Positions 1 to 64,000 of a DNA stretch of 64,000 nt are shown one piece after another (position 1 is the stretch's first letter; each line of letters opens with the position of its first letter). The position numbers were made by a program, and so were the translations under genes. This stretch comes from Nesterenkonia muleiensis (GTDB lineage: Bacteria > Actinomycetota > Actinomycetes > Actinomycetales > Micrococcaceae), in NCBI RefSeq assembly GCF_003600155.1, contig NZ_QWLD01000016.1, positions 1 to 64,000 of the forward strand. Direction: 5' to 3'. The notes beneath the pieces were generated by a model. It did not search any database and had not been told where the DNA came from. It saw only the letters and a list, made by a program, of their open reading frames with translations.

Positions 1-165
1 CTTTACCGGGACCCGTGCCTGTCTTAGCTCACCGACACACCACCTACTGGCGCACGCTCTAAGAAAAAATGGGCTGCGCTAGTAATACTAGATCGAGGCC
101 AGGTACTATACCCCTACGATCTATTCATTCGGCCCCGACCAAGACCTTCAAAATATTGACTCAGC
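1..165. other. Non-coding left edge
   Basis: No convincing gene is visible in the first 165 bases, which lie beyond the 3' end of moaE. The stretch is less GC-rich than its surroundings. It contains a perfect short palindrome (79-91) and the -10-like hexamer TACTAT near 104. It could be the promoter or the 3' end of a gene outside the window; the sequence does not decide. Confidence 0.5.
79..91. promoter_or_regulatory. CTAGTA-A-TACTAG palindrome
   Basis: A perfect inverted repeat with 6-base arms around a single base. A TACTAT hexamer lies about 12 bases to its right. It could be an operator for a gene left of the window. No second copy was noticed. Confidence 0.25.
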
Positions 166-585
166 TCAGCTGACCCCCACCCAGTCTTTGGTGCCGTCAG
201 TGTAGAACTGTTCCTTCCAGATCGGCACGATGGCTTTGATTCGCTCCACCAGCTCGGCGCAGGCGGCGAACGCCTCTGTCCGGTGAGCGGCAGCACAGGC
301 GGCTACCAGCGCATAATCGCCAATCTGCAGGCCCCCGACTCGGTGCGATGCCCATATCTGGACCTGGGTGTACTCGCTGGCGATGCCGGCACAAGCCTGC
401 GCAAGGACCTGGTCCGCACTGGGGTGGGCAGTGTAGTTCAGGGCTGTCACCGACCGGCCGCCGTCGTGATCCCGCACGATGCCGGAGAAGACCACGACGC
501 CGCCGCAGTCGGCGGACCACACCTCAGCCTCGGCCCGAGCCGGACTGAGCGGTTCGGCGGAAATCGATGAGTGGACCACGGTCAT
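166..585 (-). CDS. moaE: Molybdopterin synthase catalytic subunit MoaE
   Basis: This 139-aa protein is the large subunit of molybdopterin synthase, which moves sulfur from the MoaD C-terminus onto precursor Z to make molybdopterin in the cytoplasm. The length is normal. The HRVGGLQIGDYAL segment (about residues 81-93) and the C-terminal KAIVPIWKEQFYTDG stretch hold the family's conserved basic residues. The start codon overlaps the moaC stop (ATGA, 582-585), so it is the last gene of moeA-moaC-moaE. Its partner moaD is nearby on the other strand. The xanthine dehydrogenase encoded at 10107 is an obvious user of the cofactor. Confidence 0.95.
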   Translation of the reverse strand: MTVVHSSISAEPLSPARAEAEVWSADCGGVVVFSGIVRDHDGGRSVTALNYTAHPSADQVLAQACAGIASEYTQVQIWASHRVGGLQIGDYALVAACAAAHRTEAFAACAELVERIKAIVPIWKEQFYTDGTKDWVGVS

Positions 586-1097
586 GACCGACTCCAGTCA
601 CCGGAGGCTCCCCCGGATTTGGACACCACTTTGGTCTCGGTGATCACTGCGGCACGGTCCACGCCCTTGATCATGTCGTAGAGGGTCAGCGCAGCCACCG
701 AGGCCGCGGTCAGGGCCTCCATCTCCACTCCGGTCTGACCGGTGGTCTTCACTTCGGCGGTGATCTGCACACTGCCTGGCTCCGGAGTGTCAGACTCCAG
801 ATCCACCGTCACCTTGGCGATCGGCAGCGGATGGCACAGCGGCACCAGCTCGGAGGTCCTCTTGGCCGCCATGATGCCGGCAATCCGGGCGGTGCCCAGT
901 GCATCCCCCTTGACCAACCCGTGCGCGGCCAGCAGCCCAGTCACCTTTTGGGTGGTCACCACAGTGGAGACAGCCCGGGCAGTGCGGGAGCTGACGGGTT
1001 TGCCGGAGACATCGACCATCTGAGCACTGCCGTCTGGACGCACATGGGTGAGAGTCTGGCCTTTGCTCAGCGCTTGGTCTTTGCCCAGCTCAGTCAC
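582..1097 (-). CDS. moaC: Cyclic pyranopterin monophosphate synthase MoaC
   Basis: MoaC works with MoaA to convert GTP to cyclic pyranopterin monophosphate (precursor Z). The 171-aa protein carries the family blocks AGIMAAKRTSELVPLCHPL (about residues 72-90), TGVEMEALTA and YDMIK. These contain the conserved His and Lys of the active site. Its start overlaps the moeA stop by four bases, and its own stop overlaps the moaE start, so translation of all three is probably coupled. Length and motifs are ordinary. Confidence 0.96.
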   Translation of the reverse strand: MTELGKDQALSKGQTLTHVRPDGSAQMVDVSGKPVSSRTARAVSTVVTTQKVTGLLAAHGLVKGDALGTARIAGIMAAKRTSELVPLCHPLPIAKVTVDLESDTPEPGSVQITAEVKTTGQTGVEMEALTAASVAALTLYDMIKGVDRAAVITETKVVSKSGGASGDWSRS

Positions 1098-2416
1098 AGC
1101 AGAATCGCCTCCCGTAGGGTCCCGGCGGGGACATCAGTGTCGTCTTCGTGGAGCTCCAGCAAGGCGTGCGCCCGGGCCAGATGCCCGATCAGGTGAGAGC
1201 TGGAGCCCCCGACCGGCACTGCAGTGGCCGAGCCGTCGTCCTGCCTCAACTCTACGCGGCGGAACTGCCGCAGTCCCGGCGGAGAGCTGAATCGCTGCCC
1301 CACCTGTACCTGGACTCTGCGCTGCGGCGGACACCCGGGGTCCAGTTCCGCCAGCGCCGGACGCAGCAGGGTCTCCATGCTGACCGCACAGCTGACCGGA
1401 TTGCCGGGCAGCGCAATCAGCGCCGCCGGGCCATCGACACTGTCCAACGTCCCCCACCCTTGCGGGCCTCCGGGCTGCTGGGCCACCGAACCGAAGCTCA
1501 CCCCGCGGCCGGTCAGCGCCTGACGGACCACCTCATAGGCACCAGCACTGATCCCGCCGGCAGTGATGACCAGGTGGGGGCGGTGGTCAGCCAGCAGAGC
1601 ATCCAACCGCGCGGTGAAGGCCGACGGCGCATCGCTGGCCACCTGTGCCACGGTCACCTGGTGGCCGAGCCCCTCGCAGACTGCGCGGATCAAGGGCCCG
1701 TTAGCGTCGTAGAGCTGCCCGGGCTCAAGCGGCTCCCCGGGGGCGCGGATCTCCTCACCGGTGGTGATCACCAGTGTTCGGAGCGGCTCCAGCACGCTGA
1801 TCTCCGCGACCCCGCAGGCCGCCAGCAGCCCCAGCCTGCCCGGAGTCAGAACCTCACCGGCGTTGAGTACTGTCTCTCCGGCCGCCACATCCGAACCGGC
1901 TCGACGGATAAACCGTCCGGGTTCGCGGTCTGCCTCCGCCAGTGAGGCGAAACTCACCTCCGCTTGCCCCCCGCCAGACAGTGCCTCGAGGACGGCGAAT
2001 CCCTCCGCGGTCTTCTCCACGGGTATGACCAGGTCAGCGCCTGCAGGAATCGGCGCGCCGGTCATCACTGCCAGGCACTGCCCCGGCCGGAGCTCCGGTG
2101 CCGGTGAACCGGCAGCGACAGTGCCTGCCAGCGGGAGGGCGGGCCCGGCGTCGTCGTATGCTGTCAGATCACCGCTGCGCAGAGCGAAACCGTCCATCTG
2201 GGAGTTGTCGAACCCGGGAAGCTGGGCGGCAGCGGTCACCTCAGCTGCGCTGAACCGGCCGGAAAGCCCCGCAGCGCTCATCGGGAGGGCCTCGGCTCTC
2301 CGGTGCCTCAGTGCGGTCTCCAGGACCTCGCGAAGCCGGGCGATGTGGTCCTCCACGCTGACGCGGCCGTGCCGGGCGGACAGGACGGGAGCCCTGGACG
2401 TAGAATGGGAAGCCAT
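1094..2416 (-). CDS. moeA: Molybdopterin molybdotransferase MoeA
   Basis: MoeA inserts molybdate into adenylylated molybdopterin. With the ATG at 2416 the protein has 440 aa, usual for the family. An upstream in-frame ATG would add 61 residues of unrelated sequence and was rejected. Visible motifs are PGFDNSQMDGFA (N-terminal domain), MTGAPIPAGADLVIPVE, the GGISAGAYEVV loop of the MogA-like domain, and ALPGNPVSCAVSMETLLRPAL. The start shares a CATG with a possible moaA start on the other strand. A -10-like TACCCT lies 7 bases upstream, so the message may be leaderless. Confidence 0.94.
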   Translation of the reverse strand: MASHSTSRAPVLSARHGRVSVEDHIARLREVLETALRHRRAEALPMSAAGLSGRFSAAEVTAAAQLPGFDNSQMDGFALRSGDLTAYDDAGPALPLAGTVAAGSPAPELRPGQCLAVMTGAPIPAGADLVIPVEKTAEGFAVLEALSGGGQAEVSFASLAEADREPGRFIRRAGSDVAAGETVLNAGEVLTPGRLGLLAACGVAEISVLEPLRTLVITTGEEIRAPGEPLEPGQLYDANGPLIRAVCEGLGHQVTVAQVASDAPSAFTARLDALLADHRPHLVITAGGISAGAYEVVRQALTGRGVSFGSVAQQPGGPQGWGTLDSVDGPAALIALPGNPVSCAVSMETLLRPALAELDPGCPPQRRVQVQVGQRFSSPPGLRQFRRVELRQDDGSATAVPVGGSSSHLIGHLARAHALLELHEDDTDVPAGTLREAILL

Positions 2417-2422
2417 GACACC

Positions 2423-2429
2423 TAGGGTA
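2423..2429. promoter_or_regulatory. Bidirectional -10 element between moeA and moaA
   Basis: TAGGGT on the plus strand (2423-2428) and TACCCT on the minus strand (2429-2424) overlap. An ATG follows 7 bases downstream on the minus strand (moeA, 2416) and 10 bases downstream on the plus strand (moaA, 2439). No good Shine-Dalgarno precedes either start. This fits a symmetric promoter driving two nearly leaderless messages. A perfect palindrome, CTCGGCATGCCGAG (2433-2446), covers the moaA start. Confidence 0.4.
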
Positions 2430-2438
2430 GCGCTCGGC

Positions 2439-3560
2439 ATGCCGAGGGTGCCCACGTCCCAAGACCGCCCCGAACGGGATCCCGCCGACCACGAGTCCAA
2501 CAGCCCGGGCCCGAGCCCCCACGGCCTGGAGGAGGGCCTGATCGACCGGTTCGGACGGCGAGCCTCAGACCTCAGGCTCTCACTGATTGACAAGTGCAAC
2601 CTGCGCTGCAGCTACTGCATGCCTGCCGAGGGCCTGCCCTGGTTGAAGCGCGAGCAGCTGCTCACCGGCGATGAGGTCCGCCGGCTGGTCCGCATCGGGG
2701 TGCAGCAACTGGGCATCCGCGAGCTGCGGCTGACCGGCGGCGAACCCCTGGTCCGTCAGGATCTCGAGGAGATCATTGCCGGGATCCGTGCGGACCACCC
2801 AGAGCTTCCGATTGCGCTGACCACCAATGCCATCGGCCTGGACCGCAGGGCCGCTGGGCTGCGCAACGCCGGGCTGAGCAGGGTGAACATCTCCCTAGAC
2901 TCGGTGCACCGGGAGACCTTCGCCCAGCTGACCCGCCGGGACTCCCTGGACAAGGTGCTGACCGGGGTATCGGCTGCCGCTTCTGCCGGACTGACACCGT
3001 TGAAGATCAACGCGGTGCTGGTCCGCGGGGCCAACGACCACCAGGCCGCTGACCTGCTGAGCTGGTCGCTGGCCCACGGCTTCGAGCTGAGGTTCATCGA
3101 GCAGATGCCGCTGGAGGCCGATAGGACCTGGAAGCGGGAGGCCACTGTCACCGCAGCTGAGACCCGCAGTCTGCTCAGCCATCAGTATCGGATAGAGCCC
3201 GCAGAGGAGGATCGCGGCGGCGCCCCGGCTGAGCGGTTCACCGTGTGGGAAAAGGATGCCGGGGCCTTCTCCTCGCCGCTAGGGACCGTGGGGATCATCG
3301 CCAGTGTCACCGAGCCGTTCTGTGCCGCCTGCACTCGCACCAGAATCACCGCAGAGGGCCGGGTGATGAGCTGCCTGTTCTCCCAGGAAGAGGTGGACCT
3401 GATGGACCTGCTGCGCGGTGGCGCCACCGACACCGAGCTCGCCCGGCGGTGGGCGGAGGCCATGTGGGCCAAGCCCGCCGCCCACGGGACCGACAGGCCC
3501 GGCTTCGAGCTGCCCGGGTTTACCAGGCCAGAGCGGTCGATGTCGGCGATCGGAGGTTGA
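2439..3560 (+). CDS. moaA: GTP 3',8-cyclase MoaA (radical SAM)
   Basis: MoaA begins molybdopterin synthesis by radical rearrangement of GTP. The radical-SAM motif CNLRCSYC (CX3CX2C) lies about 50 residues from the start, followed by LRLTGGEPLVR. The C-terminal FCAACTRTR segment and a later Cys (SCLF) bind the second Fe-S cluster, and the protein ends in the essential Gly-Gly. With the ATG at 2439 it has 373 aa; an ATG at 2415 adds 8 residues and overlaps the moeA start codon. The open frame extends much further left but that part is antisense to moeA. moaD follows one base after the stop. Confidence 0.94.
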   Translation: MPRVPTSQDRPERDPADHESNSPGPSPHGLEEGLIDRFGRRASDLRLSLIDKCNLRCSYCMPAEGLPWLKREQLLTGDEVRRLVRIGVQQLGIRELRLTGGEPLVRQDLEEIIAGIRADHPELPIALTTNAIGLDRRAAGLRNAGLSRVNISLDSVHRETFAQLTRRDSLDKVLTGVSAAASAGLTPLKINAVLVRGANDHQAADLLSWSLAHGFELRFIEQMPLEADRTWKREATVTAAETRSLLSHQYRIEPAEEDRGGAPAERFTVWEKDAGAFSSPLGTVGIIASVTEPFCAACTRTRITAEGRVMSCLFSQEEVDLMDLLRGGATDTELARRWAEAMWAKPAAHGTDRPGFELPGFTRPERSMSAIGG

Positions 3561-3561
3561 G

Positions 3562-3837
3562 ATGGGTGACGTGACGGTTCGGCTCTACGCCGCAGCCGCG
3601 GAGGCTGCCGGTGCCCATCAGGTCAGCATCCAGGTCAGGGAAGATCCGCTGCTGCTGCGGGATCTGGTCGACCAGCTCACCCAGGCCAGCCCAGACCCCG
3701 GCAGCGGCGGCGTCGGCCTGCGGCGGGTCTGCGCCCAGTCCAGCTACCTGATCAACGGCACCCGCGCAGAGGTGGGCTCAGCACAGGTCAGCCCGGGCGA
3801 CACCGTCGACGTCCTCCCGCCGTTTGCCGGAGGCTGA
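3562..3837 (+). CDS. moaD: Molybdopterin synthase sulfur carrier MoaD
   Basis: This 91-aa ubiquitin-like protein carries thiocarboxylate sulfur to MoaE. It has the beta-grasp start VTVRLYAAAAEAAG and the diagnostic C-terminus PPFAGG, whose last Gly is activated. The ATG at 3562 lies just after the moaA stop with GGAGG (3552-3556) upstream. The open frame extends further left but has no motif there. A GC hairpin follows the stop. Confidence 0.93.
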   Translation: MGDVTVRLYAAAAEAAGAHQVSIQVREDPLLLRDLVDQLTQASPDPGSGGVGLRRVCAQSSYLINGTRAEVGSAQVSPGDTVDVLPPFAGG

Positions 3838-3839
3838 TC

Positions 3840-3856
3840 GGCCGCTTCAGGCGGCC
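3840..3856. terminator. GC-rich hairpin between convergent moaD and ABC permease
   Basis: GGCCGC-TTCAG-GCGGCC forms a perfect 6-bp stem. It sits exactly where the plus-strand moa genes and the minus-strand transporter operon converge, and the permease stop codon lies in the loop. It has no clear U-tract on either side. A shared bidirectional terminator is the likely role. Confidence 0.55.
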
Positions 3857-4641
3857 AGGCCGATGCCGGTGCTGCGGGCCACCAGCCGCTCGGCGACCCC
3901 GATGAACGAGTACACCACCAATGAGGCCAGCGTGACGATGAGCACTGAGGCCCAGAGCCGGTCATAGTCGGTCTGGGTCACAGCCTGGATGATGCCGTAG
4001 CCCATCCCGTCGCCGGTGGCCAGCCACTCAGCCAGCATCGCCCCGGTCAGCGCCCCGGGGATGGAGACCCGTGCGGCGGTGAAGAAGCTGGGCAGTGAGG
4101 CCGGCATCCCGACCTTCTGCAGCACGGTGGCCCGGTTCCCGCCGTAGACCTGAACGACCTCCGTCATCGCCGGGGAGGCTGAACGCAGCCCTTCCACGAT
4201 GGTCACCAGGGCGGGGAAGATCACCACAATAGTGCCCATGGCTGCCACCGAGGCCCAGTCCCGGCCGAAGATCAGCACGATGATCGGGGCCATCGCCACC
4301 AGCGGCACCGATCGGCAGATCATCGCCAGCGGCATGACCGCGGCTTCGAACCCTTTGGAAATCTGGAAAGCCATGGCTGTCAGCGCGGCGACGAACATGC
4401 CCACCCCGAATCCGATGAGCGTGTCCAGCATGGTGATCCAGAAGTCGGCGAAGACCACCTCACGGTGCGCGGCGGACTCAGGGTGGGTGAACAGATACTG
4501 GTAGACGTCTGCGGGATTCTTGCCGATGATCGGGCTGACGTCGAAGAACCAGAGGGCACCCACCCAGACAGCAGTGATCACCGCCAGCGAGGCAGCCAGT
4601 CTGACCAGGGGAATCAGCACAGCGCGCAGGATCGGATTCAT
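3847..4641 (-). CDS. ABC transporter permease (SsuC/ThiX type)
   Basis: This 264-aa inner-membrane permease of the BPD_transp_1 fold has about six hydrophobic segments. The coupling motif around EGLRSASPAMTEVVQVYGGNRATVLQKVGMPASLP matches the nitrate/sulfonate/pyrimidine (NMT1) branch of importers. It is last in the operon of deaminase, binding protein, ATPase and two permeases, seven bases after the previous gene. The neighbouring deaminase suggests a nucleobase or related ring compound as substrate; this is inferred from context. Confidence 0.88.
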   Translation of the reverse strand: MNPILRAVLIPLVRLAASLAVITAVWVGALWFFDVSPIIGKNPADVYQYLFTHPESAAHREVVFADFWITMLDTLIGFGVGMFVAALTAMAFQISKGFEAAVMPLAMICRSVPLVAMAPIIVLIFGRDWASVAAMGTIVVIFPALVTIVEGLRSASPAMTEVVQVYGGNRATVLQKVGMPASLPSFFTAARVSIPGALTGAMLAEWLATGDGMGYGIIQAVTQTDYDRLWASVLIVTLASLVVYSFIGVAERLVARSTGIGLAA

Positions 4642-4648
4642 GGGCGCA

Positions 4649-5455
4649 TTACCTCCTGGTCCACGGGGTCGCGTAGCGGCCGACTACGGCGATGACGGCA
4701 TAGGCGATGCCTGCCACGATCACCCCAACGATGGCCAGGGCCCAGAGCCGCTCGACATTATTGCCCTGGGCGGCGACCATCGCCGGACCCAGGCCGCGGG
4801 TGATGCCGCCGACGTACTCGCCGAGAATCGCACCCAGCACCGATGCCGGTGCGGCGATCTTCAGCGCGGTGAGCACATAGGGAATCGCGCCGATGAGCTG
4901 GACTTTGCGCAGCTGGTCGAACCGGTTTCCCCCGGCCACGGTGATCACATCCAGCCCGGCCTTATCCGCTGACTTCAGTCCCTGGATGGTGGTGACCACG
5001 GTGACGAAGTAGACCGAGAGCCCAGCCAGCACATTGGCCGTCATCGGCTGGCCTCCGACGGCATAGACCACAGGGCCGATGGCGATCAGCGGCAGACAGT
5101 AGGTGATGACCGCCAGCTGGGTGGCGATGTTCTCCAGCCACGGGGCGATCAGCACCAGGGATGCGGTGAGCACCGCGAGCAGGTTGCCGACCGCGAAGCC
5201 GGTGGCGGCCGCGGTGAGCGTCACTGAGATGTTGCGCCAGTAGAAGGAGAAGCCGTCGTCGAGCATCTGCGCGGCCACCGCGAACGGGGTGGGAATCGCG
5301 GAGGCGCCTCCAGCGGCGGTACCGATGGTGCCGAAAGCACCCACCAGCCACCAGAGCAGGATGAACGCGCCCAGTCCCACTGCGCCAGGAACCCAGCTGG
5401 GAACACGCAGCCTCCGGCCGGCAGTGCCTGTACCGGGTACAGCGAGAGTGGTCAT
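4649..5455 (-). CDS. ABC transporter permease (SsuC/ThiX type)
   Basis: This 268-aa second permease of the importer has the same fold as its downstream neighbour. It has several transmembrane segments and a coupling helix near GLKSADKAGLDVITVAGGNRFDQLRKVQLIGAIP. The ATG at 5455 is one base from the ATPase stop; the longer frame (to 5509) overlaps the ATPase and has no motif. Two unequal permeases imply a heterodimeric membrane channel. Confidence 0.88.
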   Translation of the reverse strand: MTTLAVPGTGTAGRRLRVPSWVPGAVGLGAFILLWWLVGAFGTIGTAAGGASAIPTPFAVAAQMLDDGFSFYWRNISVTLTAAATGFAVGNLLAVLTASLVLIAPWLENIATQLAVITYCLPLIAIGPVVYAVGGQPMTANVLAGLSVYFVTVVTTIQGLKSADKAGLDVITVAGGNRFDQLRKVQLIGAIPYVLTALKIAAPASVLGAILGEYVGGITRGLGPAMVAAQGNNVERLWALAIVGVIVAGIAYAVIAVVGRYATPWTRR

Positions 5456-5456
5456 C

Positions 5457-6281
5457 TCAGTGCCCTCCTGGTTCGCTGGTGCCGAAGAGCAGATCGGAGG
5501 CGTGGTCAACCAGGGCGTGGAACTCCGGGGTGCGCTGCAGCTCCGGGGTGCGTGGGCGTGGCAGATCGACCTCGAACACCTCTTTGACCCGGCCCGGGCG
5601 CGCGCTCATCACCGCGACCACGTCGGAGAGGAAGATCGCCTCGGAGATGCCGTGGGTAACCATCAGCGTGGTGGCCGGTTTCTCCTCCAGGATACGCATC
5701 AGTTCGATGTTCATCCGCTGGCGGGTCATATCGTCGAGTGCGCCGAACGGCTCATCCAGCAGCAGCACCGAAGGCTTGACCACCAGTGCCCGGGCGATCG
5801 AGACCCGCTGGCGCATACCGCCGGAGAGCTGGCCGGGGCGGGAATGCTCGAACCCGGAGAGGCCCACCAGCTCGATGAGCTCATCGATCAGGCCGGGCGC
5901 AGGCTTGATTCCGGCGACTTCCAGCGGGAGCCTGATATTGGAGTAGACGCTGCGCCAGGGCAGCAGCGCCGAGTCCTGGAAGGCGATGCCCAGCTGGTTG
6001 GCCGAGCGCAGCTGGTCCGGAGTCTGCCCGTCCACCAGCAGGCTTCCTGCGCTGGGCTCCTCCAACCCGGCCAGCATGCGCAGCACCGTGGACTTGCCGC
6101 AGCCGGAGGGACCTAGCAGGGAGAGGAAGGTTCCCTGTCCGGTGGCGAGGCTGACGTCTTCCAGCGCGCTGACCTGCTTCTTGCCGGAGCCGAAGATCTT
6201 GCCGAGTCCGGTGATGTTGATCCCCTCCCCGCTCAGAAGCGGGGTGGAACCAGTGGCGGGGTTCTCAGTGGCGATAGTCAT
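5457..6281 (-). CDS. ABC transporter ATP-binding protein (SsuB/TauB type)
   Basis: This 274-aa ATPase energises the importer. Walker A is GPSGCGKST (about residue 58), the signature is LSGGMRQR, Walker B is [13 protein letters not shown], and the switch His is in [10 protein letters not shown]. The Q-loop lies near [11 protein letters not shown]. This pattern is typical of nitrate/taurine/pyrimidine-type importers. The ATG at 6281 is preceded by GGAAGGAGAAG. The DNA has a small tandem duplication around 5520-5545 giving a repeated RTPE in the C-terminal tail. Confidence 0.92.
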
Positions 6282-6309
6282 GGACTTCTCCTTCCTCTCC
6301 CGTGCAGGA

Positions 6310-7362
6310 TCAGGGTTCGATCAGGTCTGGGTTCTCTTCGTAGACCTCTTCCAGAAGGGTGAGGTCGAACAGGTCATCCGGTACGTCATAGCCCACGACC
6401 TCGATGGCCTCCAGGGTGTCGGCCACCAGCTCATCGCTCATGGTCAGCAGGCCGTTCTCCTCAGTCCACTCATCGGAGATCAGCGGAGCCTGACGCTCGG
6501 CGGTGAGCAGCTGGTGCTCCATATCCAGCCCTTGGTCGGCGGCCCAGTCCTCCACGGTGACCTGGGCGGCATCGTCGTGGTCCTCCAAGGCGGTGTGCCA
6601 GCCGCGGATGGTTCCGGCCAGCAGGGCCTTCAGCTCCTCACGGCTGCTCTCGATAGTCTCTTCGGTGGCGATGATGGACCCGGCGGCGAACGGCAGGCCG
6701 TGCTCGTAGAAGTAGAGGTACTCGACGTCGTGGCCGTCCAGCTCCACATCGATGGCCTGGTTGGTGGCATAGCCGATATAGGCGTCCACCTCGCCGTTGG
6801 AGAGCGGCTCTGCGGTGCCACCGGTGGAGACCATCTCCACATCGTCGGGGTCGATGCCGTTGACGTCGAGGAAGGCGTAGTAGACCCCCTCATTATTCGG
6901 CGCCACACCCACGCTCATCCCGATGAGGTCCTCCGGTTCTGTGGCGGGGTTGTCCCCCAGTGAGAAGATCGCGAAGGCGTTGCGCTGGAACACTGAGCCG
7001 ATGACCTTGACTCCGGCATCATCACCTTCACTGTCGTAGAAGGACCCCACGTCGATCGGGTTGGAGAGCCCTGCCAGTCCGGTGCCAGTGGCGATCTGGG
7101 TCACCGAGGGGGTGGCGGCGGGACCGCCGGTGATCAGCTCGACCTCCTCGAAGCCCTCCTCCTCGTAGTAGCCTTCATCCACTCCGTAGTACATGCCGGC
7201 GAACTCTGCGGTCATGATCCACGAGAGCGGGACCTCGACGGAGCCGAAGTCGCCGTCGGAATCCCCGCCGTTGTCCCCGTTGCCGCAGCTGGTCAGTGCC
7301 AGTGCGCCCACAGCAGCGGCAGCGGTGAGCTTGGTCGTGGTGACAGTGGTCTTGGTGTTCAT
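6310..7362 (-). CDS. NMT1/THI5-type substrate-binding lipoprotein
   Basis: This is the extracytoplasmic binding protein of the importer. With the ATG at 7362 it has 350 aa, a hydrophobic signal peptide and the lipobox ALTSC, followed by a Gly/Asp-rich linker. The mature start ([24 protein letters not shown]) matches the THI5/NMT1 family, whose members bind pyrimidine precursors, riboflavin or related rings. The sequence is strongly acidic, which may reflect a salt-tolerant host. The upstream deaminase points to purine-like cargo, but the ligand cannot be read from the sequence. Confidence 0.87.
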
Positions 7363-7409
7363 GGTGATCTCTCTCTCAGGTGGTGCGAACAGTGCGAGTG
7401 GTGAAAAAA

Positions 7410-8837
7410 TCATCTCTGCATCGCCTCGGCGGCAGTGCGGTGGCGGGCGACGACGTCCTCCAGGCCCGGGAGCTGCAGCTGCCCCTGGGTGAGCCGCTCG
7501 CCGCCGTTGACGAAGACGGTGTGCGCCCGGGCAGGTCCGGAGCGCAGCCAGCCCTCCACCGGATCGGTGAGCACGCCTGTCTGCGACAGCCGGGCCGAAT
7601 CCCAGATGACCAGGTCGGCGCAGGCTCCGGGGTTCAGATGGCCGATCTCATCGGCCCAGCCGAGAGTGGCTGCTGAGCCCTCGGTGGCCATATTCAGCGC
7701 CTCCCGGGCGGTGAAGGAGTCCGGTCCGTGCCGGAAACGGCCCAGCAGCAACGCGGTTCGGGTTTCCTGCCACAGGTCGGCGGAGTCTGCCGAGGCGGAT
7801 CCGTCGCAGCCGATTCCCACTGCCATGCCCATTGACCGCAGGGTCTTGGCGTCGGCGGCGTCGCCGCAGATGATCATGTTCGAGCTCGGGCACTGCGTAG
7901 CGCCCACGCCGGCTTCGGCCAGCCGCCGGTTCTCCTGATCCGAGCCGTAGACGTAGTGGGCCACCCAGGACCGGGGCGTGGCCCAACCGCAGTCCTCGAA
8001 GTACTCCACCGGACGCCGGCCGTAGACTTCAAGCGCGTAGTCGTCCTCGTCGGTGTCCTCCGCCAGATGGGTGTGGAGGCGTACGTCGTACTTCTCCGCC
8101 AGCTCAGCGGTGGATCGCATGATGGACTCGCTGACTGAGAACATCGAGCAGGGGGCCAGGGCCACCCGGGTCATCGCTCCCGGTGCGGGATCGTGGTAGG
8201 TCTGGATCAGCCGCTCTGAGTCGCTCAGGATGGTGTCCTCGTCCTGGACCACCTCCTTGGGCGGCAGTCCACCGTCCTCCACCGAGCGGGTCATGGAGCC
8301 GCGGTTGGCCATGAACCGGAACCCGACCTCTGTGACCGCCTGGATCTGGGCGTCGATAAGCCTCGGGACGGGGTGAACGTACATATGGTCCGAGCTGGTG
8401 GTGCACCCTCCGGTGAGCAGTTCGGCAGCGGCCACATAGGTGGAGAGGTAGACCGACTCCTCATGGAGCCCAGCCCATTTGGGGTAGAGCGTGGTCAGCC
8501 ACTGGAACAGCGTTCCGTTCACCGCCGGGGCGTAGGCCCGGGTGAGGTTCTGGTACATGTGATGGTGGGTATTGATCAGACCGGGGGTGAGCAGCCGTCC
8601 ACCGGCATCGAGCCTGCGCTGGGCCTCAGGCATCGGCTGCCCCATCCTGCCTGCACTATGCACCCTGCCGTCCTGGATGGCCAGCCATCCGCCGTCGACC
8701 TCCCGGCCGGCGGACTGAGCAGATTCGACATCCGTGACCCCAGCGGCTTGTTCGGCCGCTGAGGCTTTTTGAGACTGCAGCACCACATAGGCGTTGGTGA
8801 TCAGCGTCTCGACGGCAGGTGTGGTTGTCACCAGCAT
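7410..8837 (-). CDS. Amidohydrolase, probable 8-oxoguanine deaminase
   Basis: This 475-aa enzyme belongs to the ATZ/TRZ-like amidohydrolases. Metal and active-site motifs are INTHHHMYQNLTRAY, TTSSDHMYVHP, HTHLAED, and GIGCDGSASAD near the conserved Asp. The TTSSDHMY segment and overall order match characterised 8-oxoguanine deaminases, which turn 8-oxoguanine into urate and ammonia. It heads the operon with the NMT1-type importer. The ATG at 8837 has AGAGAGG three bases upstream. A -10-like GATACT (8858-8863) and an operator-like palindrome (8880-8895) lie in the promoter. Guanine or another aminated ring remains possible. Confidence 0.8.
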   Translation of the reverse strand: MLVTTTPAVETLITNAYVVLQSQKASAAEQAAGVTDVESAQSAGREVDGGWLAIQDGRVHSAGRMGQPMPEAQRRLDAGGRLLTPGLINTHHHMYQNLTRAYAPAVNGTLFQWLTTLYPKWAGLHEESVYLSTYVAAAELLTGGCTTSSDHMYVHPVPRLIDAQIQAVTEVGFRFMANRGSMTRSVEDGGLPPKEVVQDEDTILSDSERLIQTYHDPAPGAMTRVALAPCSMFSVSESIMRSTAELAEKYDVRLHTHLAEDTDEDDYALEVYGRRPVEYFEDCGWATPRSWVAHYVYGSDQENRRLAEAGVGATQCPSSNMIICGDAADAKTLRSMGMAVGIGCDGSASADSADLWQETRTALLLGRFRHGPDSFTAREALNMATEGSAATLGWADEIGHLNPGACADLVIWDSARLSQTGVLTDPVEGWLRSGPARAHTVFVNGGERLTQGQLQLPGLEDVVARHRTAAEAMQR

Positions 8838-8879
8838 GGGCCTCTCTGAACTGTGCGAGTATCAGCACCGCCCACGGTA

Positions 8880-8895
8880 TGAAACGTTTGTTTCG
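8880..8895. promoter_or_regulatory. Purine-region palindrome, copy 1
   Basis: TGAAACGTTTGTTTCG is an inverted repeat with arms TGAAAC/GTTTCg around four bases. It overlaps the likely -35 region of the deaminase operon, about 16 bases from the -10-like GATACT at 8858-8863 (minus strand). Close matches occur at 8989-9004 and 20186-20201. Confidence 0.6.
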
Positions 8896-8988
8896 TCGCA
8901 CTCACTTGAGTATTACAACCAGGTAAACCGCGAGTGGAAATGTTCCCTGTCACAAGGCTGTAACAGAGTTCTCGCTAGTCTCTGGTGA

Positions 8989-9004
8989 TGAGACGAACGT
9001 TTCA
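8989..9004. promoter_or_regulatory. Purine-region palindrome, copy 2
   Basis: TGAGACGAACGTTTCA has arms TGAgAC/GTTTCA around four bases. It lies 57 bases before the xdhC start and just downstream of a -10-like TAGTCT (8976-8981). A regulator bound here would sit at the start of the xdhC-xdh transcript. Confidence 0.55.
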
Positions 9005-9060
9005 CCGGGTTCTTCGAAGCCGGTGCACCACTGGTCATCACCACCGCTGAGGAGGCCGAC

Positions 9061-10107
9061 GTGCTGGACAGAATCAGGCAGTATCGCCGCTGCTTCGAGG
9101 AGCCCCGACGCTGGGCTGTGGCCACGGTGGTCAGCACTGCAGGCTCCTCCCCCGCCCCGGTGGGGACATCGATGGCGGTCTCCGCGGACCTGCAGATCAT
9201 CGGCTCGCTCTCCGGAGGCTGTGTGGAGTCCACCACCGCCTCCCTGGCCCAGCAGTGCCTCGAGACGGGCCGGCCGAGGCTGGAGAGTTTCGGCCCCGGT
9301 GGCGGCCTGCTCGGCGAGGTCCCGCTGACCTGCGGCGGGGAAATCCAGGTGCTGATCCAACCGCTGGCACATATGAAAGAGTACGACGACGCCCGGGCGT
9401 TGGCTGCGGGCCAGGCCGAAGAGCCCGCTGAGCTGACCCGGAGAGTCGAGCTGGATTCAGAATGCCTGATCGTCACCGAAAGCCGGGAGCCGGCCCCGCG
9501 TCTGCTGCTGTTCGGCGTCCAGGACTATGCGGTGCATCTGGCCAGGATCGCCCTGAGCGTCGGCTGGCAGGTGGAGCTGGTGGACCACCGCCCCGCCTTC
9601 GGATGCGCTGACCGTGTCCCAGAGGGAGCTCACATGAGCCTCGAAGACCCGGCTTCGGCCGCCAGCCGGCTTGCCGCCCGCACCGATGCCGGCTGGACGG
9701 CGGCCTGCGTGATGACCCACCACCCAGACCTGGATGTGCCGGTCCTGGATGCACTCCTGCGCGCCGAAACGACCGTAGACTTCATGGGCGCTCTGGGGTC
9801 GCGAGCCTCCCAACAACGACGGCGCGCCGAACTCAGACAGCGAGGTCACCAACCGGCCGCGCTTGAGCTCATCCACGGCCCTCTGGGACTGGACATCGCC
9901 GCCAGCACACCTGCTGAAAGTGCGGTATCAGTGTTCTCCCAGCTGATCAGCGCCAGAAACACAGACCACATGTCCAGCATCGGAGTCCCGCTCAGCCGCG
10001 GTACCGGTCCCATCCATCACAGCCGCCCCCGGCAGTCGTCGATACTGCGCCGCCTGCCGGTATCACCGGCAGGCACAGTCCAGTCTCCGGCAGATGTGGT
10101 CAGCTGA
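9061..10107 (+). CDS. xdhC: XdhC/CoxI-family molybdenum hydroxylase maturation protein
   Basis: This 348-aa protein belongs to the XdhC/CoxF family, which binds molybdopterin and loads sulfurated cofactor into xanthine dehydrogenase. The N-terminal XdhC domain has [16 protein letters not shown] and the LSGGCVE motif with its conserved Cys. A C-terminal Rossmann-like domain follows ([30 protein letters not shown]). The GTG at 9061 has GAGGAGG five bases upstream. The last about 40 residues are non-conserved, and their DNA holds a strong hairpin (10052-10074). The stop overlaps the xdh start (TGATG). Confidence 0.9.
10052..10074 (+). other. Strong hairpin within the xdhC 3' end
   Basis: GCCTGCCGG-TATCA-CCGGCAGGC forms a perfect 9-bp, very GC-rich stem in the last codons of xdhC, about 30 bases before the xdh start. 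It has no U-tract. It could set the xdhC:xdh ratio by pausing, RNA processing or stability. Confidence 0.4.
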
Positions 10108-13100
10108 TGGATATCACCACTGCTGACCAGGTGATCACCACCTGGAACCCCGAGGAGAGCCGGCCTGGAGACACCTGGGTGGCCGGCGGGTCAGTGCTCT
10201 ACTCCTACGGCAGGGACTTCCGGACCAGCGCCCCGAGCCGGCTGCTGGACATCAGCACCGCCCCCTGGGCGCCGCTGACCTGGCATGAAGGCCTCGGCCT
10301 GGAAATCGGCGCGACCTGCACCGTCGCGGCGTTCTTCGCCGCCACCGAGACCCTGGAGCAACACGGGATCACCGCAGACCGCTACCCCGGACTGAGTCTG
10401 ATGAAACCAGCCGCCGAGGCCTTCGTGGCCTCCTGGAAGGTCTGGAACAGCGCAACCGTCGGGGGCAACGTGGCCACGGCCCTGCCCGCCGGTCCGATGA
10501 CCTCCTGGCTGGCCGGGATGGGGGCCACTGCTCTGCTGCTCACCCCCGGCGGCAGCCGGGAGCTGCCGGTCACTGACCTCGTCATCGGTGACGGGAAGAC
10601 GGCACTGGACCATGGCGAGCTGATCCGGGCGTTCTTCATCCCAGCTGCCCATCTGGCACGACCCGCGGTGATGGCGCGGGAGTCGCTGACCCGTTACGGG
10701 CGTTCGGCTTGCCTGCTGATCGGCCAGCGAGTCGATGAGAGCAGCCTCCGGCTGACCGTCACCGCCAGCACCTCACGGCCGGTGGTCCTGGACACCGGCC
10801 TCGGCCCCGATGACGCACGCGCCGCCGCGGAAACTCTGCCGGACAGCCTCTGGGTCGATGATGTGCACGGCTCTCCGGACTGGCGGCGCCGGACCACCCA
10901 CCGGCTGGCGGCAGAGTTGGCGGCAGCGTTGGCAGACCGGAGACCCGCCGTCGAAGGTGCCCTGCCGCAGGGCGCCCTCCCACCAGTGTTCCCGGGGCCG
11001 ACCGATCTCGCTGATGCCTCCTCGCACCAAGGGCCGGATGCCGGGAGTGTGCGGGTCGACGGCAAGGATGTGCCCCTGGTGCACCAGCCCGGGCAGTGCC
11101 TGCGCACCTGGCTGCGGGACGCGGCAGGTGCAGATGCGGTCAAACGCGGTTGTGACGCCGGGGACTGCGGGGCCTGCACCGTCCACCTCGACGGCACCGC
11201 GGTGCACTCCTGCATCACCGGTGCCCAGCGGGCCGCCGGGAAGACGGTCACCACCTTACGCGGACTGAGCCCGGAAGCCACCCAGACCGTGGTTCAGGCG
11301 CAGGGCCGGCCCGCACACTCCACACTGCTTGAGCAGCTGCACCCCACGCAGCGGGACTTCCTGAACTCGCACGGATTTCAGTGCGGCTACTGCACTGCCG
11401 GGTTCATCATGACCGCCGCGGCACAGGGACCGTACGGTGCCAGTCCCGCCGGCGGGGAAACCCCGCACGGCTCTCGGCCGCATCCAGAGGCCACGGCCAT
11501 CACACCTGAAGCCAGTCCCGCCGGCGGGGAAACCGAGCAGACCGACCGGCGGTTCAAAGGGAATCTGTGCCGCTGCACCGGCTACTGCTCCATCAAGGAC
11601 GCGCTGTCCCAGGTGCCCCGAGCCAGCACCGACGACGGCCCGGGAAAGAGCCCTCTGCCGCCGGCCGGACCGGGGGTGGTGACCGGCACGGTGGACTACA
11701 CCTTCGACAGTCCTTGTTCCACTGACGGGCGAAGCCCGCTCAGCTCTCGGCCGCACGCAGAGACCGCAGCCATCACGCCTGAGGCTAGCGTCACCGGCGG
11801 GGATGAGTTTCCGGCCGAGCCGCCGCTTCATATTGTCGTTGTGCGTTCCCCCCATGCGCATGCCCGGATCCGAGGCATTGATGCCGCACCGGCGCTGAAC
11901 TCCCCCGGCGTCGTCGCCGTGCTCACCCATGAGGATGTGCCTGCGGCGGTCCGGTACTCCTCCGCCCAGCATGAACTGGCCGAGGACGATCCCGCCGACA
12001 CCCGGCTGCTGGACAGCACCGTCCGGCACGTCGGTCAGCGAGTGGCAGTGGTGGTCGCCGAGTCACGCCGTCTGGCAGCCCGTGCCGCCCGGCTGGTGGA
12101 TGTGGACTACGAGGTGCTGGAGGCGGTCTTCGATCCCGCAACCGCTGCCGAACCCGGTGCCCCGGTACTGCACCCCGAAGACGGCGAACGCACCGATGCG
12201 GTGGGCAGCGCCTATTTCCCGATCCTGGATCCGCAGCACAACCGACTGGCCACCGTAGCAGCAGCCGCAGGCAATGCCGAAGCAGCACTGGCGGAGTCCC
12301 CGCACGCGCTCCGGATGAGCTTCACCACCCACCGGACATCACACACGTCCCTGGAAACCCATGGCACGCTGGGCTGGATCGATGAGTTGGGCCGCTACAC
12401 CCTGCGCAGCTCCACCCAGGTGCCGTTCCTGGCCAAGCGGACTCTGCAGCGGATCTTCGGCCTGGAGTCCCGGACCTTGCGAGTTTTCACCGGGCGGGTC
12501 GGCGGCGGCTTCGGGTCCAAACAGGAGGTGCTGACCGAGGACCTGGTGCTGCTGGTGCTGGTGAAACTTGCCGAGCGAGGCCTCCGGAAGCCGGTCTCCT
12601 GGGAGCTGACCCGGTCTGAGGCGCTGACCGCGACCACCACCCGCCACCCCTTCCGGGTCGAGGTGGCCCTGGCCGCAGACCAGCAGGGCAGGCTCACCGC
12701 GCAGACCATGGGGGTGCTCTCCGACACCGGTGCCTACGGCAACCACGGTCCGGGGGTGATGTTCCACTCCGCACACGAAGCGATGCAGCTCTATTCGGCC
12801 CCCAACAAGCAGGTCTCGGCGGAGGTCGTCTACACGAACAATCCGCCCGCCGGGGCGTTCCGCGGATACGGGCTCTCCCAGACGCTGTTCGCCGTGGACT
12901 GCGCCATGGACGAGTTCGCCCATCAGCTGGGCCGCGATCCCCTGGAGTTCAAGACCGAGAACATCGTCAGCGTCGGCGAGGAGCTGTTCGGCCAGGACGC
13001 CGATGTCCAGGTCGATGCCGACGGGCTGCACCAGTGCCTGTCGATCATGTCCGGCGAACTGCGCAGGGGTCCGCTGAGCGCCGCGGAGCTGGCGCAGTGC

Positions 13101-14048
13101 CAGCGGCGGCTCGACGAGGAGAGCCACGGCTATTCGGCGCCGACCGGAGACTGGCGGCTGGGCATCGGCACTGCGGTCACCATGATCGACACCGCCCCGC
13201 CCAACGGCCATCACTCCCATGCCAGTGTGCGGCCGCTGGGCCGGCCCGATGAGCCCGGCGGCGGACGCTACGAGCTGAGAGTCGGCACCGCAGAGTTCGG
13301 CAACGGCACCTCCACCGTGCACCGGCAGGTGGTCGCGGAGGTGCTGGGCACCACCGCGGAGAAAATTCTGCTGCGCCAATCCGACACCGATCTGGTCGAC
13401 CATGACACCGGTGCCTTCGCCTCCACCGGAATCACCGTCGGCGTCAAAGCCTCCTTCCTGGCGGCCAAGGACCTGCTCACCCAGCTGAACTCCCTGCCCA
13501 CCGGTGCGGACCCGCACACGGTCATCGGCACCGGCCACTGGGGAGGGTCCCCGCGGACTGCGGCGTTCAACGTCCATGGCTTCCGCATCGGGCTCGACGC
13601 CGCCTCCGGCACACTGGTGATCCTGCAGTCGGTCCAGGCCGCCGACGCCGGGGTGGTGCTCAACGAGGCCCAATGCCGCGGCCAGGTCGAGGGAGGAACG
13701 GCACAGGCGATCGGCGCTGCCCTGTTCGAGAAGGTCGTCATCGACCACACCGGCAGGGTCACCACCGATATCCTGCGCAGCTACCACATCCCCCAAATGG
13801 CAGATCTGCCGCGTACCGAGGTGCACTTCGCGGCCACCGAGGACCCCATAGGCCCGATGGGGGCGAAGTCCATGTCGGAGTCACCGTTCAACCCGGTGGC
13901 CCCGGCGCTGGGCAACGCTATCCGCGATGCGGTGGGAGTGCGGCTGACCGAGACTCCGTTCACCAAGGACCGGATCTATGCGGCTCTGCACTCCAGGCCG
14001 CCAGGTCCTGCGGAGTATCAAGATCGGCGTCCCGGGCAACACCGGTGA
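10107..14048 (+). CDS. xdh: Single-chain xanthine dehydrogenase with FAD / 2Fe-2S / Mo order
   Basis: This 1313-aa molybdenum hydroxylase probably oxidises hypoxanthine and xanthine to urate. The FAD domain comes first (about 1-310; [16 protein letters not shown]). The 2Fe-2S domain is next: C349, C354, C357 in CDAGDCGAC, then C426/C429 in CGYC and C488/C490 in LCRCTGY. The large Mo domain spans about 530-1313 ([19 protein letters not shown], and likely catalytic E1258 in KSMSESP). Classical single-chain enzymes run Fe-S, FAD, Mo. Two insertions of a repeated element interrupt the Fe-S domain (445-476) and the linker to the Mo domain (about 539-566). Its 3' end overlaps mocA by 89 bases. Confidence 0.88.
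11439..11534 (+). repeat. ORF-embedded repeat, copy 1 (inside xdh Fe-S domain)
   Basis: Perfect 24-bp direct repeats (11439-11462 and 11511-11534, each beginning GCCAGTCCCGCC) flank a core CGGCTCTCGGCCGCAT...CACACCTGAA. The offset is 72 bp, exactly 24 codons, so ASPAGGET appears twice in the protein. The unit holds the 12-bp palindrome CCCGCCGGCGGG and the hairpin GCGGGG-AAA-CCCCGC. It lies between the CGYC and LCRC cysteines of xdh. Related copies occur at 11722-11805 and, inverted, at 47247-47316. Confidence 0.8.
11722..11805 (+). repeat. ORF-embedded repeat, copy 2 (xdh Fe-S/Mo linker)
   Basis: This diverged copy matches copy 1 without gaps over about 80 bases: shared blocks include GCTCTCGGCCGCA, CATCAC.CCTGA.GC and CCGGCGGGG. 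It encodes [19 protein letters not shown], against [19 protein letters not shown] in copy 1. Both keep the xdh reading frame. It lies in the segment joining the Fe-S and Mo domains. Confidence 0.75.
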
Positions 14049-14589
14049 GGTCGACGACGCAGACCCTCTCTTCATGCGCCCGCAGATACCGCCGTGCACC
14101 CTCATCGCCCTCGGCCTGACCAGCAGCGGCGAGCGCGTCGTCGGTGTCGAAGACCACTGGGTGAGAGGCACGGCCAAACACTGCGCCGCGGGTGACCCTG
14201 CCCGGGTCGTGTGCTTCCAGCACAGCCCTAAGCGCCGGGGCGCCGATGCCGGGCTGGTCCACCAGCAGCACCGCGATCTGCGCTGCCCCGAGGTCTGCGG
14301 CCCGCTGCACCCCGGCTCGGAACGACGCCGCCATCTCGGGGGTGCCCTGACCACTGCCCCTGACGGTCACCAGCTGGGAGCTTCTCAGACGCTCCGCGCA
14401 TTCGCGCTCTAACATCCGCACCACCTCCTCGGCCTGGTAGCTGAGCACCAGCACCGGGGCCGTCCCAGCGGCCAGAGCTGCACCCAGGGAGCGTGCTGCC
14501 AGGGTTTCTCCGGCCACCTTGATCAGCGGTTTGGAGTCTCCGCCCAGGCGCCGTCCCTCTCCTGCGGCCAGAATGACGGTGGCGATCAC
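13960..14589 (-). CDS. mocA: Molybdenum cofactor cytidylyltransferase (MocA family)
   Basis: This 209-aa nucleotidyltransferase is expected to attach CMP to Mo-molybdopterin. The N-terminal [25 protein letters not shown] is the NTP-binding motif. [17 protein letters not shown] and LLVDQPGI follow, as in MocA/MobA-like proteins. The GTG at 14587-14589 overlaps the stop of the HTH gene (GTGA), so it is coupled to the ureide operon. The last 89 bases overlap the end of xdh, convergently. A cytidylylated cofactor would fit a CoxL-like Mo enzyme such as the xdh here, but AMP or GMP transfer cannot be excluded. Confidence 0.82.
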
Positions 14590-14843
14590 CGGCCGGTCCG
14601 CCGGGCCGCGGCGGCACCGATCGGGACCAGTTTCTGGCTGAGCCCATAGCGCCGGTCCTGCAGCTGGACCAGATAGCCGCAGGTGATGAGTGTGCGCAGC
14701 AGCCGGTGGGCGGTGGCGGCAGGCAGCCCAGTGACGGTGGCCAGTTCGCTGAGGCTGGCCGTACCTCCTCGTGCAGCGATAACTTCCACCAGGTCGAAGG
14801 CACGTGCCACCGACTGCACCCCGCCCCTTGAGGCCTCACTCAT
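14586..14843 (-). CDS. IclR-type winged-HTH domain without effector domain
   Basis: This 85-aa protein matches only the N-terminal winged helix of IclR regulators: VQSVARAFDLVEVIAARGG, LSELATVTGLPAATAHRLLRTL, then the wing. IclR proteins normally have about 250 aa with a ligand-binding domain. Here the frame stops after YGLSQKLVPIG-type residues, where the linker should begin. Both ends overlap neighbours neatly (ATGA with allB, GTGA with mocA), so it may be a settled small gene rather than a fresh pseudogene. It may bind DNA without sensing a ligand, or be a relic. Confidence 0.7.
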   Translation of the reverse strand: MSEASRGGVQSVARAFDLVEVIAARGGTASLSELATVTGLPAATAHRLLRTLITCGYLVQLQDRRYGLSQKLVPIGAAAARRTGR

Positions 14844-16294
14844 GAGGCACTCACCGCGTGATCGTTCAGCGGGGTCCTGGCTGCCGGGCCGGAGCCGCTG
14901 AGCAGCGTCCCGGCGCTGAGCAGCATGGCCGAGGAGTCCTGCGCGCTGAAGAGCTGGGTGCCGCGCAGGATGGACCCGACCACGGTGCCGCGGATCTCGT
15001 GGCCATCATAGGCGCTGATCGGGTTCTTGTGCGCCAGTCCGGCGGCAGAGACCACATGGGTCTCTGCCGGGTCGTAAAGGAGAAAGTCAGCGTCGTGCCC
15101 GGCGGCGATGCGCCCCTTGCGCGACAGACCCACCAGGTCTGCGGTGCTGGCAGCCATCCACCGGCTGACCTGTTCCAGGCCGATGCCGCGGTCACGGGCG
15201 GCAGAGGCCACCGCGGCGAATCCCACCTGAAGCCCGGAGACTCCGCCCCAGGCCTGCGAAAGGTCAGGAGCCCCTCGGTACTTCTCCTCCCCGGTGGCCG
15301 GGGAGTGGTCAGTGACCACCATGTCGATCAGTCCCTCCTGCAAGCCCTGCCAGAGCGCCTCGCGGTTGCCGCGGTCACGGATGGGCGGGCAGCATTTGAA
15401 CTCTGCGGCGCCGTCGGGAACCGCCTCAGCCTCGAAGCACAGGTAGTGCGGGCAGGTCTCCACCGTGACCGGCAGTCCCTCATCACGGGCCTGCTGGATG
15501 CTCTCCAGGGCGCCGGCGGCGGCCAGGTGCAGGATATGGGTCCGGCAGCCGGTTTCACGCACGGCGTCGAGCAGCCCCTCAATGGCTGTCACCTCAGCCT
15601 CCGCCGGCCGGGTGGCCGCCCAGTGTGCGTACCGTGTGACCCTGCGGCGCAGACCAAGGGCTGTGGTGGCGGTGTCGATGGTCTTGGCGTCCTCGGCGTG
15701 GACGATCACCAGACCATCGAACGTCTTGACCCGGTGCATGGCCTCACGCAGCTGCGCAGGTGTGACCGGGGGGAACTCGGGGACCCCTGAATCCAGCAGA
15801 AAACACTTGAAGCCGAAGACCCCCGCCTCCCACAACGGTTCAAGATCCTCGGCGTTGCCCGGCACGATTCCGCCCCAGAACCCGACGTCCACATAGGTCT
15901 GTCCCTGGGCAGCCTCCCGCTTGAACTCCAGGCTGGGGACATCAACGGTCGGCGGGACAGAGTTCAGCGGCATGTCCACGATGGTGGTGGCCCCGCCAAG
16001 GGCGGCAGCCATGGTCCCGGTGGTGAAGCCCTCCCAGCTGGTGCGGCCGGGTTCGTTGATATGCACGTGGGTGTCCACATTTCCCGGCAGCACGATCTGC
16101 CCGGGGCGCACCACCAGCATCCCCGCTCCGCCGGAGACGTCCCGGGCACGCACCACCGCGGCCTGACGAGACACCTGTCCGGCCGCCAGCCGGGTGATTC
16201 GCCGGATCGCTCCGCTGTGGTCGATCTCCAGATGCGCAGGGACCACGTCCCCCTCGAGGAGGACTTGGTCGGCGATCAGGTGACGCACTGTCAT
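14840..16294 (-). CDS. allB: Allantoinase
   Basis: This 484-aa cyclic amidohydrolase hydrolyses allantoin to allantoate. Metal ligands are visible in DTHVHINEPGRTSWEGF (HxH), the carboxylated Lys in GFKCFLLDSG, HAED, HILHLAAAGAL and the catalytic Asp in VTDHSPA. The GFKCF.LDSGVPEFPPV segment distinguishes allantoinase from dihydroorotase and hydantoinase. It starts after the only sizeable gap in the operon (121 bases), so it may also have its own promoter. Its stop overlaps the IclR-like start. Confidence 0.93.
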   Translation of the reverse strand: MTVRHLIADQVLLEGDVVPAHLEIDHSGAIRRITRLAAGQVSRQAAVVRARDVSGGAGMLVVRPGQIVLPGNVDTHVHINEPGRTSWEGFTTGTMAAALGGATTIVDMPLNSVPPTVDVPSLEFKREAAQGQTYVDVGFWGGIVPGNAEDLEPLWEAGVFGFKCFLLDSGVPEFPPVTPAQLREAMHRVKTFDGLVIVHAEDAKTIDTATTALGLRRRVTRYAHWAATRPAEAEVTAIEGLLDAVRETGCRTHILHLAAAGALESIQQARDEGLPVTVETCPHYLCFEAEAVPDGAAEFKCCPPIRDRGNREALWQGLQEGLIDMVVTDHSPATGEEKYRGAPDLSQAWGGVSGLQVGFAAVASAARDRGIGLEQVSRWMAASTADLVGLSRKGRIAAGHDADFLLYDPAETHVVSAAGLAHKNPISAYDGHEIRGTVVGSILRGTQLFSAQDSSAMLLSAGTLLSGSGPAARTPLNDHAVSAS

Positions 16295-16415
16295 GCTGCC
16301 TAAGCCTAGGCTGAGGACATTTCAGGGATGTTGACTCTGTGTTCAGGTCCTATGTCGTTGTCCACAGGCCGAACACCGCACCCAGGGGCGGGGACCCGCC
16401 AGGCAGAGGCGGCCA

Positions 16416-16739
16416 TCAGCTTCCGCGGTAGGTGGAGAAGGCATAGGGGCTCAGCAGCAGGGGCACGTGGTAGTGGGCGGCCTCGCTGACGGTGAAGCTG
16501 ATGGTGACCTCGGGGAAGAACGTGGTCACCCCCTTGGCGCTGAAGTACGCACCGGTCTGGAAGTGCAGCCGGTAGGTGCCCGGGGGCAGCGTCTCGGGTC
16601 CCAGATCAGCGACCCGGCCGTCGTCGTCGGTGGTCCCGGAGGCGATCTGCTGTCCGGTACTGTCGCTCAGGGTCACGACGACGCCTGAGGCGGGGTCGCC
16701 ATCGGCATTATCGAGTATGTGGGTGGTGACCAGGCTCAT
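16416..16739 (-). CDS. uraH: 5-hydroxyisourate hydrolase (transthyretin-like)
   Basis: This 107-aa protein hydrolyses 5-hydroxyisourate, the urate oxidase product, to OHCU. The family signatures are THILDNADGDPA near the N-terminus (conserved His) and the C-terminal tetrapeptide YRGS. The ATG at 16739 overlaps the rpiR stop (ATGA); a longer open frame has no motif upstream. The next enzyme, OHCU decarboxylase, is encoded far away at 27648-28142. No urate oxidase gene is in the window. Confidence 0.94.
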   Translation of the reverse strand: MSLVTTHILDNADGDPASGVVVTLSDSTGQQIASGTTDDDGRVADLGPETLPPGTYRLHFQTGAYFSAKGVTTFFPEVTISFTVSEAAHYHVPLLLSPYAFSTYRGS

Positions 16740-17620
16740 GAGGTGTCCAGCTCCTTCAGCTCTTCGTAGGTGGAGGCGACGTGGGAGATCCGGCGGCGAC
16801 CGGCCGCCAGAGAGGCATTGAGCGCACCGTTGGCCAGCAGTGCGACCACTGACATGGGTGCGGCATAAGAGTCGAAGGCGCCGTCGGCGTCGAGCGGGCA
16901 TTCGATCCAGGTCTCAGCGTGTTTCGCGTAGGTGCGGGAGGTGGCATCACCGATGCACAGCAGCTGTGCCGGTGAGTTGGCCGCGTGGCGGATGAGATCG
17001 CCGAAGCCGCGCGGACGACGGCGGAACCCGAAGACCACCACCAGGTCGCCGGCAGCCAGTCCGGTCAGCTCCTCACCCAGGCTCTGGCCGGGCTGAGGGG
17101 CCAACCGGACCTTTCCGCGGACCTGGATCAGCTGGTGGTGCAGGTGGGCGGCCGGAGGATAGCTGTTGCGCATCCCGATGATGATCACCTGGCCGGCGTC
17201 GCGGATCATCTCCACTGCCTGATGCAGCCGACCATCGGCGAGGATCTCAGCCAGCTTGGTGAAGTTCTGCTGCTCGTGCTGGACATGCCGTTGAATGCCG
17301 GTGGTCTCGCTGCTGTCGCCGGAACGCACCGGGGAGGCGGTGGGCTGTCCGGAGGCGCGCAGAGCCAGCGCGTGGTCGCGGACCTCTTTGAAGTCCTCGA
17401 ACCCCAGCTTGCGGAACAGTCGGGAGACGGTGGCCTTGGAGACCCCGGTGCGCCTGCTGATGTCTGCGGCGGAAAACACGGCCAGATCGCCCAGGTGATC
17501 GACCAGGAAGTCAGCCACCCGCCGCTCCTGGGGCGGAAGGTCACCGTACCTCTCATCGATCCGCGCATCGATCCGCGCGTTGGGGATCTCCGCGGTGGGC
17601 GTGGCGATCAGCTCGGTCAC
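16736..17620 (-). CDS. RpiR/MurR-family regulator (HTH + SIS)
   Basis: This 294-aa regulator has an N-terminal HTH_6 domain (LPPQERRVADFLVDHL, then FSAADISRRTGVSKATVSRLFRKLGF) and a SIS domain from about residue 130 (GQVIIIGMRNSYPPAAHLHHQLIQ). SIS domains usually bind phosphosugars, but RpiR proteins are also found in purine-utilisation loci. It is embedded between allC and uraH with 4-base overlaps on both sides, so it is made together with the enzymes it may control. The GTG start is followed by a tandem 12-bp duplication (17555-17578) giving ARIDARID. Confidence 0.88.
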   Translation of the reverse strand: MTELIATPTAEIPNARIDARIDERYGDLPPQERRVADFLVDHLGDLAVFSAADISRRTGVSKATVSRLFRKLGFEDFKEVRDHALALRASGQPTASPVRSGDSSETTGIQRHVQHEQQNFTKLAEILADGRLHQAVEMIRDAGQVIIIGMRNSYPPAAHLHHQLIQVRGKVRLAPQPGQSLGEELTGLAAGDLVVVFGFRRRPRGFGDLIRHAANSPAQLLCIGDATSRTYAKHAETWIECPLDADGAFDSYAAPMSVVALLANGALNASLAAGRRRISHVASTYEELKELDTS

Positions 17621-18882
17621 CGCGGCTCTCCTGTCTGTCCACTGTGTTCAGCCAGGTGCCAGACCGCCTGTTCCAGTGCGTCCAGGGTGTAGGCGACGTC
17701 GTCGACGGTGATGGATTCGTCCGGGTGATGGCTGATGCCGTCGTGGCAGCGGGTGAACAGCATGCCCACAGGTGCGATCTCGGCGACTGCCATCGCATCG
17801 TGCCCGGCCCGGGAGAACAGCGGCATCGGCTCTGGGTCTCCGGTGGCGCGTATGCCGGCGGCGACGGCATTCATCAGCTGGCCGTCGGCGAAGACGGTGG
17901 GCGCAGAGTGGATCTCCTCGACTTCAAAGCTCAGGCTCCGCTGGGTGCAGGAGGCGGCAAGAGCGGCTTCGATCGCGTCCCATGCCTGGTCCCTGAGCAC
18001 ATCGGTCTCAGCCCGGACGTCCAAGGAGAAATCGGCGCGGCCGGGTACCACGTTGACCGCACCTGGGTGCGCGTTCATCTGTCCGACAGTGGCGACCGCC
18101 TGCCTCTCCCTGCCGATCCTCTCGATGTCCAGAACCGCTTGGCTGGCACCGACCAGGGCGTCCTGACGCCGCTCATACGGCGTCCCGCCGGCATGCCTGG
18201 CCTCACCATGGACAGTGATGTGGAAGCGCCTGGCACCGGCGATGGAGGTCACCACCCCCAGCGCTCGGCCAGCGGCCTCCAGATAGGGGCCCTGCTCGAT
18301 ATGGGCCTCCAGGTAGCCGACCAGCTGCTCAGGCCTGCGCGCGGCCTCGCCGATCCGGGCCGGGTCCAGACCGAAGTCTCTGAACGCCTGCTCCATGCTG
18401 ATACCGTCGCTGTCGGTGAGGGCTAACCAGTCCGGGTCCCAGCTGCCGGCCAGGGCCCGGGAGCCGAGCAGGGTGGCGCCGAACCGGGTTCCTTCCTCAT
18501 CCGCGAAGGCCGCGACCTCCAGTGCGAAGGGCAGCTTCGCCGCATGCGGTCCCAGGCGATCGGCGATCTCGATGCCGGCGAGCACCCCGAGGATGCCGTC
18601 ATAGCGGCCGGCGTGCGGCACGGTGTCCAGGTGGGAGGCGATCAGCAGGCCAGGCAGCCCGGGCTCCCGTCCCTCGATCCGCAGGCACTGATTTCCTGCG
18701 GCGTCCTGCCACACCCAGTAGGAAGTGGCGGCCCGTCGACCGGCCTGTTCCATCCATTGGGCGGCCAGGTCATTGTGCCGCCGGTGCTCCTCGGTCAGGT
18801 AGGCACGCAGGATCCCGTCCTCCAGGGCGGAGACGGCCGCGAGTTCGTCGCAGCGGTGCATGATGCGTTCGGCCGCGGTCAT
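17617..18882 (-). CDS. allC: Allantoate amidohydrolase (M20 family)
   Basis: This 421-aa metal-dependent amidohydrolase converts allantoate to ureidoglycine, CO2 and ammonia. M20 motifs are ASHLDTVPHAGRYDG (metal His and Asp), FADEEGTRFG (catalytic Glu and metal Glu), YLEAHIEQGPYLE and ARHAGGTPYERRQDAL. The last matches allantoate amidohydrolases and carbamoylases rather than peptidases. It overlaps pucG upstream and rpiR downstream by four bases each. Ureidoglycine would pass to the pucG product. Confidence 0.88.
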   Translation of the reverse strand: MTAAERIMHRCDELAAVSALEDGILRAYLTEEHRRHNDLAAQWMEQAGRRAATSYWVWQDAAGNQCLRIEGREPGLPGLLIASHLDTVPHAGRYDGILGVLAGIEIADRLGPHAAKLPFALEVAAFADEEGTRFGATLLGSRALAGSWDPDWLALTDSDGISMEQAFRDFGLDPARIGEAARRPEQLVGYLEAHIEQGPYLEAAGRALGVVTSIAGARRFHITVHGEARHAGGTPYERRQDALVGASQAVLDIERIGRERQAVATVGQMNAHPGAVNVVPGRADFSLDVRAETDVLRDQAWDAIEAALAASCTQRSLSFEVEEIHSAPTVFADGQLMNAVAAGIRATGDPEPMPLFSRAGHDAMAVAEIAPVGMLFTRCHDGISHHPDESITVDDVAYTLDALEQAVWHLAEHSGQTGEPR

Positions 18883-20180
18883 CCGGTGGCCTCCGCTTCG
18901 GGGGTGATGACAGGCTCAGACCGGCCCAGACGGTCCCCGGCACCGGAACTGTACTGCTCTGCTGCTGCGCCCACGCCTCCTCCGGCGGTGACCTGCGCCC
19001 CGCTGCGGCGGAGCACCTGCTCCAGTGCGGCAAGAGTCAGCATCACCGCGTCCTTCCTGGCGTTGTAGCCCATGGTGCCGATGCGCCACACCACCCCGTG
19101 CAGGGGTCCGAAGCTGGTGCCGATCTCAATGCCGTAGTCCTCCAGCAGTCCGGTGCGCACTGCTTCGCCGTCGACACCGTCGGGGATGTGCACGGCCACC
19201 ACGTTGTTCATCCGGTGGCTCTGGTCGCCGAAGATTCTCAGCCCGAGGCCGGTGAGCCCAGCAGCCATGGCCGCACCGTGCAGCCGGTGGCGCGCCACCG
19301 CGTTGTCTATTCCCTCTGCCAGCAGCAGGCGGGCGCATTCGCGGGCGCCGTAGAGCATGGAAGTGGCCTCGGTGTGATGGTTCAGCCGCTGCGGTCCCCA
19401 GTAGTCCAGAATCATCGCCACATCGAAGTAGTTGGAACTGATCCGCCGTCCCTGGGGTGTGCTGCCGTCGTCGATCCCGGCCTCCACGTGGCGGCGGGAG
19501 CGGATAACCTCCACAGCACGGTCGCTCAGGGTGATCGGTGCCGAGCCGGAGGGTCCGCCCAGGCATTTCTGCAGCCCGGCGGTGGCGGCGTCGACCTTCC
19601 AGCTGTCGGCGTGGAAGGGGTTTCCGCCCAGTGAGGCGGTGGCATCGGTGTAGAACAGCGTCCCATGCTTCTCACACAGCTCGCCGACCCCGTCCAGGGG
19701 TTGGTTCATGGTGGTGGAGGTGTCGCCCTGGACCAGGGCCAGGACCTTGGGCTTCTCATTCCTCAGTGCCCGGTCGATCTCTGCCAGGGTGAAGACCTGC
19801 CCCCACTGCTTTTCGAGCACGACGACCTCGGCTCCGACTCGTTCAGCGATCTCCTTCAGCAGGTGGCCGAACCGTCCGAAGATGGGTACCAGCACTTTCT
19901 CGCCGGGCTCGACCAGGGAGACGATGGCAGCTTCGATTCCGGCCCGCGAGGTGCCGTCGATCAACAGCGTGGCCTCGTTCGAGGTCGCGAAGACTCCGCG
20001 GTAGAGCTCCATGACCTCGTTCATATAACCGGTCATGGCCGGGTCATACTGACCGATCAGCGGGGCGGACATGGCCCGCAGCACCCGCGGGTCGGCATTG
20101 ACCGGCCCGGGGCCCATCAGCAGCCGCTGCGGCGGGTGGATCTGGGGGTAGTCCGATGCGGAGAGATTCATAGCCTCCAT
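18879..20180 (-). CDS. pucG: (S)-ureidoglycine-glyoxylate aminotransferase (PucG-like, class V)
   Basis: This 433-aa PLP enzyme probably transfers the amino group of ureidoglycine to glyoxylate. It has LLMGPGPVNADPRVLRAM, PLIGQYDPAMTGYMNEV, the PLP Lys in AGLQKCLGGPSGS and the NHHTEATSMLYGARE stretch seen in PucG and alanine-glyoxylate aminotransferases. It is the first gene of the ureide operon. Starts at 20180 or 20171 are possible; GGAGG lies only two bases before the latter. The C-terminal tail SEPVITPEAEATG is extra and resembles the repeat-encoded segment in xdh. Confidence 0.85.
   Translation of the reverse strand: MEAMNLSASDYPQIHPPQRLLMGPGPVNADPRVLRAMSAPLIGQYDPAMTGYMNEVMELYRGVFATSNEATLLIDGTSRAGIEAAIVSLVEPGEKVLVPIFGRFGHLLKEIAERVGAEVVVLEKQWGQVFTLAEIDRALRNEKPKVLALVQGDTSTTMNQPLDGVGELCEKHGTLFYTDATASLGGNPFHADSWKVDAATAGLQKCLGGPSGSAPITLSDRAVEVIRSRRHVEAGIDDGSTPQGRRISSNYFDVAMILDYWGPQRLNHHTEATSMLYGARECARLLLAEGIDNAVARHRLHGAAMAAGLTGLGLRIFGDQSHRMNNVVAVHIPDGVDGEAVRTGLLEDYGIEIGTSFGPLHGVVWRIGTMGYNARKDAVMLTLAALEQVLRRSGAQVTAGGGVGAAAEQYSSGAGDRLGRSEPVITPEAEATG
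18883..18917 (-). repeat. Possible degenerate copy of the ORF-embedded repeat
   Basis: The last codons of pucG read CATCACCCCCGAAGC...CCACCGG. This resembles CATCACACCTGAAGC...CCGCCGG in the xdh repeat and encodes VITPEAEATG against [11 protein letters not shown]. The match is short and the rest of the element is poorly conserved, so this is tentative. Confidence 0.25.
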
Positions 20181-20185
20181 CCTAG

Positions 20186-20201
20186 TGAAACGTATGTTTC
20201 A
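20186..20201. promoter_or_regulatory. Purine-region palindrome, copy 3 (best arms)
   Basis: TGAAACGTATGTTTCA has perfect 6-bp arms around GTAT. It lies five bases before the pucG ATG at 20180, so bound protein would block the promoter or the start of a leaderless message. It matches the sites flanking the deaminase/xdhC promoter at 8880 and 8989. Confidence 0.65.
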
Positions 20202-20233
20202 TCAAAGAAACACGCTGGCATTCTTCACCCGGC

Positions 20234-20974
20234 TCAGGCCACCGGGTTTGCCACCGGGGGCCACCCCTTCCATTCCTTGGCTGGGTTGACCGGCTGGAAG
20301 GCCTGGGCCTTCGACGTCTTCATACCTGACCCGACCAGCGTCTCTGCCAATCGCACAGCGGCGGGAACTCCGTCGATCACGGGAATGCCGAGCCGGTGGC
20401 TGAGCTCGGCGTCGAGTCCGGCGAAACCGGCACAGCCCAGCACTATCGCCTCTGCACCGCGCGTGATGAGTTCACGGGCGCGGGTCTCCAGGGCGGCCGC
20501 GACCTCTGCGATGTCGGCATGAATGGAGGAGACCGCGATCTCACTGGCCTCGACCCCTATGCATCGTGTGTGCAACCCCGCGTTGCGCAGGCTCTCCCAG
20601 ATCACCGGGACTGTGCTGCTGAGCGTGGTGACCACCCCATAGCGGTGAGCCACGAGATTGGCGAACATGGGTCCGGCCTCGGTGATGTCCACGACGGGCA
20701 CGGCCCAGCGCTGGCGCAGTCCCTCCCTGCCGTGTTCTCCGAACCCGGCCAGCACCACAGCGTCGAAGGGCTCTTGGTGCTCCTCGAGCGCAGCGAACAT
20801 CGCAGCCGCAGAGATGAAGCTCTCGTAGTAGCCCTCGGCCGACTCCGGCCCGAAGGGCGGGGTCAGTGCGACAATCTCGGTATGCGGCCCGGCCGCCGCG
20901 GCGGCAATCGCCCTCAGCGCCTCAGTGAGCGTGGAGTTGGTGTTGCAGTTGAGGATAATGATGTTCACCGGCAT
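20234..20974 (-). CDS. Asp/Glu/hydantoin racemase superfamily protein, one catalytic Cys replaced
   Basis: This 246-aa protein has the superfamily hallmarks: ILNCNTNSTLTEAL at the N-terminus (usual NPNT), TPPFGPESAEGYYES, and the second catalytic Cys in IVLGCAGFAGL. The nearest function is hydantoin/allantoin racemase. The first catalytic Cys, normally in ACFGDPG, is Gly here (LAGFGEHG), as in one-cysteine members such as arylmalonate decarboxylase. Racemisation by two cysteines therefore looks unlikely. The ATG at 20974 overlaps the stop of the upstream gene by one base. It ends the ABC-transporter operon. Confidence 0.72.
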   Translation of the reverse strand: MPVNIIILNCNTNSTLTEALRAIAAAAAGPHTEIVALTPPFGPESAEGYYESFISAAAMFAALEEHQEPFDAVVLAGFGEHGREGLRQRWAVPVVDITEAGPMFANLVAHRYGVVTTLSSTVPVIWESLRNAGLHTRCIGVEASEIAVSSIHADIAEVAAALETRARELITRGAEAIVLGCAGFAGLDAELSHRLGIPVIDGVPAAVRLAETLVGSGMKTSKAQAFQPVNPAKEWKGWPPVANPVA

Positions 20975-21867
20975 CAGCCTTCCCATGCGAAGGAGGCGAT
21001 GAGCTTCTCGGGCTGGACCGGTCTCTCCAGGAGCCCGCCCTGGACGATGCCCAACTGCCATCTCAGGTACGACGACCTGGTCAGCTGAGTCCCGTTCCAC
21101 ATGCCGGCTCGGCGCATCGCCTCGGTGTGGCTGGTGAGCTCTTCGGCCGAGAATGCCGGGTACCACGGGGCGATCTGTGGAACGTAGACGGAGGCTGGAT
21201 TCTCGTTCATGAACGTCATCGCTTGGTTCAACGCATGATTGAAGCGGCGAATGGCAGACTCCTTGGCCAGCAACGTCCGGGGAGTTGTGTAATAGACGCT
21301 CCAGGGGATGTCACCTCCGTCTGTCAGGAGGTCCCCAGCGAGGTGATGGCCCTGTGCGTGAAACCGCAGGGCGTGGATTCGCTCAGTCATCAGGGCATCT
21401 CCCACACCACCGGCGTAGAGCTCAGTCATCATGGCACCGGTGAGGTCATGGGCGATGCGGGAGTCTCCAGGCTCCGCACCTTGTTCTTTGAGGTACATCT
21501 CGAGAAACATGGTCAGGCTTGCACCGCCTCGCCCGGGGACCAGCACGCTGCGACCGGCCAGGCCACGCTCCCACGCGTCGCTGAGCGGTTCGCGTGAGAC
21601 GACGCAGAAGCCGGCCCGGTGGCACAGCTGTCCGGTCACCACAAAGTCTTTGCCCTTGCCCAGGAACATCGAGGGCACCCAAATGCCACCAAGAGCCAGG
21701 TCCCAGTCTCCGCTCTCGATACCCGGCAGCACAGCTTCCCAGTCATGGGGGACGACCGTTTCGACGTCAAGATTCTCGGCTTCAAAGTAGCCGAACTCTC
21801 TGGCCACAAACTCAGGCATGTACCCTGGGGCTCGGCCCGTGGCGGTCACACGTATGGTGTCTGTCAT
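20974..21867 (-). CDS. NMT1/THI5-like protein lacking a signal peptide
   Basis: This 297-aa protein resembles NMT1/SsuA-type binding proteins (VTATGRAPGYMPEFVAREFGYFEAENLDVE, then WDLALGGIWVPSMF, GRSVLVPGRGGASLTMFLEMYL). It starts directly with the mature domain: no hydrophobic leader or lipobox lies between the ATG at 21867, which follows AAGGACGGG, and the fold. A longer frame to 21963 has no leader either. It sits between an ABC ATPase and the racemase-like gene, though that transporter already has its own lipoprotein. It may be a cytoplasmic ligand sensor or enzyme; its function is unknown. Confidence 0.7.
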   Translation of the reverse strand: MTDTIRVTATGRAPGYMPEFVAREFGYFEAENLDVETVVPHDWEAVLPGIESGDWDLALGGIWVPSMFLGKGKDFVVTGQLCHRAGFCVVSREPLSDAWERGLAGRSVLVPGRGGASLTMFLEMYLKEQGAEPGDSRIAHDLTGAMMTELYAGGVGDALMTERIHALRFHAQGHHLAGDLLTDGGDIPWSVYYTTPRTLLAKESAIRRFNHALNQAMTFMNENPASVYVPQIAPWYPAFSAEELTSHTEAMRRAGMWNGTQLTRSSYLRWQLGIVQGGLLERPVQPEKLIASFAWEG

Positions 21868-21892
21868 GTCCCGTCCTTTCAGACAGTGGAGA

Positions 21893-23005
21893 TTACGCGG
21901 TGACGGGGAGCTCGGTGCGCTCCCCCGTGACAGAGTCGAAGAACGACGAGCTGGACATGTCAATGTCCAGACTCACCCGCTCGGCCGGTGAAGGTGTCAT
22001 GTCATTAGGCACCCGCGCATAGGTCCGGGAGTCCGCGTGACCATCGAGAGTGATCGCCACGATAGATTCTGGCCCTGTACGTTCAACCGTTTCCACAGTG
22101 CCCGGCATGATCCCCGCACCGGACGGCACAATGCGGACGTTCTCCGGCCTAAAGCCCACCACAGTGCCGTCCCCGTATGAACGGCGCAGACTCTGCCGCC
22201 ACTGCTGGTCACCACTGCTGAGATCCACCAGGTTCATCGGCGGGGATCCAACGAATCGCGCGACGGTGGTATTCGCGGGGCGGTCATAGATGTCGTCTGG
22301 GGTGCCGATCTGCTGAATCTTTCCGCCGTCCATCACGATGATCTTGGTCGCCATCGTCATGGCTTCGATCTGATCGTGGGTGACATAGACGAAGGTCTTC
22401 CCCACCTCCCGGTGCAGGGCTGCGATGTCCGTGCGCATCTGGATGCGCAGTTTGGCGTCCAGATTGGAGAGCGGCTCATCCAGAAGATAGAGCGATGGGT
22501 CCCGCACAAGGGAGCGCGCCAAGGCCACACGCTGCCTTTGGCCACCTGACAGCGCCCCAGGGCGACGATCCAGGTATGCCGTGAGGCCCAGCTGTTCAGC
22601 CAGCCCGTTGACCTGAGACCTCACGCGTTCATCCCTCATCAGGCGCGCCCTGATGAGCGTGCTCAGTATCGGCAGATGCTGCCATCCGCTCATCCGGTCC
22701 ATCAGCAGGGGGAACGCAATGTTCTGGCGGACTGTCATCTGGGGATACAGCGCATAGGACTGGAAGACGAAGGCGATGTCTCGTTTGCGCACGTCGGCGT
22801 GATTGACCGGGACGTCGTCGAACAGAAGTGTCCCCGAGGTGATGTCCGTCAGGCCAGCGATCATCCTGAGCAGCGTGGACTTGCCGCAACCCGATGGCCC
22901 CAGCAGCACAAGGAATTCGCCGTCGGCAATGTCTGCGTCGAACGGATCCAGCACCTGGGTGTCGCCGAAGGACTTGGAGATTCCGTCGAAAGTAATACGA
23001 GGCAT
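21893..23005 (-). CDS. ABC transporter ATP-binding protein (MalK/UgpC type)
   Basis: This 370-aa ATPase of a carbohydrate-type importer has Walker [10 protein letters not shown] (about residue 37), signature ALSGGQRQR, Walker B LYLLDEPLSNLDAK and switch YVTHDQIEAM. The C-terminal about 130 residues form the OB/TOBE regulatory domain (VGFRPENVRIV). Such domains often receive regulatory input in this family. It follows the two permeases after a four-base gap. Codon choice is slightly less GC-rich here than in the ureide operon. Confidence 0.9.
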   Translation of the reverse strand: MPRITFDGISKSFGDTQVLDPFDADIADGEFLVLLGPSGCGKSTLLRMIAGLTDITSGTLLFDDVPVNHADVRKRDIAFVFQSYALYPQMTVRQNIAFPLLMDRMSGWQHLPILSTLIRARLMRDERVRSQVNGLAEQLGLTAYLDRRPGALSGGQRQRVALARSLVRDPSLYLLDEPLSNLDAKLRIQMRTDIAALHREVGKTFVYVTHDQIEAMTMATKIIVMDGGKIQQIGTPDDIYDRPANTTVARFVGSPPMNLVDLSSGDQQWRQSLRRSYGDGTVVGFRPENVRIVPSGAGIMPGTVETVERTGPESIVAITLDGHADSRTYARVPNDMTPSPAERVSLDIDMSSSSFFDSVTGERTELPVTA

Positions 23006-23009
23006 GGTG

Positions 23010-23858
23010 TTATCCCTTCACCGCTCCGGCGGTGAGACCGGAGACGATATGACGTTGGACGAACAGGAAGAATGCAACGGCCGGGGCTGCGAACATCACG
23101 GACACTGCCATCACTGCGGGCATTGAGACACCCGGTTGGGAAACCAGGACAGACAGGCCCACAGACGCCGGCCACTCTGCCCGGTCGGTGATGAACGTGG
23201 TGGCGTACATCAGTTCTCCCCATCCGGCGAAGAAGGCGAGGACTGCTGCAGCGGCGATGCTGGGCAGGATGAGCGGCAAGATCACTACGGTCAGTGTGGA
23301 CAGCGGAGGGCTGTTGTCCACCCGAGCGGCCTCCTCCAACTCGTAGGGGATGCCGTCAATGGCTGCTTTGATGATGAAGGTGGAGATAGGCAGCGAGAAG
23401 GCAGCATTGACCAGCACAAGACCCCAGAGATTGTTGACCAGGCCGAGGCCCAGGAAGAGGGTGTAGATCGGGATCAGGAAGACACCCTGCGGCACCATCT
23501 GGGTGCTGAACAACAGAAAGGCTGCCGCACCGCGGCCATGGAACTTGTAACGGCTGAGTGCGTAGGCGCACAGCACGCTCAGCAGGATCGTCAGGACTGT
23601 GGTGCCGATCGCGATGAAGGCGGAGTTGGTCAGCATGGACACCACCGGCACGCCGTCGAGATCCCTGCTGAGCTCTGACCAGTTGGTGAATTGGAGCCAC
23701 AGGCTCTGCGGCTCGGTGAACAACTGCTGCCGGCTGCTTAGGGCAGTGTTGATCATCCAGTACGTGGGAAACCCCATAAGAAGGACTAACAGTGCTGCTG
23801 AGAGATAGACAAGGCGCGGCCTGCGGCTGCGACGTCGGTGAGGTGCCGTAGTACTCAT
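23010..23858 (-). CDS. ABC transporter permease (MalG/UgpE type)
   Basis: This 282-aa permease has about six membrane segments and a basic N-terminus. The EAA coupling loop reads EEAARVDNSPPLSTLTVVILPL. The ATG at 23858 overlaps the stop of the partner permease (ATGA); a longer frame to 24059 has no motif. It pairs with the MalF-type permease. The substrate class is carbohydrate or another small polar solute, with ureides suggested by the neighbours. Confidence 0.9.
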   Translation of the reverse strand: MSTTAPHRRRSRRPRLVYLSAALLVLLMGFPTYWMINTALSSRQQLFTEPQSLWLQFTNWSELSRDLDGVPVVSMLTNSAFIAIGTTVLTILLSVLCAYALSRYKFHGRGAAAFLLFSTQMVPQGVFLIPIYTLFLGLGLVNNLWGLVLVNAAFSLPISTFIIKAAIDGIPYELEEAARVDNSPPLSTLTVVILPLILPSIAAAAVLAFFAGWGELMYATTFITDRAEWPASVGLSVLVSQPGVSMPAVMAVSVMFAAPAVAFFLFVQRHIVSGLTAGAVKG

Positions 23859-24799
23859 CGTGTGTTCTTCTTCTCTTCTCGTCGTTCCAGCAGGAGGTAG
23901 GCCAGAGTGAAGACGATCGCGATCGTGATGCCGATGATGGCGTAGGTCGCTCCCATGCCCAGCTGCTGGTACTCGAAGGCCTGCCGCTGAATCGCGATGA
24001 CCAAGGTGTTCGTGGAGTTGACCGGCCCGCCCTGGGTCAGCACCGCGATGATGTCCCATTTACGAAGCGCCTCAATGACTTGCAGGATGGCCAACAGGCG
24101 AACCGTCGGGAGAATGTGTGGCCAGATCACCCACTGGAATGTGCCCAATCTGGGTGCCCCGTCGATGCGGGAGGCTTCGGCCGTTTCTTGCGGAACAGAT
24201 TTCAGCGCAGCCAGCGTGACGAGCATGACGAAAGGCACTGCCTGCCAGGCGGTCACCGCAATGACAGCAACCATCGCCCAGGGCTCCGAGGTGAGCCAGG
24301 CGATGCCGTCTTGGCCAAGCGCCTCGAGCCCACGGTTGATGACACCCCGGGACTGACTGAACATCCAGAGCCAGATCAGCGCGGCGGCCACGCTCGGGAT
24401 GGCCCAAGGAGTGGCCAGAATAGCCTTGACCACCGAGTTCCCGGCGAACTTCATATTGACCACTACTGCCGCCAGTACCCCGATGACCAGGGCGATCACT
24501 GTGGTGCCCACCGTGTAGACCATCGTGTTCAACAACACGCGCGGAAGCGCGGACCCCGACAAGGCTGTTGCGTAGTTCTGCAGTCCAACGAACTCCCCGG
24601 CTGAAGGATTCGTCAGACGCGCATCGGTCAGACTGATCCACACCTGTTCGATCAGTGGCCAGATGATCATTACGCCGAGGAATATGAACGGGCCAGCCAG
24701 CAGCATGACGGGCGTCATGCCGTTGCGCGCCGACCGCACGAGCCGCAGTCGGAGTGGTTCCTTGGCATCGGCTCGTGCGGTCATCGTCTTTGTGCTCAT
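23855..24799 (-). CDS. ABC transporter permease (MalF/UgpA type)
   Basis: This 314-aa permease has a Lys/Arg-rich N-terminal tail, about six membrane segments and the EAA motif AEASRIDGAPRLGTFQWVIWP. It follows the binding protein gene after five bases and overlaps the MalG-type gene by four. The sequence NSTNTLVIAIQRQAFEYQQLGMG near the end is typical of UgpA-like permeases. Confidence 0.9.
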   Translation of the reverse strand: MSTKTMTARADAKEPLRLRLVRSARNGMTPVMLLAGPFIFLGVMIIWPLIEQVWISLTDARLTNPSAGEFVGLQNYATALSGSALPRVLLNTMVYTVGTTVIALVIGVLAAVVVNMKFAGNSVVKAILATPWAIPSVAAALIWLWMFSQSRGVINRGLEALGQDGIAWLTSEPWAMVAVIAVTAWQAVPFVMLVTLAALKSVPQETAEASRIDGAPRLGTFQWVIWPHILPTVRLLAILQVIEALRKWDIIAVLTQGGPVNSTNTLVIAIQRQAFEYQQLGMGATYAIIGITIAIVFTLAYLLLERREEKKNTR

Positions 24800-24804
24800 G
24801 GCAG

Positions 24805-26073
24805 TCAGTCACCGCTTCCCACCAGGTTATCGACATCTCCTTGGGCTGCTGCCAAAGCCTCCTCGGCCGGAATATCATTGACGAGCACTTCCTGAACGTG
24901 ATCCATGATGAGGGTCATGATCTCCGTGGTCTGAAGTTCATGCCCGGGAATCAACGTGCTCTGAGTGTGCGAACCCACCTCAAGGAACCCTTCAGCCCAT
25001 GGATTCTCTGCGGCGAACTCCTCGGTTACCGGGACATCAGTGGCGAGTGGGTCAGCGCCGGAGGCTTCCCGCAGCATCTCTTGACCTTCCTCAGTCACGA
25101 GCCAACTGACAAACTCTTTGGCTTCCTCAACATGGGGGCTGTTGGCATTGACGACTACGTAGAGCTGCTGGTGGTAGCCGGGCTCCGGGGTCGGCTGGTC
25201 GGCGACATGAATGTCCTGAGGGTCCATGCCGCCCTCCAGCGACGCCACGAGTGCACCGCCGCCAATCTCGTCGACCATTCCCACCTGGCCCTGCGCGAAG
25301 GCGGCCCGGTTCGTGTGGAGATCCTCGTCAGAGAAGATTCCTGCATCGTAGAGATCTTTGACCACTTCGACGCCCTCGATGTTCTCGGGCGTGTCAACAG
25401 TGATGTTTCCGTCCTCGTCGGCCCAGGAGCCTCCGTGGCCGTAGGTCCAGATGTTGATGTGTTGGAGCCACCGCCCGTCATCGACCAATGGTGATGGATC
25501 ACCGAAGCCTTGAACCCCCAGTTCCTCTGTGAGGATATCGGCGCTTTCAATGAGTTCCTCGGGAGTGGTCGGCACCTCAACCCCTGCCTCATCCAGCAGA
25601 CCCGAGTTGTACAAAAGAGCGAATGGAGCACGCTGCCATGCCACGCCATAGCGTGTTCCGTCCTTGACGCCCCCCTCATTCGTGTTGTTGAGGTTGGCTC
25701 CTTCAACGGCATCTTCGAGGGGCTCGAGGAAGTCCGCGTCTACAAAACTCTCGAAGACGTTGTCCTGGATGAACATCACGTCCGGCCCTTCGCCAGCGCC
25801 GAGCTCCGTGGTCAGCGTCGTGGCAATATCGCCACTGGGATACTCAACCCGCTCCACGGAATGCTCACTGGCGTGATCGAATCCCGAGACCGCCTCCCAG
25901 AGGCCTTCGCCTCGGTTGGCGTCCAACCACTGCGAGTTCCCCAGAGTGAGCGTCACCCCCTCACCGTCTGCCTCTTCACCGCCTGTCCCGCATGCCGTGA
26001 GCAAGGCAAGTGAGCCGGTGAGTAGAGCTGCCGCGCTGAGGCGGTATGGAAATTCTCTTGCACTTCCCATCAT
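24805..26073 (-). CDS. Family 1 solute-binding lipoprotein
   Basis: This 422-aa extracellular binding protein has a signal peptide ending in the lipobox LLTAC at about residue 28, followed by a Gly/Glu linker. The mature protein follows the SBP_bac_1 pattern (VEYPSGDIATTLTTELGAGEGPDVMFIQDN; EEAKEFVSWLVTEEGQEML). It is the first gene of the operon running to the racemase-like gene. Its promoter region (26074-26357) is shared with the divergent GntR gene and contains GGTATAC motifs. The ligand is unknown. Confidence 0.9.
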   Translation of the reverse strand: MMGSAREFPYRLSAAALLTGSLALLTACGTGGEEADGEGVTLTLGNSQWLDANRGEGLWEAVSGFDHASEHSVERVEYPSGDIATTLTTELGAGEGPDVMFIQDNVFESFVDADFLEPLEDAVEGANLNNTNEGGVKDGTRYGVAWQRAPFALLYNSGLLDEAGVEVPTTPEELIESADILTEELGVQGFGDPSPLVDDGRWLQHINIWTYGHGGSWADEDGNITVDTPENIEGVEVVKDLYDAGIFSDEDLHTNRAAFAQGQVGMVDEIGGGALVASLEGGMDPQDIHVADQPTPEPGYHQQLYVVVNANSPHVEEAKEFVSWLVTEEGQEMLREASGADPLATDVPVTEEFAAENPWAEGFLEVGSHTQSTLIPGHELQTTEIMTLIMDHVQEVLVNDIPAEEALAAAQGDVDNLVGSGD

Positions 26074-26134
26074 GGGCCTTTCGTCAGTGTGCGAGTGGGT
26101 GGCCGATCAGTTGATACTGTGCATCGAACAACTG

Positions 26135-26148
26135 AACGGTATACAGTT
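26135..26148. promoter_or_regulatory. GGTATAC palindrome, site 1
   Basis: AACGGTATACAGTT fits the palindrome AACnGTATACnGTT. It lies 62 bases upstream of the solute-binding protein start on the minus strand. It shares AACGGTATACA exactly with site 2. The divergent gntR gene is the likely source of the binding protein. Confidence 0.55.
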
Positions 26149-26299
26149 TGCCCTTTCAATGTTTCGTCGATGTTGCAGAGCGTAAACGTCTCGTAAACAG
26201 ATAAACCCGCAAGTTTCCCGATATTGCAAGGAATTACTCAACTTATCGGTGAGATCATCACCGAGATGCGTTGACTTCTTCTGGTGACTCAAGCAGTTA

Positions 26300-26313
26300 A
26301 ACGGTATACATAA
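26300..26313. promoter_or_regulatory. GGTATAC motif, site 2
   Basis: AACGGTATACATAA shares 11 consecutive bases with site 1. It lies about 45 bases before the gntR start, suited to autoregulation. Confidence 0.5.
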
Positions 26314-26331
26314 GCGATCGCGCGTAAAATC

Positions 26332-26343
26332 GATATACCATTT
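26332..26343. promoter_or_regulatory. GGTATAY motif, site 3 (inverted)
   Basis: On the minus strand this reads AAATGGTATATC, a weaker version of the motif at 26135 and 26300. It lies 14 bases before the gntR start, just ahead of its Shine-Dalgarno. Confidence 0.35.
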
Positions 26344-26357
26344 CTGTCTGGAGGTGC

Positions 26358-27047
26358 ATGATCATGACACTGGCGGAAACGGCTGATCAGCCGCTCTCAG
26401 CGTCCTCAGCGCAGCGGATCTATGACCAGATCAGGAGCCGGATCATCCTTGGCGAGATTCCCCAGGGCGCACGGCTGCCTGAGCAGAAGCTCGCTGACGA
26501 GCTCGAGACCTCCCGCATTCCCATGCGAGAGGCTCTCTCCAGGCTGGACGCCGAGGGATTCGTGGAGCTGCGGCCCCGCCGCGGCGCCATCGTGACCACC
26601 TGGACCACCCAAGACGTACATCACCTCTTTGACGCCCGGCTGGCCATCGAGAGCACTGCGGCGAACAAAGCCGCCCAGCGCGCCGGGGAGGGCGCGGACA
26701 CCTCCGCATTGGAGGTCGCTCTACACCAGTCAGAGGAGGAAATGACCGGTGGGGATGACCTGACCTTCGCTGAGGCCAACGTCACCTTCCACCAGGCGCT
26801 GGTCGCCATGGCCGGCAACCCGCTGACTGACCGGCTCATGGGCTCCATCGCCGGGCGGATGGCCTGGCTATTCCACCTCACCTCGCAGCGGGACCACGAG
26901 GTCGCCTGTCGCGAGCACCGCTCGATTGTTGATGCCGTGCGCAGCGGCAACCCGCGCCTGACCGAGACTTTGACCTACTCCCATATTGAAGTCGGTCGCC
27001 AGCCCTCCTTCGACGTCCTTTCCACCCTTTTGGATATAGCTGGCTAA
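26358..27047 (+). CDS. GntR-family regulator (FadR/FCD type)
   Basis: This 229-aa regulator has an N-terminal winged helix (RIYDQIRSRIILGEIPQGARLPEQKLADEL, then SRIPMREALSRLDAEGFVELRPRRGA). The helical FCD ligand domain shows FDARLAIESTAA, FHQALVAMAGNPL and a metal/ligand His in EHRSIVDAVRSGN. GGAGG (26350-26354) precedes two possible ATGs, 26358 and 26364; the second has better spacing. It diverges from the ABC operon and probably represses it through the GGTATAC sites. Confidence 0.9.
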   Translation: MIMTLAETADQPLSASSAQRIYDQIRSRIILGEIPQGARLPEQKLADELETSRIPMREALSRLDAEGFVELRPRRGAIVTTWTTQDVHHLFDARLAIESTAANKAAQRAGEGADTSALEVALHQSEEEMTGGDDLTFAEANVTFHQALVAMAGNPLTDRLMGSIAGRMAWLFHLTSQRDHEVACREHRSIVDAVRSGNPRLTETLTYSHIEVGRQPSFDVLSTLLDIAG

Positions 27048-27070
27048 CGGCACTGACGCCCGCCTAGCGA

Positions 27071-27093
27071 ATTATGCATATGCAAGACATAAT
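27071..27093 (+). promoter_or_regulatory. Toxin-antitoxin promoter/operator
   Basis: ATTATG (27071-27076) and CATAAT (27088-27093) form an inverted repeat, and TATGCATA (27073-27080) is a nested palindrome. CATAAT is a good -10 and ends six bases before the antitoxin ATG at 27100, so transcription may start at the A of ATG. An RHH antitoxin bound here would autoregulate. Confidence 0.5.
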
Positions 27094-27099
27094 AGGTGC

Positions 27100-27330
27100 A
27101 TGGGTGTACTACAAATTCGCACTGATTCCTCCGTAGAAGAGGCACTGACTGAGCTGACCCGTGAAGGACGTTCACGGTCGGAGGTGACACGGGAAGCTCT
27201 GCTGGCCTATCAGCGGGAACAACGGCGTGCCCGCCTGCGCGCTGAAGCTGAGACACTTCGAAACGACCCAGAGGACCGGGCAGAGATGCAGCAAGTCATG
27301 CGCGAGATGGATGAGATCAGTGCGTGGTGA
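27100..27330 (+). CDS. RHH-type antitoxin
   Basis: This 76-aa protein has a ribbon-helix-helix N-terminus (LQIRTDSSVEEALTELTREGRSRSEVTREALLAY) that should dimerise and bind its own operator. A charged helical C-terminus (EAETLRNDPEDRAEMQQVMREMDE) probably occupies the toxin. Its end overlaps the toxin start by 11 bases. The local DNA is less GC-rich than its neighbours, which suits a mobile addiction module. Confidence 0.85.
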   Translation: MGVLQIRTDSSVEEALTELTREGRSRSEVTREALLAYQREQRRARLRAEAETLRNDPEDRAEMQQVMREMDEISAW

Positions 27331-27634
27331 CATCTATGCTCTCAAAGCTCCTCCGGATGCGCGAGGGCATGAACAGCGCGGCCATCGTTACGCGGTCGTA
27401 GTCCAGTCTGATCTGCTGAACCTCTCTACTCTCCTCGTAGCTCCTACAACATCCCGAGGCAACCCTGCCTCTTTCAGACCAGAAATCGAGATGGACGGAC
27501 AGACTGTCAGAGTTCTCCTCGAACAGACGCGCGCAGTAGACCCTGGGCGTTTGGGGAACTTCGCAGGCCGACTGAGCGCTTTCGAGCTTCAAGCAGTAGA
27601 TCGCGCCTTGTCCGAGGTCCTCGACCTATCCTGA
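27320..27634 (+). CDS. MazF/PemK-type endoribonuclease toxin
   Basis: This 104-aa toxin should cleave mRNA at short sequences when free of antitoxin. MazF motifs are visible: RGDIYAL at the N-terminus, HRYAVVVQSD, LLVAPTTSRG and LLEQTRAVDPGRLG. I chose the GTG at 27320, inside the antitoxin's last codons, because the family begins at RGDIY; a longer frame from 27227 has no motif upstream. A hairpin lies just beyond the stop. Confidence 0.87.
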   Translation: MRGDIYALKAPPDARGHEQRGHRYAVVVQSDLLNLSTLLVAPTTSRGNPASFRPEIEMDGQTVRVLLEQTRAVDPGRLGNFAGRLSAFELQAVDRALSEVLDLS

Positions 27635-27647
27635 GCCTTCTGACCGC

Positions 27648-28142
27648 TCAAGAGGAGACGGCGTCTCCTAGACGCAGCACAGCGATCTCGGCCAGCTGTT
27701 CGCGGCGGATCTGGGCCTCGGCGGCGGCGTCGTTCTCCAGCCGCTGGAGCAGCTGGGACATCATCTCCTCGGGGCCGCGGCCCTTGGCGCGGATCAGGAA
27801 GATGCGGTCGAACTTCTGCTCGTAGACCTTATTGGCCGCCGTCCATTCATCCCGGGCAGCCTGGTCCTCGCTGAGGTCTCCCTGCTCGGCTCGCGAGGCA
27901 CGGGCCTCAGCGGATTCTCCGGCCACCTTCTCACCGATCCGGGGGTGGTGGGCCAGGGCAGCGTCCACCTCCTGGTCGGTCCACCCCTCCGCCAGCTCAG
28001 CCGCAGTCGCCAGCAGCTCATCCCGAGACCGATAGGGTCTGCGGGCCAGCAGCCCAGAGCTCCACGAAGCGATCGGCGCGCAGGCGCCGAGTTCCTCGCG
28101 CAACTCATCAGCGTCTCCGGTGTTGAAGCCTTCCAGCTGCAT
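27648..28142 (-). CDS. uraD: OHCU decarboxylase
   Basis: This 164-aa enzyme decarboxylates 2-oxo-4-hydroxy-4-carboxy-5-ureidoimidazoline to (S)-allantoin. The catalytic motif HHPRIGEK (His and Glu) and the C-terminal FLIRAKGRGPEEMMSQLLQRLEN are characteristic. The ATG at 28142 has GGAGG six bases upstream; an ATG at 28160 is less likely. It lies 14 bases after the amidase, so it ends the metY-metX-amidase operon and is separate from the other ureide genes. Confidence 0.95.
   Translation of the reverse strand: MQLEGFNTGDADELREELGACAPIASWSSGLLARRPYRSRDELLATAAELAEGWTDQEVDAALAHHPRIGEKVAGESAEARASRAEQGDLSEDQAARDEWTAANKVYEQKFDRIFLIRAKGRGPEEMMSQLLQRLENDAAAEAQIRREQLAEIAVLRLGDAVSS
27653..27669. terminator. 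Hairpin between convergent mazF-like toxin and uraD
   Basis: AGGAGAC-GGC-GTCTCCT gives a 7-bp stem at the tail-to-tail junction. It overlaps the last codons of uraD. It has no U-tract, but a bidirectional stop is plausible. Confidence 0.45.
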
Positions 28143-28156
28143 CACAGCCCTCCTCA

Positions 28157-29488
28157 TCACTGGTAGGGGTTGTCGGTCGCTTCACGTTCGCATGTCCGCC
28201 ACCGGGACTCACGGAGTTTTCCGGCGTAGGCGATCAATGCCTTGTCACTTCCGCAGGGCCCGATCAGGCTCAGGCCAGTGGGCAGCCCTTCAGGGGTGGC
28301 GGTCGGGACGTTGACCACCGGCAGACCTGCCAAGGACCCGATGGTGGTGAGCATGAGCGTGCGCTGACGCAGGTCGTCGGCCTCCGCGGTGCCGACGCCC
28401 ACCTCATCCAGCCGCGGTGCCGCCGAGGCGGCCGAGGGCAGGGCGAGCACGCCGTCGCCGACCCAGCTTCGGACGGTCTCGCGAATGGCCGAATGCCGCT
28501 TTCGGGCCGCTGTCTCCTCCTCCTGGGTGAACTCGCCTGCAGCCCGGAACCTGGCTCCCACATCGGCCGCCATATCCTCCCAGTGGGCCGACACCCAACT
28601 GCCGTGGTTGGTCCACGCCTCCCGTAACTGGATCACGGTGAAAGTCTGCTTCCACTCCGCCAGCGCCTCGGCTCCCGATCCGCTGATCGTCACCGCACCG
28701 CGGCCGGTGACCTCTCCGAGCCCGGCCACCAGGTCCCGGCACGCAGCGGCGACGCCGGGTTCGGCCAGGTCGAAAAGCCCCTCCATGACCTTCAGCTCGC
28801 CCAGCTCGCGGCTGGACTCCCAGGCCACTGGACCCTTCGGCACAGCGGGGATGGACCCGGTGGTGCCCATTCCGCCCAGCGCGGAGGGGGCCGAGGGCAC
28901 CGTCTTGCCAGGCTCGGGGACCAGCACCTCGGCCACAGCAGCCAGCAGCTCAGGGGTGCGGGTCAGCCAGCCGACGGTGTCGAAGCTCTGGGCCAGCGGC
29001 TGTGTTCCGGTCAGCGGGACCAAGCCATGGCTGGTGCGGATGCCCCAGAGCCCCTGGTAGGCCGCCGGCACTCGAATGGAGCCCCCGGTGTCAGTGCCCA
29101 GTCCGATGCTCACCTCCCCAAGTGCCACAGCGGAGGCGGACCCGTTGGAGGACCCCCCGGAGATGCGCCCCGGCGCCGCAGGGTTCGGCGGGGTCCCATA
29201 ATGGGCGTTGGTGCCTGCCAGGGAGAGCGCGAACTCGTCAGTCTGGGCGATTCCGGTGACCTCTGCCCCTGCGCTGAGCAGCCTCTGGACCGCTGCGGCA
29301 TTCCGAGGCTGGGGGGCTTGCTCCGACAGGCGCACCGGATTTCCGGCGCCGATCGGTTCCCCCGCCACGGCGAAGAGGTCCTTGACCGCCACGCTCTGAC
29401 CATGCAGGGGGCCACTTCCTGAGCCGGCAATGAGCGGGGCGCCCTTGATCCGCCATACGGAGGCCCCGGCTTGGGTGGTCTCTGTCAT
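28157..29488 (-). CDS. Amidase signature family hydrolase
   Basis: This 443-aa amidase should use a Ser-cisSer-Lys triad: Lys in GQSVAVKDLFAVAG (about residue 35), and the serines in GGSSNGSASAVALG and GTDTGGSIRVPAA. The protein is a single amidase domain of the GatA/AtzF class without an extra C-terminal domain. The ATG at 29488 overlaps the formamidase-like stop (ATGA). Its position between an acetamidase-type gene and uraD suggests a small amide or ureide substrate; the exact reaction is not readable. Confidence 0.85.
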   Translation of the reverse strand: MTETTQAGASVWRIKGAPLIAGSGSGPLHGQSVAVKDLFAVAGEPIGAGNPVRLSEQAPQPRNAAAVQRLLSAGAEVTGIAQTDEFALSLAGTNAHYGTPPNPAAPGRISGGSSNGSASAVALGEVSIGLGTDTGGSIRVPAAYQGLWGIRTSHGLVPLTGTQPLAQSFDTVGWLTRTPELLAAVAEVLVPEPGKTVPSAPSALGGMGTTGSIPAVPKGPVAWESSRELGELKVMEGLFDLAEPGVAAACRDLVAGLGEVTGRGAVTISGSGAEALAEWKQTFTVIQLREAWTNHGSWVSAHWEDMAADVGARFRAAGEFTQEEETAARKRHSAIRETVRSWVGDGVLALPSAASAAPRLDEVGVGTAEADDLRQRTLMLTTIGSLAGLPVVNVPTATPEGLPTGLSLIGPCGSDKALIAYAGKLRESRWRTCEREATDNPYQ

Positions 29489-30570
29489 GTCAGACTCCTG
29501 AAGTCGGCTTTGCGCACGGCGGCGTGGACCCCCTTGACGATGTCCACCACCTGGGAGATGTGGAAGTCGGTGGCTGCCGAAAGGTAAGCGTAGGCGTGCT
29601 CGGGGTCGAGCCCCCAACGGGCCTGCAGCAGGGCAATAGCGTTGCGCACACAGTTCTGCACCGCCAGGTCGAGATCCTCATCCATCCCGGTGGGAACAAG
29701 GTGTTCGGCCGTCTCGGCGATGGGTCCGACCTGCTCGCCGAAGAGCCGGACAGCGTCCTCACCGGCCACCACGTCGAACTGCAGCCTCCCACGCAGGCTC
29801 GCCTCCATCGCGGTCAGGGCAACCTCCCCGTCGCCCTGGGCGAAGTGCGGATCCCCCACATAGGCCAGCGCTCCGGGGACCTGCACCGGCAGGTAGAGGG
29901 CAGCCCCCTCGGTGAGCAGCTTGATGTCGATGTTCCCGCCGTGGGCACCGGGCGGCACCGAGTGCGGACGAGAGTCCCCGGCGACAGCCACCCCGATCGT
30001 GCCGAAGAACGGGGCCAAGTCGAACCGGATGCTGGGCTCACCGCCTGCGTGCGGGGCAAGTGAGCCGGCGACGGCGCCGTCGTGCTCTTCGACCGCGGCG
30101 AAGATGGACACGTTGTGCCCCCCGCGTGGGAATTCCGGAAGGGCACCTTTGCCGTGACGGTTGGAGATCACCCCGTAGGGCACCCGCCGCTGGAGCTCAC
30201 CGATGGTGACCTTAAGCAGATCGCCGGGCCTGGCACCGTCAATGTAGAGAGGACCGGTGGTCACATGCGGACCATCAGCGGACGGGTCCCGGGGATGGTC
30301 GCTGGCGGCGAGCGCGACGGCGTCTTCGAGCACCTGTTCGGGCTCCACCCCGTGGCTAGCGAAGTACCGGCGAGGGTCACGTCCCTGATCCTCAAGGATT
30401 CCCTCGTGGGAGATCGTGTCGATCACCACCGACTCCCCCGGGTCGATGCTCAGCACAGGAGAGTCCGTACCGCAGGGCAGACGGCCCCAGAAGATGTGCT
30501 CCAGCTCAGCGGAGAGGTAATGGGCGGTGTGGTCCGGGAGTGCCTCTCCGGGCTGAAGGATGAGTGTCAC
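29485..30570 (-). CDS. Acetamidase/formamidase family protein
   Basis: This 361-aa protein of the FmdA/AmdA family hydrolyses short amides such as formamide, releasing ammonia. Family features include SVVIDTISHEG, GPLYIDGARPGDLLKVTI, GGNIDIKLLTEGAALYLPVQVPGALAYVGDPHFAQGDGEV and the C-terminal TDFHISQVVDIVKGVHA. The likely start is the GTG at 30570, ten bases after metX; the longer frame overlaps metX. Formamide and similar products could come from purine breakdown, but this is inferred from uraD downstream. Confidence 0.87.
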   Translation of the reverse strand: MTLILQPGEALPDHTAHYLSAELEHIFWGRLPCGTDSPVLSIDPGESVVIDTISHEGILEDQGRDPRRYFASHGVEPEQVLEDAVALAASDHPRDPSADGPHVTTGPLYIDGARPGDLLKVTIGELQRRVPYGVISNRHGKGALPEFPRGGHNVSIFAAVEEHDGAVAGSLAPHAGGEPSIRFDLAPFFGTIGVAVAGDSRPHSVPPGAHGGNIDIKLLTEGAALYLPVQVPGALAYVGDPHFAQGDGEVALTAMEASLRGRLQFDVVAGEDAVRLFGEQVGPIAETAEHLVPTGMDEDLDLAVQNCVRNAIALLQARWGLDPEHAYAYLSAATDFHISQVVDIVKGVHAAVRKADFRSLT

Positions 30571-30580
30571 AGGCTCAACC

Positions 30581-31738
30581 TTATAGGTCGAGGGTGGAAC
30601 GCATGACATCGCCGAGCTGTTCGGCGGAGGTGAGAAAGCCGTCATGCCCGATGTGGGAGGTGATGAGGCTGACCTCGTGTTCACCGGGAATCAGATCGGC
30701 GATCTCCTGAGACTGTTCGGGGAAGTAGAGCCGGTCGGTGTCCACGGCGGCCAGGAACGGAGTCGCCTTCACCTGTCCCAAGGCAGCCTCCACTCCCCCG
30801 CGGCCGCGGCCCACGTCATGGCTGATCAGCGCCTCAGCCAAAGTGATGTAGGCGTTGGGGTCGAAACGGCCCACCAGCTTGGCCGCCTGGTGGTCCAGGT
30901 AGGACTCCACCTGGTACCGGCCGGTGCGCCGGTTCTGCCCGGCCAGCTCAGAGCCGCCGAAGGGGTCCTCGGCACCCTGCGGGGCGCGGCTGAAGCGCAG
31001 CTGAAGCTCAGCCTCAGTGCGGTAGGTCACATGGGCGATTCGGCGGGCCAGGCCCAGGCCGGCCTCGGGCCGGGGGCCGGAGTAGTAGTCGCCGCCGTTG
31101 AAGTTCGGATCATTGCGAATGCCCAGCACCTGAGCCTGGCCGAAGGCGATCTGCTCGGCCGTGGAAGCCGCACCACAGGAGAAGACCGCGAGCCCGCGCA
31201 CAAAGTCCGGATAGCTGACAGCCCACTCGAGGGCTCGGGCTCCGCCCATGGATCCGCCGATCACTGTGTGCAGCCGGGTGACGCCCAGGTGATCGAGCAG
31301 GCGTTTCTCCAGATGGACCGAATCCCTGATGGTCACGAACGGGAACCGCGAGCCCCAGGGCACGCCTTCTGGATCGGCGGAGCCAGGGCCGGTGGACCCA
31401 TAACACCCGCCGACCATGGCTGGGGCGATGACGAACCATTTCTCCGGGCTGATCGGACGGTCCGGACCAAGCAGGCCTTCCCACCAGCCCAGCCCCGGGT
31501 CTTTCTCCGAGGACGCCACATGGGTATCGCCGGTCAGCGCGTGGGCCACCAGCACCGCGTTGTCGCCTGCGGCGTTGAGCTGGCCCCAGGTCTCATAGGC
31601 CAGGGTCACCGCAGGCAGCTGCGCACCGGTTTCGAAGGTGAAGCTGCCGGCATCGTAGGTGGTCAGCACGCCCTCGGGGCGGGTGCCGTAGTCGTTCTCC
31701 AGGCCCCCTGTGCGGGTGATCTCCGGTGTAGCGGTCAC
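30581..31738 (-). CDS. metX: Homoserine O-acetyltransferase
   Basis: This 385-aa alpha/beta hydrolase acetylates homoserine for methionine synthesis. The nucleophile Ser is in VIGGSMGGARALEWAVSYPDF, the acid in DTDRLYFPEQSQ and the catalytic His in SHIGHDGFL. PSLGWWEGLLGP-type and GCYGSTGPGSADPEG segments match MetX. Its start is nine bases from metY, and both follow the SAM-IV riboswitch. Confidence 0.95.
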   Translation of the reverse strand: MTATPEITRTGGLENDYGTRPEGVLTTYDAGSFTFETGAQLPAVTLAYETWGQLNAAGDNAVLVAHALTGDTHVASSEKDPGLGWWEGLLGPDRPISPEKWFVIAPAMVGGCYGSTGPGSADPEGVPWGSRFPFVTIRDSVHLEKRLLDHLGVTRLHTVIGGSMGGARALEWAVSYPDFVRGLAVFSCGAASTAEQIAFGQAQVLGIRNDPNFNGGDYYSGPRPEAGLGLARRIAHVTYRTEAELQLRFSRAPQGAEDPFGGSELAGQNRRTGRYQVESYLDHQAAKLVGRFDPNAYITLAEALISHDVGRGRGGVEAALGQVKATPFLAAVDTDRLYFPEQSQEIADLIPGEHEVSLITSHIGHDGFLTSAEQLGDVMRSTLDL

Positions 31739-31747
31739 GAATGCGCC

Positions 31748-33094
31748 CTATCCTGCTGCGATCCTGCTGAGCCCCTGTTCCAGGTCCGCGAGGATGTCGT
31801 CGATATGTTCCAAGCCCACCGATAGCCGCACCAGTCCCGGCTTGACGCCGGCAGCACGCTGATCCTCCGGGGACAGCTGGCGGTGAGTAGTAGAGGCCGG
31901 ATGGATGACCAGCGAGCGCACGTCCCCGACATTGGCCACCAGGGAGTGCAGCTCAAGAGCGTCGACCAACTGTCTACCGGCTTCGGCCTGAGCCTCGGCG
32001 GTGCTTCCGTAGACTTCGAAGCTCAGCACCGCTCCGATCCCCTGCGGCAGATACTTCTGGCCCCGTTCGTAGCAGGGGCTGGAGACAAGCCCGGAGTAGA
32101 AGACCCGCCGGACGGCGTCGTGGGCTTCAAGGTACTCGGCCACCGCTTGGGCGTTGGCCACGTGGCGCTGAACGCGCAGGCTCAGGGTCTCCAGGCCCAG
32201 GTTGATCTCGAAGGCGTTATGCGGTGACAGTGCAGGGCCCAGATCGCGCAGCAGCTGCACCCGAGCCTTGAGGATGTAGGAGAGGTTGACCCCGAAGATG
32301 CCTTCGGGTCCCAGGTCACGGCCGAACACCAGTCCGTGGTAGCTCTCGTCGGGCTGGCTGAAGCCAGGGAAGCGCTCCGGGTAGGCGCCGTAGTCGAAGG
32401 TGCCGGAGTCGACGATCACCCCGGCGATGGCTGTGCCGTGTCCGCCCAGGAACTTGGTGGCCGAGTGGACCACCACGTCAGCACCGAATTCGATGGGCCG
32501 CAGCAGGTAGGGAGTCGGCAGGGTGTTGTCCACGATCAGCGGAGCCCCGAACTCATGGGCGATGCCGGCAACGGTGTCGATGTCGAGCACATCGGTGCGG
32601 GGGTTGGCGACGGTCTCGGCGAAGAACGCCACCGTATTCTCCTTGATCTCCGCCCGCCAGGACTCCGGGTCATCCGGATCCTCCACAAAGCTGACCTCTA
32701 CGCCGAACTTCGGCAGCGTGTGCTTGAACAGGTTCTGGGTGCCTCCGTAGAGCGAAGGTGAGGCGACGATATGGCCCCCCGCCTCAGCGATGTTCAGCAG
32801 TGCCAGCGAGGTTGCGGCCTGCCCGGAGCCGACCGCGAGCGCGCCGACACCGCCTTCCAGGGCCGCGATCTTGTTCTCCACCGCTTCAACGGTGGGATTG
32901 CCGATGCGTGAGTAGATCGGAGCGATCTCCTCCAGGCCGAACCGCTTGGCCGCGGCCTCGGTCCCAGGGAAGACGAAGCTGGTGGTCTGCTGGATCGGCA
33001 GTGCGCGCGCCCCGGATCCCGGATCGGGCTGCACCCCGGCGTGGATCTGCAGGGTCTCGAACTTGGGCTGGCCGGTGGTGTGGGTCTCGGTCAT
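31748..33094 (-). CDS. metY: O-acetylhomoserine sulfhydrylase
   Basis: This 448-aa PLP enzyme makes homocysteine from O-acetylhomoserine and sulfide. The PLP Lys is in [37 protein letters not shown] and the C-terminal [20 protein letters not shown] are typical. The ATG at 33094 has GGAG four bases upstream. That Shine-Dalgarno can pair with a CTCCAGTG copy in the leader (33123-33130). It is the first gene after the SAM-IV aptamer. Confidence 0.96.
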
Positions 33095-33098
33095 GATG

Positions 33099-33130
33099 CT
33101 CCAGTGGTCATTTCTAGACCTGCACTGGAG
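33099..33130 (-). promoter_or_regulatory. Expression platform hiding the metY Shine-Dalgarno
   Basis: CACTGGAG at 33106-33099, which includes the metY Shine-Dalgarno, is perfectly complementary to CTCCAGTG at 33130-33123. A local hairpin CACTGG-TCT-CCAGTG competes for the same bases. This suits translational control by the upstream aptamer. Confidence 0.5.
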
Positions 33131-33149
33131 ACCAGTGAGGTCCGCGCTT

Positions 33150-33257
33150 GCCGGGACGGGGTTTTCCGTCCGGCCAGGTCGTCACCCGGGGCACCCCACC
33201 GCGAACTGGAGGGTTGCCGGCCACCAAACCGGGGTTTTGCAGTGGCACTCTTGACCT
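33150..33257 (-). ncRNA. SAM-IV riboswitch
   Basis: Read on the minus strand, the leader has AGGTCAAGAGTGCCA, TGGTGGCCGGCAACCCTCC and GCGGTGGGGTGCCCCGGGTG, closed by GACCT. P1 pairs 33253-33257 with 33176-33180. These are conserved elements of the S-adenosylmethionine aptamer. A hairpin just outside P1 (33150-33174) marks the SAM-IV class, in which it forms a second pseudoknot. High SAM should switch off metY and the genes behind it. Confidence 0.9.
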
Positions 33258-33304
33258 AGACATCAAGTGTGCTGAAAGTCATCCTCTGACGCAAGTTGCT
33301 GCGC

Positions 33305-33318
33305 CATGTTTCGACATG
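33305..33318. terminator. CATGT-TTCG-ACATG hairpin after gluQ
   Basis: A 5-bp stem with a UUCG tetraloop lies 45 bases past the gluQ stop and upstream of the riboswitch promoter region. It may be a weak gluQ terminator. The rest of 33258-33362 shows nothing clear. Confidence 0.3.
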
Positions 33319-33362
33319 TGAATGCGGCACAGGCTGTGCACCGCCCAGTTTCCACACGCTCG

Positions 33363-34259
33363 TCAGCGCGATGGCTCCCACACCCAGGGCTCGCGGGGAA
33401 GGGCGGCAGGGTCGAAGACCTCCAGGACGTTCTCCAAGGGACCGGCAGGAAGATTCAGCGACTCCAGCAGAGCATCCCGAACCCGATCAGGGGAAACTCC
33501 CCGCTCCGCCAGTTCGGCCAGCGTCACCGCGCCGTCGCGCTTGGCCAGGCGCCTGCCCTGCTGAGTGACCACCAGCGGCACGTGGGCGTAGTCCACCGCC
33601 GCGGCCTCCTCCCGGTACAGCAGCTCACGCAGATAGTCCTGACGCGGTGCCGAATCCGCCAGGTCATCGGCCCGGACCACCTGGTCCACACCGGTGAGCT
33701 GATCATCGACCACCACCGCCAGGTTGTACGCCGCCACCCCGTCATTGCGCACCAGCACAAAATCGTCGACGGCAGCTGTAAGGACACCCAGCAGACTGTC
33801 CTGGACGCTGGCCTGCGCGGTACCGGCCCGCAGGCGCAACGCTGGGGGACGTTCAGTACGACGGCGCCGCAGCTGCTGTGCTGTCAACTCCCGGCAGGTG
33901 CCCGGGTATGCTCCCGGCGGCGCATGCGGGGCGCGGGGCGCGTCCTGGATCTCCCGCCGAGTGCAGAAGCACTCGTAGACGAGGTCCCGGGCAGTCAACT
34001 GCCCGACGGCGTCGTCGTAGATCTGCCGCCGGTGGGATTGGAAGATCGCCGCACGGTCGAACGTGACTCCCAGCGCCTCTAGGTCAGCACGCTGGCGCTC
34101 AGCCGAGCCGGGCACAGTGCGGGAGGTGTCCACGTCTTCGTAGCGCAGCAGCAGCTCACGGCCTGAGGCACGGGCGAAGAGCCAGGCCAGGATCGCGGTG
34201 CGCAGATTCCCCAGATGCAGGTCACCGGAAGGGCTGGGCGCATATCTGCCTGCGGACAT
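33363..34259 (-). CDS. gluQ: Glutamyl-Q tRNA(Asp) synthetase
   Basis: This 298-aa truncated GluRS-like enzyme attaches glutamate to queuosine in tRNA(Asp). It has the class I motif HLGNLRTA (HIGH equivalent), a zinc site formed by ECFCTRREI and AYPGTCREL, and RLAKRDGA in place of KMSKS. It lacks the anticodon-binding domain of true GluRS, as expected. It appears monocistronic, between the metY leader and the CoA-ligase operon. Confidence 0.94.
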   Translation of the reverse strand: MSAGRYAPSPSGDLHLGNLRTAILAWLFARASGRELLLRYEDVDTSRTVPGSAERQRADLEALGVTFDRAAIFQSHRRQIYDDAVGQLTARDLVYECFCTRREIQDAPRAPHAPPGAYPGTCRELTAQQLRRRRTERPPALRLRAGTAQASVQDSLLGVLTAAVDDFVLVRNDGVAAYNLAVVVDDQLTGVDQVVRADDLADSAPRQDYLRELLYREEAAAVDYAHVPLVVTQQGRRLAKRDGAVTLAELAERGVSPDRVRDALLESLNLPAGPLENVLEVFDPAALPREPWVWEPSR

Positions 34260-34316
34260 TCACACCATTCTAGAGACATCACACACCGCGATACCGCCCC
34301 AATAGAAGAATCGAGG

Positions 34317-34730
34317 TTAGTGAATAGATGAGGAAACAGACTGGTCCCAAACCTCCACTGCCCGCTGGACGCTCATTCCTACCGATATTTCCTGGCTAGC
34401 ATTGGGGTTCACGTGAGAGATCACGCCGTTCCACCAGTGATCTTCGGCATCGCCGATCCGCGCCGTTTGGTGACTGACCGCACAGGCGGCGATACCGCGA
34501 TCTTGCAAGGTGCCTAAAGCTTGGATACCAGCACTGTCTTTACCGATTCCGGCATCGTTGAAAATCACCAGGCCAAGAGGGAAACGAGCAGCGTACTCCC
34601 CTGAACTCACACCACCGTGTGAGGCACAGACAATGTATTCCCCAGCATCGTTTTCGGTAACAAAGGAAATGGAATCGCATAAGATCGCGCAGGATCCTCT
34701 GGCGGTGGTGACTTGCTGATGGCTGATCAT
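34317..34730 (-). CDS. Conserved hypothetical protein, last gene of the ABC/CoA-ligase operon
   Basis: I do not recognise this 137-aa protein. It starts MISHQQVTTARGSCAILCDS with no signal peptide or membrane segment. Striking features are ASHGGVSSGEYAARFP, VIFNDAGIGKDSAGI, a Cys/Ala-rich IAACAVSHQTARIGDAED and GVISHVNPNA. The ordered Gly/Asp/His motifs suggest an enzyme or a ligand-binding fold rather than a structural protein. The start at 34730 is two bases from the CoA-ligase stop, so it belongs to that operon and probably to its pathway. The local DNA is less GC-rich. Confidence 0.7.
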   Translation of the reverse strand: MISHQQVTTARGSCAILCDSISFVTENDAGEYIVCASHGGVSSGEYAARFPLGLVIFNDAGIGKDSAGIQALGTLQDRGIAACAVSHQTARIGDAEDHWWNGVISHVNPNASQEISVGMSVQRAVEVWDQSVSSSIH

Positions 34731-34732
34731 CT

Positions 34733-36325
34733 TCAGATCGCCCGCTCTCGGCCAGCCCAATAAGGTGCCCGCAATATTTTCTTATCCGCCTTGCCGAAGG
34801 GCGTTAGCGGCAGGGCTTTCAGGAACTGCACGCTCTTGGGCCGCTTGTAGCTGCCCAAAAAGTCCCGGGCCTTGGCCAACACACTTTCCTCGGTCAGCTT
34901 GGCTGCCTCTGGACTAGTGTCGGGCACGATGACGGCGCAGACGACCTCACCCCAATCAGGATCTGGAATGCCAATGACCGCGACCTGTCCTACCCCCTGG
35001 ATCTTTTGCAATTCGGCCTCGACTTCCGAAGAATAAACATTATATCCACCGGTTATTACTATATCATTATTGCGGTCTTTAACGTATAAATATCCGCTTT
35101 CATCCCATTCACCGATGTCTCCAGTGTGGATCCAGCCATCGCGCTTGGTCTTCGCCGTGGCCTCAGGATTATCGAGATATTCGTCCATGATGTAGGGAGC
35201 GGTCAAACGAATCTCTCCAATCTGACCCGGGCCCAGGGTCTCGCCATTGTCATCAACCACGGCGACGTTGGCGAAAAACGCGCGCTGCCCGCAGCTGGAC
35301 AGGATCGAGGGAGCCTCCAACGCCCGGGCGTGGTCGCGCTTACCCAGCACGGTGCCCCAGTTCGGGCATTCGGTCTGCCCGAAAAGCTGGATCAGGATGG
35401 GGCCGAAAGCGCGGATCGCCTCCTCCAACCGCGCGGGGGTAATCGGTGCCGAACCGTAGACCAAGGTCTGCAGCGGCGGCAGTTCCGCACCAGAGGCAGC
35501 GTGGTCAAGCAGCCGGTAGAGCATGGTGGGCACCACCATCGCGAAGGTGACCTGGTGGACCGTAGCCGTCTCGCAGAAAGCCTGCGGGGTGAATCTGTCC
35601 AGCAGCACGGTCTGCGCGCCCCGGCAGACCCCCGCGGCCGCAAAGGAACCCGCCGAGTGCGAGAGCGAGGTAGAGAGGAGCAGCACGTCCCGGGAGGTGA
35701 TCTCGGCTTCCAGCGCGTGGGCCGTGATGTTCATCGCCACCGAAGCCCGCGAGTGCACCACACCCTTGGGCCGTCCCGTGGTGCCGCCGGTGTAATAGAT
35801 CGCCGCCCGATGATGACCGCGCACCGCAGCGGGCCCAGCTGATGCCGATTCTGCGTCCAACAAGCTGTTGGGCCCCTCGAGGCTGACGTCGAGCACCACC
35901 AGATCCGGGTTCTCCCGACGAATCTCGGCAATCTTGTGCTGGTGTTCCGCACCGAGGGCGGAGGAGGTCAGCAGCACCGTGCTGGAAGAGTGCTGAGCGA
36001 TATAGGCCATTTCCGTGCCGGAGAGCATGGGGTTAAGCGGGACCTTCACCATCCCGGAGTGTAGTATGGCCAATTCGGCGACGACGAACTCGGGCAGCAT
36101 GCCCAGCAGCACCACCACGGATGACTGGGTCTCAGTAATCACGCTAAGGCACCGAGACAGCTCTTCTACAGCATCGCCGAGCTGGCGGTAGCTGATCTCG
36201 GCCCGGCCAGGGACGACGAGGGCGATCTGCTCGGCGTGATCGGCCAGGGCCTTAGCGTAGAGCGCCCAGGGATCATCGACCGCGTTCATGGTCATGCTGG
36301 TCGAGGGATTCACAGTGGTCATCAC
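34733..36325 (-). CDS. AMP-dependent acyl-CoA synthetase/ligase
   Basis: This 530-aa ANL-superfamily ligase activates a carboxylic acid to its CoA ester. The P-loop is YYTGGTTGRPKGVVHS (about residue 190). LFGQTECPNWG, GWIHTGDIGEWDESGYLYVKDRNNDIVITGGYNVY (A8 hinge) and the catalytic Lys in LTPFGKADKKILR are present. It overlaps the thiolase-like stop by four bases. The substrate is unknown; co-transcription with an amino-acid-type importer suggests a small acid or a deaminated amino acid. Confidence 0.9.
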   Translation of the reverse strand: MMTTVNPSTSMTMNAVDDPWALYAKALADHAEQIALVVPGRAEISYRQLGDAVEELSRCLSVITETQSSVVVLLGMLPEFVVAELAILHSGMVKVPLNPMLSGTEMAYIAQHSSSTVLLTSSALGAEHQHKIAEIRRENPDLVVLDVSLEGPNSLLDAESASAGPAAVRGHHRAAIYYTGGTTGRPKGVVHSRASVAMNITAHALEAEITSRDVLLLSTSLSHSAGSFAAAGVCRGAQTVLLDRFTPQAFCETATVHQVTFAMVVPTMLYRLLDHAASGAELPPLQTLVYGSAPITPARLEEAIRAFGPILIQLFGQTECPNWGTVLGKRDHARALEAPSILSSCGQRAFFANVAVVDDNGETLGPGQIGEIRLTAPYIMDEYLDNPEATAKTKRDGWIHTGDIGEWDESGYLYVKDRNNDIVITGGYNVYSSEVEAELQKIQGVGQVAVIGIPDPDWGEVVCAVIVPDTSPEAAKLTEESVLAKARDFLGSYKRPKSVQFLKALPLTPFGKADKKILRAPYWAGRERAI

Positions 36326-37491
36326 GTCGTTGTCACTTTCTGGTTGAAGGTCTCGAAAGCCGCAACCACGCAGCCGTTGCCGCTCAGTCCGCTCGCGCTG
36401 CCACCCATCGTCTCCACCAGTCCGCGCGAGGCGTCGGGCACCTGGCGGGGTCCGGCGATCCCAGTGAGCTGCCAGTACATCTCAGCGACCTGGGCCACAC
36501 CGGTGGCACCCAGCGGGTGCCCGCGAGAGAGCAGCCCGCCGGAAGGGTTGACCGGGATGGACCCGCCGTAAGTGGTCTGACCGTCCTCGGTGAAGGCTGC
36601 ACCCTGACCTTCGGGGCAGAAGCCCATGGCCTCGATGGTGACGAGCTCGCCAATGGTGAAGGCGTCGTGCACCTCGCAGAGATCGATGTCCCCGTGGCGC
36701 AGCCCAGCTGCGGCCATCGCCTGCGCGGTGGTGCGGTGGATTAGTTCCCAGTTCCACACCTGATCATGGTCCGGGTCGGGCCAAAGCGCGCCGCTCTCGA
36801 AGTGGCTGGCCAGCACACGCACTCCCCCCGCGTCGTCGTCGACCATCTCCCGGGCACGCAGCACAGCGGCGGCGGCACCGTCGGAGATCGGGCTGCACTG
36901 CAGCAGGGTCAGCGGATCGGAGATCGGGCGCGAGGACAGCACCTCCTCGACGGTGTACTGACCGCGGTACTGGGCGCGCGGGTTGTGCAGCGCGTGGGCA
37001 TGGTTCTTCACCGACACCTGGGCCAGCTGCTCGGGAGTGACCCCGTACTGGTGCATGTACCGGGTGGCCGTCAGCGCGTACATGGAAGGCAACTGCATGC
37101 TCTGCAGCGCTTCCAGATCGCCCGGATCCGTGGGGATGGCACCTTTGATGAAGGACGACATCTTCTCGAATCCGACAATGAGCACCGTCGAATACTCTCC
37201 CAGCCGCACTGCCTGGGAACCCAGGTGGAAGGCCAGAGTGCCGGAGGCGCAGGCGTTCTCCACGGTGAACAGCGGGGTGGCGGCGAACCCTGCGGCGCGC
37301 ATCGCCCGATGAGCGGTTCCGGCATAGGGGAAGACGGTACCCAGGTATATAGCGTCGACCTGCCAGGCTGTCAGGTTCGCCGCTTCCAAGGCCTCAGCCA
37401 CCGCGCTGGTCACCAGCTGCTCGGCGTTCAGGGATTGCTTGCCGAAGTCGCTGGAGCCGGCACCGAGCATGATCGGTTCCCGGCGCTTCAT
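36322..37491 (-). CDS. SCP2-type thiolase-like acyltransferase
   Basis: This 389-aa protein of the thiolase superfamily (acetyl-CoA acetyltransferase / lipid-transfer branch) has the nucleophile Cys in VENACASGTLAFHLG, His in CEVHDAFTIGEL, and RGHPLGATGVAQVAEMYWQLTG. The family often acts as a degradative thiolase or aldolase in complex with a DUF35 protein, and that gene is directly upstream with a 4-base overlap. It probably performs the C-C cleavage step of the pathway. Confidence 0.87.
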   Translation of the reverse strand: MKRREPIMLGAGSSDFGKQSLNAEQLVTSAVAEALEAANLTAWQVDAIYLGTVFPYAGTAHRAMRAAGFAATPLFTVENACASGTLAFHLGSQAVRLGEYSTVLIVGFEKMSSFIKGAIPTDPGDLEALQSMQLPSMYALTATRYMHQYGVTPEQLAQVSVKNHAHALHNPRAQYRGQYTVEEVLSSRPISDPLTLLQCSPISDGAAAAVLRAREMVDDDAGGVRVLASHFESGALWPDPDHDQVWNWELIHRTTAQAMAAAGLRHGDIDLCEVHDAFTIGELVTIEAMGFCPEGQGAAFTEDGQTTYGGSIPVNPSGGLLSRGHPLGATGVAQVAEMYWQLTGIAGPRQVPDASRGLVETMGGSASGLSGNGCVVAAFETFNQKVTTT

Positions 37492-37841
37492 GCAATCACC
37501 TCCAGAGTCAGTGCCTCGGCCGCCGGTTCCGGGGCAGCATCGACGAGGTTGTCGGACGGAGTCAGGGGCAGCACTCGCACCCGGTCCCCGATGATGATCT
37601 CGGGGTACTCAGCCTCGGTCCGACAGAGCACGCGGGGGCCGTCGTCGAGGTCCACGTAGGACAGCCGGTATCCGTTGGAGTGTTCGCCGAAGGGCAGGTG
37701 CACCCGGGTGTGGGACCACACCGTGCCAGTGCAGGGAAGCCGTCGCCGCTCCACCCCAGCACCGCAGCGCGGGCAGATGGATACCCAGGAGGCGGAGCGG
37801 AAAAGGCAGGCCGTGCACGCCATCATGCGGTGGCCGTCCAT
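37488..37841 (-). CDS. DUF35 OB-fold protein with zinc ribbon
   Basis: This 117-aa protein combines a rubredoxin-like zinc ribbon (ACTACLFR...CPRCGAG) with an OB fold (TGTVWSHTRVHLPFG...YRLSYVDLDDGPRVLCR). DUF35 proteins are obligate partners of SCP2-type thiolases and aldolases. It overlaps the thiolase-like gene by four bases and the SDR by 19. The overlap with the SDR suggests a true start a few codons in (MMACTAC). Confidence 0.88.
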   Translation of the reverse strand: MDGHRMMACTACLFRSASWVSICPRCGAGVERRRLPCTGTVWSHTRVHLPFGEHSNGYRLSYVDLDDGPRVLCRTEAEYPEIIIGDRVRVLPLTPSDNLVDAAPEPAAEALTLEVIA

Positions 37842-38668
37842 ACAGGATCCTCCCTCCGGGTGGTGCGATATTCGGTGTAGTCCCCCGGCAGCACGGTCAT
37901 GCCACCGTCGATGGGAATGGACACCCCGGTGATGAAGCCGGCCGCCTCGCTGGCCAGGTAAACCGCCAATCGCCCGACGTCCGCAGGACGCCCCATCCGG
38001 CCCAGCGGCACGGAGGCGGCCATCCGCACCCGCTCGTCCTCATCGGTGACCTGTTCCACCAGCGGCGTCAAAGTCACTCCGGGCAGGATCGCGTTGGCGG
38101 TGATGCCATCCACGGCCAGTTCGCTGGAAAGGTGCCGGGTCAGCCCGAGCACTCCGGATTTCGACGCCGTGTACGCCGCACCACCGAGCACGCTGACCCG
38201 AATCCCGGCGATCGAGGCGATGTTGATGATCCGGCCGTGGCCCTTGCGCCGCATCTGGGGTAGAACCGCTGCCGCCAGGCGGAACGGGGCGGTCAGGTTG
38301 ACGTCGAGCACCCGGTTCCAGGTCTCCACGTCCAGATCGCTGAGGTGCTTCTTCCCGGTGATGCCAGCGTTGTTGACCAGCACGTCGATCCCGCCCAGGC
38401 CGGTCCCGAATTCCACCACCTCGTCGAGGGTGTCCTGACGAGTGATGTCGCCGCTCAGGGAGGTGGCGCGCAGCCCGGCACCGGTCAGCTCCGCCGTCAG
38501 GTACTCAGCCGCAACCAGGTCGGAGTCATTGACGATCACCGTCGCACCGGCACGGGCCAGCTGTTCGGCCACTCCGGCTCCAATGCCTTTGCCGGCACCG
38601 GTGACCAGGGCGACCCTGTCCTTCAGGACGTCGTCAACGGTGAATGCCGAAGGTACTGTGATGGTCAC
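37823..38668 (-). CDS. Short-chain dehydrogenase/reductase
   Basis: This 281-aa classical SDR oxidoreductase has the cofactor motif TGAGKGIGAG, NNAGITG, a Ser in NIASIAGIR and the catalytic YTASK. The Asp in VNDSDL after beta-2 favours NAD(H). It resembles FabG/3-hydroxyacyl dehydrogenases and may oxidise a 3-hydroxyacyl intermediate before thiolytic cleavage. It overlaps the upstream binding-protein gene by four bases, tying transport to catabolism. Confidence 0.88.
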   Translation of the reverse strand: MTITVPSAFTVDDVLKDRVALVTGAGKGIGAGVAEQLARAGATVIVNDSDLVAAEYLTAELTGAGLRATSLSGDITRQDTLDEVVEFGTGLGGIDVLVNNAGITGKKHLSDLDVETWNRVLDVNLTAPFRLAAAVLPQMRRKGHGRIINIASIAGIRVSVLGGAAYTASKSGVLGLTRHLSSELAVDGITANAILPGVTLTPLVEQVTDEDERVRMAASVPLGRMGRPADVGRLAVYLASEAAGFITGVSIPIDGGMTVLPGDYTEYRTTRREDPVWTATA

Positions 38669-39534
38669 TGTTCGGGCCCTTCCAGAGCGGCTTCGGAAAT
38701 GACGCCGTATTCGGCCAGGGCGTCTCGGATCAGCCCTTCGTCCTTGGCTCGGACGATGAAGTCGTCCAGGGCCGCTCCGAGTTCCTCGTTATCCTTGGTA
38801 TAGGGGTAGTTCGGCTCACCGGGGGTGGTGAGGACCTCGTGGTCCGGATCCGGGTCCAGCACCTCAACTTGCAGATCGTCATTTCCACGATCGGCCACCT
38901 GGATCGTCAGCGTGGCACCGGCACCCATCGCTGCGTCCAGGCGGCCCGACTCCAGATCGTTGAAGATGGCGTCGATCGACTGGTAGGAGACCACATTGTT
39001 ACTGCCCAGGGTCTCTGCCAGCGGCTCCTCGAACAGCGACCCACCGACGACGCCGACCCGCTTGCTGTCCAGGGCATCGATCGAATCCAGTCCGTCCATC
39101 GAGACGATGCCAACCTGGTCGTACCAGAGCGTTTCGGACTGGCCGAGGATTTCTCCCCGGGGCTCCGTCTTGTACCAGCCGCCTCCGCCGATATCTGCAC
39201 GGCCCTCGGTCATCGCCGCCGTGGCGGCGGCACCGGGTAATGGCTGGGCGTCGAGTTCCAGGCAGTTCTCCTCGGCGAAGCGGGTCAACAACACCGAGTC
39301 CAGGCCGGAGAGCTCGCCGGTGTTGACATCGACGTCGATCCCCGGCAACTGCTGGATAGCGGCCACAGTCAGGGTGCTGTCGATAGCCGTGTCGAACTCG
39401 GCGACCGGCTCACAGTCCGCGCTCACTTCGTCCTGCCCGCCAGTAGCATCGTCACCGGCGCAGGCAGACAGGGCGAGCGCGGTGGCACCCACGCAGAGTA
39501 AGGCGAGAACATGTCGTGATGGTGTGGTGGTCAT
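38665..39534 (-). CDS. Polar amino-acid-type substrate-binding lipoprotein
   Basis: This 289-aa SBP_bac_3-like protein has a signal peptide and the lipobox ALSAC near residue 24. The mature part has TLTVAAIQQLPGIDVDVNTGELSGLDSVLLTRFAEENCL and FNDLESGRLDAAMGAG, as in cationic/polar amino-acid binders. The consensus ligand Arg region is not obvious, so the cargo may be an amino-acid derivative or small acid. It follows its permeases after a 105-base gap. Confidence 0.88.
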   Translation of the reverse strand: MTTTPSRHVLALLCVGATALALSACAGDDATGGQDEVSADCEPVAEFDTAIDSTLTVAAIQQLPGIDVDVNTGELSGLDSVLLTRFAEENCLELDAQPLPGAAATAAMTEGRADIGGGGWYKTEPRGEILGQSETLWYDQVGIVSMDGLDSIDALDSKRVGVVGGSLFEEPLAETLGSNNVVSYQSIDAIFNDLESGRLDAAMGAGATLTIQVADRGNDDLQVEVLDPDPDHEVLTTPGEPNYPYTKDNEELGAALDDFIVRAKDEGLIRDALAEYGVISEAALEGPEQ

Positions 39535-39639
39535 GGGGTCCTCCGATAATGCGGGTTGATCAAGAACTAATAAAGGAAAAAATAGGAATCAAGGGTGACA
39601 AGATTCAGGAACGTGGCGTGGGTTTCCGACATCACCGGT

Positions 39640-40335
39640 TCAGGCGACCGGGGTCGGCGTCGTCGTGGGATGAGATTTTCGCGGGGAATGCTTCACCCTC
39701 TTAACCCGTTTCCCGGCGGACCGGGACTGCATCCAGTCGGCCAGCTGGGAAATCACCACGCACAGCACGAGGTAGATCAGCCCGGCGGCCAGCATGTAGG
39801 ACAGCGCCTGGAAGCTGATGGAACCGAGGTTGTAGCTCAGTCCAGTGAGTTCGCGCACACCCACCGAGTACCCCAGCGCGGTAGCCTGCAGCACAATCAC
39901 GGTGAATCCCAGCAGTGTGGGCACCACGGAGCGGATGGCTTGCGGGAGCACCACCTTGACCTGGATCTTCCAGGCCTTCAGCCCAAGCGCGGTGGCTGCC
40001 TCGGTCTGAGCTCGCGGCACCGAGTGGATAGCCGAATGGAAGATCTCGGCGGTGTACCCCATGGTGGTGAACGCGAAGGCGGCGACCACCGCCTGGAAGT
40101 TGGTCAGGAACACGCCCAGCTCCGGCAAGCCCGAATAGACGAAGTACAAGGTCACCAAGCCCGGAAAGCCGCGGGCAATATTGACGATCACGAGGCCGAG
40201 CACCCGCAGGGTCCGGGATCCGAGCCCCAGGAGATAGCCTAGTGCGAGTCCTCCGGGTAGACCGATCAGCAGGATCAGCAGCCACAGCCCGAAGGTAGTG
40301 GCCAGCCCGGGCATCAGGTCGAGGATGAATTGCAT
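39640..40335 (-). CDS. Polar amino-acid ABC transporter permease (HisM/GlnP type)
   Basis: This 231-aa permease has about five membrane segments and the family motif EAATALGLKAWKIQVKVVLPQAIRSVVPTL. The C-terminal about 25 residues are Lys/Arg-rich (SAGKRVKRVKHSPRKS) and cytoplasmic. Its first codons overlap the end of the partner permease by 22 bases. The -35-like AT-rich patch at 39541-39600 lies downstream of it, before the binding-protein gene. Confidence 0.9.
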   Translation of the reverse strand: MQFILDLMPGLATTFGLWLLILLIGLPGGLALGYLLGLGSRTLRVLGLVIVNIARGFPGLVTLYFVYSGLPELGVFLTNFQAVVAAFAFTTMGYTAEIFHSAIHSVPRAQTEAATALGLKAWKIQVKVVLPQAIRSVVPTLLGFTVIVLQATALGYSVGVRELTGLSYNLGSISFQALSYMLAAGLIYLVLCVVISQLADWMQSRSAGKRVKRVKHSPRKSHPTTTPTPVA

Positions 40336-41054
40336 TCATGCCACCTCATTCCGTGCCAAGGTGCTGCGCATTCCGGGGGAGCCGTCGGAGTGCTCAGCGG
40401 TGTCAGAGAGTCAGGACCGGCGGGACGATTCTGCCGGCGGGAACGACCCAGCAGGCGGACTGCGCCTGCGATAGGTAGGCAGAGCAGCATGTAGATCACC
40501 CCGGTCACGAAGAACACCGTCAGGCCATTTGCGCCGCGCTCCACCAGGTAGTTGGCCACCGTCATCATCTCGACGACGCCGATCAGCGAGGTTAGCGCAG
40601 TTTCCTTGAGCAGGTGGATAGCATAGGAGCCCAGCCCGGCGAAGATGATGGGCTTAGCCTGCGGCAGCACGATCTTGATCAGGGACAGTCGCGGGGACAG
40701 CCCAAGCGCGGTGGTCGCCTCTCGCTGCTGTATCGGCACCGAGGACAGGCCCGATCGATACGTTTCGGCAATATAAGCAGAGGAAGCGATGCCTAAGGTC
40801 AGGATGGCCGAGACCAGCGCGGTCGGGCTGAGGCCGAAGGTGCGCAGCCCAAAGAAGATCACAAACAGCCACACCAGGGTGGGGATGCCGCGGAAGATCT
40901 CGATGTACACGGCGGCCAGGATCCGCACCGGCCTGAGCTGGCTCATCCGCGCCCCGGCGGTGGGCACCGCGACAACAGCACCGAGCACCAAGGAGACGGC
41001 CCAGATGAACAGCGAAATGGGAATGACTGCGAGCACATCCGTCAGCCAGATCAT
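40314..41054 (-). CDS. Polar amino-acid ABC transporter permease (HisQ/GlnP type)
   Basis: This 246-aa partner permease has about five membrane segments and the coupling motif REATTALGLSPRLSLIKIVLPQAKPIIFAGL. The last about 40 residues after GRSRRQNRP are Pro/Ser-rich and unlike the family. They include the 22-base overlap with the next gene, so the tail may be a recent readthrough extension. It overlaps the ATPase stop by four bases. Confidence 0.9.
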   Translation of the reverse strand: MIWLTDVLAVIPISLFIWAVSLVLGAVVAVPTAGARMSQLRPVRILAAVYIEIFRGIPTLVWLFVIFFGLRTFGLSPTALVSAILTLGIASSAYIAETYRSGLSSVPIQQREATTALGLSPRLSLIKIVLPQAKPIIFAGLGSYAIHLLKETALTSLIGVVEMMTVANYLVERGANGLTVFFVTGVIYMLLCLPIAGAVRLLGRSRRQNRPAGPDSLTPLSTPTAPPECAAPWHGMRWHECNSSST

Positions 41055-41887
41055 AACTTGGTCTCCTCGATCGCGGCGAGGAACTGGTGGGTGCGCTCGT
41101 GCTGGGGTGCACCGAAGAGCTCGTCCGGGGTGCCGCGCTCCACAATGGTGCCATCGGCCAAGAACAGCACCTGGTCGGAGATCATCCGCGCGAACTTCAG
41201 CTCGTGGGTGACGATCGCCATAGTCATCCCAGACTGGGCCAGGTCCCGCATCACTTTGAGCACCTCGACCCGCAGCTCCGGGTCGATGGCGCTGGTGGGC
41301 TCGTCGAAGAGCATCACATCCGGATCCATGGCCAGAGCGCGCGCGATGGCCACGCGCTGCTGCTGACCGCCGGAGAGGTGCGCCGGCATATGGTTCATCC
41401 TCTGCCCCAGACCCACCGAATCCAGCAGCTGCGCGGAGCGCTCATCGGCTTCGGCACGACGACGTCCCAGGGTGTGCACCTGGGCCAGGCTGATGTTCTC
41501 CAGCGCAGACAGATGAGGAAACAGGTTGAATGACTGGAAGACCATACCCACCTTCGCCCGGAACTCCTGCAGCTGGGATCGCTTGGGCAGTATTTTGCCG
41601 TCCTGCACCAAGGTCTCGCCCATCACCTGCAGAGTGCCGGACGACGGTGTTTCCAGCAGGTTCATGCAGCGGATCAGCGTACTCTTGCCTGATCCGCTGG
41701 GGCCGATCAGGGTGATGACCTCTCCGGTGCTGATCTCGAGTTCGATGTCCCGCAGTACCTCAACAGCACCGAAAGATTTGCCGAGGTTCGACACCTGCAC
41801 CGCCGGTTGCTCGGCGGCCTCCTGCCCCCGCGGTGCTGACTGCACCGTCTCTGTCATTCGGGGCTGCTTTTCCATTGAAACGTTCAC
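41051..41887 (-). CDS. Polar amino-acid ABC transporter ATPase (GlnQ/HisP type)
   Basis: This 278-aa ATPase has Walker A GPSGSGKST, VGMVFQSFNLFPHLSALENI, signature HLSGGQQQR, Walker B VMLFDEPTSAIDPE and switch IVTHELKFAR, the standard pattern of polar amino-acid importers. The first 25-30 residues are extra; MTETVQ at residue 11 is another possible start. It is the first gene of the nine-gene operon and diverges from a PucR-type regulator. Confidence 0.92.
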   Translation of the reverse strand: MNVSMEKQPRMTETVQSAPRGQEAAEQPAVQVSNLGKSFGAVEVLRDIELEISTGEVITLIGPSGSGKSTLIRCMNLLETPSSGTLQVMGETLVQDGKILPKRSQLQEFRAKVGMVFQSFNLFPHLSALENISLAQVHTLGRRRAEADERSAQLLDSVGLGQRMNHMPAHLSGGQQQRVAIARALAMDPDVMLFDEPTSAIDPELRVEVLKVMRDLAQSGMTMAIVTHELKFARMISDQVLFLADGTIVERGTPDELFGAPQHERTHQFLAAIEETKL

Positions 41888-42033
41888 GTCATCCTCACCT
41901 TCGCGGGGGTCATGTATAGGTACGCTATCTGTGTCTTAGATCACAATCATCGGTCTTGCGTCCAGAGTTTTTCCAACAATTGTCGGAAGAACAACGGTGG
42001 CAGCCCCCGATTCAACGGAAAGCAGACGGAATC

Positions 42034-43296
42034 ATGGCAAGTCTTCAAAACACTGTGTCGGAGTTGGCAGATCGACTGCACAAGCCGGTGGCGCTGAACG
42101 ATTTCGACCTGAACCTGGTGGCCGCCTCAGCCCATGGTTCCGGAGTGGATGAGTACAGGATCAGGAGCATCCTGACCCGCCGCACGCCTCCTGAGGTGGT
42201 CAACAGCCTGCGCGCCCAGGGCTACCTAGAACGCTCCGATCCCTTCGTGCTCTCCGAGTCCTTCTTGCCGGGCCTGCAGCCGCGCCTGTGCATTCCCATC
42301 CAGGTCGAGCGGCGCAACATCGCTTTCCTCTGGATCGTCATGGAGGCTGGAGCCCAACTGAACCCTGAGGAGTACTCCCACGCCCGGGCGGCGGCCGCGC
42401 AGGTCACCGCCGTGCTGATCCAACAGACTTCCGATCCCACGGTGGACGCCGTGGTCGATGACAGCCGTCGCCTACAGCGGCTGATCCACGCGGATTCCAT
42501 CACCGCGAGCTACGCTATCGCCGAATGGGCTGCGAGGCATCAACTAGCCGAGCGCACCGCCATCGCGATCACGGTGATGCCGTTGATGCAGAACCCGGAG
42601 GTGCCCGAGGACTCCGAACAGAACCCAGCACCCTCCCCAGCCGAACGCCATGACTTCAGCAGAGTAATCAGCTCGACGCTGACCGCATTAAAGGACAGCG
42701 ATCTTTTCGGGATCATCGACGGCGCGCTGGTGGTGGTCTCAGCCCGTCCCACCTGGGAGCAGGTTCCGAAACAAGTCGAGCGGGCAGTGCTGCGCTCAGG
42801 ACCGGCGAATCCCCACCAACTGCGCGCCTCCGGGGTCTCCCTTACCCGCGACTGGCGCAACGGCCTACGGGAGACATACTTGCAGGCGGCCTATGCGGCG
42901 CGGGTGGCCGGACTGGTGCCAGAAGCGCCCCGGCACAGCCGCTATGATCAGCTCGGTTCGCTGGTGTTGTTCCGCCACCTTGCCTGGACCGAGTCCTCAG
43001 TGACGCTGGTCAGTCCGGAAGCCACCGCTCTGACAGGCCAGGACAGTCACAGCGGCCACGTCAACACCGAGACTCTGCTGACCCTGCTACGGCTCGGCGG
43101 GGACGTGCAGCGCTCCTGCACCGAGCTGAAGATTCACCGGTCCACCCTGTACTACCGGCTAGACCGCTGCCGCACCCAGATAGGCGACGCCCTTGACGAC
43201 GGCTGGCGCCGGACCTCGCTCTACCTCGGCTTAGTGCTGGCGGAACTGGTTCGGCATGAAGAGTTCGATGCCACCTCACGCAATCGCTGGGGGTGA
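42034..43296 (+). CDS. PucR-type transcriptional regulator (C-terminal HTH_30)
   Basis: From the ATG at 42034 this protein has 420 aa; a TTG at 41956 would add 26 residues. The C-terminus carries the PucR/CdaR helix-turn-helix: TLLRLGGDVQRSCTELKIHRSTLYYRLDRC. The N-terminal half looks like a GAF-type sensor (VALNDFDLNLVAASAHGSGVDEYRI, LCIPIQVERRNIAFLWIV). PucR proteins usually activate catabolic genes. Its position opposite the ABC/CoA-ligase operon makes that its likely target, through the 146-base gap 41888-42033. Confidence 0.87.
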   Translation: MASLQNTVSELADRLHKPVALNDFDLNLVAASAHGSGVDEYRIRSILTRRTPPEVVNSLRAQGYLERSDPFVLSESFLPGLQPRLCIPIQVERRNIAFLWIVMEAGAQLNPEEYSHARAAAAQVTAVLIQQTSDPTVDAVVDDSRRLQRLIHADSITASYAIAEWAARHQLAERTAIAITVMPLMQNPEVPEDSEQNPAPSPAERHDFSRVISSTLTALKDSDLFGIIDGALVVVSARPTWEQVPKQVERAVLRSGPANPHQLRASGVSLTRDWRNGLRETYLQAAYAARVAGLVPEAPRHSRYDQLGSLVLFRHLAWTESSVTLVSPEATALTGQDSHSGHVNTETLLTLLRLGGDVQRSCTELKIHRSTLYYRLDRCRTQIGDALDDGWRRTSLYLGLVLAELVRHEEFDATSRNRWG

Positions 43297-43570
43297 GACC
43301 TGAATCGCAGCAAAGGTGGGTCATCCCAGTAGAGCATCGTCGTGCCGCGTGAATGAACTGCACCGACCAACCCCATCATCCCAAGAACTCCGCAGTCACC
43401 TACAAGCTCACGAGGTGAGGGCGAACCTTTGCCCAGCAGGGTGTCTGCCCTTCCGCGTGATCTTGCGGCGCGACACCCTTATCCGGCAAAAATGTAACAC
43501 GCCAGTAGCTCAGGTGTTGTGGGGTCTGCTAACATCATAGCCTTCTTGGTAGTCCCTGTGGCGCACAGTC
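43297..43570. other. Convergent intergenic region after the PucR-type gene
   Basis: This 274-base gap lies between the 3' ends of the PucR-type gene and the SDR gene. No open frame with support and no strong terminator are visible. The inverted repeat AACAC...GTGTT (about 43496-43518) is the only structure seen, and it is weak. Confidence 0.4.
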
Positions 43571-44344
43571 TCACTGCGGATCCAGCCGCACTGCTCCGTC
43601 GAGCCGGATCGTCTCGCCGTTGAGCATGGGGTTGGCGATGATCTGTATCACGGTCGTGGCGTAGTCTTCTGGGCGTCCCAACCGTGGGGGGTGCAGGGTT
43701 TTCGCGCGCAGCGACTCCCGAGCGGCGTCGGGCAGTCCGGCCATCATCGGAGTCTCGAACAGGCCCGGCGCAATGGTGACCACCCGGATGGCATGGCGGG
43801 CGAGCTCGCGGGCGGCCGGCAGGGTGAGCGAGGCCACTGCGCCTTTGGACGCAACGTAGGCGATCTGGCCTATCTGGCCGTCGAAGGCCGCCACGGACGC
43901 CGTATTGATCAGCACTCCGCGGTCGCCGTCTGCGGGGTCGTTGTCCTGCATGGCCGCGGCCGCTGCTGTCATCAGGCTGACTGTGCCTCCGGTGTTGATG
44001 GCGAGCACTTTCATGAACTGCTCAGCCCGCAGCGGGCCTTTACGGCTCAGCAGCTTGCCCGGGGTGGCGATGCCGGCGCAGCTGATGGCCGCGCGCAGCG
44101 GTGCCAGCCTCACTGCGGCTGCCACGGCGTCGGCGCTGGTCTGCGGATCGGTGACGTCCCCGGGGTGGAAGTGTGCGTTCTCACCCAGCTCGGAGACGGC
44201 ATCGGCGCGGGCCGTGGATCCTGCGGCATCGGGGAGATCCACGACCACCACCTGTGCACCGGCCTCAGTGAGCGCCTTGGCTGTGGCGTGGCCGAGTCCG
44301 GAGGCTCCTCCGGTGACGACTGCGCTGGCCTGGGTCAGATTCAT
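43571..44344 (-). CDS. SDR, 3-hydroxyacyl-CoA / 2-methyl-3-hydroxybutyryl-CoA dehydrogenase type
   Basis: This 257-aa SDR has TGGASGLGHATA, an Asp-rich beta-2 end (VVVDLPD, NAD-specific), SCAGIATPGKLL, NTASVAAFDGQIGQIAYVASKGAV and the tail NPMLNGETIRLDGAVRL. This order is that of the type II 3-hydroxyacyl-CoA dehydrogenases (HSD17B10-like) used in isoleucine and fatty-acid breakdown. It follows a thiolase gene after 28 bases; the thiolase would cleave its product. Confidence 0.88.
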   Translation of the reverse strand: MNLTQASAVVTGGASGLGHATAKALTEAGAQVVVVDLPDAAGSTARADAVSELGENAHFHPGDVTDPQTSADAVAAAVRLAPLRAAISCAGIATPGKLLSRKGPLRAEQFMKVLAINTGGTVSLMTAAAAAMQDNDPADGDRGVLINTASVAAFDGQIGQIAYVASKGAVASLTLPAARELARHAIRVVTIAPGLFETPMMAGLPDAARESLRAKTLHPPRLGRPEDYATTVIQIIANPMLNGETIRLDGAVRLDPQ

Positions 44345-44372
44345 CGGGGTCCTCCTTGACCGGGTTCACTTC

Positions 44373-45554
44373 TCACACGTGCAGAATCAGGGCATCGCCC
44401 TGCCCGCCGCCGCCGCACAGGGCTGCGGCACCGGTGCCTCCCCCGCGCCGGCCCAGCTCCAGGGCCAGGTGGAGCAGCAGGCGCGCCCCGGACATGCCAA
44501 CTGGGTGACCGAGAGCGATGGCACCCCCGTTGACGTTGACGATCTCCTCGCTGACTCCCAGCTGACGCACCGACGCGGCGGACACCGCGGCGAAAGCCTC
44601 GTTGATCTCGATCAGATCCAACTCTCCCGGTGCCGTCCCGGCCTTGGCGCAGGCCGCCTCAATGGCACGGGCAGGCTGCAGCTGCAGACTTGAGTCGGGA
44701 CCCGCCACCATGCCGTGGGCACCGATCTCGGCGATCCACTCCAGCCCCAGCTCACGGGCCTTGGCCTTGGACATCACCACCAGGGCGCAGGCGCCGTCGG
44801 AGATCTGTGAGGCCGACCCTGCGGTCACCGTGCCGTCGGCGCTGAAGGCCGGGCGCAGCTTCCCCAGGCCCTCCGCGGTGGCATCGGTGCGAATGCCTTC
44901 GTCCGAGTCGACGACGACGTCGTCCCCGCGCCGCTGAGGGATGCGCACCGGCACGATCTCCTCGGCGAAGATGCCCTTCTGTGCCGCCCGGGCCGCCCGC
45001 TGGTGGGATTCGGCGGCGATCCGGTCCTGCTCCTCACGGCTGGCCTCAGCCTCCGCGGTGTTGCAGGACTCGGTCAACGCGCCCATGGACTGCTGCGTGG
45101 CCTGGTCGAACAAGGCGTCGTAGGCCATGGAGTCAACGATGGTGCCATCGCCGTACTTGATCCCGGTGCGCGATCTCGGCAGCAGGTGTGGGGCCTGGGA
45201 CATCGACTCCATACCACCGGCGACGACGATCTCGCACTCCCCCGCCCTGATCAGCTGATCGGCTGTGGCCACGGCGTTGAGACCGGAGAGGCAGACCTTG
45301 TTGATGGTGATCGAGGGGGTGGAGGTGGGGATGCCGCCGCCGATCGCCGCAGTCCTGGCGGGGTTCTGTCCGGCGCCGGCTTGGATGACCTGACCCATCA
45401 CCACATAGTCCACCGAGTCACCGCTGAGCCCCGCCCGGTCCAGGGCACCCTGGATCGCCACAGCTCCGAGCTGGGCAGCCGACAGGGAGGAGAGCCCTCC
45501 CAACAGCCGCCCCATCGGAGTACGAGCACCGGCCACCATCACTGTTTCCGCCAT
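44373..45554 (-). CDS. Acetyl-CoA C-acyltransferase (thiolase)
   Basis: This 393-aa thiolase has all active-site segments: nucleophile Cys in [12 protein letters not shown] (about residue 89), [24 protein letters not shown] and the C-terminal [11 protein letters not shown]. It should cleave 3-oxoacyl-CoA, or condense acetyl-CoA in reverse. It is transcribed with the HSD17B10-like SDR and diverges from mmsA. The group points to branched-chain amino-acid catabolism. Confidence 0.93.
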
Positions 45555-45614
45555 GACACCTCACTGTGTTTGCTTGACTGCGGCTTGTCCACTTACTGCA
45601 TGCTGGCACGATTA

Positions 45615-45628
45615 GTTGCACGTCCAAC
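45615..45628. promoter_or_regulatory. GTTG-N6-CAAC palindrome in the thiolase/mmsA promoter
   Basis: GTTGCACGTCCAAC is an inverted repeat with an ACGT centre and two non-matching bases. It lies in the 137-base divergent region, about 60 bases from the thiolase start and 63 before mmsA. It could be an operator for a regulator controlling both directions. No regulator is adjacent. Confidence 0.35.
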
Positions 45629-45691
45629 GACTCGCGTTTAGGCTAGCACATGAGAGATAGATCACGTTCCGTGTGCAAAGGAGCACCAGCT

Positions 45692-47188
45692 ATGCCTGAA
45701 CTCACTCATTTTATCCACGGAGAGCACGTCCACGGAACCTCAGGACGCACCCGGGAGGTGTTCAATCCGGTGCGCGGCGAGGTCGCCTCACATGTCCCAC
45801 TGGCCTCCGGCGACGAGGTCGCCGCAGCAGTGGACTCCGCGCAACGGGCCTTCTCCGAGTGGTCAGCGCTGAATCCGCAGCGGCGGGGCCGGATCCTGCT
45901 GAAATGGGTGGACCTGATCAACACCCACCGCGACGAGCTGGCCGAGACTCTGTCCAATGAGCACGGTAAAACCTTCGACGACGCCAAGGGAGACATTCAG
46001 CGCGGCGTGGAGGTCGTGGAGTTCGGTGCCGGCGCACCGCACCTGCTCAAAGGAGAGTTCTCCCACAATGTGGCCACAGGGATGGATGTGCACAGTCTCC
46101 GCCAGCCCCTGGGCGTGGTCGCTGGGATCACCCCGTTCAACTTTCCGGCGATGATTCCGCTGTGGAAGGCCGGTATTGCCTTAGCGGCGGGCAACACCTT
46201 CGTTCTCAAACCTTCTGAGCGCGACCCCTCGGTGCCCCTGCGCCTGGCCGAACTGGCTCTCGAGGCCGGAATGCCGCCGGGGACGCTGAATGTGGTCAAC
46301 GGGGACAAGGAAGCGGTGGATGCGCTCATCGAGGACCCCCGGGTCAAGGCCGTCGGGTTTGTGGGCTCCACCCCGATCGCCCAGTCGATCTACTCCTCAG
46401 CAGCCGCGGCGGGCAAACGGGCACAGTGCTTCGGCGGGGCCAAGAACCACATGGTGATCATGCCCGATGCCGACTTGGACCAGGCCGCTGATGCCCTCAT
46501 CGGAGCCGGTTACGGCTCTGCCGGGGAGCGCTGCATGGCCATCTCGGTGGCGGTGCCGGTGGGAGAGGCCACCGCTGAGGCCCTCCGGGAGAAGCTCGTG
46601 GAGCGCATCGGCGCACTCACCCTGGGCCCCTCCTTGGACCCGAGCAGCGACTTCGGACCCGTCGTGGGGGCAGACGCCAAGGAGCGGATCGAGAACTACA
46701 TCGGAATCGGCGTGGATGAGGGCGCCGAGCTGGTGGTCGACGGCCGCGGTGCCGCCGTGGAGGGCCATCCCCACGGCTACTGGGTCGGGGCCACGCTCTT
46801 CGACCACGTCACCCCGGCTATGCGCATCTACACCGAAGAGATCTTCGGCCCGGTGCTGACCATGGTGCGCGCCGCCGACTACGAGGAGGCGCTGCGGCTT
46901 CCCACTGAGCACGAGTTCGGCAACGGAGTGGCGATCTTCACCCGCGACGGGGACACCGCCCGGGACTTCACCTCCCGGGTGGAGGTCGGCATGGTGGGAG
47001 TCAACGTGCCCATCCCGGTGCCGATCGCCTATTACACCTTCGGCGGCTGGAAGGCCTCAGGCTTCGGGGATCTGAACCAGCACGGCACCGATGGTCTGAG
47101 GTTCTACACCAAGACCAAGAGTGTCAGCACCCGCTGGCCCTCCGGCACCAAAGAGGGCGCCAGCTTCATCATGCCCGAAGGGAGCTGA
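45692..47188 (+). CDS. mmsA: Methylmalonate-semialdehyde dehydrogenase (CoA-acylating)
   Basis: This 498-aa enzyme converts methylmalonate semialdehyde to propionyl-CoA in valine and thymine breakdown. It has the aldehyde dehydrogenase motifs GITPFNFPAMIPLWKAG, the catalytic Cys in GSAGERCMAISV, IYTEEIFGPVLTMV and KTKSVSTRWPSG at the C-terminus. The ATG at 45692 has AAAGGAG eight bases upstream; a longer frame starts at 45650. It heads mmsA-mmsB-enoyl-CoA hydratase. Confidence 0.94.
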   Translation: MPELTHFIHGEHVHGTSGRTREVFNPVRGEVASHVPLASGDEVAAAVDSAQRAFSEWSALNPQRRGRILLKWVDLINTHRDELAETLSNEHGKTFDDAKGDIQRGVEVVEFGAGAPHLLKGEFSHNVATGMDVHSLRQPLGVVAGITPFNFPAMIPLWKAGIALAAGNTFVLKPSERDPSVPLRLAELALEAGMPPGTLNVVNGDKEAVDALIEDPRVKAVGFVGSTPIAQSIYSSAAAAGKRAQCFGGAKNHMVIMPDADLDQAADALIGAGYGSAGERCMAISVAVPVGEATAEALREKLVERIGALTLGPSLDPSSDFGPVVGADAKERIENYIGIGVDEGAELVVDGRGAAVEGHPHGYWVGATLFDHVTPAMRIYTEEIFGPVLTMVRAADYEEALRLPTEHEFGNGVAIFTRDGDTARDFTSRVEVGMVGVNVPIPVPIAYYTFGGWKASGFGDLNQHGTDGLRFYTKTKSVSTRWPSGTKEGASFIMPEGS

Positions 47189-47193
47189 GTCCC

Positions 47194-48222
47194 GTGGCAG
47201 AAGAAGACGCGGCAACCGGTGAGGCTCACAGCGCAGCGAGCAAGCCGACTTCAGGTGTGAAGGCTGGTGCGAACCAGCCGAGAGCCGAACGGGGTCTCCC
47301 CACCGGCGGGACCAGCACTGTGGCCTTTATCGGGCTGGGCAATATGGGGGGACCGATGGCCGCCAATCTGGTCGCCGCCGGGGTCCAGGTCTTCGGCCAC
47401 GATGTGATGCCGCAGGCCCTGGACACCGCCCGGGGCCACGGCGTCGAGGTGGTCACCGATCCACTGGAGGCAGTGGCCGAGGCCGATGTGGTCCTCACTA
47501 TGCTGCCCTCGGGCCAGCATGTGATCTCTGCCTACCAAGACTCCCCCGGGCTGCTGTCTGCGGCCAAGCCCGACACCATCTTCCTGGACTGTTCGACCAT
47601 CAACATCTCCGAGGCCCAGCAGGCGGCCCAGCTGGCCCAGCAGGCCGGCTTCCGCGCCGCCGATGCTCCGGTCTCCGGCGGCGTGGTCGGCGCCGAGGCC
47701 GGCACACTGGCCTTCATGGTCGGAGCAGCCGGAGAGGTCTTCGAGCAGATCCACCCGTTGTTGGACATCATGGGCGCTCGGGTGGTCCACTGCGGCGGCA
47801 ACGGCCTGGGCCAGGCGGCGAAGATCTGCAACAACATGATCCTGGGCGTCAGCCAGATCGCGGTCGGGGAGGCCTTCGTCCTGGGCGAGAAGCTGGGGCT
47901 GACCCATCAGGCCCTCTATGACGTCGTCTCCAAGGCCTCAGGCCAATGCTGGGCACTGACCACCAACTGCCCGGTACCGGGCCCGGTGCCGAACTCACCG
48001 GCCAATCGCGACTACCGACCGGGATTCGCCGGGGCGCTGATGGCCAAAGACCTCAACCTCGCCACCAATGCCCTGGATGAGCAGGGGGTGGAGGCGCAGC
48101 TGGGCAGGCTGGCCACCGCCATCTACTCTGAATTCGCAGCCGGCGACGGCGCGGGCCAGGACTTCTCTGCCATCATCAACACCATTCGCGACGATTCCAG
48201 CCATCAAGGAGCCCCAGCATGA
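47194..48222 (+). CDS. mmsB: 3-hydroxyisobutyrate dehydrogenase with repeat-encoded N-terminal extension
   Basis: This 342-aa NAD enzyme oxidises 3-hydroxyisobutyrate to methylmalonate semialdehyde. Family motifs are [33 protein letters not shown], the catalytic Lys in [13 protein letters not shown], and KDLNLA. The conserved domain begins only at about residue 42. The first 41 residues are an extension whose codons 19-41 derive from the repeat found in xdh, inserted in the opposite orientation. The GTG at 47194 is five bases after mmsA, and no better start was seen nearer the domain. Confidence 0.9.
47247..47316 (-). repeat. ORF-embedded repeat, copy 3 (inverted, in mmsB)
   Basis: GACTTCAGGTGTGAAGGC and GCCGAGAGCCGAACGGGG plus CCGGCGGGACCAGC match the reverse complement of xdh copy 1 (GGCTTCAGGTGTGATGGC, GCCGAGAGCCGTGCGGGG, CCGGCGGGACTGGC) with one small gap. 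It remains open in the mmsB frame and encodes [20 protein letters not shown]. It is about 36 kb from the xdh copies. Confidence 0.75.
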
Positions 48223-48995
48223 GCGAGTACTCAACCATCGTGGTCTCAGCCTCCCAGCGGGTCGGCGTCATCGGCCTGAATCGGCCCGAGGCGCTGAACG
48301 CGCTGAATGAGACGACCATGGCGGAAGTGGTCTCCGCAGCAACGGGCTTCGACGCCGATCCAGACATCGGAGCGATTCTGCTCACCGGAAGCGAGAAGGC
48401 CTTCGCCGCAGGTGCCGATATCAAGCAGATGAACGAGCATGACTACCCTGCGATGTACTCTGCCGACTACTTCCGGCGCTGGGACGACTTCGCCCGGCTG
48501 CGCACCCCGATCGTGGCTGCGGTCAACGGCTATGCCCTGGGCGGCGGCTGCGAGCTGGCGATGATGACCGATGTGATCATCGCCGGCGAAGGCGCGAAGT
48601 TCGGTCAGCCGGAGATCAATCTGGGCGTCATTCCCGGGATGGGCGGCTCCCAGCGGCTGACTCGCTCTGTCGGCAAGGCCAAGGCGATGGATATGGTGCT
48701 CACCGGACGGCACATTGATGCCGCAGAGGCCGAGCGCATCGGCCTGGTCTCACGGGTGGTGCCGGATGAGCAGACCGTCGCGGAGGCCACAAAGGTTGCT
48801 GAGCTGATCGCCTCGAAGTCCAAGCCTGCGGCCCAGATGGCCAAGGAGGCGGTCGCCTCTGCCTTTGAGACCACCCTTCATCAGGGTCTGCTCTTTGAGC
48901 GCCGGCTATTCCATTCACGGTTCTCCATGGAGGACCAGGCAGAGGGCATGAGCGCCTTCGCAGAGAAGCGTGACCCTTCCTGGACCCACCGCTGA
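48219..48995 (+). CDS. Enoyl-CoA hydratase
   Basis: This 258-aa crotonase-family protein hydrates 2-enoyl-CoA. Oxyanion-hole and catalytic segments are present: [27 protein letters not shown] (Glu), and [20 protein letters not shown] (second Glu). The C-terminus is [12 protein letters not shown], the usual family end. It overlaps mmsB by four bases. In valine degradation it would hydrate methacrylyl-CoA, but general enoyl-CoA activity is equally possible. Confidence 0.93.
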
Positions 48996-49033
48996 GGTTC
49001 AGCATCTCTGCGGCACCACTGACCGGCAGCCCA

Positions 49034-49046
49034 GGAGATTATCTCC
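49034..49046. terminator. Small hairpin after enoyl-CoA hydratase
   Basis: GGAGA-TTA-TCTCC forms a 5-bp stem in the convergent gap between the enoyl-CoA hydratase and the lipoprotein gene. It is weak and has no U-tract. Confidence 0.3.
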
Positions 49047-49070
49047 CCGCCTGCGCATGGCAGATCCGCG

Positions 49071-49787
49071 TCAGCTGCGGCAGTTTTCCACCACATCCTG
49101 CAGTCCGTCGTCGATAGCCTCGGTATCGAAACGCTGGAGTCCTTCGATCACAGCACTGGCCCCCTCGCGCTGCTCTCCGCTGCCTGGCAGTGCGGATGCG
49201 TTGAGCCCTCCGAAGAGCGCACCGACCGAGGACACCAGGTGAAACGCGGGTTCTTCCCCGAGCGAACCCCAGGTGTCTGACGGGCCGTGCTCATCCACAA
49301 CATAGTCAGCCAGAGCACACCCATACTCGGCCTGACCGTCAACTGACACGTCCTGCGAGCCAGACGCATCGACACCGTCGCAGGCGGCCACCATGTCCTC
49401 CAGGGAATCAGCCAGCGCTTCGAGATCGAATCTGTGAAAGGCAGAGAAGATTTCACGGCCCGCCTCCGAGAGTTCAGGATGGTCGGGCAATGCATAACCG
49501 GCCGAGCCGCCGACGAGGCTGCCTGCCGCCAGTGCTTGTGAGGCTGCGTTGTCAGCATTTTCACCGACGGGCGCGTCCCAGTCGGTGACATCGCCGCTAC
49601 CCTCGATGGCGCTTTCAGCCAGAGAACAGGCATAGGCTGCTTGTCCTTCAGGAGTGACATCGGGCTCGGAGCCGAAGAACATACAGCCTGAAAGGCCCAG
49701 TACGGCAGCCGCACCCGCTGCGAGGACAGCGGCAACACGTCTCCCTGGGTGTGGCGCCGTTACTTCATTCTCCACTGCAGTACGCAT
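49071..49787 (-). CDS. Lipoprotein with internal duplication, unknown function
   Basis: I do not recognise this 238-aa protein. It has a signal peptide and the lipobox GLSGC at about residue 35. The mature part is two related units of about 85-90 residues. Each begins GQAxYxCxLA, has a Gly/Ala-rich centre with a G(S/L)(A/N)AxxALP-like stretch, and ends in RFDxEAxxDxLxDxVxxC. The paired Cys suggest one disulfide per unit. It is acidic, surface-exposed and apparently monocistronic. Confidence 0.75.
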   Translation of the reverse strand: MRTAVENEVTAPHPGRRVAAVLAAGAAAVLGLSGCMFFGSEPDVTPEGQAAYACSLAESAIEGSGDVTDWDAPVGENADNAASQALAAGSLVGGSAGYALPDHPELSEAGREIFSAFHRFDLEALADSLEDMVAACDGVDASGSQDVSVDGQAEYGCALADYVVDEHGPSDTWGSLGEEPAFHLVSSVGALFGGLNASALPGSGEQREGASAVIEGLQRFDTEAIDDGLQDVVENCRS

Positions 49788-49864
49788 CCGCTTTCTCTCC
49801 TGTCATCACACCTGTGGCGCTGGTGGGGGATTCAATAGAGGGCCGGGTGCCAGCAGACTCCGTG

Positions 49865-50371
49865 CTACGGGGTGAAATCTCCAGCCCGCTGGCGGAAGTT
49901 CGCCAGAATCGCGTTGAGGTCCATGATTTCCTGGTCCCCAAAGCCGCTGCGCTCGAACAGCTGCTCGTTCAGCGCCTGGGTGGCCTGCTCGGCAACTCGC
50001 TTTCCCTCCGGGGTCAGAGCCAGGAGCATGGCGCGCCGATCGGAGTCGTGGGGCTGGCGCTGCACCAGCCCGGCCGCCTCTAAGCGGTCCACGGCATTGG
50101 TGATCGAGGTCGGATGCACCTGCAGCAGCTTGCTCGCCTTGTTCATCGGCATGCGTTTCTCACGGGAGAAGCTGAGCAGTGAGATCACCTCGTACCGGGC
50201 GAAGGTCAGGTTGAAGGGCTTGAGGATCTCCTGCGCCCTGCCCAGCAGGATCTGCTGAGTCCTCATAATCGCCGTCACCGCCGCAGCAGGCGCCGCCGCC
50301 GCGTGCCACCCCTGCCGCTGCCAGTTCTTCTGGATCTCGGCAATAGGGTCCTTCGCCAGCGGGGGGTGCAT
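49865..50371 (-). CDS. MarR-family regulator
   Basis: This 168-aa MarR-type winged-helix protein has LTFARYEVISLLSFSREKRMPMNKASKLLQVHPTSITNAVDRLEAAGLV (recognition helix) and the wing RQPHDSDRRAMLLALTPEGK. It follows the acyl-CoA synthetase gene after 57 bases on the same strand. It probably controls that gene and the divergent acyl-CoA dehydrogenase; MarR proteins of such loci often respond to acyl-CoA esters. Confidence 0.88.
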   Translation of the reverse strand: MHPPLAKDPIAEIQKNWQRQGWHAAAAPAAAVTAIMRTQQILLGRAQEILKPFNLTFARYEVISLLSFSREKRMPMNKASKLLQVHPTSITNAVDRLEAAGLVQRQPHDSDRRAMLLALTPEGKRVAEQATQALNEQLFERSGFGDQEIMDLNAILANFRQRAGDFTP

Positions 50372-50428
50372 GGGGCTCTCCTTAGGGACTTCAGGTGAAT
50401 TCCGACCATTGTAGGGACAACGGCCTGT

Positions 50429-52195
50429 TCAGCGCTGAGGCTTGAGACCAAGATCCTCCTCCCGGTACTCCACGCCCGAGCCCTGCGGAGCCTGTCCAGT
50501 CTCCGCTCGTTCCGCTTCGGCTTTGCGCAGCTGCACCCGGCGGATCTTGCCTGAAATGGTCTTCGGCAGCTCGGTGAACTCAATACGCCGGATCCGTTTA
50601 TACGGCGGCAGCTTGTCCAGACAGTGCTGGAGAATCTCTGCTGCCGACTTCGCATCGGGCTCCCACCCCGGGGCCAATGCCACATAGGCCTTGGGGATGG
50701 CTAGCCGAATCTCATCGGGAGCCGGCACGATGGCCGCCTCGACCACTGCAGGGTGCTCCACGAGCACCGACTCAAGTTCGAAGGGCGAGACCTTGTAGTC
50801 ACTGGACTTGAAGACGTCGTCGGCCCTGCCCACATAGGTGATCACCCCGTTCTCGTCCCGAGAGGCGATGTCCCCGGTGTGGTAGAAGCCGTCGCGGAAC
50901 ACCTCGGCGTTCTTCTGGTCATCGCCGTAGTAGCCCTTCATCAGCCCCACCGGGCGCCCATAGAGGTCACTGTCCAGCCGCAGACAGATCTCTCCCTCCA
51001 TCGCCTCTTCGCCGGTGACCGGGTCGATGAGCACGACGTCGAAGCCTGGAAGCGGCAGACCCATGGCTCCGAATTTCACCTGCCTGCCCGGCGTGTTGGC
51101 CACCTGGAGGCTGGATTCGGTCTGACCGAATCCGTCCCTGATGGTGCACCCCCAGGCCCGCTGGACCTGTTCGATCACCTCAGCGTTGAGCGGCTCCCCG
51201 GCGGAGACCGCCACTCGGGGAGGGTTCCTCAGCTGGGCGAGGTCCGCCTTGATGAGCATCCTCCATACCGTCGGCGGAGCACAGAAGCTGGTGACCCGAG
51301 CCTGGTCCATGTTCCGCATCAGTGCTGCGGCGTCGAAGGCGCTGAAGTTGTAGAGGTAGATGGTCGCCTCAGCGATCCACGGGGCAAAGAAGTTCGACCA
51401 GGCATGTTTGGCCCAACCCGGTGAGGACACGTTGAGATGGACGTCCCCGGGCTGCAGACCGATCCAGTAGAGGGTGGAGAGGTGGCCCACCGGATAGGAG
51501 GTGTGGGTGTGCTCCACCAGCTTCGGCTTGGAGGTTGTGCCGGAGGTGAAGTACAGCAGCATGGTCTCATCGACGCCGGTGGGCTCGGTCGGGGTCAGGT
51601 TCGGGGAAGCTCCATAGGCTTCAGGGTAGGAATGAACGCTGCGGCCGGAGACCTGGGGTGTCTGCTGCTGATCCTGTCTCGCATACACCCCGGGCACGTG
51701 GATCAGGGCGTAGTCACCCTCGACCTCAGCGAACTTCCGGAGCGTCTCGGTGCCGCCGACCGCCCATTTCGCCTCAGCTCGGCTGACCCGGTCCTGCAGG
51801 TCATAGGCGCCCATCTGCGTGGTGGTGGGGACCAGCACTGCGCCGAGCTTGATCGCCGCGAGCATCGTCTCCCAGAGCTCAACCTGATTTCCCAGCACCA
51901 GGATGATCCGATCCCCGCGCTGGACACCTATGCTGCGCAGCCAATTGGCCACCCGGTTGGAGTCCGCGCTCAGCTGGGCGAACGTCCTGGTGAGCGTAGA
52001 GCCGTCCTCCTCCACGATCACCAGGGCATCCTGCTGGGCCCGGTCGGGGCTGGAGGCGATCTGGTCAAACCAGTCGAAACCGAAGTTGAAGGTGGAGAAT
52101 CGCGGCCACTGGAACTCCGCACGGGCCCGGTTCCAGTCTTCCTGCACGCTGACAAGGTGGTCCCGGGCGGCACGGAACTCTTCAGTCACGGTCAT
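50429..52195 (-). CDS. AMP-dependent acyl-CoA synthetase
   Basis: This 588-aa ligase forms an acyl-CoA from a carboxylate and ATP. It has YFTSGTTSKPKLVEHTH (P-loop), RDGFGQTESS, FYHTGDIASRDENGVITYVGRADDVFKSSDYKVSP and the catalytic Lys in LPKTISGKIRRVQLR. SPGWAKHAWSNFFAPW is typical of the medium-chain/benzoate branch. It diverges from the acyl-CoA dehydrogenase, which would act on its product. Confidence 0.92.
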   Translation of the reverse strand: MTVTEEFRAARDHLVSVQEDWNRARAEFQWPRFSTFNFGFDWFDQIASSPDRAQQDALVIVEEDGSTLTRTFAQLSADSNRVANWLRSIGVQRGDRIILVLGNQVELWETMLAAIKLGAVLVPTTTQMGAYDLQDRVSRAEAKWAVGGTETLRKFAEVEGDYALIHVPGVYARQDQQQTPQVSGRSVHSYPEAYGASPNLTPTEPTGVDETMLLYFTSGTTSKPKLVEHTHTSYPVGHLSTLYWIGLQPGDVHLNVSSPGWAKHAWSNFFAPWIAEATIYLYNFSAFDAAALMRNMDQARVTSFCAPPTVWRMLIKADLAQLRNPPRVAVSAGEPLNAEVIEQVQRAWGCTIRDGFGQTESSLQVANTPGRQVKFGAMGLPLPGFDVVLIDPVTGEEAMEGEICLRLDSDLYGRPVGLMKGYYGDDQKNAEVFRDGFYHTGDIASRDENGVITYVGRADDVFKSSDYKVSPFELESVLVEHPAVVEAAIVPAPDEIRLAIPKAYVALAPGWEPDAKSAAEILQHCLDKLPPYKRIRRIEFTELPKTISGKIRRVQLRKAEAERAETGQAPQGSGVEYREEDLGLKPQR

Positions 52196-52345
52196 CTTCT
52201 TCTCCTCCTGGTCGAGGTGTGATTCCAGTCACTCATAGAATATACTTGGAAGTCCTATAGTTGGTAAAGCACTTGCACCCAAGAGTGGCACTATCCCCGC
52301 AACCCCCTGGGCACTCCTGGTGGGCTCGCGGGACAAGGAGACCTC
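52196..52345. promoter_or_regulatory. Divergent promoter with ACTTGGAAGT inverted repeat
   Basis: This 150-base region separates the acyl-CoA synthetase and acyl-CoA dehydrogenase genes. It is AT-richer and holds TATACT (52241-52246) and TATAGT (52256-52261) as plus-strand -10 candidates. ACTT-GG-AAGT (52244-52253) is a palindrome overlapping the first and could be a MarR site. Confidence 0.4.
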
Positions 52346-53554
52346 ATGACCACCACGCAGACCACCCCGGCAACCGCAGGAACACCAGCCGCAAACCGCC
52401 CCACCGAGGAGCACACGGACCTGCTGGAGCTGGCCCGCCACCTCAGCAGCGCTGAGCGCCAGCGGCTGGACCGCATCAGTGAGCATCTCCAGCAGACGGT
52501 TCGCCCCGCCGCGATCGAGCCGTGGAACGCCGAAGAGTTCCCTCACCACCTGCTGCCGGGTCTTGCCGAGCTGGGCCTGGGCGAGACCTTCGCCGACGGC
52601 TCCTCCCCTCTGTTTCAGGGCTTGGCCCACTGCGCCCTCGCCCGGGCCGACGTCTCGCTGTCGGCATTGCTGGGAATCCACAACGAGCTGATCGTAGGCA
52701 CCATCCAGAAGCTGGGCTCCGAGCAGCAGAAACAGACCTGGCTGCCGAAGCTGCGCAGGCTGGAGGCCCTCGGGGCGTTCTGCCTCACCGAGCCCGAGCA
52801 CGGCTCAGACATCGCCGGGGGCCTGGCCACCTCCGCGACCCTTGAGCACGGTCAATGGCGAATCCGCGGGTCCAAGCGGTGGATCGGCGCCGGCACCATC
52901 GCCGATATCGCGCTGGTCTGGGCCCGGGACACTGCCGACCAGCAGATCAGGGGTTTTGTGGTCCCCACAGACACCCCCGGGTACCGGGCCAGCAAGATTT
53001 CCCACAAAACCGGTCTGCGCATTATGCAGAACGCAGACGTCGACATCGATGTCACACTGCCCGAATCCGCGGCACTGCCGGGTGCGACGTCGTTCTCCGC
53101 CACCAACGAGCTGCTGATGTCCTCACGGGCCTGGGTGGGGTGGCAGGCAGTCGGCGCCCAGCAGGCACTGCTGGACATTGCCCGCGGCTATGCGCTGCAG
53201 CGGGAGCAGTTCGGCGCTCCCCTGGCCTCGTTCCAGCTCATCCAGGCCGGCCTTGCCACTGTTGCCGGGAACCTGGCGGTCTCCACCGCCCTCATGGGAG
53301 AGCTCTCCCGGCTGCAGGAGGAGGGAAGGCTCACCATGCTCCGCGCCAGCCTGGCGAAGGCCACGCTCACCCGCCTGGCGCGCGAGTCCGCTGCCACAGC
53401 CCGGGAGATCCTCGGCGGCAACGGCATTCTCAGCACCCATGAGGCGGCGAAGGTGGCCGCGGACGTCGAGGCGCTCTACACCTACGAGGGCACACACACC
53501 ATCAACATGCTCATCGCTGGCCGGGATCTGACCGGGACGTCCGCCTTCGTCTAA
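52346..53554 (+). CDS. Acyl-CoA dehydrogenase (glutaryl-CoA dehydrogenase-like)
   Basis: This 402-aa flavoprotein introduces a 2,3 double bond in an acyl-CoA. Features are FCLTEPEHGSDIAG and GSKRWIGAGTIADIALVWAR (FAD/substrate contacts), REQFGAPLASFQLIQ, REILGGNGIL and the catalytic Glu in YTYEGTHTINMLIAGRDLTG. YEGT plus the terminal GRDLTGTSAF is the pattern of glutaryl-CoA dehydrogenase-like members. The ATG at 52346 follows AAGGAG. Confidence 0.9.
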   Translation: MTTTQTTPATAGTPAANRPTEEHTDLLELARHLSSAERQRLDRISEHLQQTVRPAAIEPWNAEEFPHHLLPGLAELGLGETFADGSSPLFQGLAHCALARADVSLSALLGIHNELIVGTIQKLGSEQQKQTWLPKLRRLEALGAFCLTEPEHGSDIAGGLATSATLEHGQWRIRGSKRWIGAGTIADIALVWARDTADQQIRGFVVPTDTPGYRASKISHKTGLRIMQNADVDIDVTLPESAALPGATSFSATNELLMSSRAWVGWQAVGAQQALLDIARGYALQREQFGAPLASFQLIQAGLATVAGNLAVSTALMGELSRLQEEGRLTMLRASLAKATLTRLARESAATAREILGGNGILSTHEAAKVAADVEALYTYEGTHTINMLIAGRDLTGTSAFV

Positions 53555-53597
53555 TAAGCGTTTATACCCGGGTTCCTGGCCGTGGCAGACTGAATCC

Positions 53598-54251
53598 ATG
53601 AGCCGCTATTCCTTGCTAACGACTGTCGGGGTGTGCACAGCCCTGTTCCTCACCGCCTGCAGCGACTCGTCCGACCCTTCGGATTCAGCGGAATCCTCGC
53701 CTACACCTTCGGAGATGACCTCGCCGCCTGCAGAGGCAGAGACAGACATCGACGAGGGGGCAGCCGAAGACCCAGAAGGCAGCACCGAAGGGCCCGGCAC
53801 CGAAGAGGATGAGGGCGAATTTGCCGATGCCCTTCAGGAGCGCGACCAGTTCTTAGAAGACCAGCAACTACCACTGGACGGGTCACCCCTCGAGGCGACA
53901 ACGCCCGAGCAGAAGGAGTTCATCACGTCTCAGCGGGAGCATGTCGAATCCCAGGGCGGCACCTGGAATGCAGAAGCAGAGACTCTCACCCTCGCGCTGA
54001 GTTTGGACGCCTGCGAGAACGCGATCCTTGCTTTCCACGATGCCGATCAGGAGACGGTGCTTATGCATATTGAGAGCTCTCCGATCTTTAACCAAGTCAT
54101 TCCCCCAGACGCTTCGACGCAGGAACGTGAGGGATTCGAGGCGGACCTCGCAAGCACCATGATCTATGGGATGCAATACATCTGCCCGGAAGACCACGAG
54201 CAGTGGGAGACAATCATCCAAGATCTCTACCCAGAGCACCTGGGAGGCTGA
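53598..54251 (+). CDS. Putative lipoprotein, unknown function
   Basis: This 217-aa protein has a signal peptide and lipobox FLTAC at about residue 21. An acidic Ser/Pro/Glu-rich linker of about 60 residues follows, then a globular C-terminal domain with LSLDACENAILAFHDADQE and MQYICPEDHEQWE. One Cys in each segment could form a disulfide. No family was recognised. It stands alone 43 bases after the acyl-CoA dehydrogenase. Confidence 0.72.
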   Translation: MSRYSLLTTVGVCTALFLTACSDSSDPSDSAESSPTPSEMTSPPAEAETDIDEGAAEDPEGSTEGPGTEEDEGEFADALQERDQFLEDQQLPLDGSPLEATTPEQKEFITSQREHVESQGGTWNAEAETLTLALSLDACENAILAFHDADQETVLMHIESSPIFNQVIPPDASTQEREGFEADLASTMIYGMQYICPEDHEQWETIIQDLYPEHLGG

Positions 54252-54342
54252 CCCTTCAACAAGGGCCCTGAGAGATCAGCAGAAGGCCCAGCAGTTTGCG
54301 GTGTGCTTGACATCACAGTGAGATCAGTGCTTGAGTTGACTT

Positions 54343-54360
54343 ACTGACCGATTGGTCTGG
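54343..54360. promoter_or_regulatory. PaaR-type operator, site 1 (paaI-paaK)
   Basis: ACTGACCGATTGGTCTGG is an inverted repeat (GACCGATTGGTC) 31 bases before paaI. It resembles the paaA site at 57781 and known TetR-family PaaR operators in shape (ACTGACCG/CGGTCAGT). Confidence 0.55.
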
Positions 54361-54391
54361 AATTAATCGCACTGTCCTCAAGGAGCCTCCG

Positions 54392-54850
54392 ATGCCCGAT
54401 GCCAGCGCCACGGCCGAGACGATTTCTCAAGGCGTGCACATGCCACCGGGAGGGCCGCACCACAAGATGCTGGAGACCGACAGGTGCACCGGCTGGCTCG
54501 GCGCCGAGGTGCTGCTGGCCGAGGAGCATCACGCCAAACTCCGGATGACCGTACGCCCGGAGATGACCAACGGCTTCGACATCGTCCATGGGGGAATGAT
54601 CTTCACCCTGGCCGACACCTGCTTCGCCATGGCCTGCAACCACCCTGACGGAGCCCAGGGCAGCATCACCGTGGCCTCCGGAGCCGACATCAACTTCCTG
54701 AAGACCGCATGGCTGGGCGACACGCTCACCGCAGAGGCGACTCGGGTGGCCCAGTCCGGCCGCAGCGGGGTGTACGACGTGATCGTCAGCCGCGGTGAGG
54801 ACACCATCGCCGTCTTCCGCGGGCGCTCCCGCACCGTCCCCCACTCCTGA
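54392..54850 (+). CDS. paaI: Hydroxyphenylacetyl-CoA thioesterase PaaI
   Basis: This 152-aa hotdog-fold thioesterase releases CoA from dead-end ring-hydroxylated phenylacetyl-CoA esters. The active-site segment is NGFDIVHGGMIFTLADTCFAMA, with Asp/Asn, HGG and the catalytic Asp typical of PaaI. AAGGAG precedes the ATG by seven bases. paaK follows after 17 bases. A PaaR-type site lies in the promoter. Confidence 0.92.
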   Translation: MPDASATAETISQGVHMPPGGPHHKMLETDRCTGWLGAEVLLAEEHHAKLRMTVRPEMTNGFDIVHGGMIFTLADTCFAMACNHPDGAQGSITVASGADINFLKTAWLGDTLTAEATRVAQSGRSGVYDVIVSRGEDTIAVFRGRSRTVPHS

Positions 54851-54867
54851 GGAAAGGCCACTCACCC

Positions 54868-56256
54868 ATGAGCATCGCACCAGCCCCTGAGTCGCGCAGC
54901 TACCAGACCGACGCCGCGACGAACGCCGTCGCGACTGCATTGGCATCCACTGCCGGCACACCGACGCCTGCCGGTGAGGCTGACCCCGAGGAGACGCTCA
55001 GTCGAGAGCAGCTCGATCAGCTGCAGCTGACCCGGCTGCAGGCCACTGTGCGGCACGCCTACGACAACATCGCCGCCTACCGAAAGCTCTACGACGCACA
55101 CGGTGTCAAGCCCTCCGACCTGCAGACCCTGGAGGATCTGGCGAACTTCCCCTTCACGGACAAAGAGTTTCTCCGTGCGGCCTACCCCTTCAAGTCCTTC
55201 GCCGTGCCGATGGACCGCATACGCCGGATTCACGCTTCGTCCGGAACCACGGGGCGCCCCACCGTAGTGGGATACACCGAAGGCGACATTGACCGTTGGG
55301 CCACGCTGCTGGCCCGCTGCCTGCGGTTCTCCGGGGTCCGGCCCGGCGACATCGTCCACAACGCCTATGGGTACGGCCTCTTCACCGGCGGCCTGGGTGC
55401 CCACTACGGCATCGAGAAGGTCGGCGGCACCGTCATCCCGATGTCCGGCGGTCAGACCGAGAAGCAGATCCAGCTCATCCAGGACTTCCGCCCGCGGGTC
55501 ATCCTGTGCACCCCCACCTATCTGCTGACCCTGGCCGATGCCTTCCGCAGCGCCGGCCTGGACCCCCGGGAGAGCTCCCTGGAGATCGGCGTGCTCGGCG
55601 CTGAGCCGTGGACCGAGGAGATGCGCCAGGAGATCGAAAAGGCCTTCGACATCACCGCCTGCGACATCTACGGCCTCTCCGAGGTCATGGGCCCGGGTGT
55701 GGCGGGCGAATCTGCCCAGAGGCAGGACGGCTCCACGATCTGGGAGGATCATTTCCGCCCGGAGATCATCGACCCGATCACCGAGGAGGTCCTGCCCCTG
55801 GGCCATCACGGCGAGCTGGTCTTCACCACCCTGACCAAGGAGGCGCTGCCGATCATCCGGTACCGCACCCACGATCTGACCCGGCTGCTCCCCGGCACCG
55901 ACCGACCTGGCCACCGCCGAATGGGCCGGATCACCGGGCGCAGCGACGATATGATCATCCTGCGCGGGGTCAATCTGTTCCCCACGCAGATCGAAGAGAT
56001 CGCCCTGGGCATCGAGGGGCTGTCCCCGCACTTCCAGCTGGAGCTGGTCCGGCCGGACCATATGGACCAGATGACTGTCCACATCGAGCGGCGGCCGGAG
56101 ACTCCCCGCCAGGAGGCTGAGGCCGCAGGAGCAGAGCTGGCCCGGCAGATCAAAGTCAAGGTCGGCTGCAGCACCCGAGTGGCCGTGGCCGAGCCCGAAA
56201 CCCTGGCACGGTCCTCCGGCAAACTGCGGCGCATCTATGACAAGCGCCCACGGTGA
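54868..56256 (+). CDS. paaK: Phenylacetate-CoA ligase PaaK
   Basis: This 462-aa ligase makes phenylacetyl-CoA from phenylacetate, CoA and ATP. It has IHASSGTTGRPTVVGYT (P-loop), YGYGLFTGGLGAHYGIEKVGGTVIPMSGG, the aromatic-pocket DIYGLSEVMGPGVAGE and RITGRSDDMIILRGVNLFPTQIEE. The first about 45 residues are an Ala/Thr-rich extension beyond the usual about 430 aa. paaR follows on the same strand. Confidence 0.95.
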   Translation: MSIAPAPESRSYQTDAATNAVATALASTAGTPTPAGEADPEETLSREQLDQLQLTRLQATVRHAYDNIAAYRKLYDAHGVKPSDLQTLEDLANFPFTDKEFLRAAYPFKSFAVPMDRIRRIHASSGTTGRPTVVGYTEGDIDRWATLLARCLRFSGVRPGDIVHNAYGYGLFTGGLGAHYGIEKVGGTVIPMSGGQTEKQIQLIQDFRPRVILCTPTYLLTLADAFRSAGLDPRESSLEIGVLGAEPWTEEMRQEIEKAFDITACDIYGLSEVMGPGVAGESAQRQDGSTIWEDHFRPEIIDPITEEVLPLGHHGELVFTTLTKEALPIIRYRTHDLTRLLPGTDRPGHRRMGRITGRSDDMIILRGVNLFPTQIEEIALGIEGLSPHFQLELVRPDHMDQMTVHIERRPETPRQEAEAAGAELARQIKVKVGCSTRVAVAEPETLARSSGKLRRIYDKRPR

Positions 56257-56323
56257 CCCTCACTCAGGGGCTACCCTTGGTGCTGACCGTGTGACGACCA
56301 GGAAAGCCCGATAAGGAGCCCCA

Positions 56324-56971
56324 TTGGACCCCCTGTCCCCGACAGCACCGTCCACCAGCACGACCCGGAAGAACGGCAACTCGACCAGACGCGGCCGCCC
56401 TGGCTACGACCGGGAGACCCTGCTGCGGGTATGCGTAGAAGTCTTCAACCGACATGGGTACGAGGGCACTTCCATGGGTGTGCTCGCTGAAGAGCTCGGC
56501 ATCTCCAAATCAGCCATCTATCACCATGTGAAGTCCAAGGAAGAGATCCTCGACACTGCACTGAGCCACTCACTGAGCGAACTGGAGCGCGTAGTGGCCG
56601 AAGCGGAGGCCCTCAACGCCGATCCCGTGGCAGAGCTGGAGACCATCATCCGCGAATCGGTCAATGTGCTCACCCGCTCGCTGCCCTATGTCACCCTTCT
56701 GCTGCGGCTGCGCGGCAACTCCGAGCTGGAGACCGCCGCCCTGCGCCGGCGCAGGGAGATCACTCTGCGCATCGCAGCCCTCATCAGGCAGGCTCAGCAG
56801 GACGGCGCCCTGCGCAGTGATATCGACGCCCGGACCGCCTCCCGGCTTGCCATGGGCATGGTCAACTCGATCGTGGACTGGTACCGTCCCGAGCGCGTGG
56901 ACCCCGGCAGCCCGGTGGCAGAGACAGTGGTCCACCTGCTGCTGGGCGGCTTACGCGCACCCCGTCCCTGA
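56324..56971 (+). CDS. paaR: TetR-family repressor of the paa genes (PaaR)
   Basis: This 215-aa TetR protein has the N-terminal HTH in GTSMGVLAEELGISKSAIYHHVKSKEEIL after a basic Arg/Ser-rich tail. The start is a TTG at 56324 with AAGGAG five bases upstream. Its position between paaK and paaA and the TetR-like operators before paaI and paaA support a role as phenylacetyl-CoA-responsive repressor. That ligand is known for PaaR in other bacteria and is inferred here. Confidence 0.85.
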   Translation: MDPLSPTAPSTSTTRKNGNSTRRGRPGYDRETLLRVCVEVFNRHGYEGTSMGVLAEELGISKSAIYHHVKSKEEILDTALSHSLSELERVVAEAEALNADPVAELETIIRESVNVLTRSLPYVTLLLRLRGNSELETAALRRRREITLRIAALIRQAQQDGALRSDIDARTASRLAMGMVNSIVDWYRPERVDPGSPVAETVVHLLLGGLRAPRP

Positions 56972-57089
56972 AAGAGCCGGCCCTGCCGCTAAACTGGTCG
57001 GAACCCTGGGTATCCTGACACACGAGATCCGCGACCTGGCGGCAGAGGCATGAGCATCAGCAGCAGGCGCAGTAAGGCGGGTTCAAGCA

Positions 57090-57662
57090 ATGCACGACTG
57101 GTTGATGGCGGTCCTGGTGGTGCTGGCTGTGACGCTTGCGGTGGTGGGGTGGCACTTCTATGACAAGCATGTGGGCAAACCCAGGAGCAGGCGCAAGGCG
57201 CTGGAGAGCAGCCTGGACACTTTGGCAGAGCACAACGTGGACATTGCTCATCACGGCACGAGCAAGCGCATCGAACAGGCAAAGCACCTCAAGAGCACTG
57301 ATCAGCCCATTTCTGTCATCGATGTGCTGAACCGTGACTCACGGCTGAACCAGAGCGGGGACTGGAAGAAGCTCACCTTCCATGAGGGCTTTCACCAGGG
57401 CCCGTTCGCCGATGAGCTCACCGACCAGGAATGGCAGTTCGTCCATCAGCGCTATACACAGCTGATCGAGGAGAAGACCTCACACCGGGTCAAAGTCGAA
57501 ACCCATCAACGTCTCCTGAAGGAGAATGAGAGCCGGGTCGACAAACTCACCAAAGCCTATGTGGAACAGGCCAAAGCCATTGCCGAACAGGGCGGTGACC
57601 ACGACAGCGACACCTGGAACGACGAGTTCGAAACCCTGACCCGCGACGACGAGACACCGTAG
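57090..57662 (+). CDS. Membrane-anchored coiled-coil protein, unknown function
   Basis: This 190-aa protein has one N-terminal membrane helix ([18 protein letters not shown], about residues 4-21) followed by a basic patch. The soluble rest has a helical, charged C-terminal half ([31 protein letters not shown]) likely to form a coiled coil. It is probably anchored with the rest facing the cytoplasm. No family was recognised. It lies between paaR and paaA, but a promoter before paaA separates it from that operon. Confidence 0.72.
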
Positions 57663-57755
57663 CCAGGCTTCGAAAGCCCCCGCTAGCAGCCTGCGTCGTC
57701 CGGGAACACCACCGGGGCGTTTCTGCACACTCAGCCAGATCGTCGTGCGTGCTTG

Positions 57756-57783
57756 TTGTATATCTCACACCCCCTGTTATACT
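57756..57783 (+). promoter_or_regulatory. paaABCDE promoter
   Basis: TTGTAT (57756-57761) and TATACT (57778-57783) are separated by 16 bases, a good sigma-70-type promoter. The PaaR-type operator starts inside the -10. Confidence 0.6.
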
Positions 57784-57798
57784 GAACGAACGGTCAGT
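57781..57798. promoter_or_regulatory. PaaR-type operator, site 2 (paaA)
   Basis: ACTGAACGAACGGTCAGT is an inverted repeat with outer arms ACTGA/TCAGT around GAACGAACGG. It overlaps the -10 of the paaA promoter and matches the site upstream of paaI, so bound repressor would block initiation. Confidence 0.65.
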
Positions 57799-57816
57799 AA
57801 TTCGGGAGGTATGGCA

Positions 57817-58851
57817 ATGGCAACTCACACACCACAGCTGCACGCAGTCGATGCGCCGGGTGAGCAGATCACCGCAGAGGCTCAGCGGGCCGCCGACGAC
57901 GCCCGCCTGGGCTGGGAGCGCTTCCAGGAGCTCATCGAACAGGACAAGCGCGTCGAGCCGCGTGACTGGATGCCCAACAACTACCGGAAGACTCTTGTCC
58001 GGCAGGTCTCTCAGCATGCCCACTCCGAGATCATCGGCATGCAGCCGGAGGGCAACTGGATCACCCGCGCACCCTCGCTGAAGCGCAAGGCCGTTCTGAT
58101 GGCCAAGGTGCAGGATGAGGCCGGCCATGGGCTCTATCTCTACTCCGCGGCAGAGACCCTCGGCACCTCCCGGGATCAGATGTACCAGCAGCTCTACACC
58201 GGACAGGCGAAGTACTCCTCCATCTTCAACTACCCCGCCCGCACCTGGGCAGACATCGGCGCCATCGGATGGCTGGTCGACGGAGCGGCCATCACCAACC
58301 AGGTCCCGCTGTGCCGCGCCTCCTACGGCCCCTACGGACGGGCCATGGTCCGCATCTGCAAGGAGGAGTCCTTCCACCAGCGGCAGGGCTGGGAGATCCT
58401 CTACACCCTCTCCCACGGCACCGAAGAGCAGAAGCAGATGGCCCAGAACGCAGTAGACCGTTTCTACGGCCCCGCACTGCAGATGTTCGGCCCGCCGGAT
58501 GATGAGTCGCCAAACTCCCAGCAGTCCATGGCCTGGAAGATCAAGCGGTTCTCCAATGATGACCTGCGCCAGCGGTTCGTGGATATGATCGTCCCCCAGG
58601 CCGAGGCGCTGGGCCTGACCCTCCCAGACCCGGACCTGAAGTGGAACCAGAAGCGCGGCCACTACGACTACGGCGACCTGGACTGGGAGGAGTTCTTCAG
58701 CGTGGTCAAGGGCACAGGCCCGCTGAGCCACCAGCGGCTGGCCCACTACCGGGCCGCACGCGACGACGGCGCCTGGGTGCGTGAAGCGGCTGCGGCCTAT
58801 GCGGCGAAACAGGCCGAAGCCGACCGCGGCAGCGCCCTGCTCCGCGCCTGA
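57817..58851 (+). CDS. paaA: 1,2-phenylacetyl-CoA epoxidase, catalytic subunit A
   Basis: PaaA is the diiron subunit of the multicomponent epoxidase that attacks the ring of phenylacetyl-CoA. This 344-aa protein shows both metal-binding repeats: [15 protein letters not shown] (ExxH) and [14 protein letters not shown] (ExxH). Substrate-side segments such as [16 protein letters not shown] are typical. The ATG at 57817 has GGGAGG about seven bases upstream; ATG 57811 is too close. The stop lies in a 16-bp tandem repeat (58843-58887). Confidence 0.95.
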
Positions 58852-58887
58852 AACCGAGCGCGCCTGAGACCGAGCGCACCCGAAGCC
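58843..58887 (+). repeat. 16-bp tandem repeat at the paaA stop
   Basis: CGCGCCTGAAACCGAG is followed by CGCGCCTGAGACCGAG and a degenerate third unit CGCACCCGAAGCC. The first unit includes the paaA stop codon (TGA). The array fills most of the paaA-paaB spacer and probably arose by slippage. Confidence 0.7.
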
Positions 58888-58925
58888 TGCTGTGATCACC
58901 CCACGCACCCAAGGAGAGACTATTG

Positions 58926-59270
58926 ATGTCCAAGCCGACCACAGACCAGGTCCCCGACGGCGGCGTCGTCGCCGAGGATCCGGCTGACCACAGCGTCTGG
59001 CCGCTCTGGGAGGTCTTTGTCCGATCGTCGCGCGGACTGTCCCACGTCCACGCAGGCTCGCTGCACGCTCCAGACCCGGCCATGGCGCTGCGCAACGCAC
59101 GCGATCTCTACACCCGCCGCAATGAGGGCACCTCCCTCTGGGTAGTTCCGGCCGCCGAGATCACTGCCTCAGATCCGGACGCCAAGGGTGGGTATTTCGA
59201 ATCTGCGCAGGGCAAGAGCTACCGCCACGCGACCTACTACACCCAGTCCGAGGGGGTGCCGCACCTATGA
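58926..59270 (+). CDS. paaB: 1,2-phenylacetyl-CoA epoxidase subunit B
   Basis: This 114-aa protein is the small structural subunit of the PaaABCE complex. WEVFVRSSRGLSHVHAGSLHAPDPAMALRNARDLYTRRNEGTSLWVVP is the family core. The ATG at 58926 has AAGGAG nine bases upstream. It overlaps paaC by four bases. Confidence 0.94.
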   Translation: MSKPTTDQVPDGGVVAEDPADHSVWPLWEVFVRSSRGLSHVHAGSLHAPDPAMALRNARDLYTRRNEGTSLWVVPAAEITASDPDAKGGYFESAQGKSYRHATYYTQSEGVPHL

Positions 59271-60112
59271 GCGAGGCGTTGGGATTCACCGCTGCTGACT
59301 CCGCCACCCGGATCTCCGCCGGTGAGGCCATCACCCCGGAGGAACTGCGCTCCGCAGGAGCACAGGCCGATGAGGACACCGCCCGCTACGCCCTCATCCT
59401 CGGCGACGACTCGCTCATTCTGGCGCAGCGCCTGGGGCACTGGATCTCCCGAGCCCCTGAGCTGGAGGAGGACATCGCGCTGGGCAACATCGCCCTGGAC
59501 CTGTTGGGACACGCCCGGTTCTTCCTGACCTACGCCGGCACCGCCTGGGGCAAGACCGAAGACGACCTGGCCTATTTCCGTGAAGAAGACGAGTTCCGCT
59601 CAGCCCGGCTGGTGGAGCAGGACAACGGCGACTTCGCCAAGACCATTGCCCGGCAGCTGGTCTTCAGCTTTTACGCCCACGAGCTCTACCGGCGCCTGGT
59701 GGATTCCTCGGACCAGACCCTGGCCGCGATCGCTGACAAAGCCCTCAAAGAGGTCGCCTACCACCAGGATCACGCCGGGCAGTGGCTGCTGCGGCTGGCC
59801 GGGGGCACCGACGAGTCCCGGCAGCGCATGCAGGCCGGGCTGGAAGCCGTCTGGGCTTATGTGGAGGAGCTCTTCGCCGATGTGGAGCCTACCGCGGAGC
59901 TTGCCGGCACCGGCGTGGCCGTTCTGCCCTCCTCCCTCCGTGAGAACGTGATGAACGGTCTGCGACACCTCATCGATCAGGCCGGGCTGGAGATGCCCGA
60001 TGTCAAGGCAGCCTTCGGCGCAGACCGGACCGGCCGGTTCTCTGAACAGCGCGGTCATATCCTGACTGAGATGCAGGTCCTGGCCCGGCGTCACCCCGGT
60101 GCCACATGGTGA
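59267..60112 (+). CDS. paaC: 1,2-phenylacetyl-CoA epoxidase subunit C
   Basis: This 281-aa ferritin-like subunit pairs with PaaA and stabilises it. It shows LGNIALDLLGHARFFLTYAG and LKEVAYHQDHAGQWLLRLAGGTDESRQRMQ. The first about 45 residues (before ARYALILGDDSL) are longer than usual. It overlaps paaB (ATGA). Confidence 0.94.
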   Translation: MSEALGFTAADSATRISAGEAITPEELRSAGAQADEDTARYALILGDDSLILAQRLGHWISRAPELEEDIALGNIALDLLGHARFFLTYAGTAWGKTEDDLAYFREEDEFRSARLVEQDNGDFAKTIARQLVFSFYAHELYRRLVDSSDQTLAAIADKALKEVAYHQDHAGQWLLRLAGGTDESRQRMQAGLEAVWAYVEELFADVEPTAELAGTGVAVLPSSLRENVMNGLRHLIDQAGLEMPDVKAAFGADRTGRFSEQRGHILTEMQVLARRHPGATW

Positions 60113-60123
60113 GAGGAGCAGCG

Positions 60124-60663
60124 ATGACCATCTCCGAAACCCCCAAGCTCGCTCCCGACGGTGTACGGCCCACCGCTGCAGCCGATGCCGCTGTCTGGGA
60201 TGCTGCCGCGCAGGTCACCGATCCTGAGATCCCGGTGCTGACCATTGCCGACCTCGGCATTCTCCGGGCAGCTGCAGCCACCGACGACGACGGCGCCATC
60301 GTGGTCATCACCCCCACCTACTCGGGCTGTCCGGCCATGGAGACGATCACCTCTGATCTCCGCACAGCTCTGCAGCGGGCCGGCTATGCGCCCGTGAAGG
60401 TGGAGACTGTGCTGAAGCCGGCCTGGACCACCGACTGGATGACCCAGCAGGGGCGGCACAAACTGCGCGAGTACGGGATATCCCCGCCCAGCGGCTCAGC
60501 CCCGGTGCGGGACTCACCGGTGAAGGTGACCCTGAGCGTGAAATGCCCGCGCTGCGACTCACTGGACACCCGTGAGCTCTCCCGCTTCGGCTCCACCGCC
60601 TGCAAGGCGCTGTACCAGTGCCGCGGCTGCCTGGAACCCTTCGACTACTTCAAGGTGCTGTGA
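60124..60663 (+). CDS. paaD: PaaD, MIP18-type Fe-S assembly factor for the epoxidase
   Basis: This 179-aa protein combines an N-terminal MIP18/DUF59 domain (AAQVTDPEIPVLTIADLGIL; TYSGCPAMETI) and a C-terminal zinc ribbon (CPRC...CRGC). It is thought to help mature the Fe-S centre of PaaE. The ATG at 60124 follows GAGAGGAG; an earlier ATG at 60106 overlaps paaC. Its stop overlaps the paaE start. Confidence 0.92.
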   Translation: MTISETPKLAPDGVRPTAAADAAVWDAAAQVTDPEIPVLTIADLGILRAAAATDDDGAIVVITPTYSGCPAMETITSDLRTALQRAGYAPVKVETVLKPAWTTDWMTQQGRHKLREYGISPPSGSAPVRDSPVKVTLSVKCPRCDSLDTRELSRFGSTACKALYQCRGCLEPFDYFKVL

Positions 60664-61841
60664 TGACAGTAGACACCCCCGCTGCTGAGGCAGCCGCCGG
60701 AACCCGCCGCCGGGCGACCTTCAACACCCTTCGCGTCCGGGAGGTGCGGCGGCTGACCGCCGACTCGGTGGAGGTCAGCTTTGAGGTGCCCGAACACCTA
60801 CAGGAGGATTTCGACTACGCCCCGGGCCAGTACGTGGCCCTGCGGGCCGAGATCGACGGCAAAGAGGTGCGCCGTTCCTATTCAATCTGCACCGAGCCGG
60901 AACCGGGCGAGATCCGGGTCGCGGTCAAGCGCGACATCGGCGGGATCTTCTCCACCTGGGTCAATGAGCAGCTGACCCCCGGTCATACCCTGGAGGTCAT
61001 GAACCCCTCCGGGGCATTCGTCTCCAAAACGGCGATCACCTCGATGAACCACCCCGAGGAGCTGGCCGAGGATGCGGTGGCCCGGCGTCACGACGCCCGC
61101 CTGGTGGCCTTCGCCGCCGGCTCCGGGATCACTCCCATCATGGCCATCGCCCGGGCGGTGCTGCGCGCTTCGCCCTCGTCCACCTTTGAGCTGGTCTACG
61201 CCAACCGGTCGGCCTCCGAGGTGATGTTCGCCGAGGAGATCGGCGACCTCAAGGACCGCTACCCCTCCCGGTTCGCCGTCCACCACGTCCTGTCCCGCGA
61301 GCAGCGGCTGAACCCACTGCTGACCGGACGGATCGATCATGAGAAGCTCGGTGCCCTGCTGGAGCATGTGCTGCAGACCGGCACCACCGACGAGTGGTTC
61401 CTCTGCGGCCCCTTCGAACTGGTGCAGCTGGTCCGGGACGAGCTTGAGGCCAGGGAAGTGCCAGCGGACAAAGTGCGGTTCGAGCTGTTCACCACCGGCC
61501 GCCCCGACCGGCCCGGCGGACAGCAGGGCCGCAGGGTGCAGGCTGACCCCGGCGGGAAGACGGTGGAGATCGAATTCACCCTGGACGGGCTCACCGGGCA
61601 GGTGGAGACCCCGGCCAGCGCGCAGGAGACTGTGCTCAACGCGGCGCTGCGGTCCCGTTCCGATGTGCCGTTCGCCTGCGCGGGTGGCGTCTGCGGCACC
61701 TGCCGGGCCAAGGTGGTCTCCGGGGACTTCGAGATGCAGGAGAACTACGCACTGGAGTCTGATGAGGTGGAAGCCGGATACGTGTTGACCTGTCAGACCC
61801 GGCCCACCTCCGAAAAGCTTGTGGTCAACTACGACGCATGA
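60663..61841 (+). CDS. paaE: 1,2-phenylacetyl-CoA epoxidase reductase subunit E
   Basis: This 392-aa NAD(P)H reductase feeds electrons to PaaA. An FAD domain comes first (PGQYVALRAEIDGKEVRRSYSICTEP), then an NAD(P) domain (LVAFAAGSGITPIMAIARAVL). A plant-type 2Fe-2S ferredoxin domain ends the protein (FACAGGVCGTCRAKV and a distal LTCQTRP). The ATG at 60663 overlaps the paaD stop (TGATG). The order is that of known PaaE. Confidence 0.95.
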   Translation: MTVDTPAAEAAAGTRRRATFNTLRVREVRRLTADSVEVSFEVPEHLQEDFDYAPGQYVALRAEIDGKEVRRSYSICTEPEPGEIRVAVKRDIGGIFSTWVNEQLTPGHTLEVMNPSGAFVSKTAITSMNHPEELAEDAVARRHDARLVAFAAGSGITPIMAIARAVLRASPSSTFELVYANRSASEVMFAEEIGDLKDRYPSRFAVHHVLSREQRLNPLLTGRIDHEKLGALLEHVLQTGTTDEWFLCGPFELVQLVRDELEAREVPADKVRFELFTTGRPDRPGGQQGRRVQADPGGKTVEIEFTLDGLTGQVETPASAQETVLNAALRSRSDVPFACAGGVCGTCRAKVVSGDFEMQENYALESDEVEAGYVLTCQTRPTSEKLVVNYDA

Positions 61842-61878
61842 CCGCCGCCGGATTCCCAGCACACAAGGGGAGCAACTG

Positions 61879-62649
61879 ATGATTGACCTGAATATTGACC
61901 ACGGTGTGGCCGAAGTGGTGCTCAACGCCCCGAAGAAGCTGAACTCGTTGGATGAACAGGCCTTGGCCGAACTCGACGCCGCCTACCGGGAGGCCGAGGC
62001 CTCCGGCGTGCGCGCACTGCTGCTGCGTGGTGAGGGCCGCGGCTTCTGCGCCGGTCGGGACATCTCTGGTGTCACCCCGGCCGACGACGACGTCCAGGGC
62101 TACCTGGGCGAGAAAGTCACCCCGCTGCTGCGCAGGATGGCGACCTTTGAGGCTCCGACCTTTGCCGCAGTCCACGGGCCCTGCCTGGGGGTGGGACTGG
62201 GCCTGGCGATTGCCACTGATGTTGTCTATGTGGCCGAGGACGCCAGAATCGGCTCGCCGTTCGCCTCCCTGGGGGCCACCCTGGACTCCGGGGGGCACGC
62301 CCTGTTCGTGGAGCGCCTCGGCGCCCACCGCACCTTGGACCTGATCTACACCGCAGAACTGATCTCCGGGGCCGAAGCGGTGGCCTCCGGACTGTTCTCA
62401 CGGGCCGTGCCGGCCGATCAGCTGGTGGAGTTCACCCGCCAGAAGGCCCGTACAGCCGCTGAAGGGGCAACCCTGGCCTTCCGGGAGTCCAAGAAGCTGG
62501 TCGCCCGGATCCGCGATGAGCGCATCGGCCTGTGGGAGTCCCTGGACGAGGAGAACCGCGCCCAGGCCGCGCTCTGCTCCTCTGCCGACTATGCCGAGGG
62601 CTTCGACGCCTTCCAGTCTAAACGCGCACCTCAGTTCCACGGAAGATAG
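61879..62649 (+). CDS. paaG: Crotonase-family protein, probable 1,2-epoxyphenylacetyl-CoA isomerase
   Basis: This 256-aa enoyl-CoA hydratase/isomerase-family protein has GRGFCAGRDISGV (oxyanion hole) and GPCLGVGLGLAIATDVVYVAEDARIG. In SLGATLDSGGHALFVERLG an Asp takes the place of the hydratase Glu, as in the PaaG isomerase that opens the epoxide to an oxepin. PaaF-type hydratase activity cannot be excluded. AAGGGGAG precedes the ATG at 61879. The stop is immediately followed, in the same frame, by a LysR fragment. Confidence 0.85.
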   Translation: MIDLNIDHGVAEVVLNAPKKLNSLDEQALAELDAAYREAEASGVRALLLRGEGRGFCAGRDISGVTPADDDVQGYLGEKVTPLLRRMATFEAPTFAAVHGPCLGVGLGLAIATDVVYVAEDARIGSPFASLGATLDSGGHALFVERLGAHRTLDLIYTAELISGAEAVASGLFSRAVPADQLVEFTRQKARTAAEGATLAFRESKKLVARIRDERIGLWESLDEENRAQAALCSSADYAEGFDAFQSKRAPQFHGR

Positions 62650-63174
62650 CTCCTTGCTGATCCTGCACTACTGAGACAGCCTGAGGCTGAGCTGCACATC
62701 GCACTGCCTGCGGAGCACCGCTTAGCCGAACAGGACGACGTCTCTGTGGAGAGCCTGCGCGGGGAGCCGATGGTGTCCTACCCCAGTGACTCGGCGGTCG
62801 CGATGATCACTCATGAGCTCTGCCGCGCGGCGTGGTTCAAGCCCAAGGTGCTGCAGGTGGTTAGTGAAACCTCCACCCTGATATCGCTGGTTGCCGGCGG
62901 CAGTTGTGTGGCGGTGGTTCCTCAACCTGTTTCCGCACTGGGCACACCCGGTGTGGTCTTCCGCAGAATCAGGGGCAGTCCGAGCGTCGATCTCGCCGTC
63001 GCCTGGCGCAGTGGAGACCGGCGCCCGCTGCTCGAAGCGCTGATCGATGTCATCCGGGCCTCCGTGCAGCATGCAGAATCGGCCCATTCGTCTCCGACCC
63101 GCAGTCTTGCGTCACCCCACGGGGCGGCCGAGGCAGCAACCCCCTTCAACAATGACAGTGAGAGCCAGCGATGA
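62650..63174 (+). pseudogene. 5'-truncated LysR-type regulator remnant
   Basis: From the codon after the paaG-like stop, the same frame reads the C-terminal half of a LysR effector domain: LHIALPAEHRLAEQDD, LRGEPMVSYPS, SETSTLISLVAGG, VAVVPQPVSALG, LAVAWRSGDRRP. About 150 N-terminal residues, including the HTH, are missing. A GTG at 62746 could give a 142-aa product, but it could not bind DNA. The remnant still ends with an ATGA overlap to the cycloisomerase gene, so the original LysR gene was upstream of it. A deletion probably joined the paa cluster to this locus. Confidence 0.82.
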
Positions 63175-64000
63175 AGATCACCGCTATCGAATCAGTTCCC
63201 TACACGATTCCGTCCACCCGGCCGTTGAGGTTCGCATCGGGAGAAGTCACCGAAGCTAATCATGTGTTGGTGAAGATCCACACCGACACCGGCATCAGCG
63301 GAGTATCGGACACCCCTCCGCGTCCGTTTACCTACGGCGAGACTCAGGGTTCTGTGATCTCAGTGATCCAGGACATCTTCGCCCCACAACTTGTCGGGAT
63401 GAACCCCCTCGATCGGGAGAAAGCTCGATCAGTGATGGCACGCACCCTCAACAACGCCACAGCAAAAGGCTCGCTGGACATTGCCCTGTGGGATATTCTC
63501 GGCAAAATTCTCCAGATTCCAGTCAGCCAGATGCTGGGTGGCTTCACCGACCGACTGGCAGTCTCCCACATGCTGGGCTTCAAAGCAGCCGATGAGCTGG
63601 TGGACGAAGCGGTGCAGATGCGCGAAAGCTATGGCATCTCGACCTTTAAGCTCAAGGTTGGACGGAGGCCCGTCGCCCGCGATGTGGAGGCCGCCCGAGC
63701 CCTGAGGGGTTTCTTCGGTGACAAGGTTGATCTGTACATGGACGCCAACCGGGGATGGACCGCAGCCGAGACTGGGCGGGTGCTGGAACAGATCACAGAG
63801 CTGGACATTCAGTTTTTTGGAGGAACCGAACGACGCCGCCCAACATCTGGGACGCCGCTGGGTGACCTCACGTGCGGCAATCCCCATCGCCGCTGACGAA
63901 TCAGCTCCCGACCTCGCCTCAGCAGCCCGCGAATTAACCACCGCCGGGGCTGATCTCTTGACGATCAAGACCGCCCGCACCGGCTTCACCGATTCCAGTC
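63171..64000 (+). pseudogene. Muconate cycloisomerase-type enolase superfamily gene, frameshifted and cut by the window edge
   Basis: The gene begins MKITAIESVPYTIPSTRPLRF, with the MR/MLE N-terminal domain, then AKGSLDIALWDILGKI and the catalytic Lys motif in STFKLKVGR and a metal Asp in LYMDANRGW. At 63813-63820 (TTTTTTGG) one extra base changes the frame and gives a stop at 63896. In the next frame from 63820 the reading resumes as EEPNDAAQHLGRRW, IPIAADESAPDL and LLTIKTARTG to the window end. It is either a pseudogene or a homopolymer sequencing error. The family converts muconates or chloromuconates to lactones. Confidence 0.82.

Follow-up and report, generated by a model that had tools for sequence, protein, structure and literature searches.

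REP/BIME repeats are extragenic, occur in tandem clusters near gene ends and form hairpins, and one end of REP elements is marked by GTAG or CGTC. MIRUs form tandem arrays. Apart from this general background, the features of Rickettsia palindromic elements (RPEs), MITEs and MIRUs used here are those given in PMC10969869, PMC2229807, PMC12548453 and PMC2635572. RPEs are there described as small palindromic repeats of 105-150 bp with terminal inverted repeats of about 12 bp, which lie between genes and also in frame within them, including genes of conserved enzymes, in one conserved peptide frame (PMC10969869, PMC2229807). By the same papers, it is chiefly in Rickettsia that frequent in-frame entry of palindromic elements into genes is known (PMC10969869, PMC2229807). 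The Correia repeats, according to PMC2229807, form a pair of 107 and 155 bp, with ORF-open species in genes and ORF-closed species between genes. MIRUs are described in PMC12548453 as inserting at start codons, with an internal ORF that is coupled at a -4 spacing.

We analysed a window of 64,000 nucleotides (the whole stretch of DNA under study, GC content 65%) from Nesterenkonia muleiensis, in which a repeat is carried within a xanthine dehydrogenase gene (xdh). Judged by sequence comparison, this repeat is a real, lineage-specific palindromic element that lies in frame inside genes. The first-pass annotation had likened it to the ORF-embedded palindromic elements of Rickettsia, and this was borne out by in-frame copies in ten genes, all in one frame; the likeness seen is one of features. 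Like RPEs, the Nesterenkonia element is found between genes and in frame inside them with a conserved peptide frame (11 copies in 10 genes). Unlike RPEs with their 105-150 bp, its unit measures 71-76 nt and contains two or three separate hairpins, its host is a high-GC actinobacterium, many of its copies sit at stop codons, and a length variant separates the copies in genes from those outside. As is typical of MITEs, it is small (71-76 nt), dispersed (108 sites) and non-autonomous, with no transposase inside. It shares non-autonomy, strong folding and in-frame fusion with the Correia/NEMIS, ERIC and YPAL MITEs, and splits like the Correia pair into ORF-open in-gene and ORF-closed intergenic forms, as these families are described; unlike in them, we noticed neither a target duplication nor long terminal inverted repeats. 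It resembles REP/BIME in being mostly extragenic, with tandem clusters, hairpins and a position near gene ends, but its carriers lack a Y1 transposase, its two-hairpin unit is larger and it enters genes in frame. Compared with mycobacterial MIRUs as described, it is likewise actinobacterial, docks at translation signals and forms tandem arrays, but it docks at the stop rather than the start codon and has covarying hairpins. Among the papers listed by the literature searches, which do not establish absence from print, none dealt with such an element in Nesterenkonia or other actinobacteria.

The host gene, identified from its ORF and Pfam matches, occupies 10107-14048 on the + strand and encodes a xanthine-dehydrogenase-family molybdopterin oxidoreductase of 1313 aa with FAD_binding_5, Fer2, Fer2_2, Ald_Xan_dh_C and MoCoBD domains, arranged in a single chain as FAD, 2Fe-2S, 2Fe-2S and Mo. 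This order of FAD, 2Fe-2S and Mo differs from that of eukaryotic xanthine dehydrogenase, which is FeS-FAD-Mo. Two related units had been reported in frame within xdh, and they are indeed present as a 97-nt direct repeat at 11434-11530 and 11707-11803, with 74% identity. Copy 1, together with a partial second unit, spans 11435-11534 (+ strand; covariance model (CM) match at 11437-11512, 83.6 bits), and copy 2, with a degenerate 3' trace, spans 11710-11803 (+ strand; CM match at 11710-11785, 65.5 bits). By columns 13-36 and 41-63 of an alignment of 45 copies, hairpin H1 lies at 11448-11471 in copy 1 and 11721-11744 in copy 2, and hairpin H2 at 11476-11498 and 11749-11771, both on the + strand and both in a 23-nt, frame-open form. 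The perfect 24-bp direct repeats described around the units (GCCAGTCCCGCCGGCGGGGAAACC, offset by 72 bp) were found around copy 1, at 11439-11462 and 11511-11534 on the + strand, the right one being the start of the partial second unit, but copy 2 has only the degenerate 3' trace. The units do have hairpins of their own, but a palindrome proposed for them, CCCGCCGGCGGG, is not itself the covarying helix, which in copy 1 pairs 11448-11450 with 11469-11471 around GCGGGG-AAA-CCCCGC.

The inserts would add about 28 aa (copy 1) and 25 aa (copy 2) to the second 2Fe-2S domain and to the Fe-S/Mo linker, respectively, and ITPEAS is present in both, as had been noted. Among the 120 homologues listed of 4565 matches, N. 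muleiensis xdh alone (1/120) matched ITPEAS, [FI]TPEA or GGETP. The spacing between the CGYC and LCRC cysteines is longer than the family norm, as the first-pass annotation stated, but it is 57 residues rather than 58, and the median among these 120 homologues is 26 (range 24-59) rather than about 30. Since the loop is naturally variable, with 50-59 residues of unrelated filler in five other homologues of the 120, three of which carry the label Nesterenkonia, the case does not rest on its length alone. The five are P0008, P0012-P0014 and P0002. Both inserts are absent from the xdh orthologues examined, a comparison that had been recommended: the element peptide was found in none of the eight genus orthologues readable through both places (G004, G005, G006, G009, G012, G015, G017 and G023; the reading left out G014, whose frame is shifted, and the good matches G003, G018, G019, G022 and G026), and the N. 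alkaliphila protein P0011 is without it as well. Residues 296-700 of xdh were modelled by AlphaFold2 with 45 homologues, giving a mean pLDDT of 75.9. Values below 50 were obtained at fragment residues 155-176, 241-243 and 248-269, so that, apart from the termini, all such stretches fell inside the two inserts (149-181 and 240-271). The modelling, which had been suggested as a check for surface loops, thus gave inserts of low confidence, either disordered or unmodelled, and carries no statement on harmlessness. On the model both inserts are probably disordered, and they are most likely neutral for the enzyme.

Searching the unit across its own genome, here G000, was another recommended check and revealed many further copies. 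Blastn with 11420-11560 gave 48 matches (E<=10), reaching E=1.6e-27 outside the window and so well past what chance would give, and the covariance model, which scored 150 of its 4988 first-look candidates, gave at least 143 matches (E<=0.1). For further analysis, 128 CM matches at E<=5.4e-4 were retained, corresponding to 108 sites, at 19 of which at least two units fall within 200 bp. A third copy in the window (47248-47318, - strand, 85.9 bits by CM) was not called in-ORF, and a weak, possibly decayed copy, outside the 143, lies at 18895-18949 on the - strand (22.5 bits, with an E of 4.8e-4 relative to the bases searched). A large excess of contig ends has a copy within 100 bp (16/114, vs about 0.7 expected). 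The copy number is therefore a lower bound, and these breaks of the assembly suggest unresolved arrays. At the gathering threshold, Rfam recognised in the 64-kb window only a SAM-IV riboswitch away from the element (33139-33256, - strand, 104 bits), and in four loci with element copies no family at E<=1.

Strong matches were confined to Nesterenkonia in all scans of the family, the order and 84,980 species. By blastn at E<=1e-3 the element was present in 11 of 30 genus genomes, including its own, with no match in the other 19. The CM scans of family and order were run with stricter filters; at E<=1e-3 matches occurred in 13 of 295 family genomes, namely ten of the genus and three with weak single matches (G162, G181 and G188, E 2.4e-4 to 5.7e-4), which were taken as chance, and at E<=1e-5 in 2 of 396 order genomes, both of the genus. 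A 28-base exact pattern searched in one genome of each of the 84,980 species hit 12 stretches, all in Nesterenkonia, and plasmid and phage collections contained no match to the 141-bp unit. In G027, contig C5:66819-67636 holds a VNTR-like head-to-tail array, in which 11 of 12 blastn matches follow one another at 67-bp steps.

The element unit is 71-76 nt long and consists of two hairpins, to which some copies add a third hairpin or part of a second unit. A profile built from 39 seed copies found 75 distinct matches in the searched loci, of which 45, mostly full-length, were aligned. This one set of 45 copies, found with a profile seeded by sequence required to be H1-like, served both to draw the two-helix structure and to score it. 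In the structure, 96.6% of 672 cells were paired, and 68 cells in 11 of the 15 pairs were changed on both sides. None of 500 shuffles reached the observed value and slid partners gave 33-57%; the shuffles ignore the relatedness of the copies, and the double changes could partly reflect subfamily inheritance. Covariation in H3 was dropped as evidence, as it was circular: copies had been chosen because they have the stem, or had been brought in by eye, and the alignment contained a misplaced row. The 5' edge of the element reads CWGWGYTGGT with no constant GTAG or CGTC tag, and the 3' ends vary; possible TGAG/CTCA ends are limited to three-hairpin copies. The third hairpin follows H2 and ends in GCCTCA (G000:C9:396463, C51:293884, C54:84247 and nine more), and at a few sites its terminal TCA is the apparent stop codon of a convergent gene. 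Around or between H1 and H2, some copies have additional palindromic sequence (GTCCCTGACGTGGCCCGCAC...TGCACGGGTCCC), noted by eye, for example at G000:C22:43050, C24:8938, C10:94956 and C50:99.

Most copies (94 of 108 sites) lie outside genes, in flanking contexts L+R+ (26), L-R- (24), L+R- (20) and L-R+ (8); the remaining 16 are too close to the end of a contig. The position relative to stop codons was scored for 47 sites with a coding 5' gene on the same strand and no automatic in-ORF call (three are in-gene by eye). The stop lay between -6 and +4 of the element start in 36 of them, most often at -1 (18 sites), followed by +4 (8) and +65 (5). At all 18 position -1 sites the element starts exactly at the stop of the gene, as C-TGA-G. 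Fourteen of these 18 genes were compared, 12 of which had orthologues in the loci searched; in 11 of the 12 (the exception being C38:1) an element-free orthologue stops at the same residue, and therefore the element follows native stops. At element-free ends of those 12 genes, CTGAG was already present in 20 of 53, a raw count without a genome-wide baseline, which fits either a target preference or decayed copies. Gene ends were examined in 90 of 112 orthologue rows for 18 genes, and in 18 of the 90 a sequence resembling the element matched at E<=1; the score was 24 or more in 14, and two of the 18 matches were on the opposite strand. Among 17 same-site copies, only that at era of G006 had its G000 counterpart as the nearest copy (rank 1 of 102, identity 0.85), with the helix compensated, and the other 16 ranked 14 to 101 of 102; in G016 the era copy was of insufficient length to be ranked. 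Vertical inheritance of same-site copies thus found support at era alone, the other rows being no closer than paralogues.

The codon-usage frame test, right in 172 of 181 windows of its own training genes, called 10 of the 108 sites in-ORF, eight on the element + strand and two on the minus strand. After by-eye reading of 20 chosen sites, 14 were assigned to genes; the ORFs at C35:69492 and in the antisense frames were put down to chance and left out. On the + strand, 11 copies are open, all in one common frame and spread over ten genes, xdh among them. At three in-gene sites the element is read from its minus strand. Besides xdh, the + strand hosts recognised by family scan are NAD(P)H-hydrate dehydratase, SodC (Sod_Cu), an E2 acyltransferase, SseB, an Lhr helicase and a TIGR03089 protein; an ABC transporter (PhnL-like), a flavin oxidoreductase (CrtO-like) and a PxpC-like carboxyltransferase (equivalog) matched their families below the cut-off. 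The minus-strand hosts are a nucleoside hydrolase (family scan) and a DUF418-like protein and an ABC permease, both named by eye. C10:92890, at the 3' end of a gene that looks TsaE-like by eye, is a doubtful in-gene site outside the 11. Within the loci compared, orthologues were available for 6 of 13 in-gene proteins, with at most seven listed per gene. Among those listed, the orthologous site was empty in 7/7 for the SseB-like protein (a clean 24-aa gap), 7/7 for Lhr, 4/4 for the PxpC-like, 1/1 for the CrtO-like and 1/1 for the DUF418-like protein, and in 6/7 for the nucleoside hydrolase, where G006 has a similar PAAGTST stretch. The sites in xdh, Lhr, the PxpC-like protein and the nucleoside hydrolase are naturally variable loops with unrelated filler in other species. 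In other species, three of 62 distinct copies were called in-ORF, one (L033) in the same + frame and two on the minus strand.

Nine of the 11 common-frame copies have an H2 of 23 nt instead of the usual 18 nt. Among the 86 of 128 copies used for this count (15 were unmeasurable and 27, two of them in-gene, had other lengths), the ratio of 23-nt to 18-nt H2 was 9:1 in + strand in-gene copies and 10:66 elsewhere (Fisher p=1.8e-6); the xdh pair enters twice from one gene, and the single 18-nt case is the doubtful C10:92890. Broader length classes gave 11:1 in genes vs 23:78 in the others (p=4.7e-6). In the consensus translation, the frame encoding ...TPEA is open in the 23-nt form and has TGA at both ends in the 18-nt form. 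Hence, the in-gene bias is explained by the long form removing the stop in this frame. Other frames are open too, and the use of a single one is a further regularity. A bolder reading, less likely than not, is that the family has split into two working forms, an 18-nt-H2 stop-codon settler with stops at both ends of the main frame and a 23-nt-H2 in-gene specialist encoding a hydrophilic disordered linker in a fixed frame, with structure kept by compensatory change and coding use switched by five nucleotides.

A mobilising enzyme was searched for in the genus. The Y1 (RAYT) transposase PF01797 was absent from the own genome and the ten other genus genomes with element matches, and its single holder among the 30, G010, had no blastn match to the element. 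Reverse transcriptase (RT) PF00078 exceeded the cut-off in six of the 30, with strong matches (above 120 bits) in G000, G003, G016 and G020, all element carriers; the carriers G006 and G025 had no strong match, and weaker ones occurred in G013 and G026, which had no blastn match to the element. The four RT loci searched contained no element copy. Rfam group II intron matches were observed at these four loci. The link between RT and the element was left as a weak correlation. By eye, no target duplication was noticed, and no recent strain-level insertion was seen.

The two units could in principle be an ordinary internal duplication of a segment of the xdh protein with no dispersed element, and their 74% identity and the low complexity of the common peptide would agree with this. 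We regard it as virtually out of the question: the existence of copies outside genes (94 of 108 sites, beside the 48 blastn and at least 143 CM matches in the genome) refutes it, and the xdh orthologues examined are without the peptide. A REP/BIME-type repeat that is moved by a Y1 (RAYT) transposase and occasionally enters genes would also show many copies, units in tandem or in part, hairpins and a position 3' of genes, yet PF01797 is missing in all 11 carriers, G010 as its sole holder has no element match, and no constant GTAG or CGTC stands at the 5' edge, making this origin very improbable.

An actinobacterial element of MIRU type, aimed at stop codons and acting through translational coupling, would account for the 18 of 47 scorable copies beginning exactly at TGA, the tandem array in G027 and the actinobacterial host. 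The docking here is at the upstream stop, vs the start codon in MIRUs (compared by description), and we consider this reading rather improbable. It is also somewhat unlikely that the element is a selected regulatory RNA of the 3'-UTR, a transcript-end stabiliser or translation damper, whose gene insertions are accidental. The compensatory changes, which extend to the clearly orthologous era pair, the element-like matches at 18/90 orthologous ends and the raw count, without a baseline, of 8/78 scorable sites between divergent genes all speak for such a role. Against it stand the remaining same-site copies, which are no more alike than paralogues, as repeated landing would leave them, the existence of antisense and in-gene copies, and the 19 of 30 genus genomes without a blastn match.

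We therefore favour a non-autonomous, dispersed, structured, MITE-like mobile element of Nesterenkonia that very probably works like a Rickettsia palindromic element. As read from the alignments, it is a 71-76 nt unit with two covarying hairpins at 108 sites, missing from the xdh orthologues examined and open in one frame in ten genes. A putative trans-acting enzyme would copy the element into new sites. Many tolerated landings would lie just 3' of stop codons, where the element would give the transcript a 3' hairpin and leave the protein unaltered. Landings in genes would survive in variable loops and in the open frame, mainly as the 23-nt H2 variant, and the translated inserts of xdh would form disordered loops. 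An actinobacterium with RPE-like behaviour, many copies, comparable species and empty sites makes several open questions testable, namely what copies such elements, whether selection acts on the structure or on the peptide, and by what route an insertion in an enzyme comes to be tolerated as a linker.
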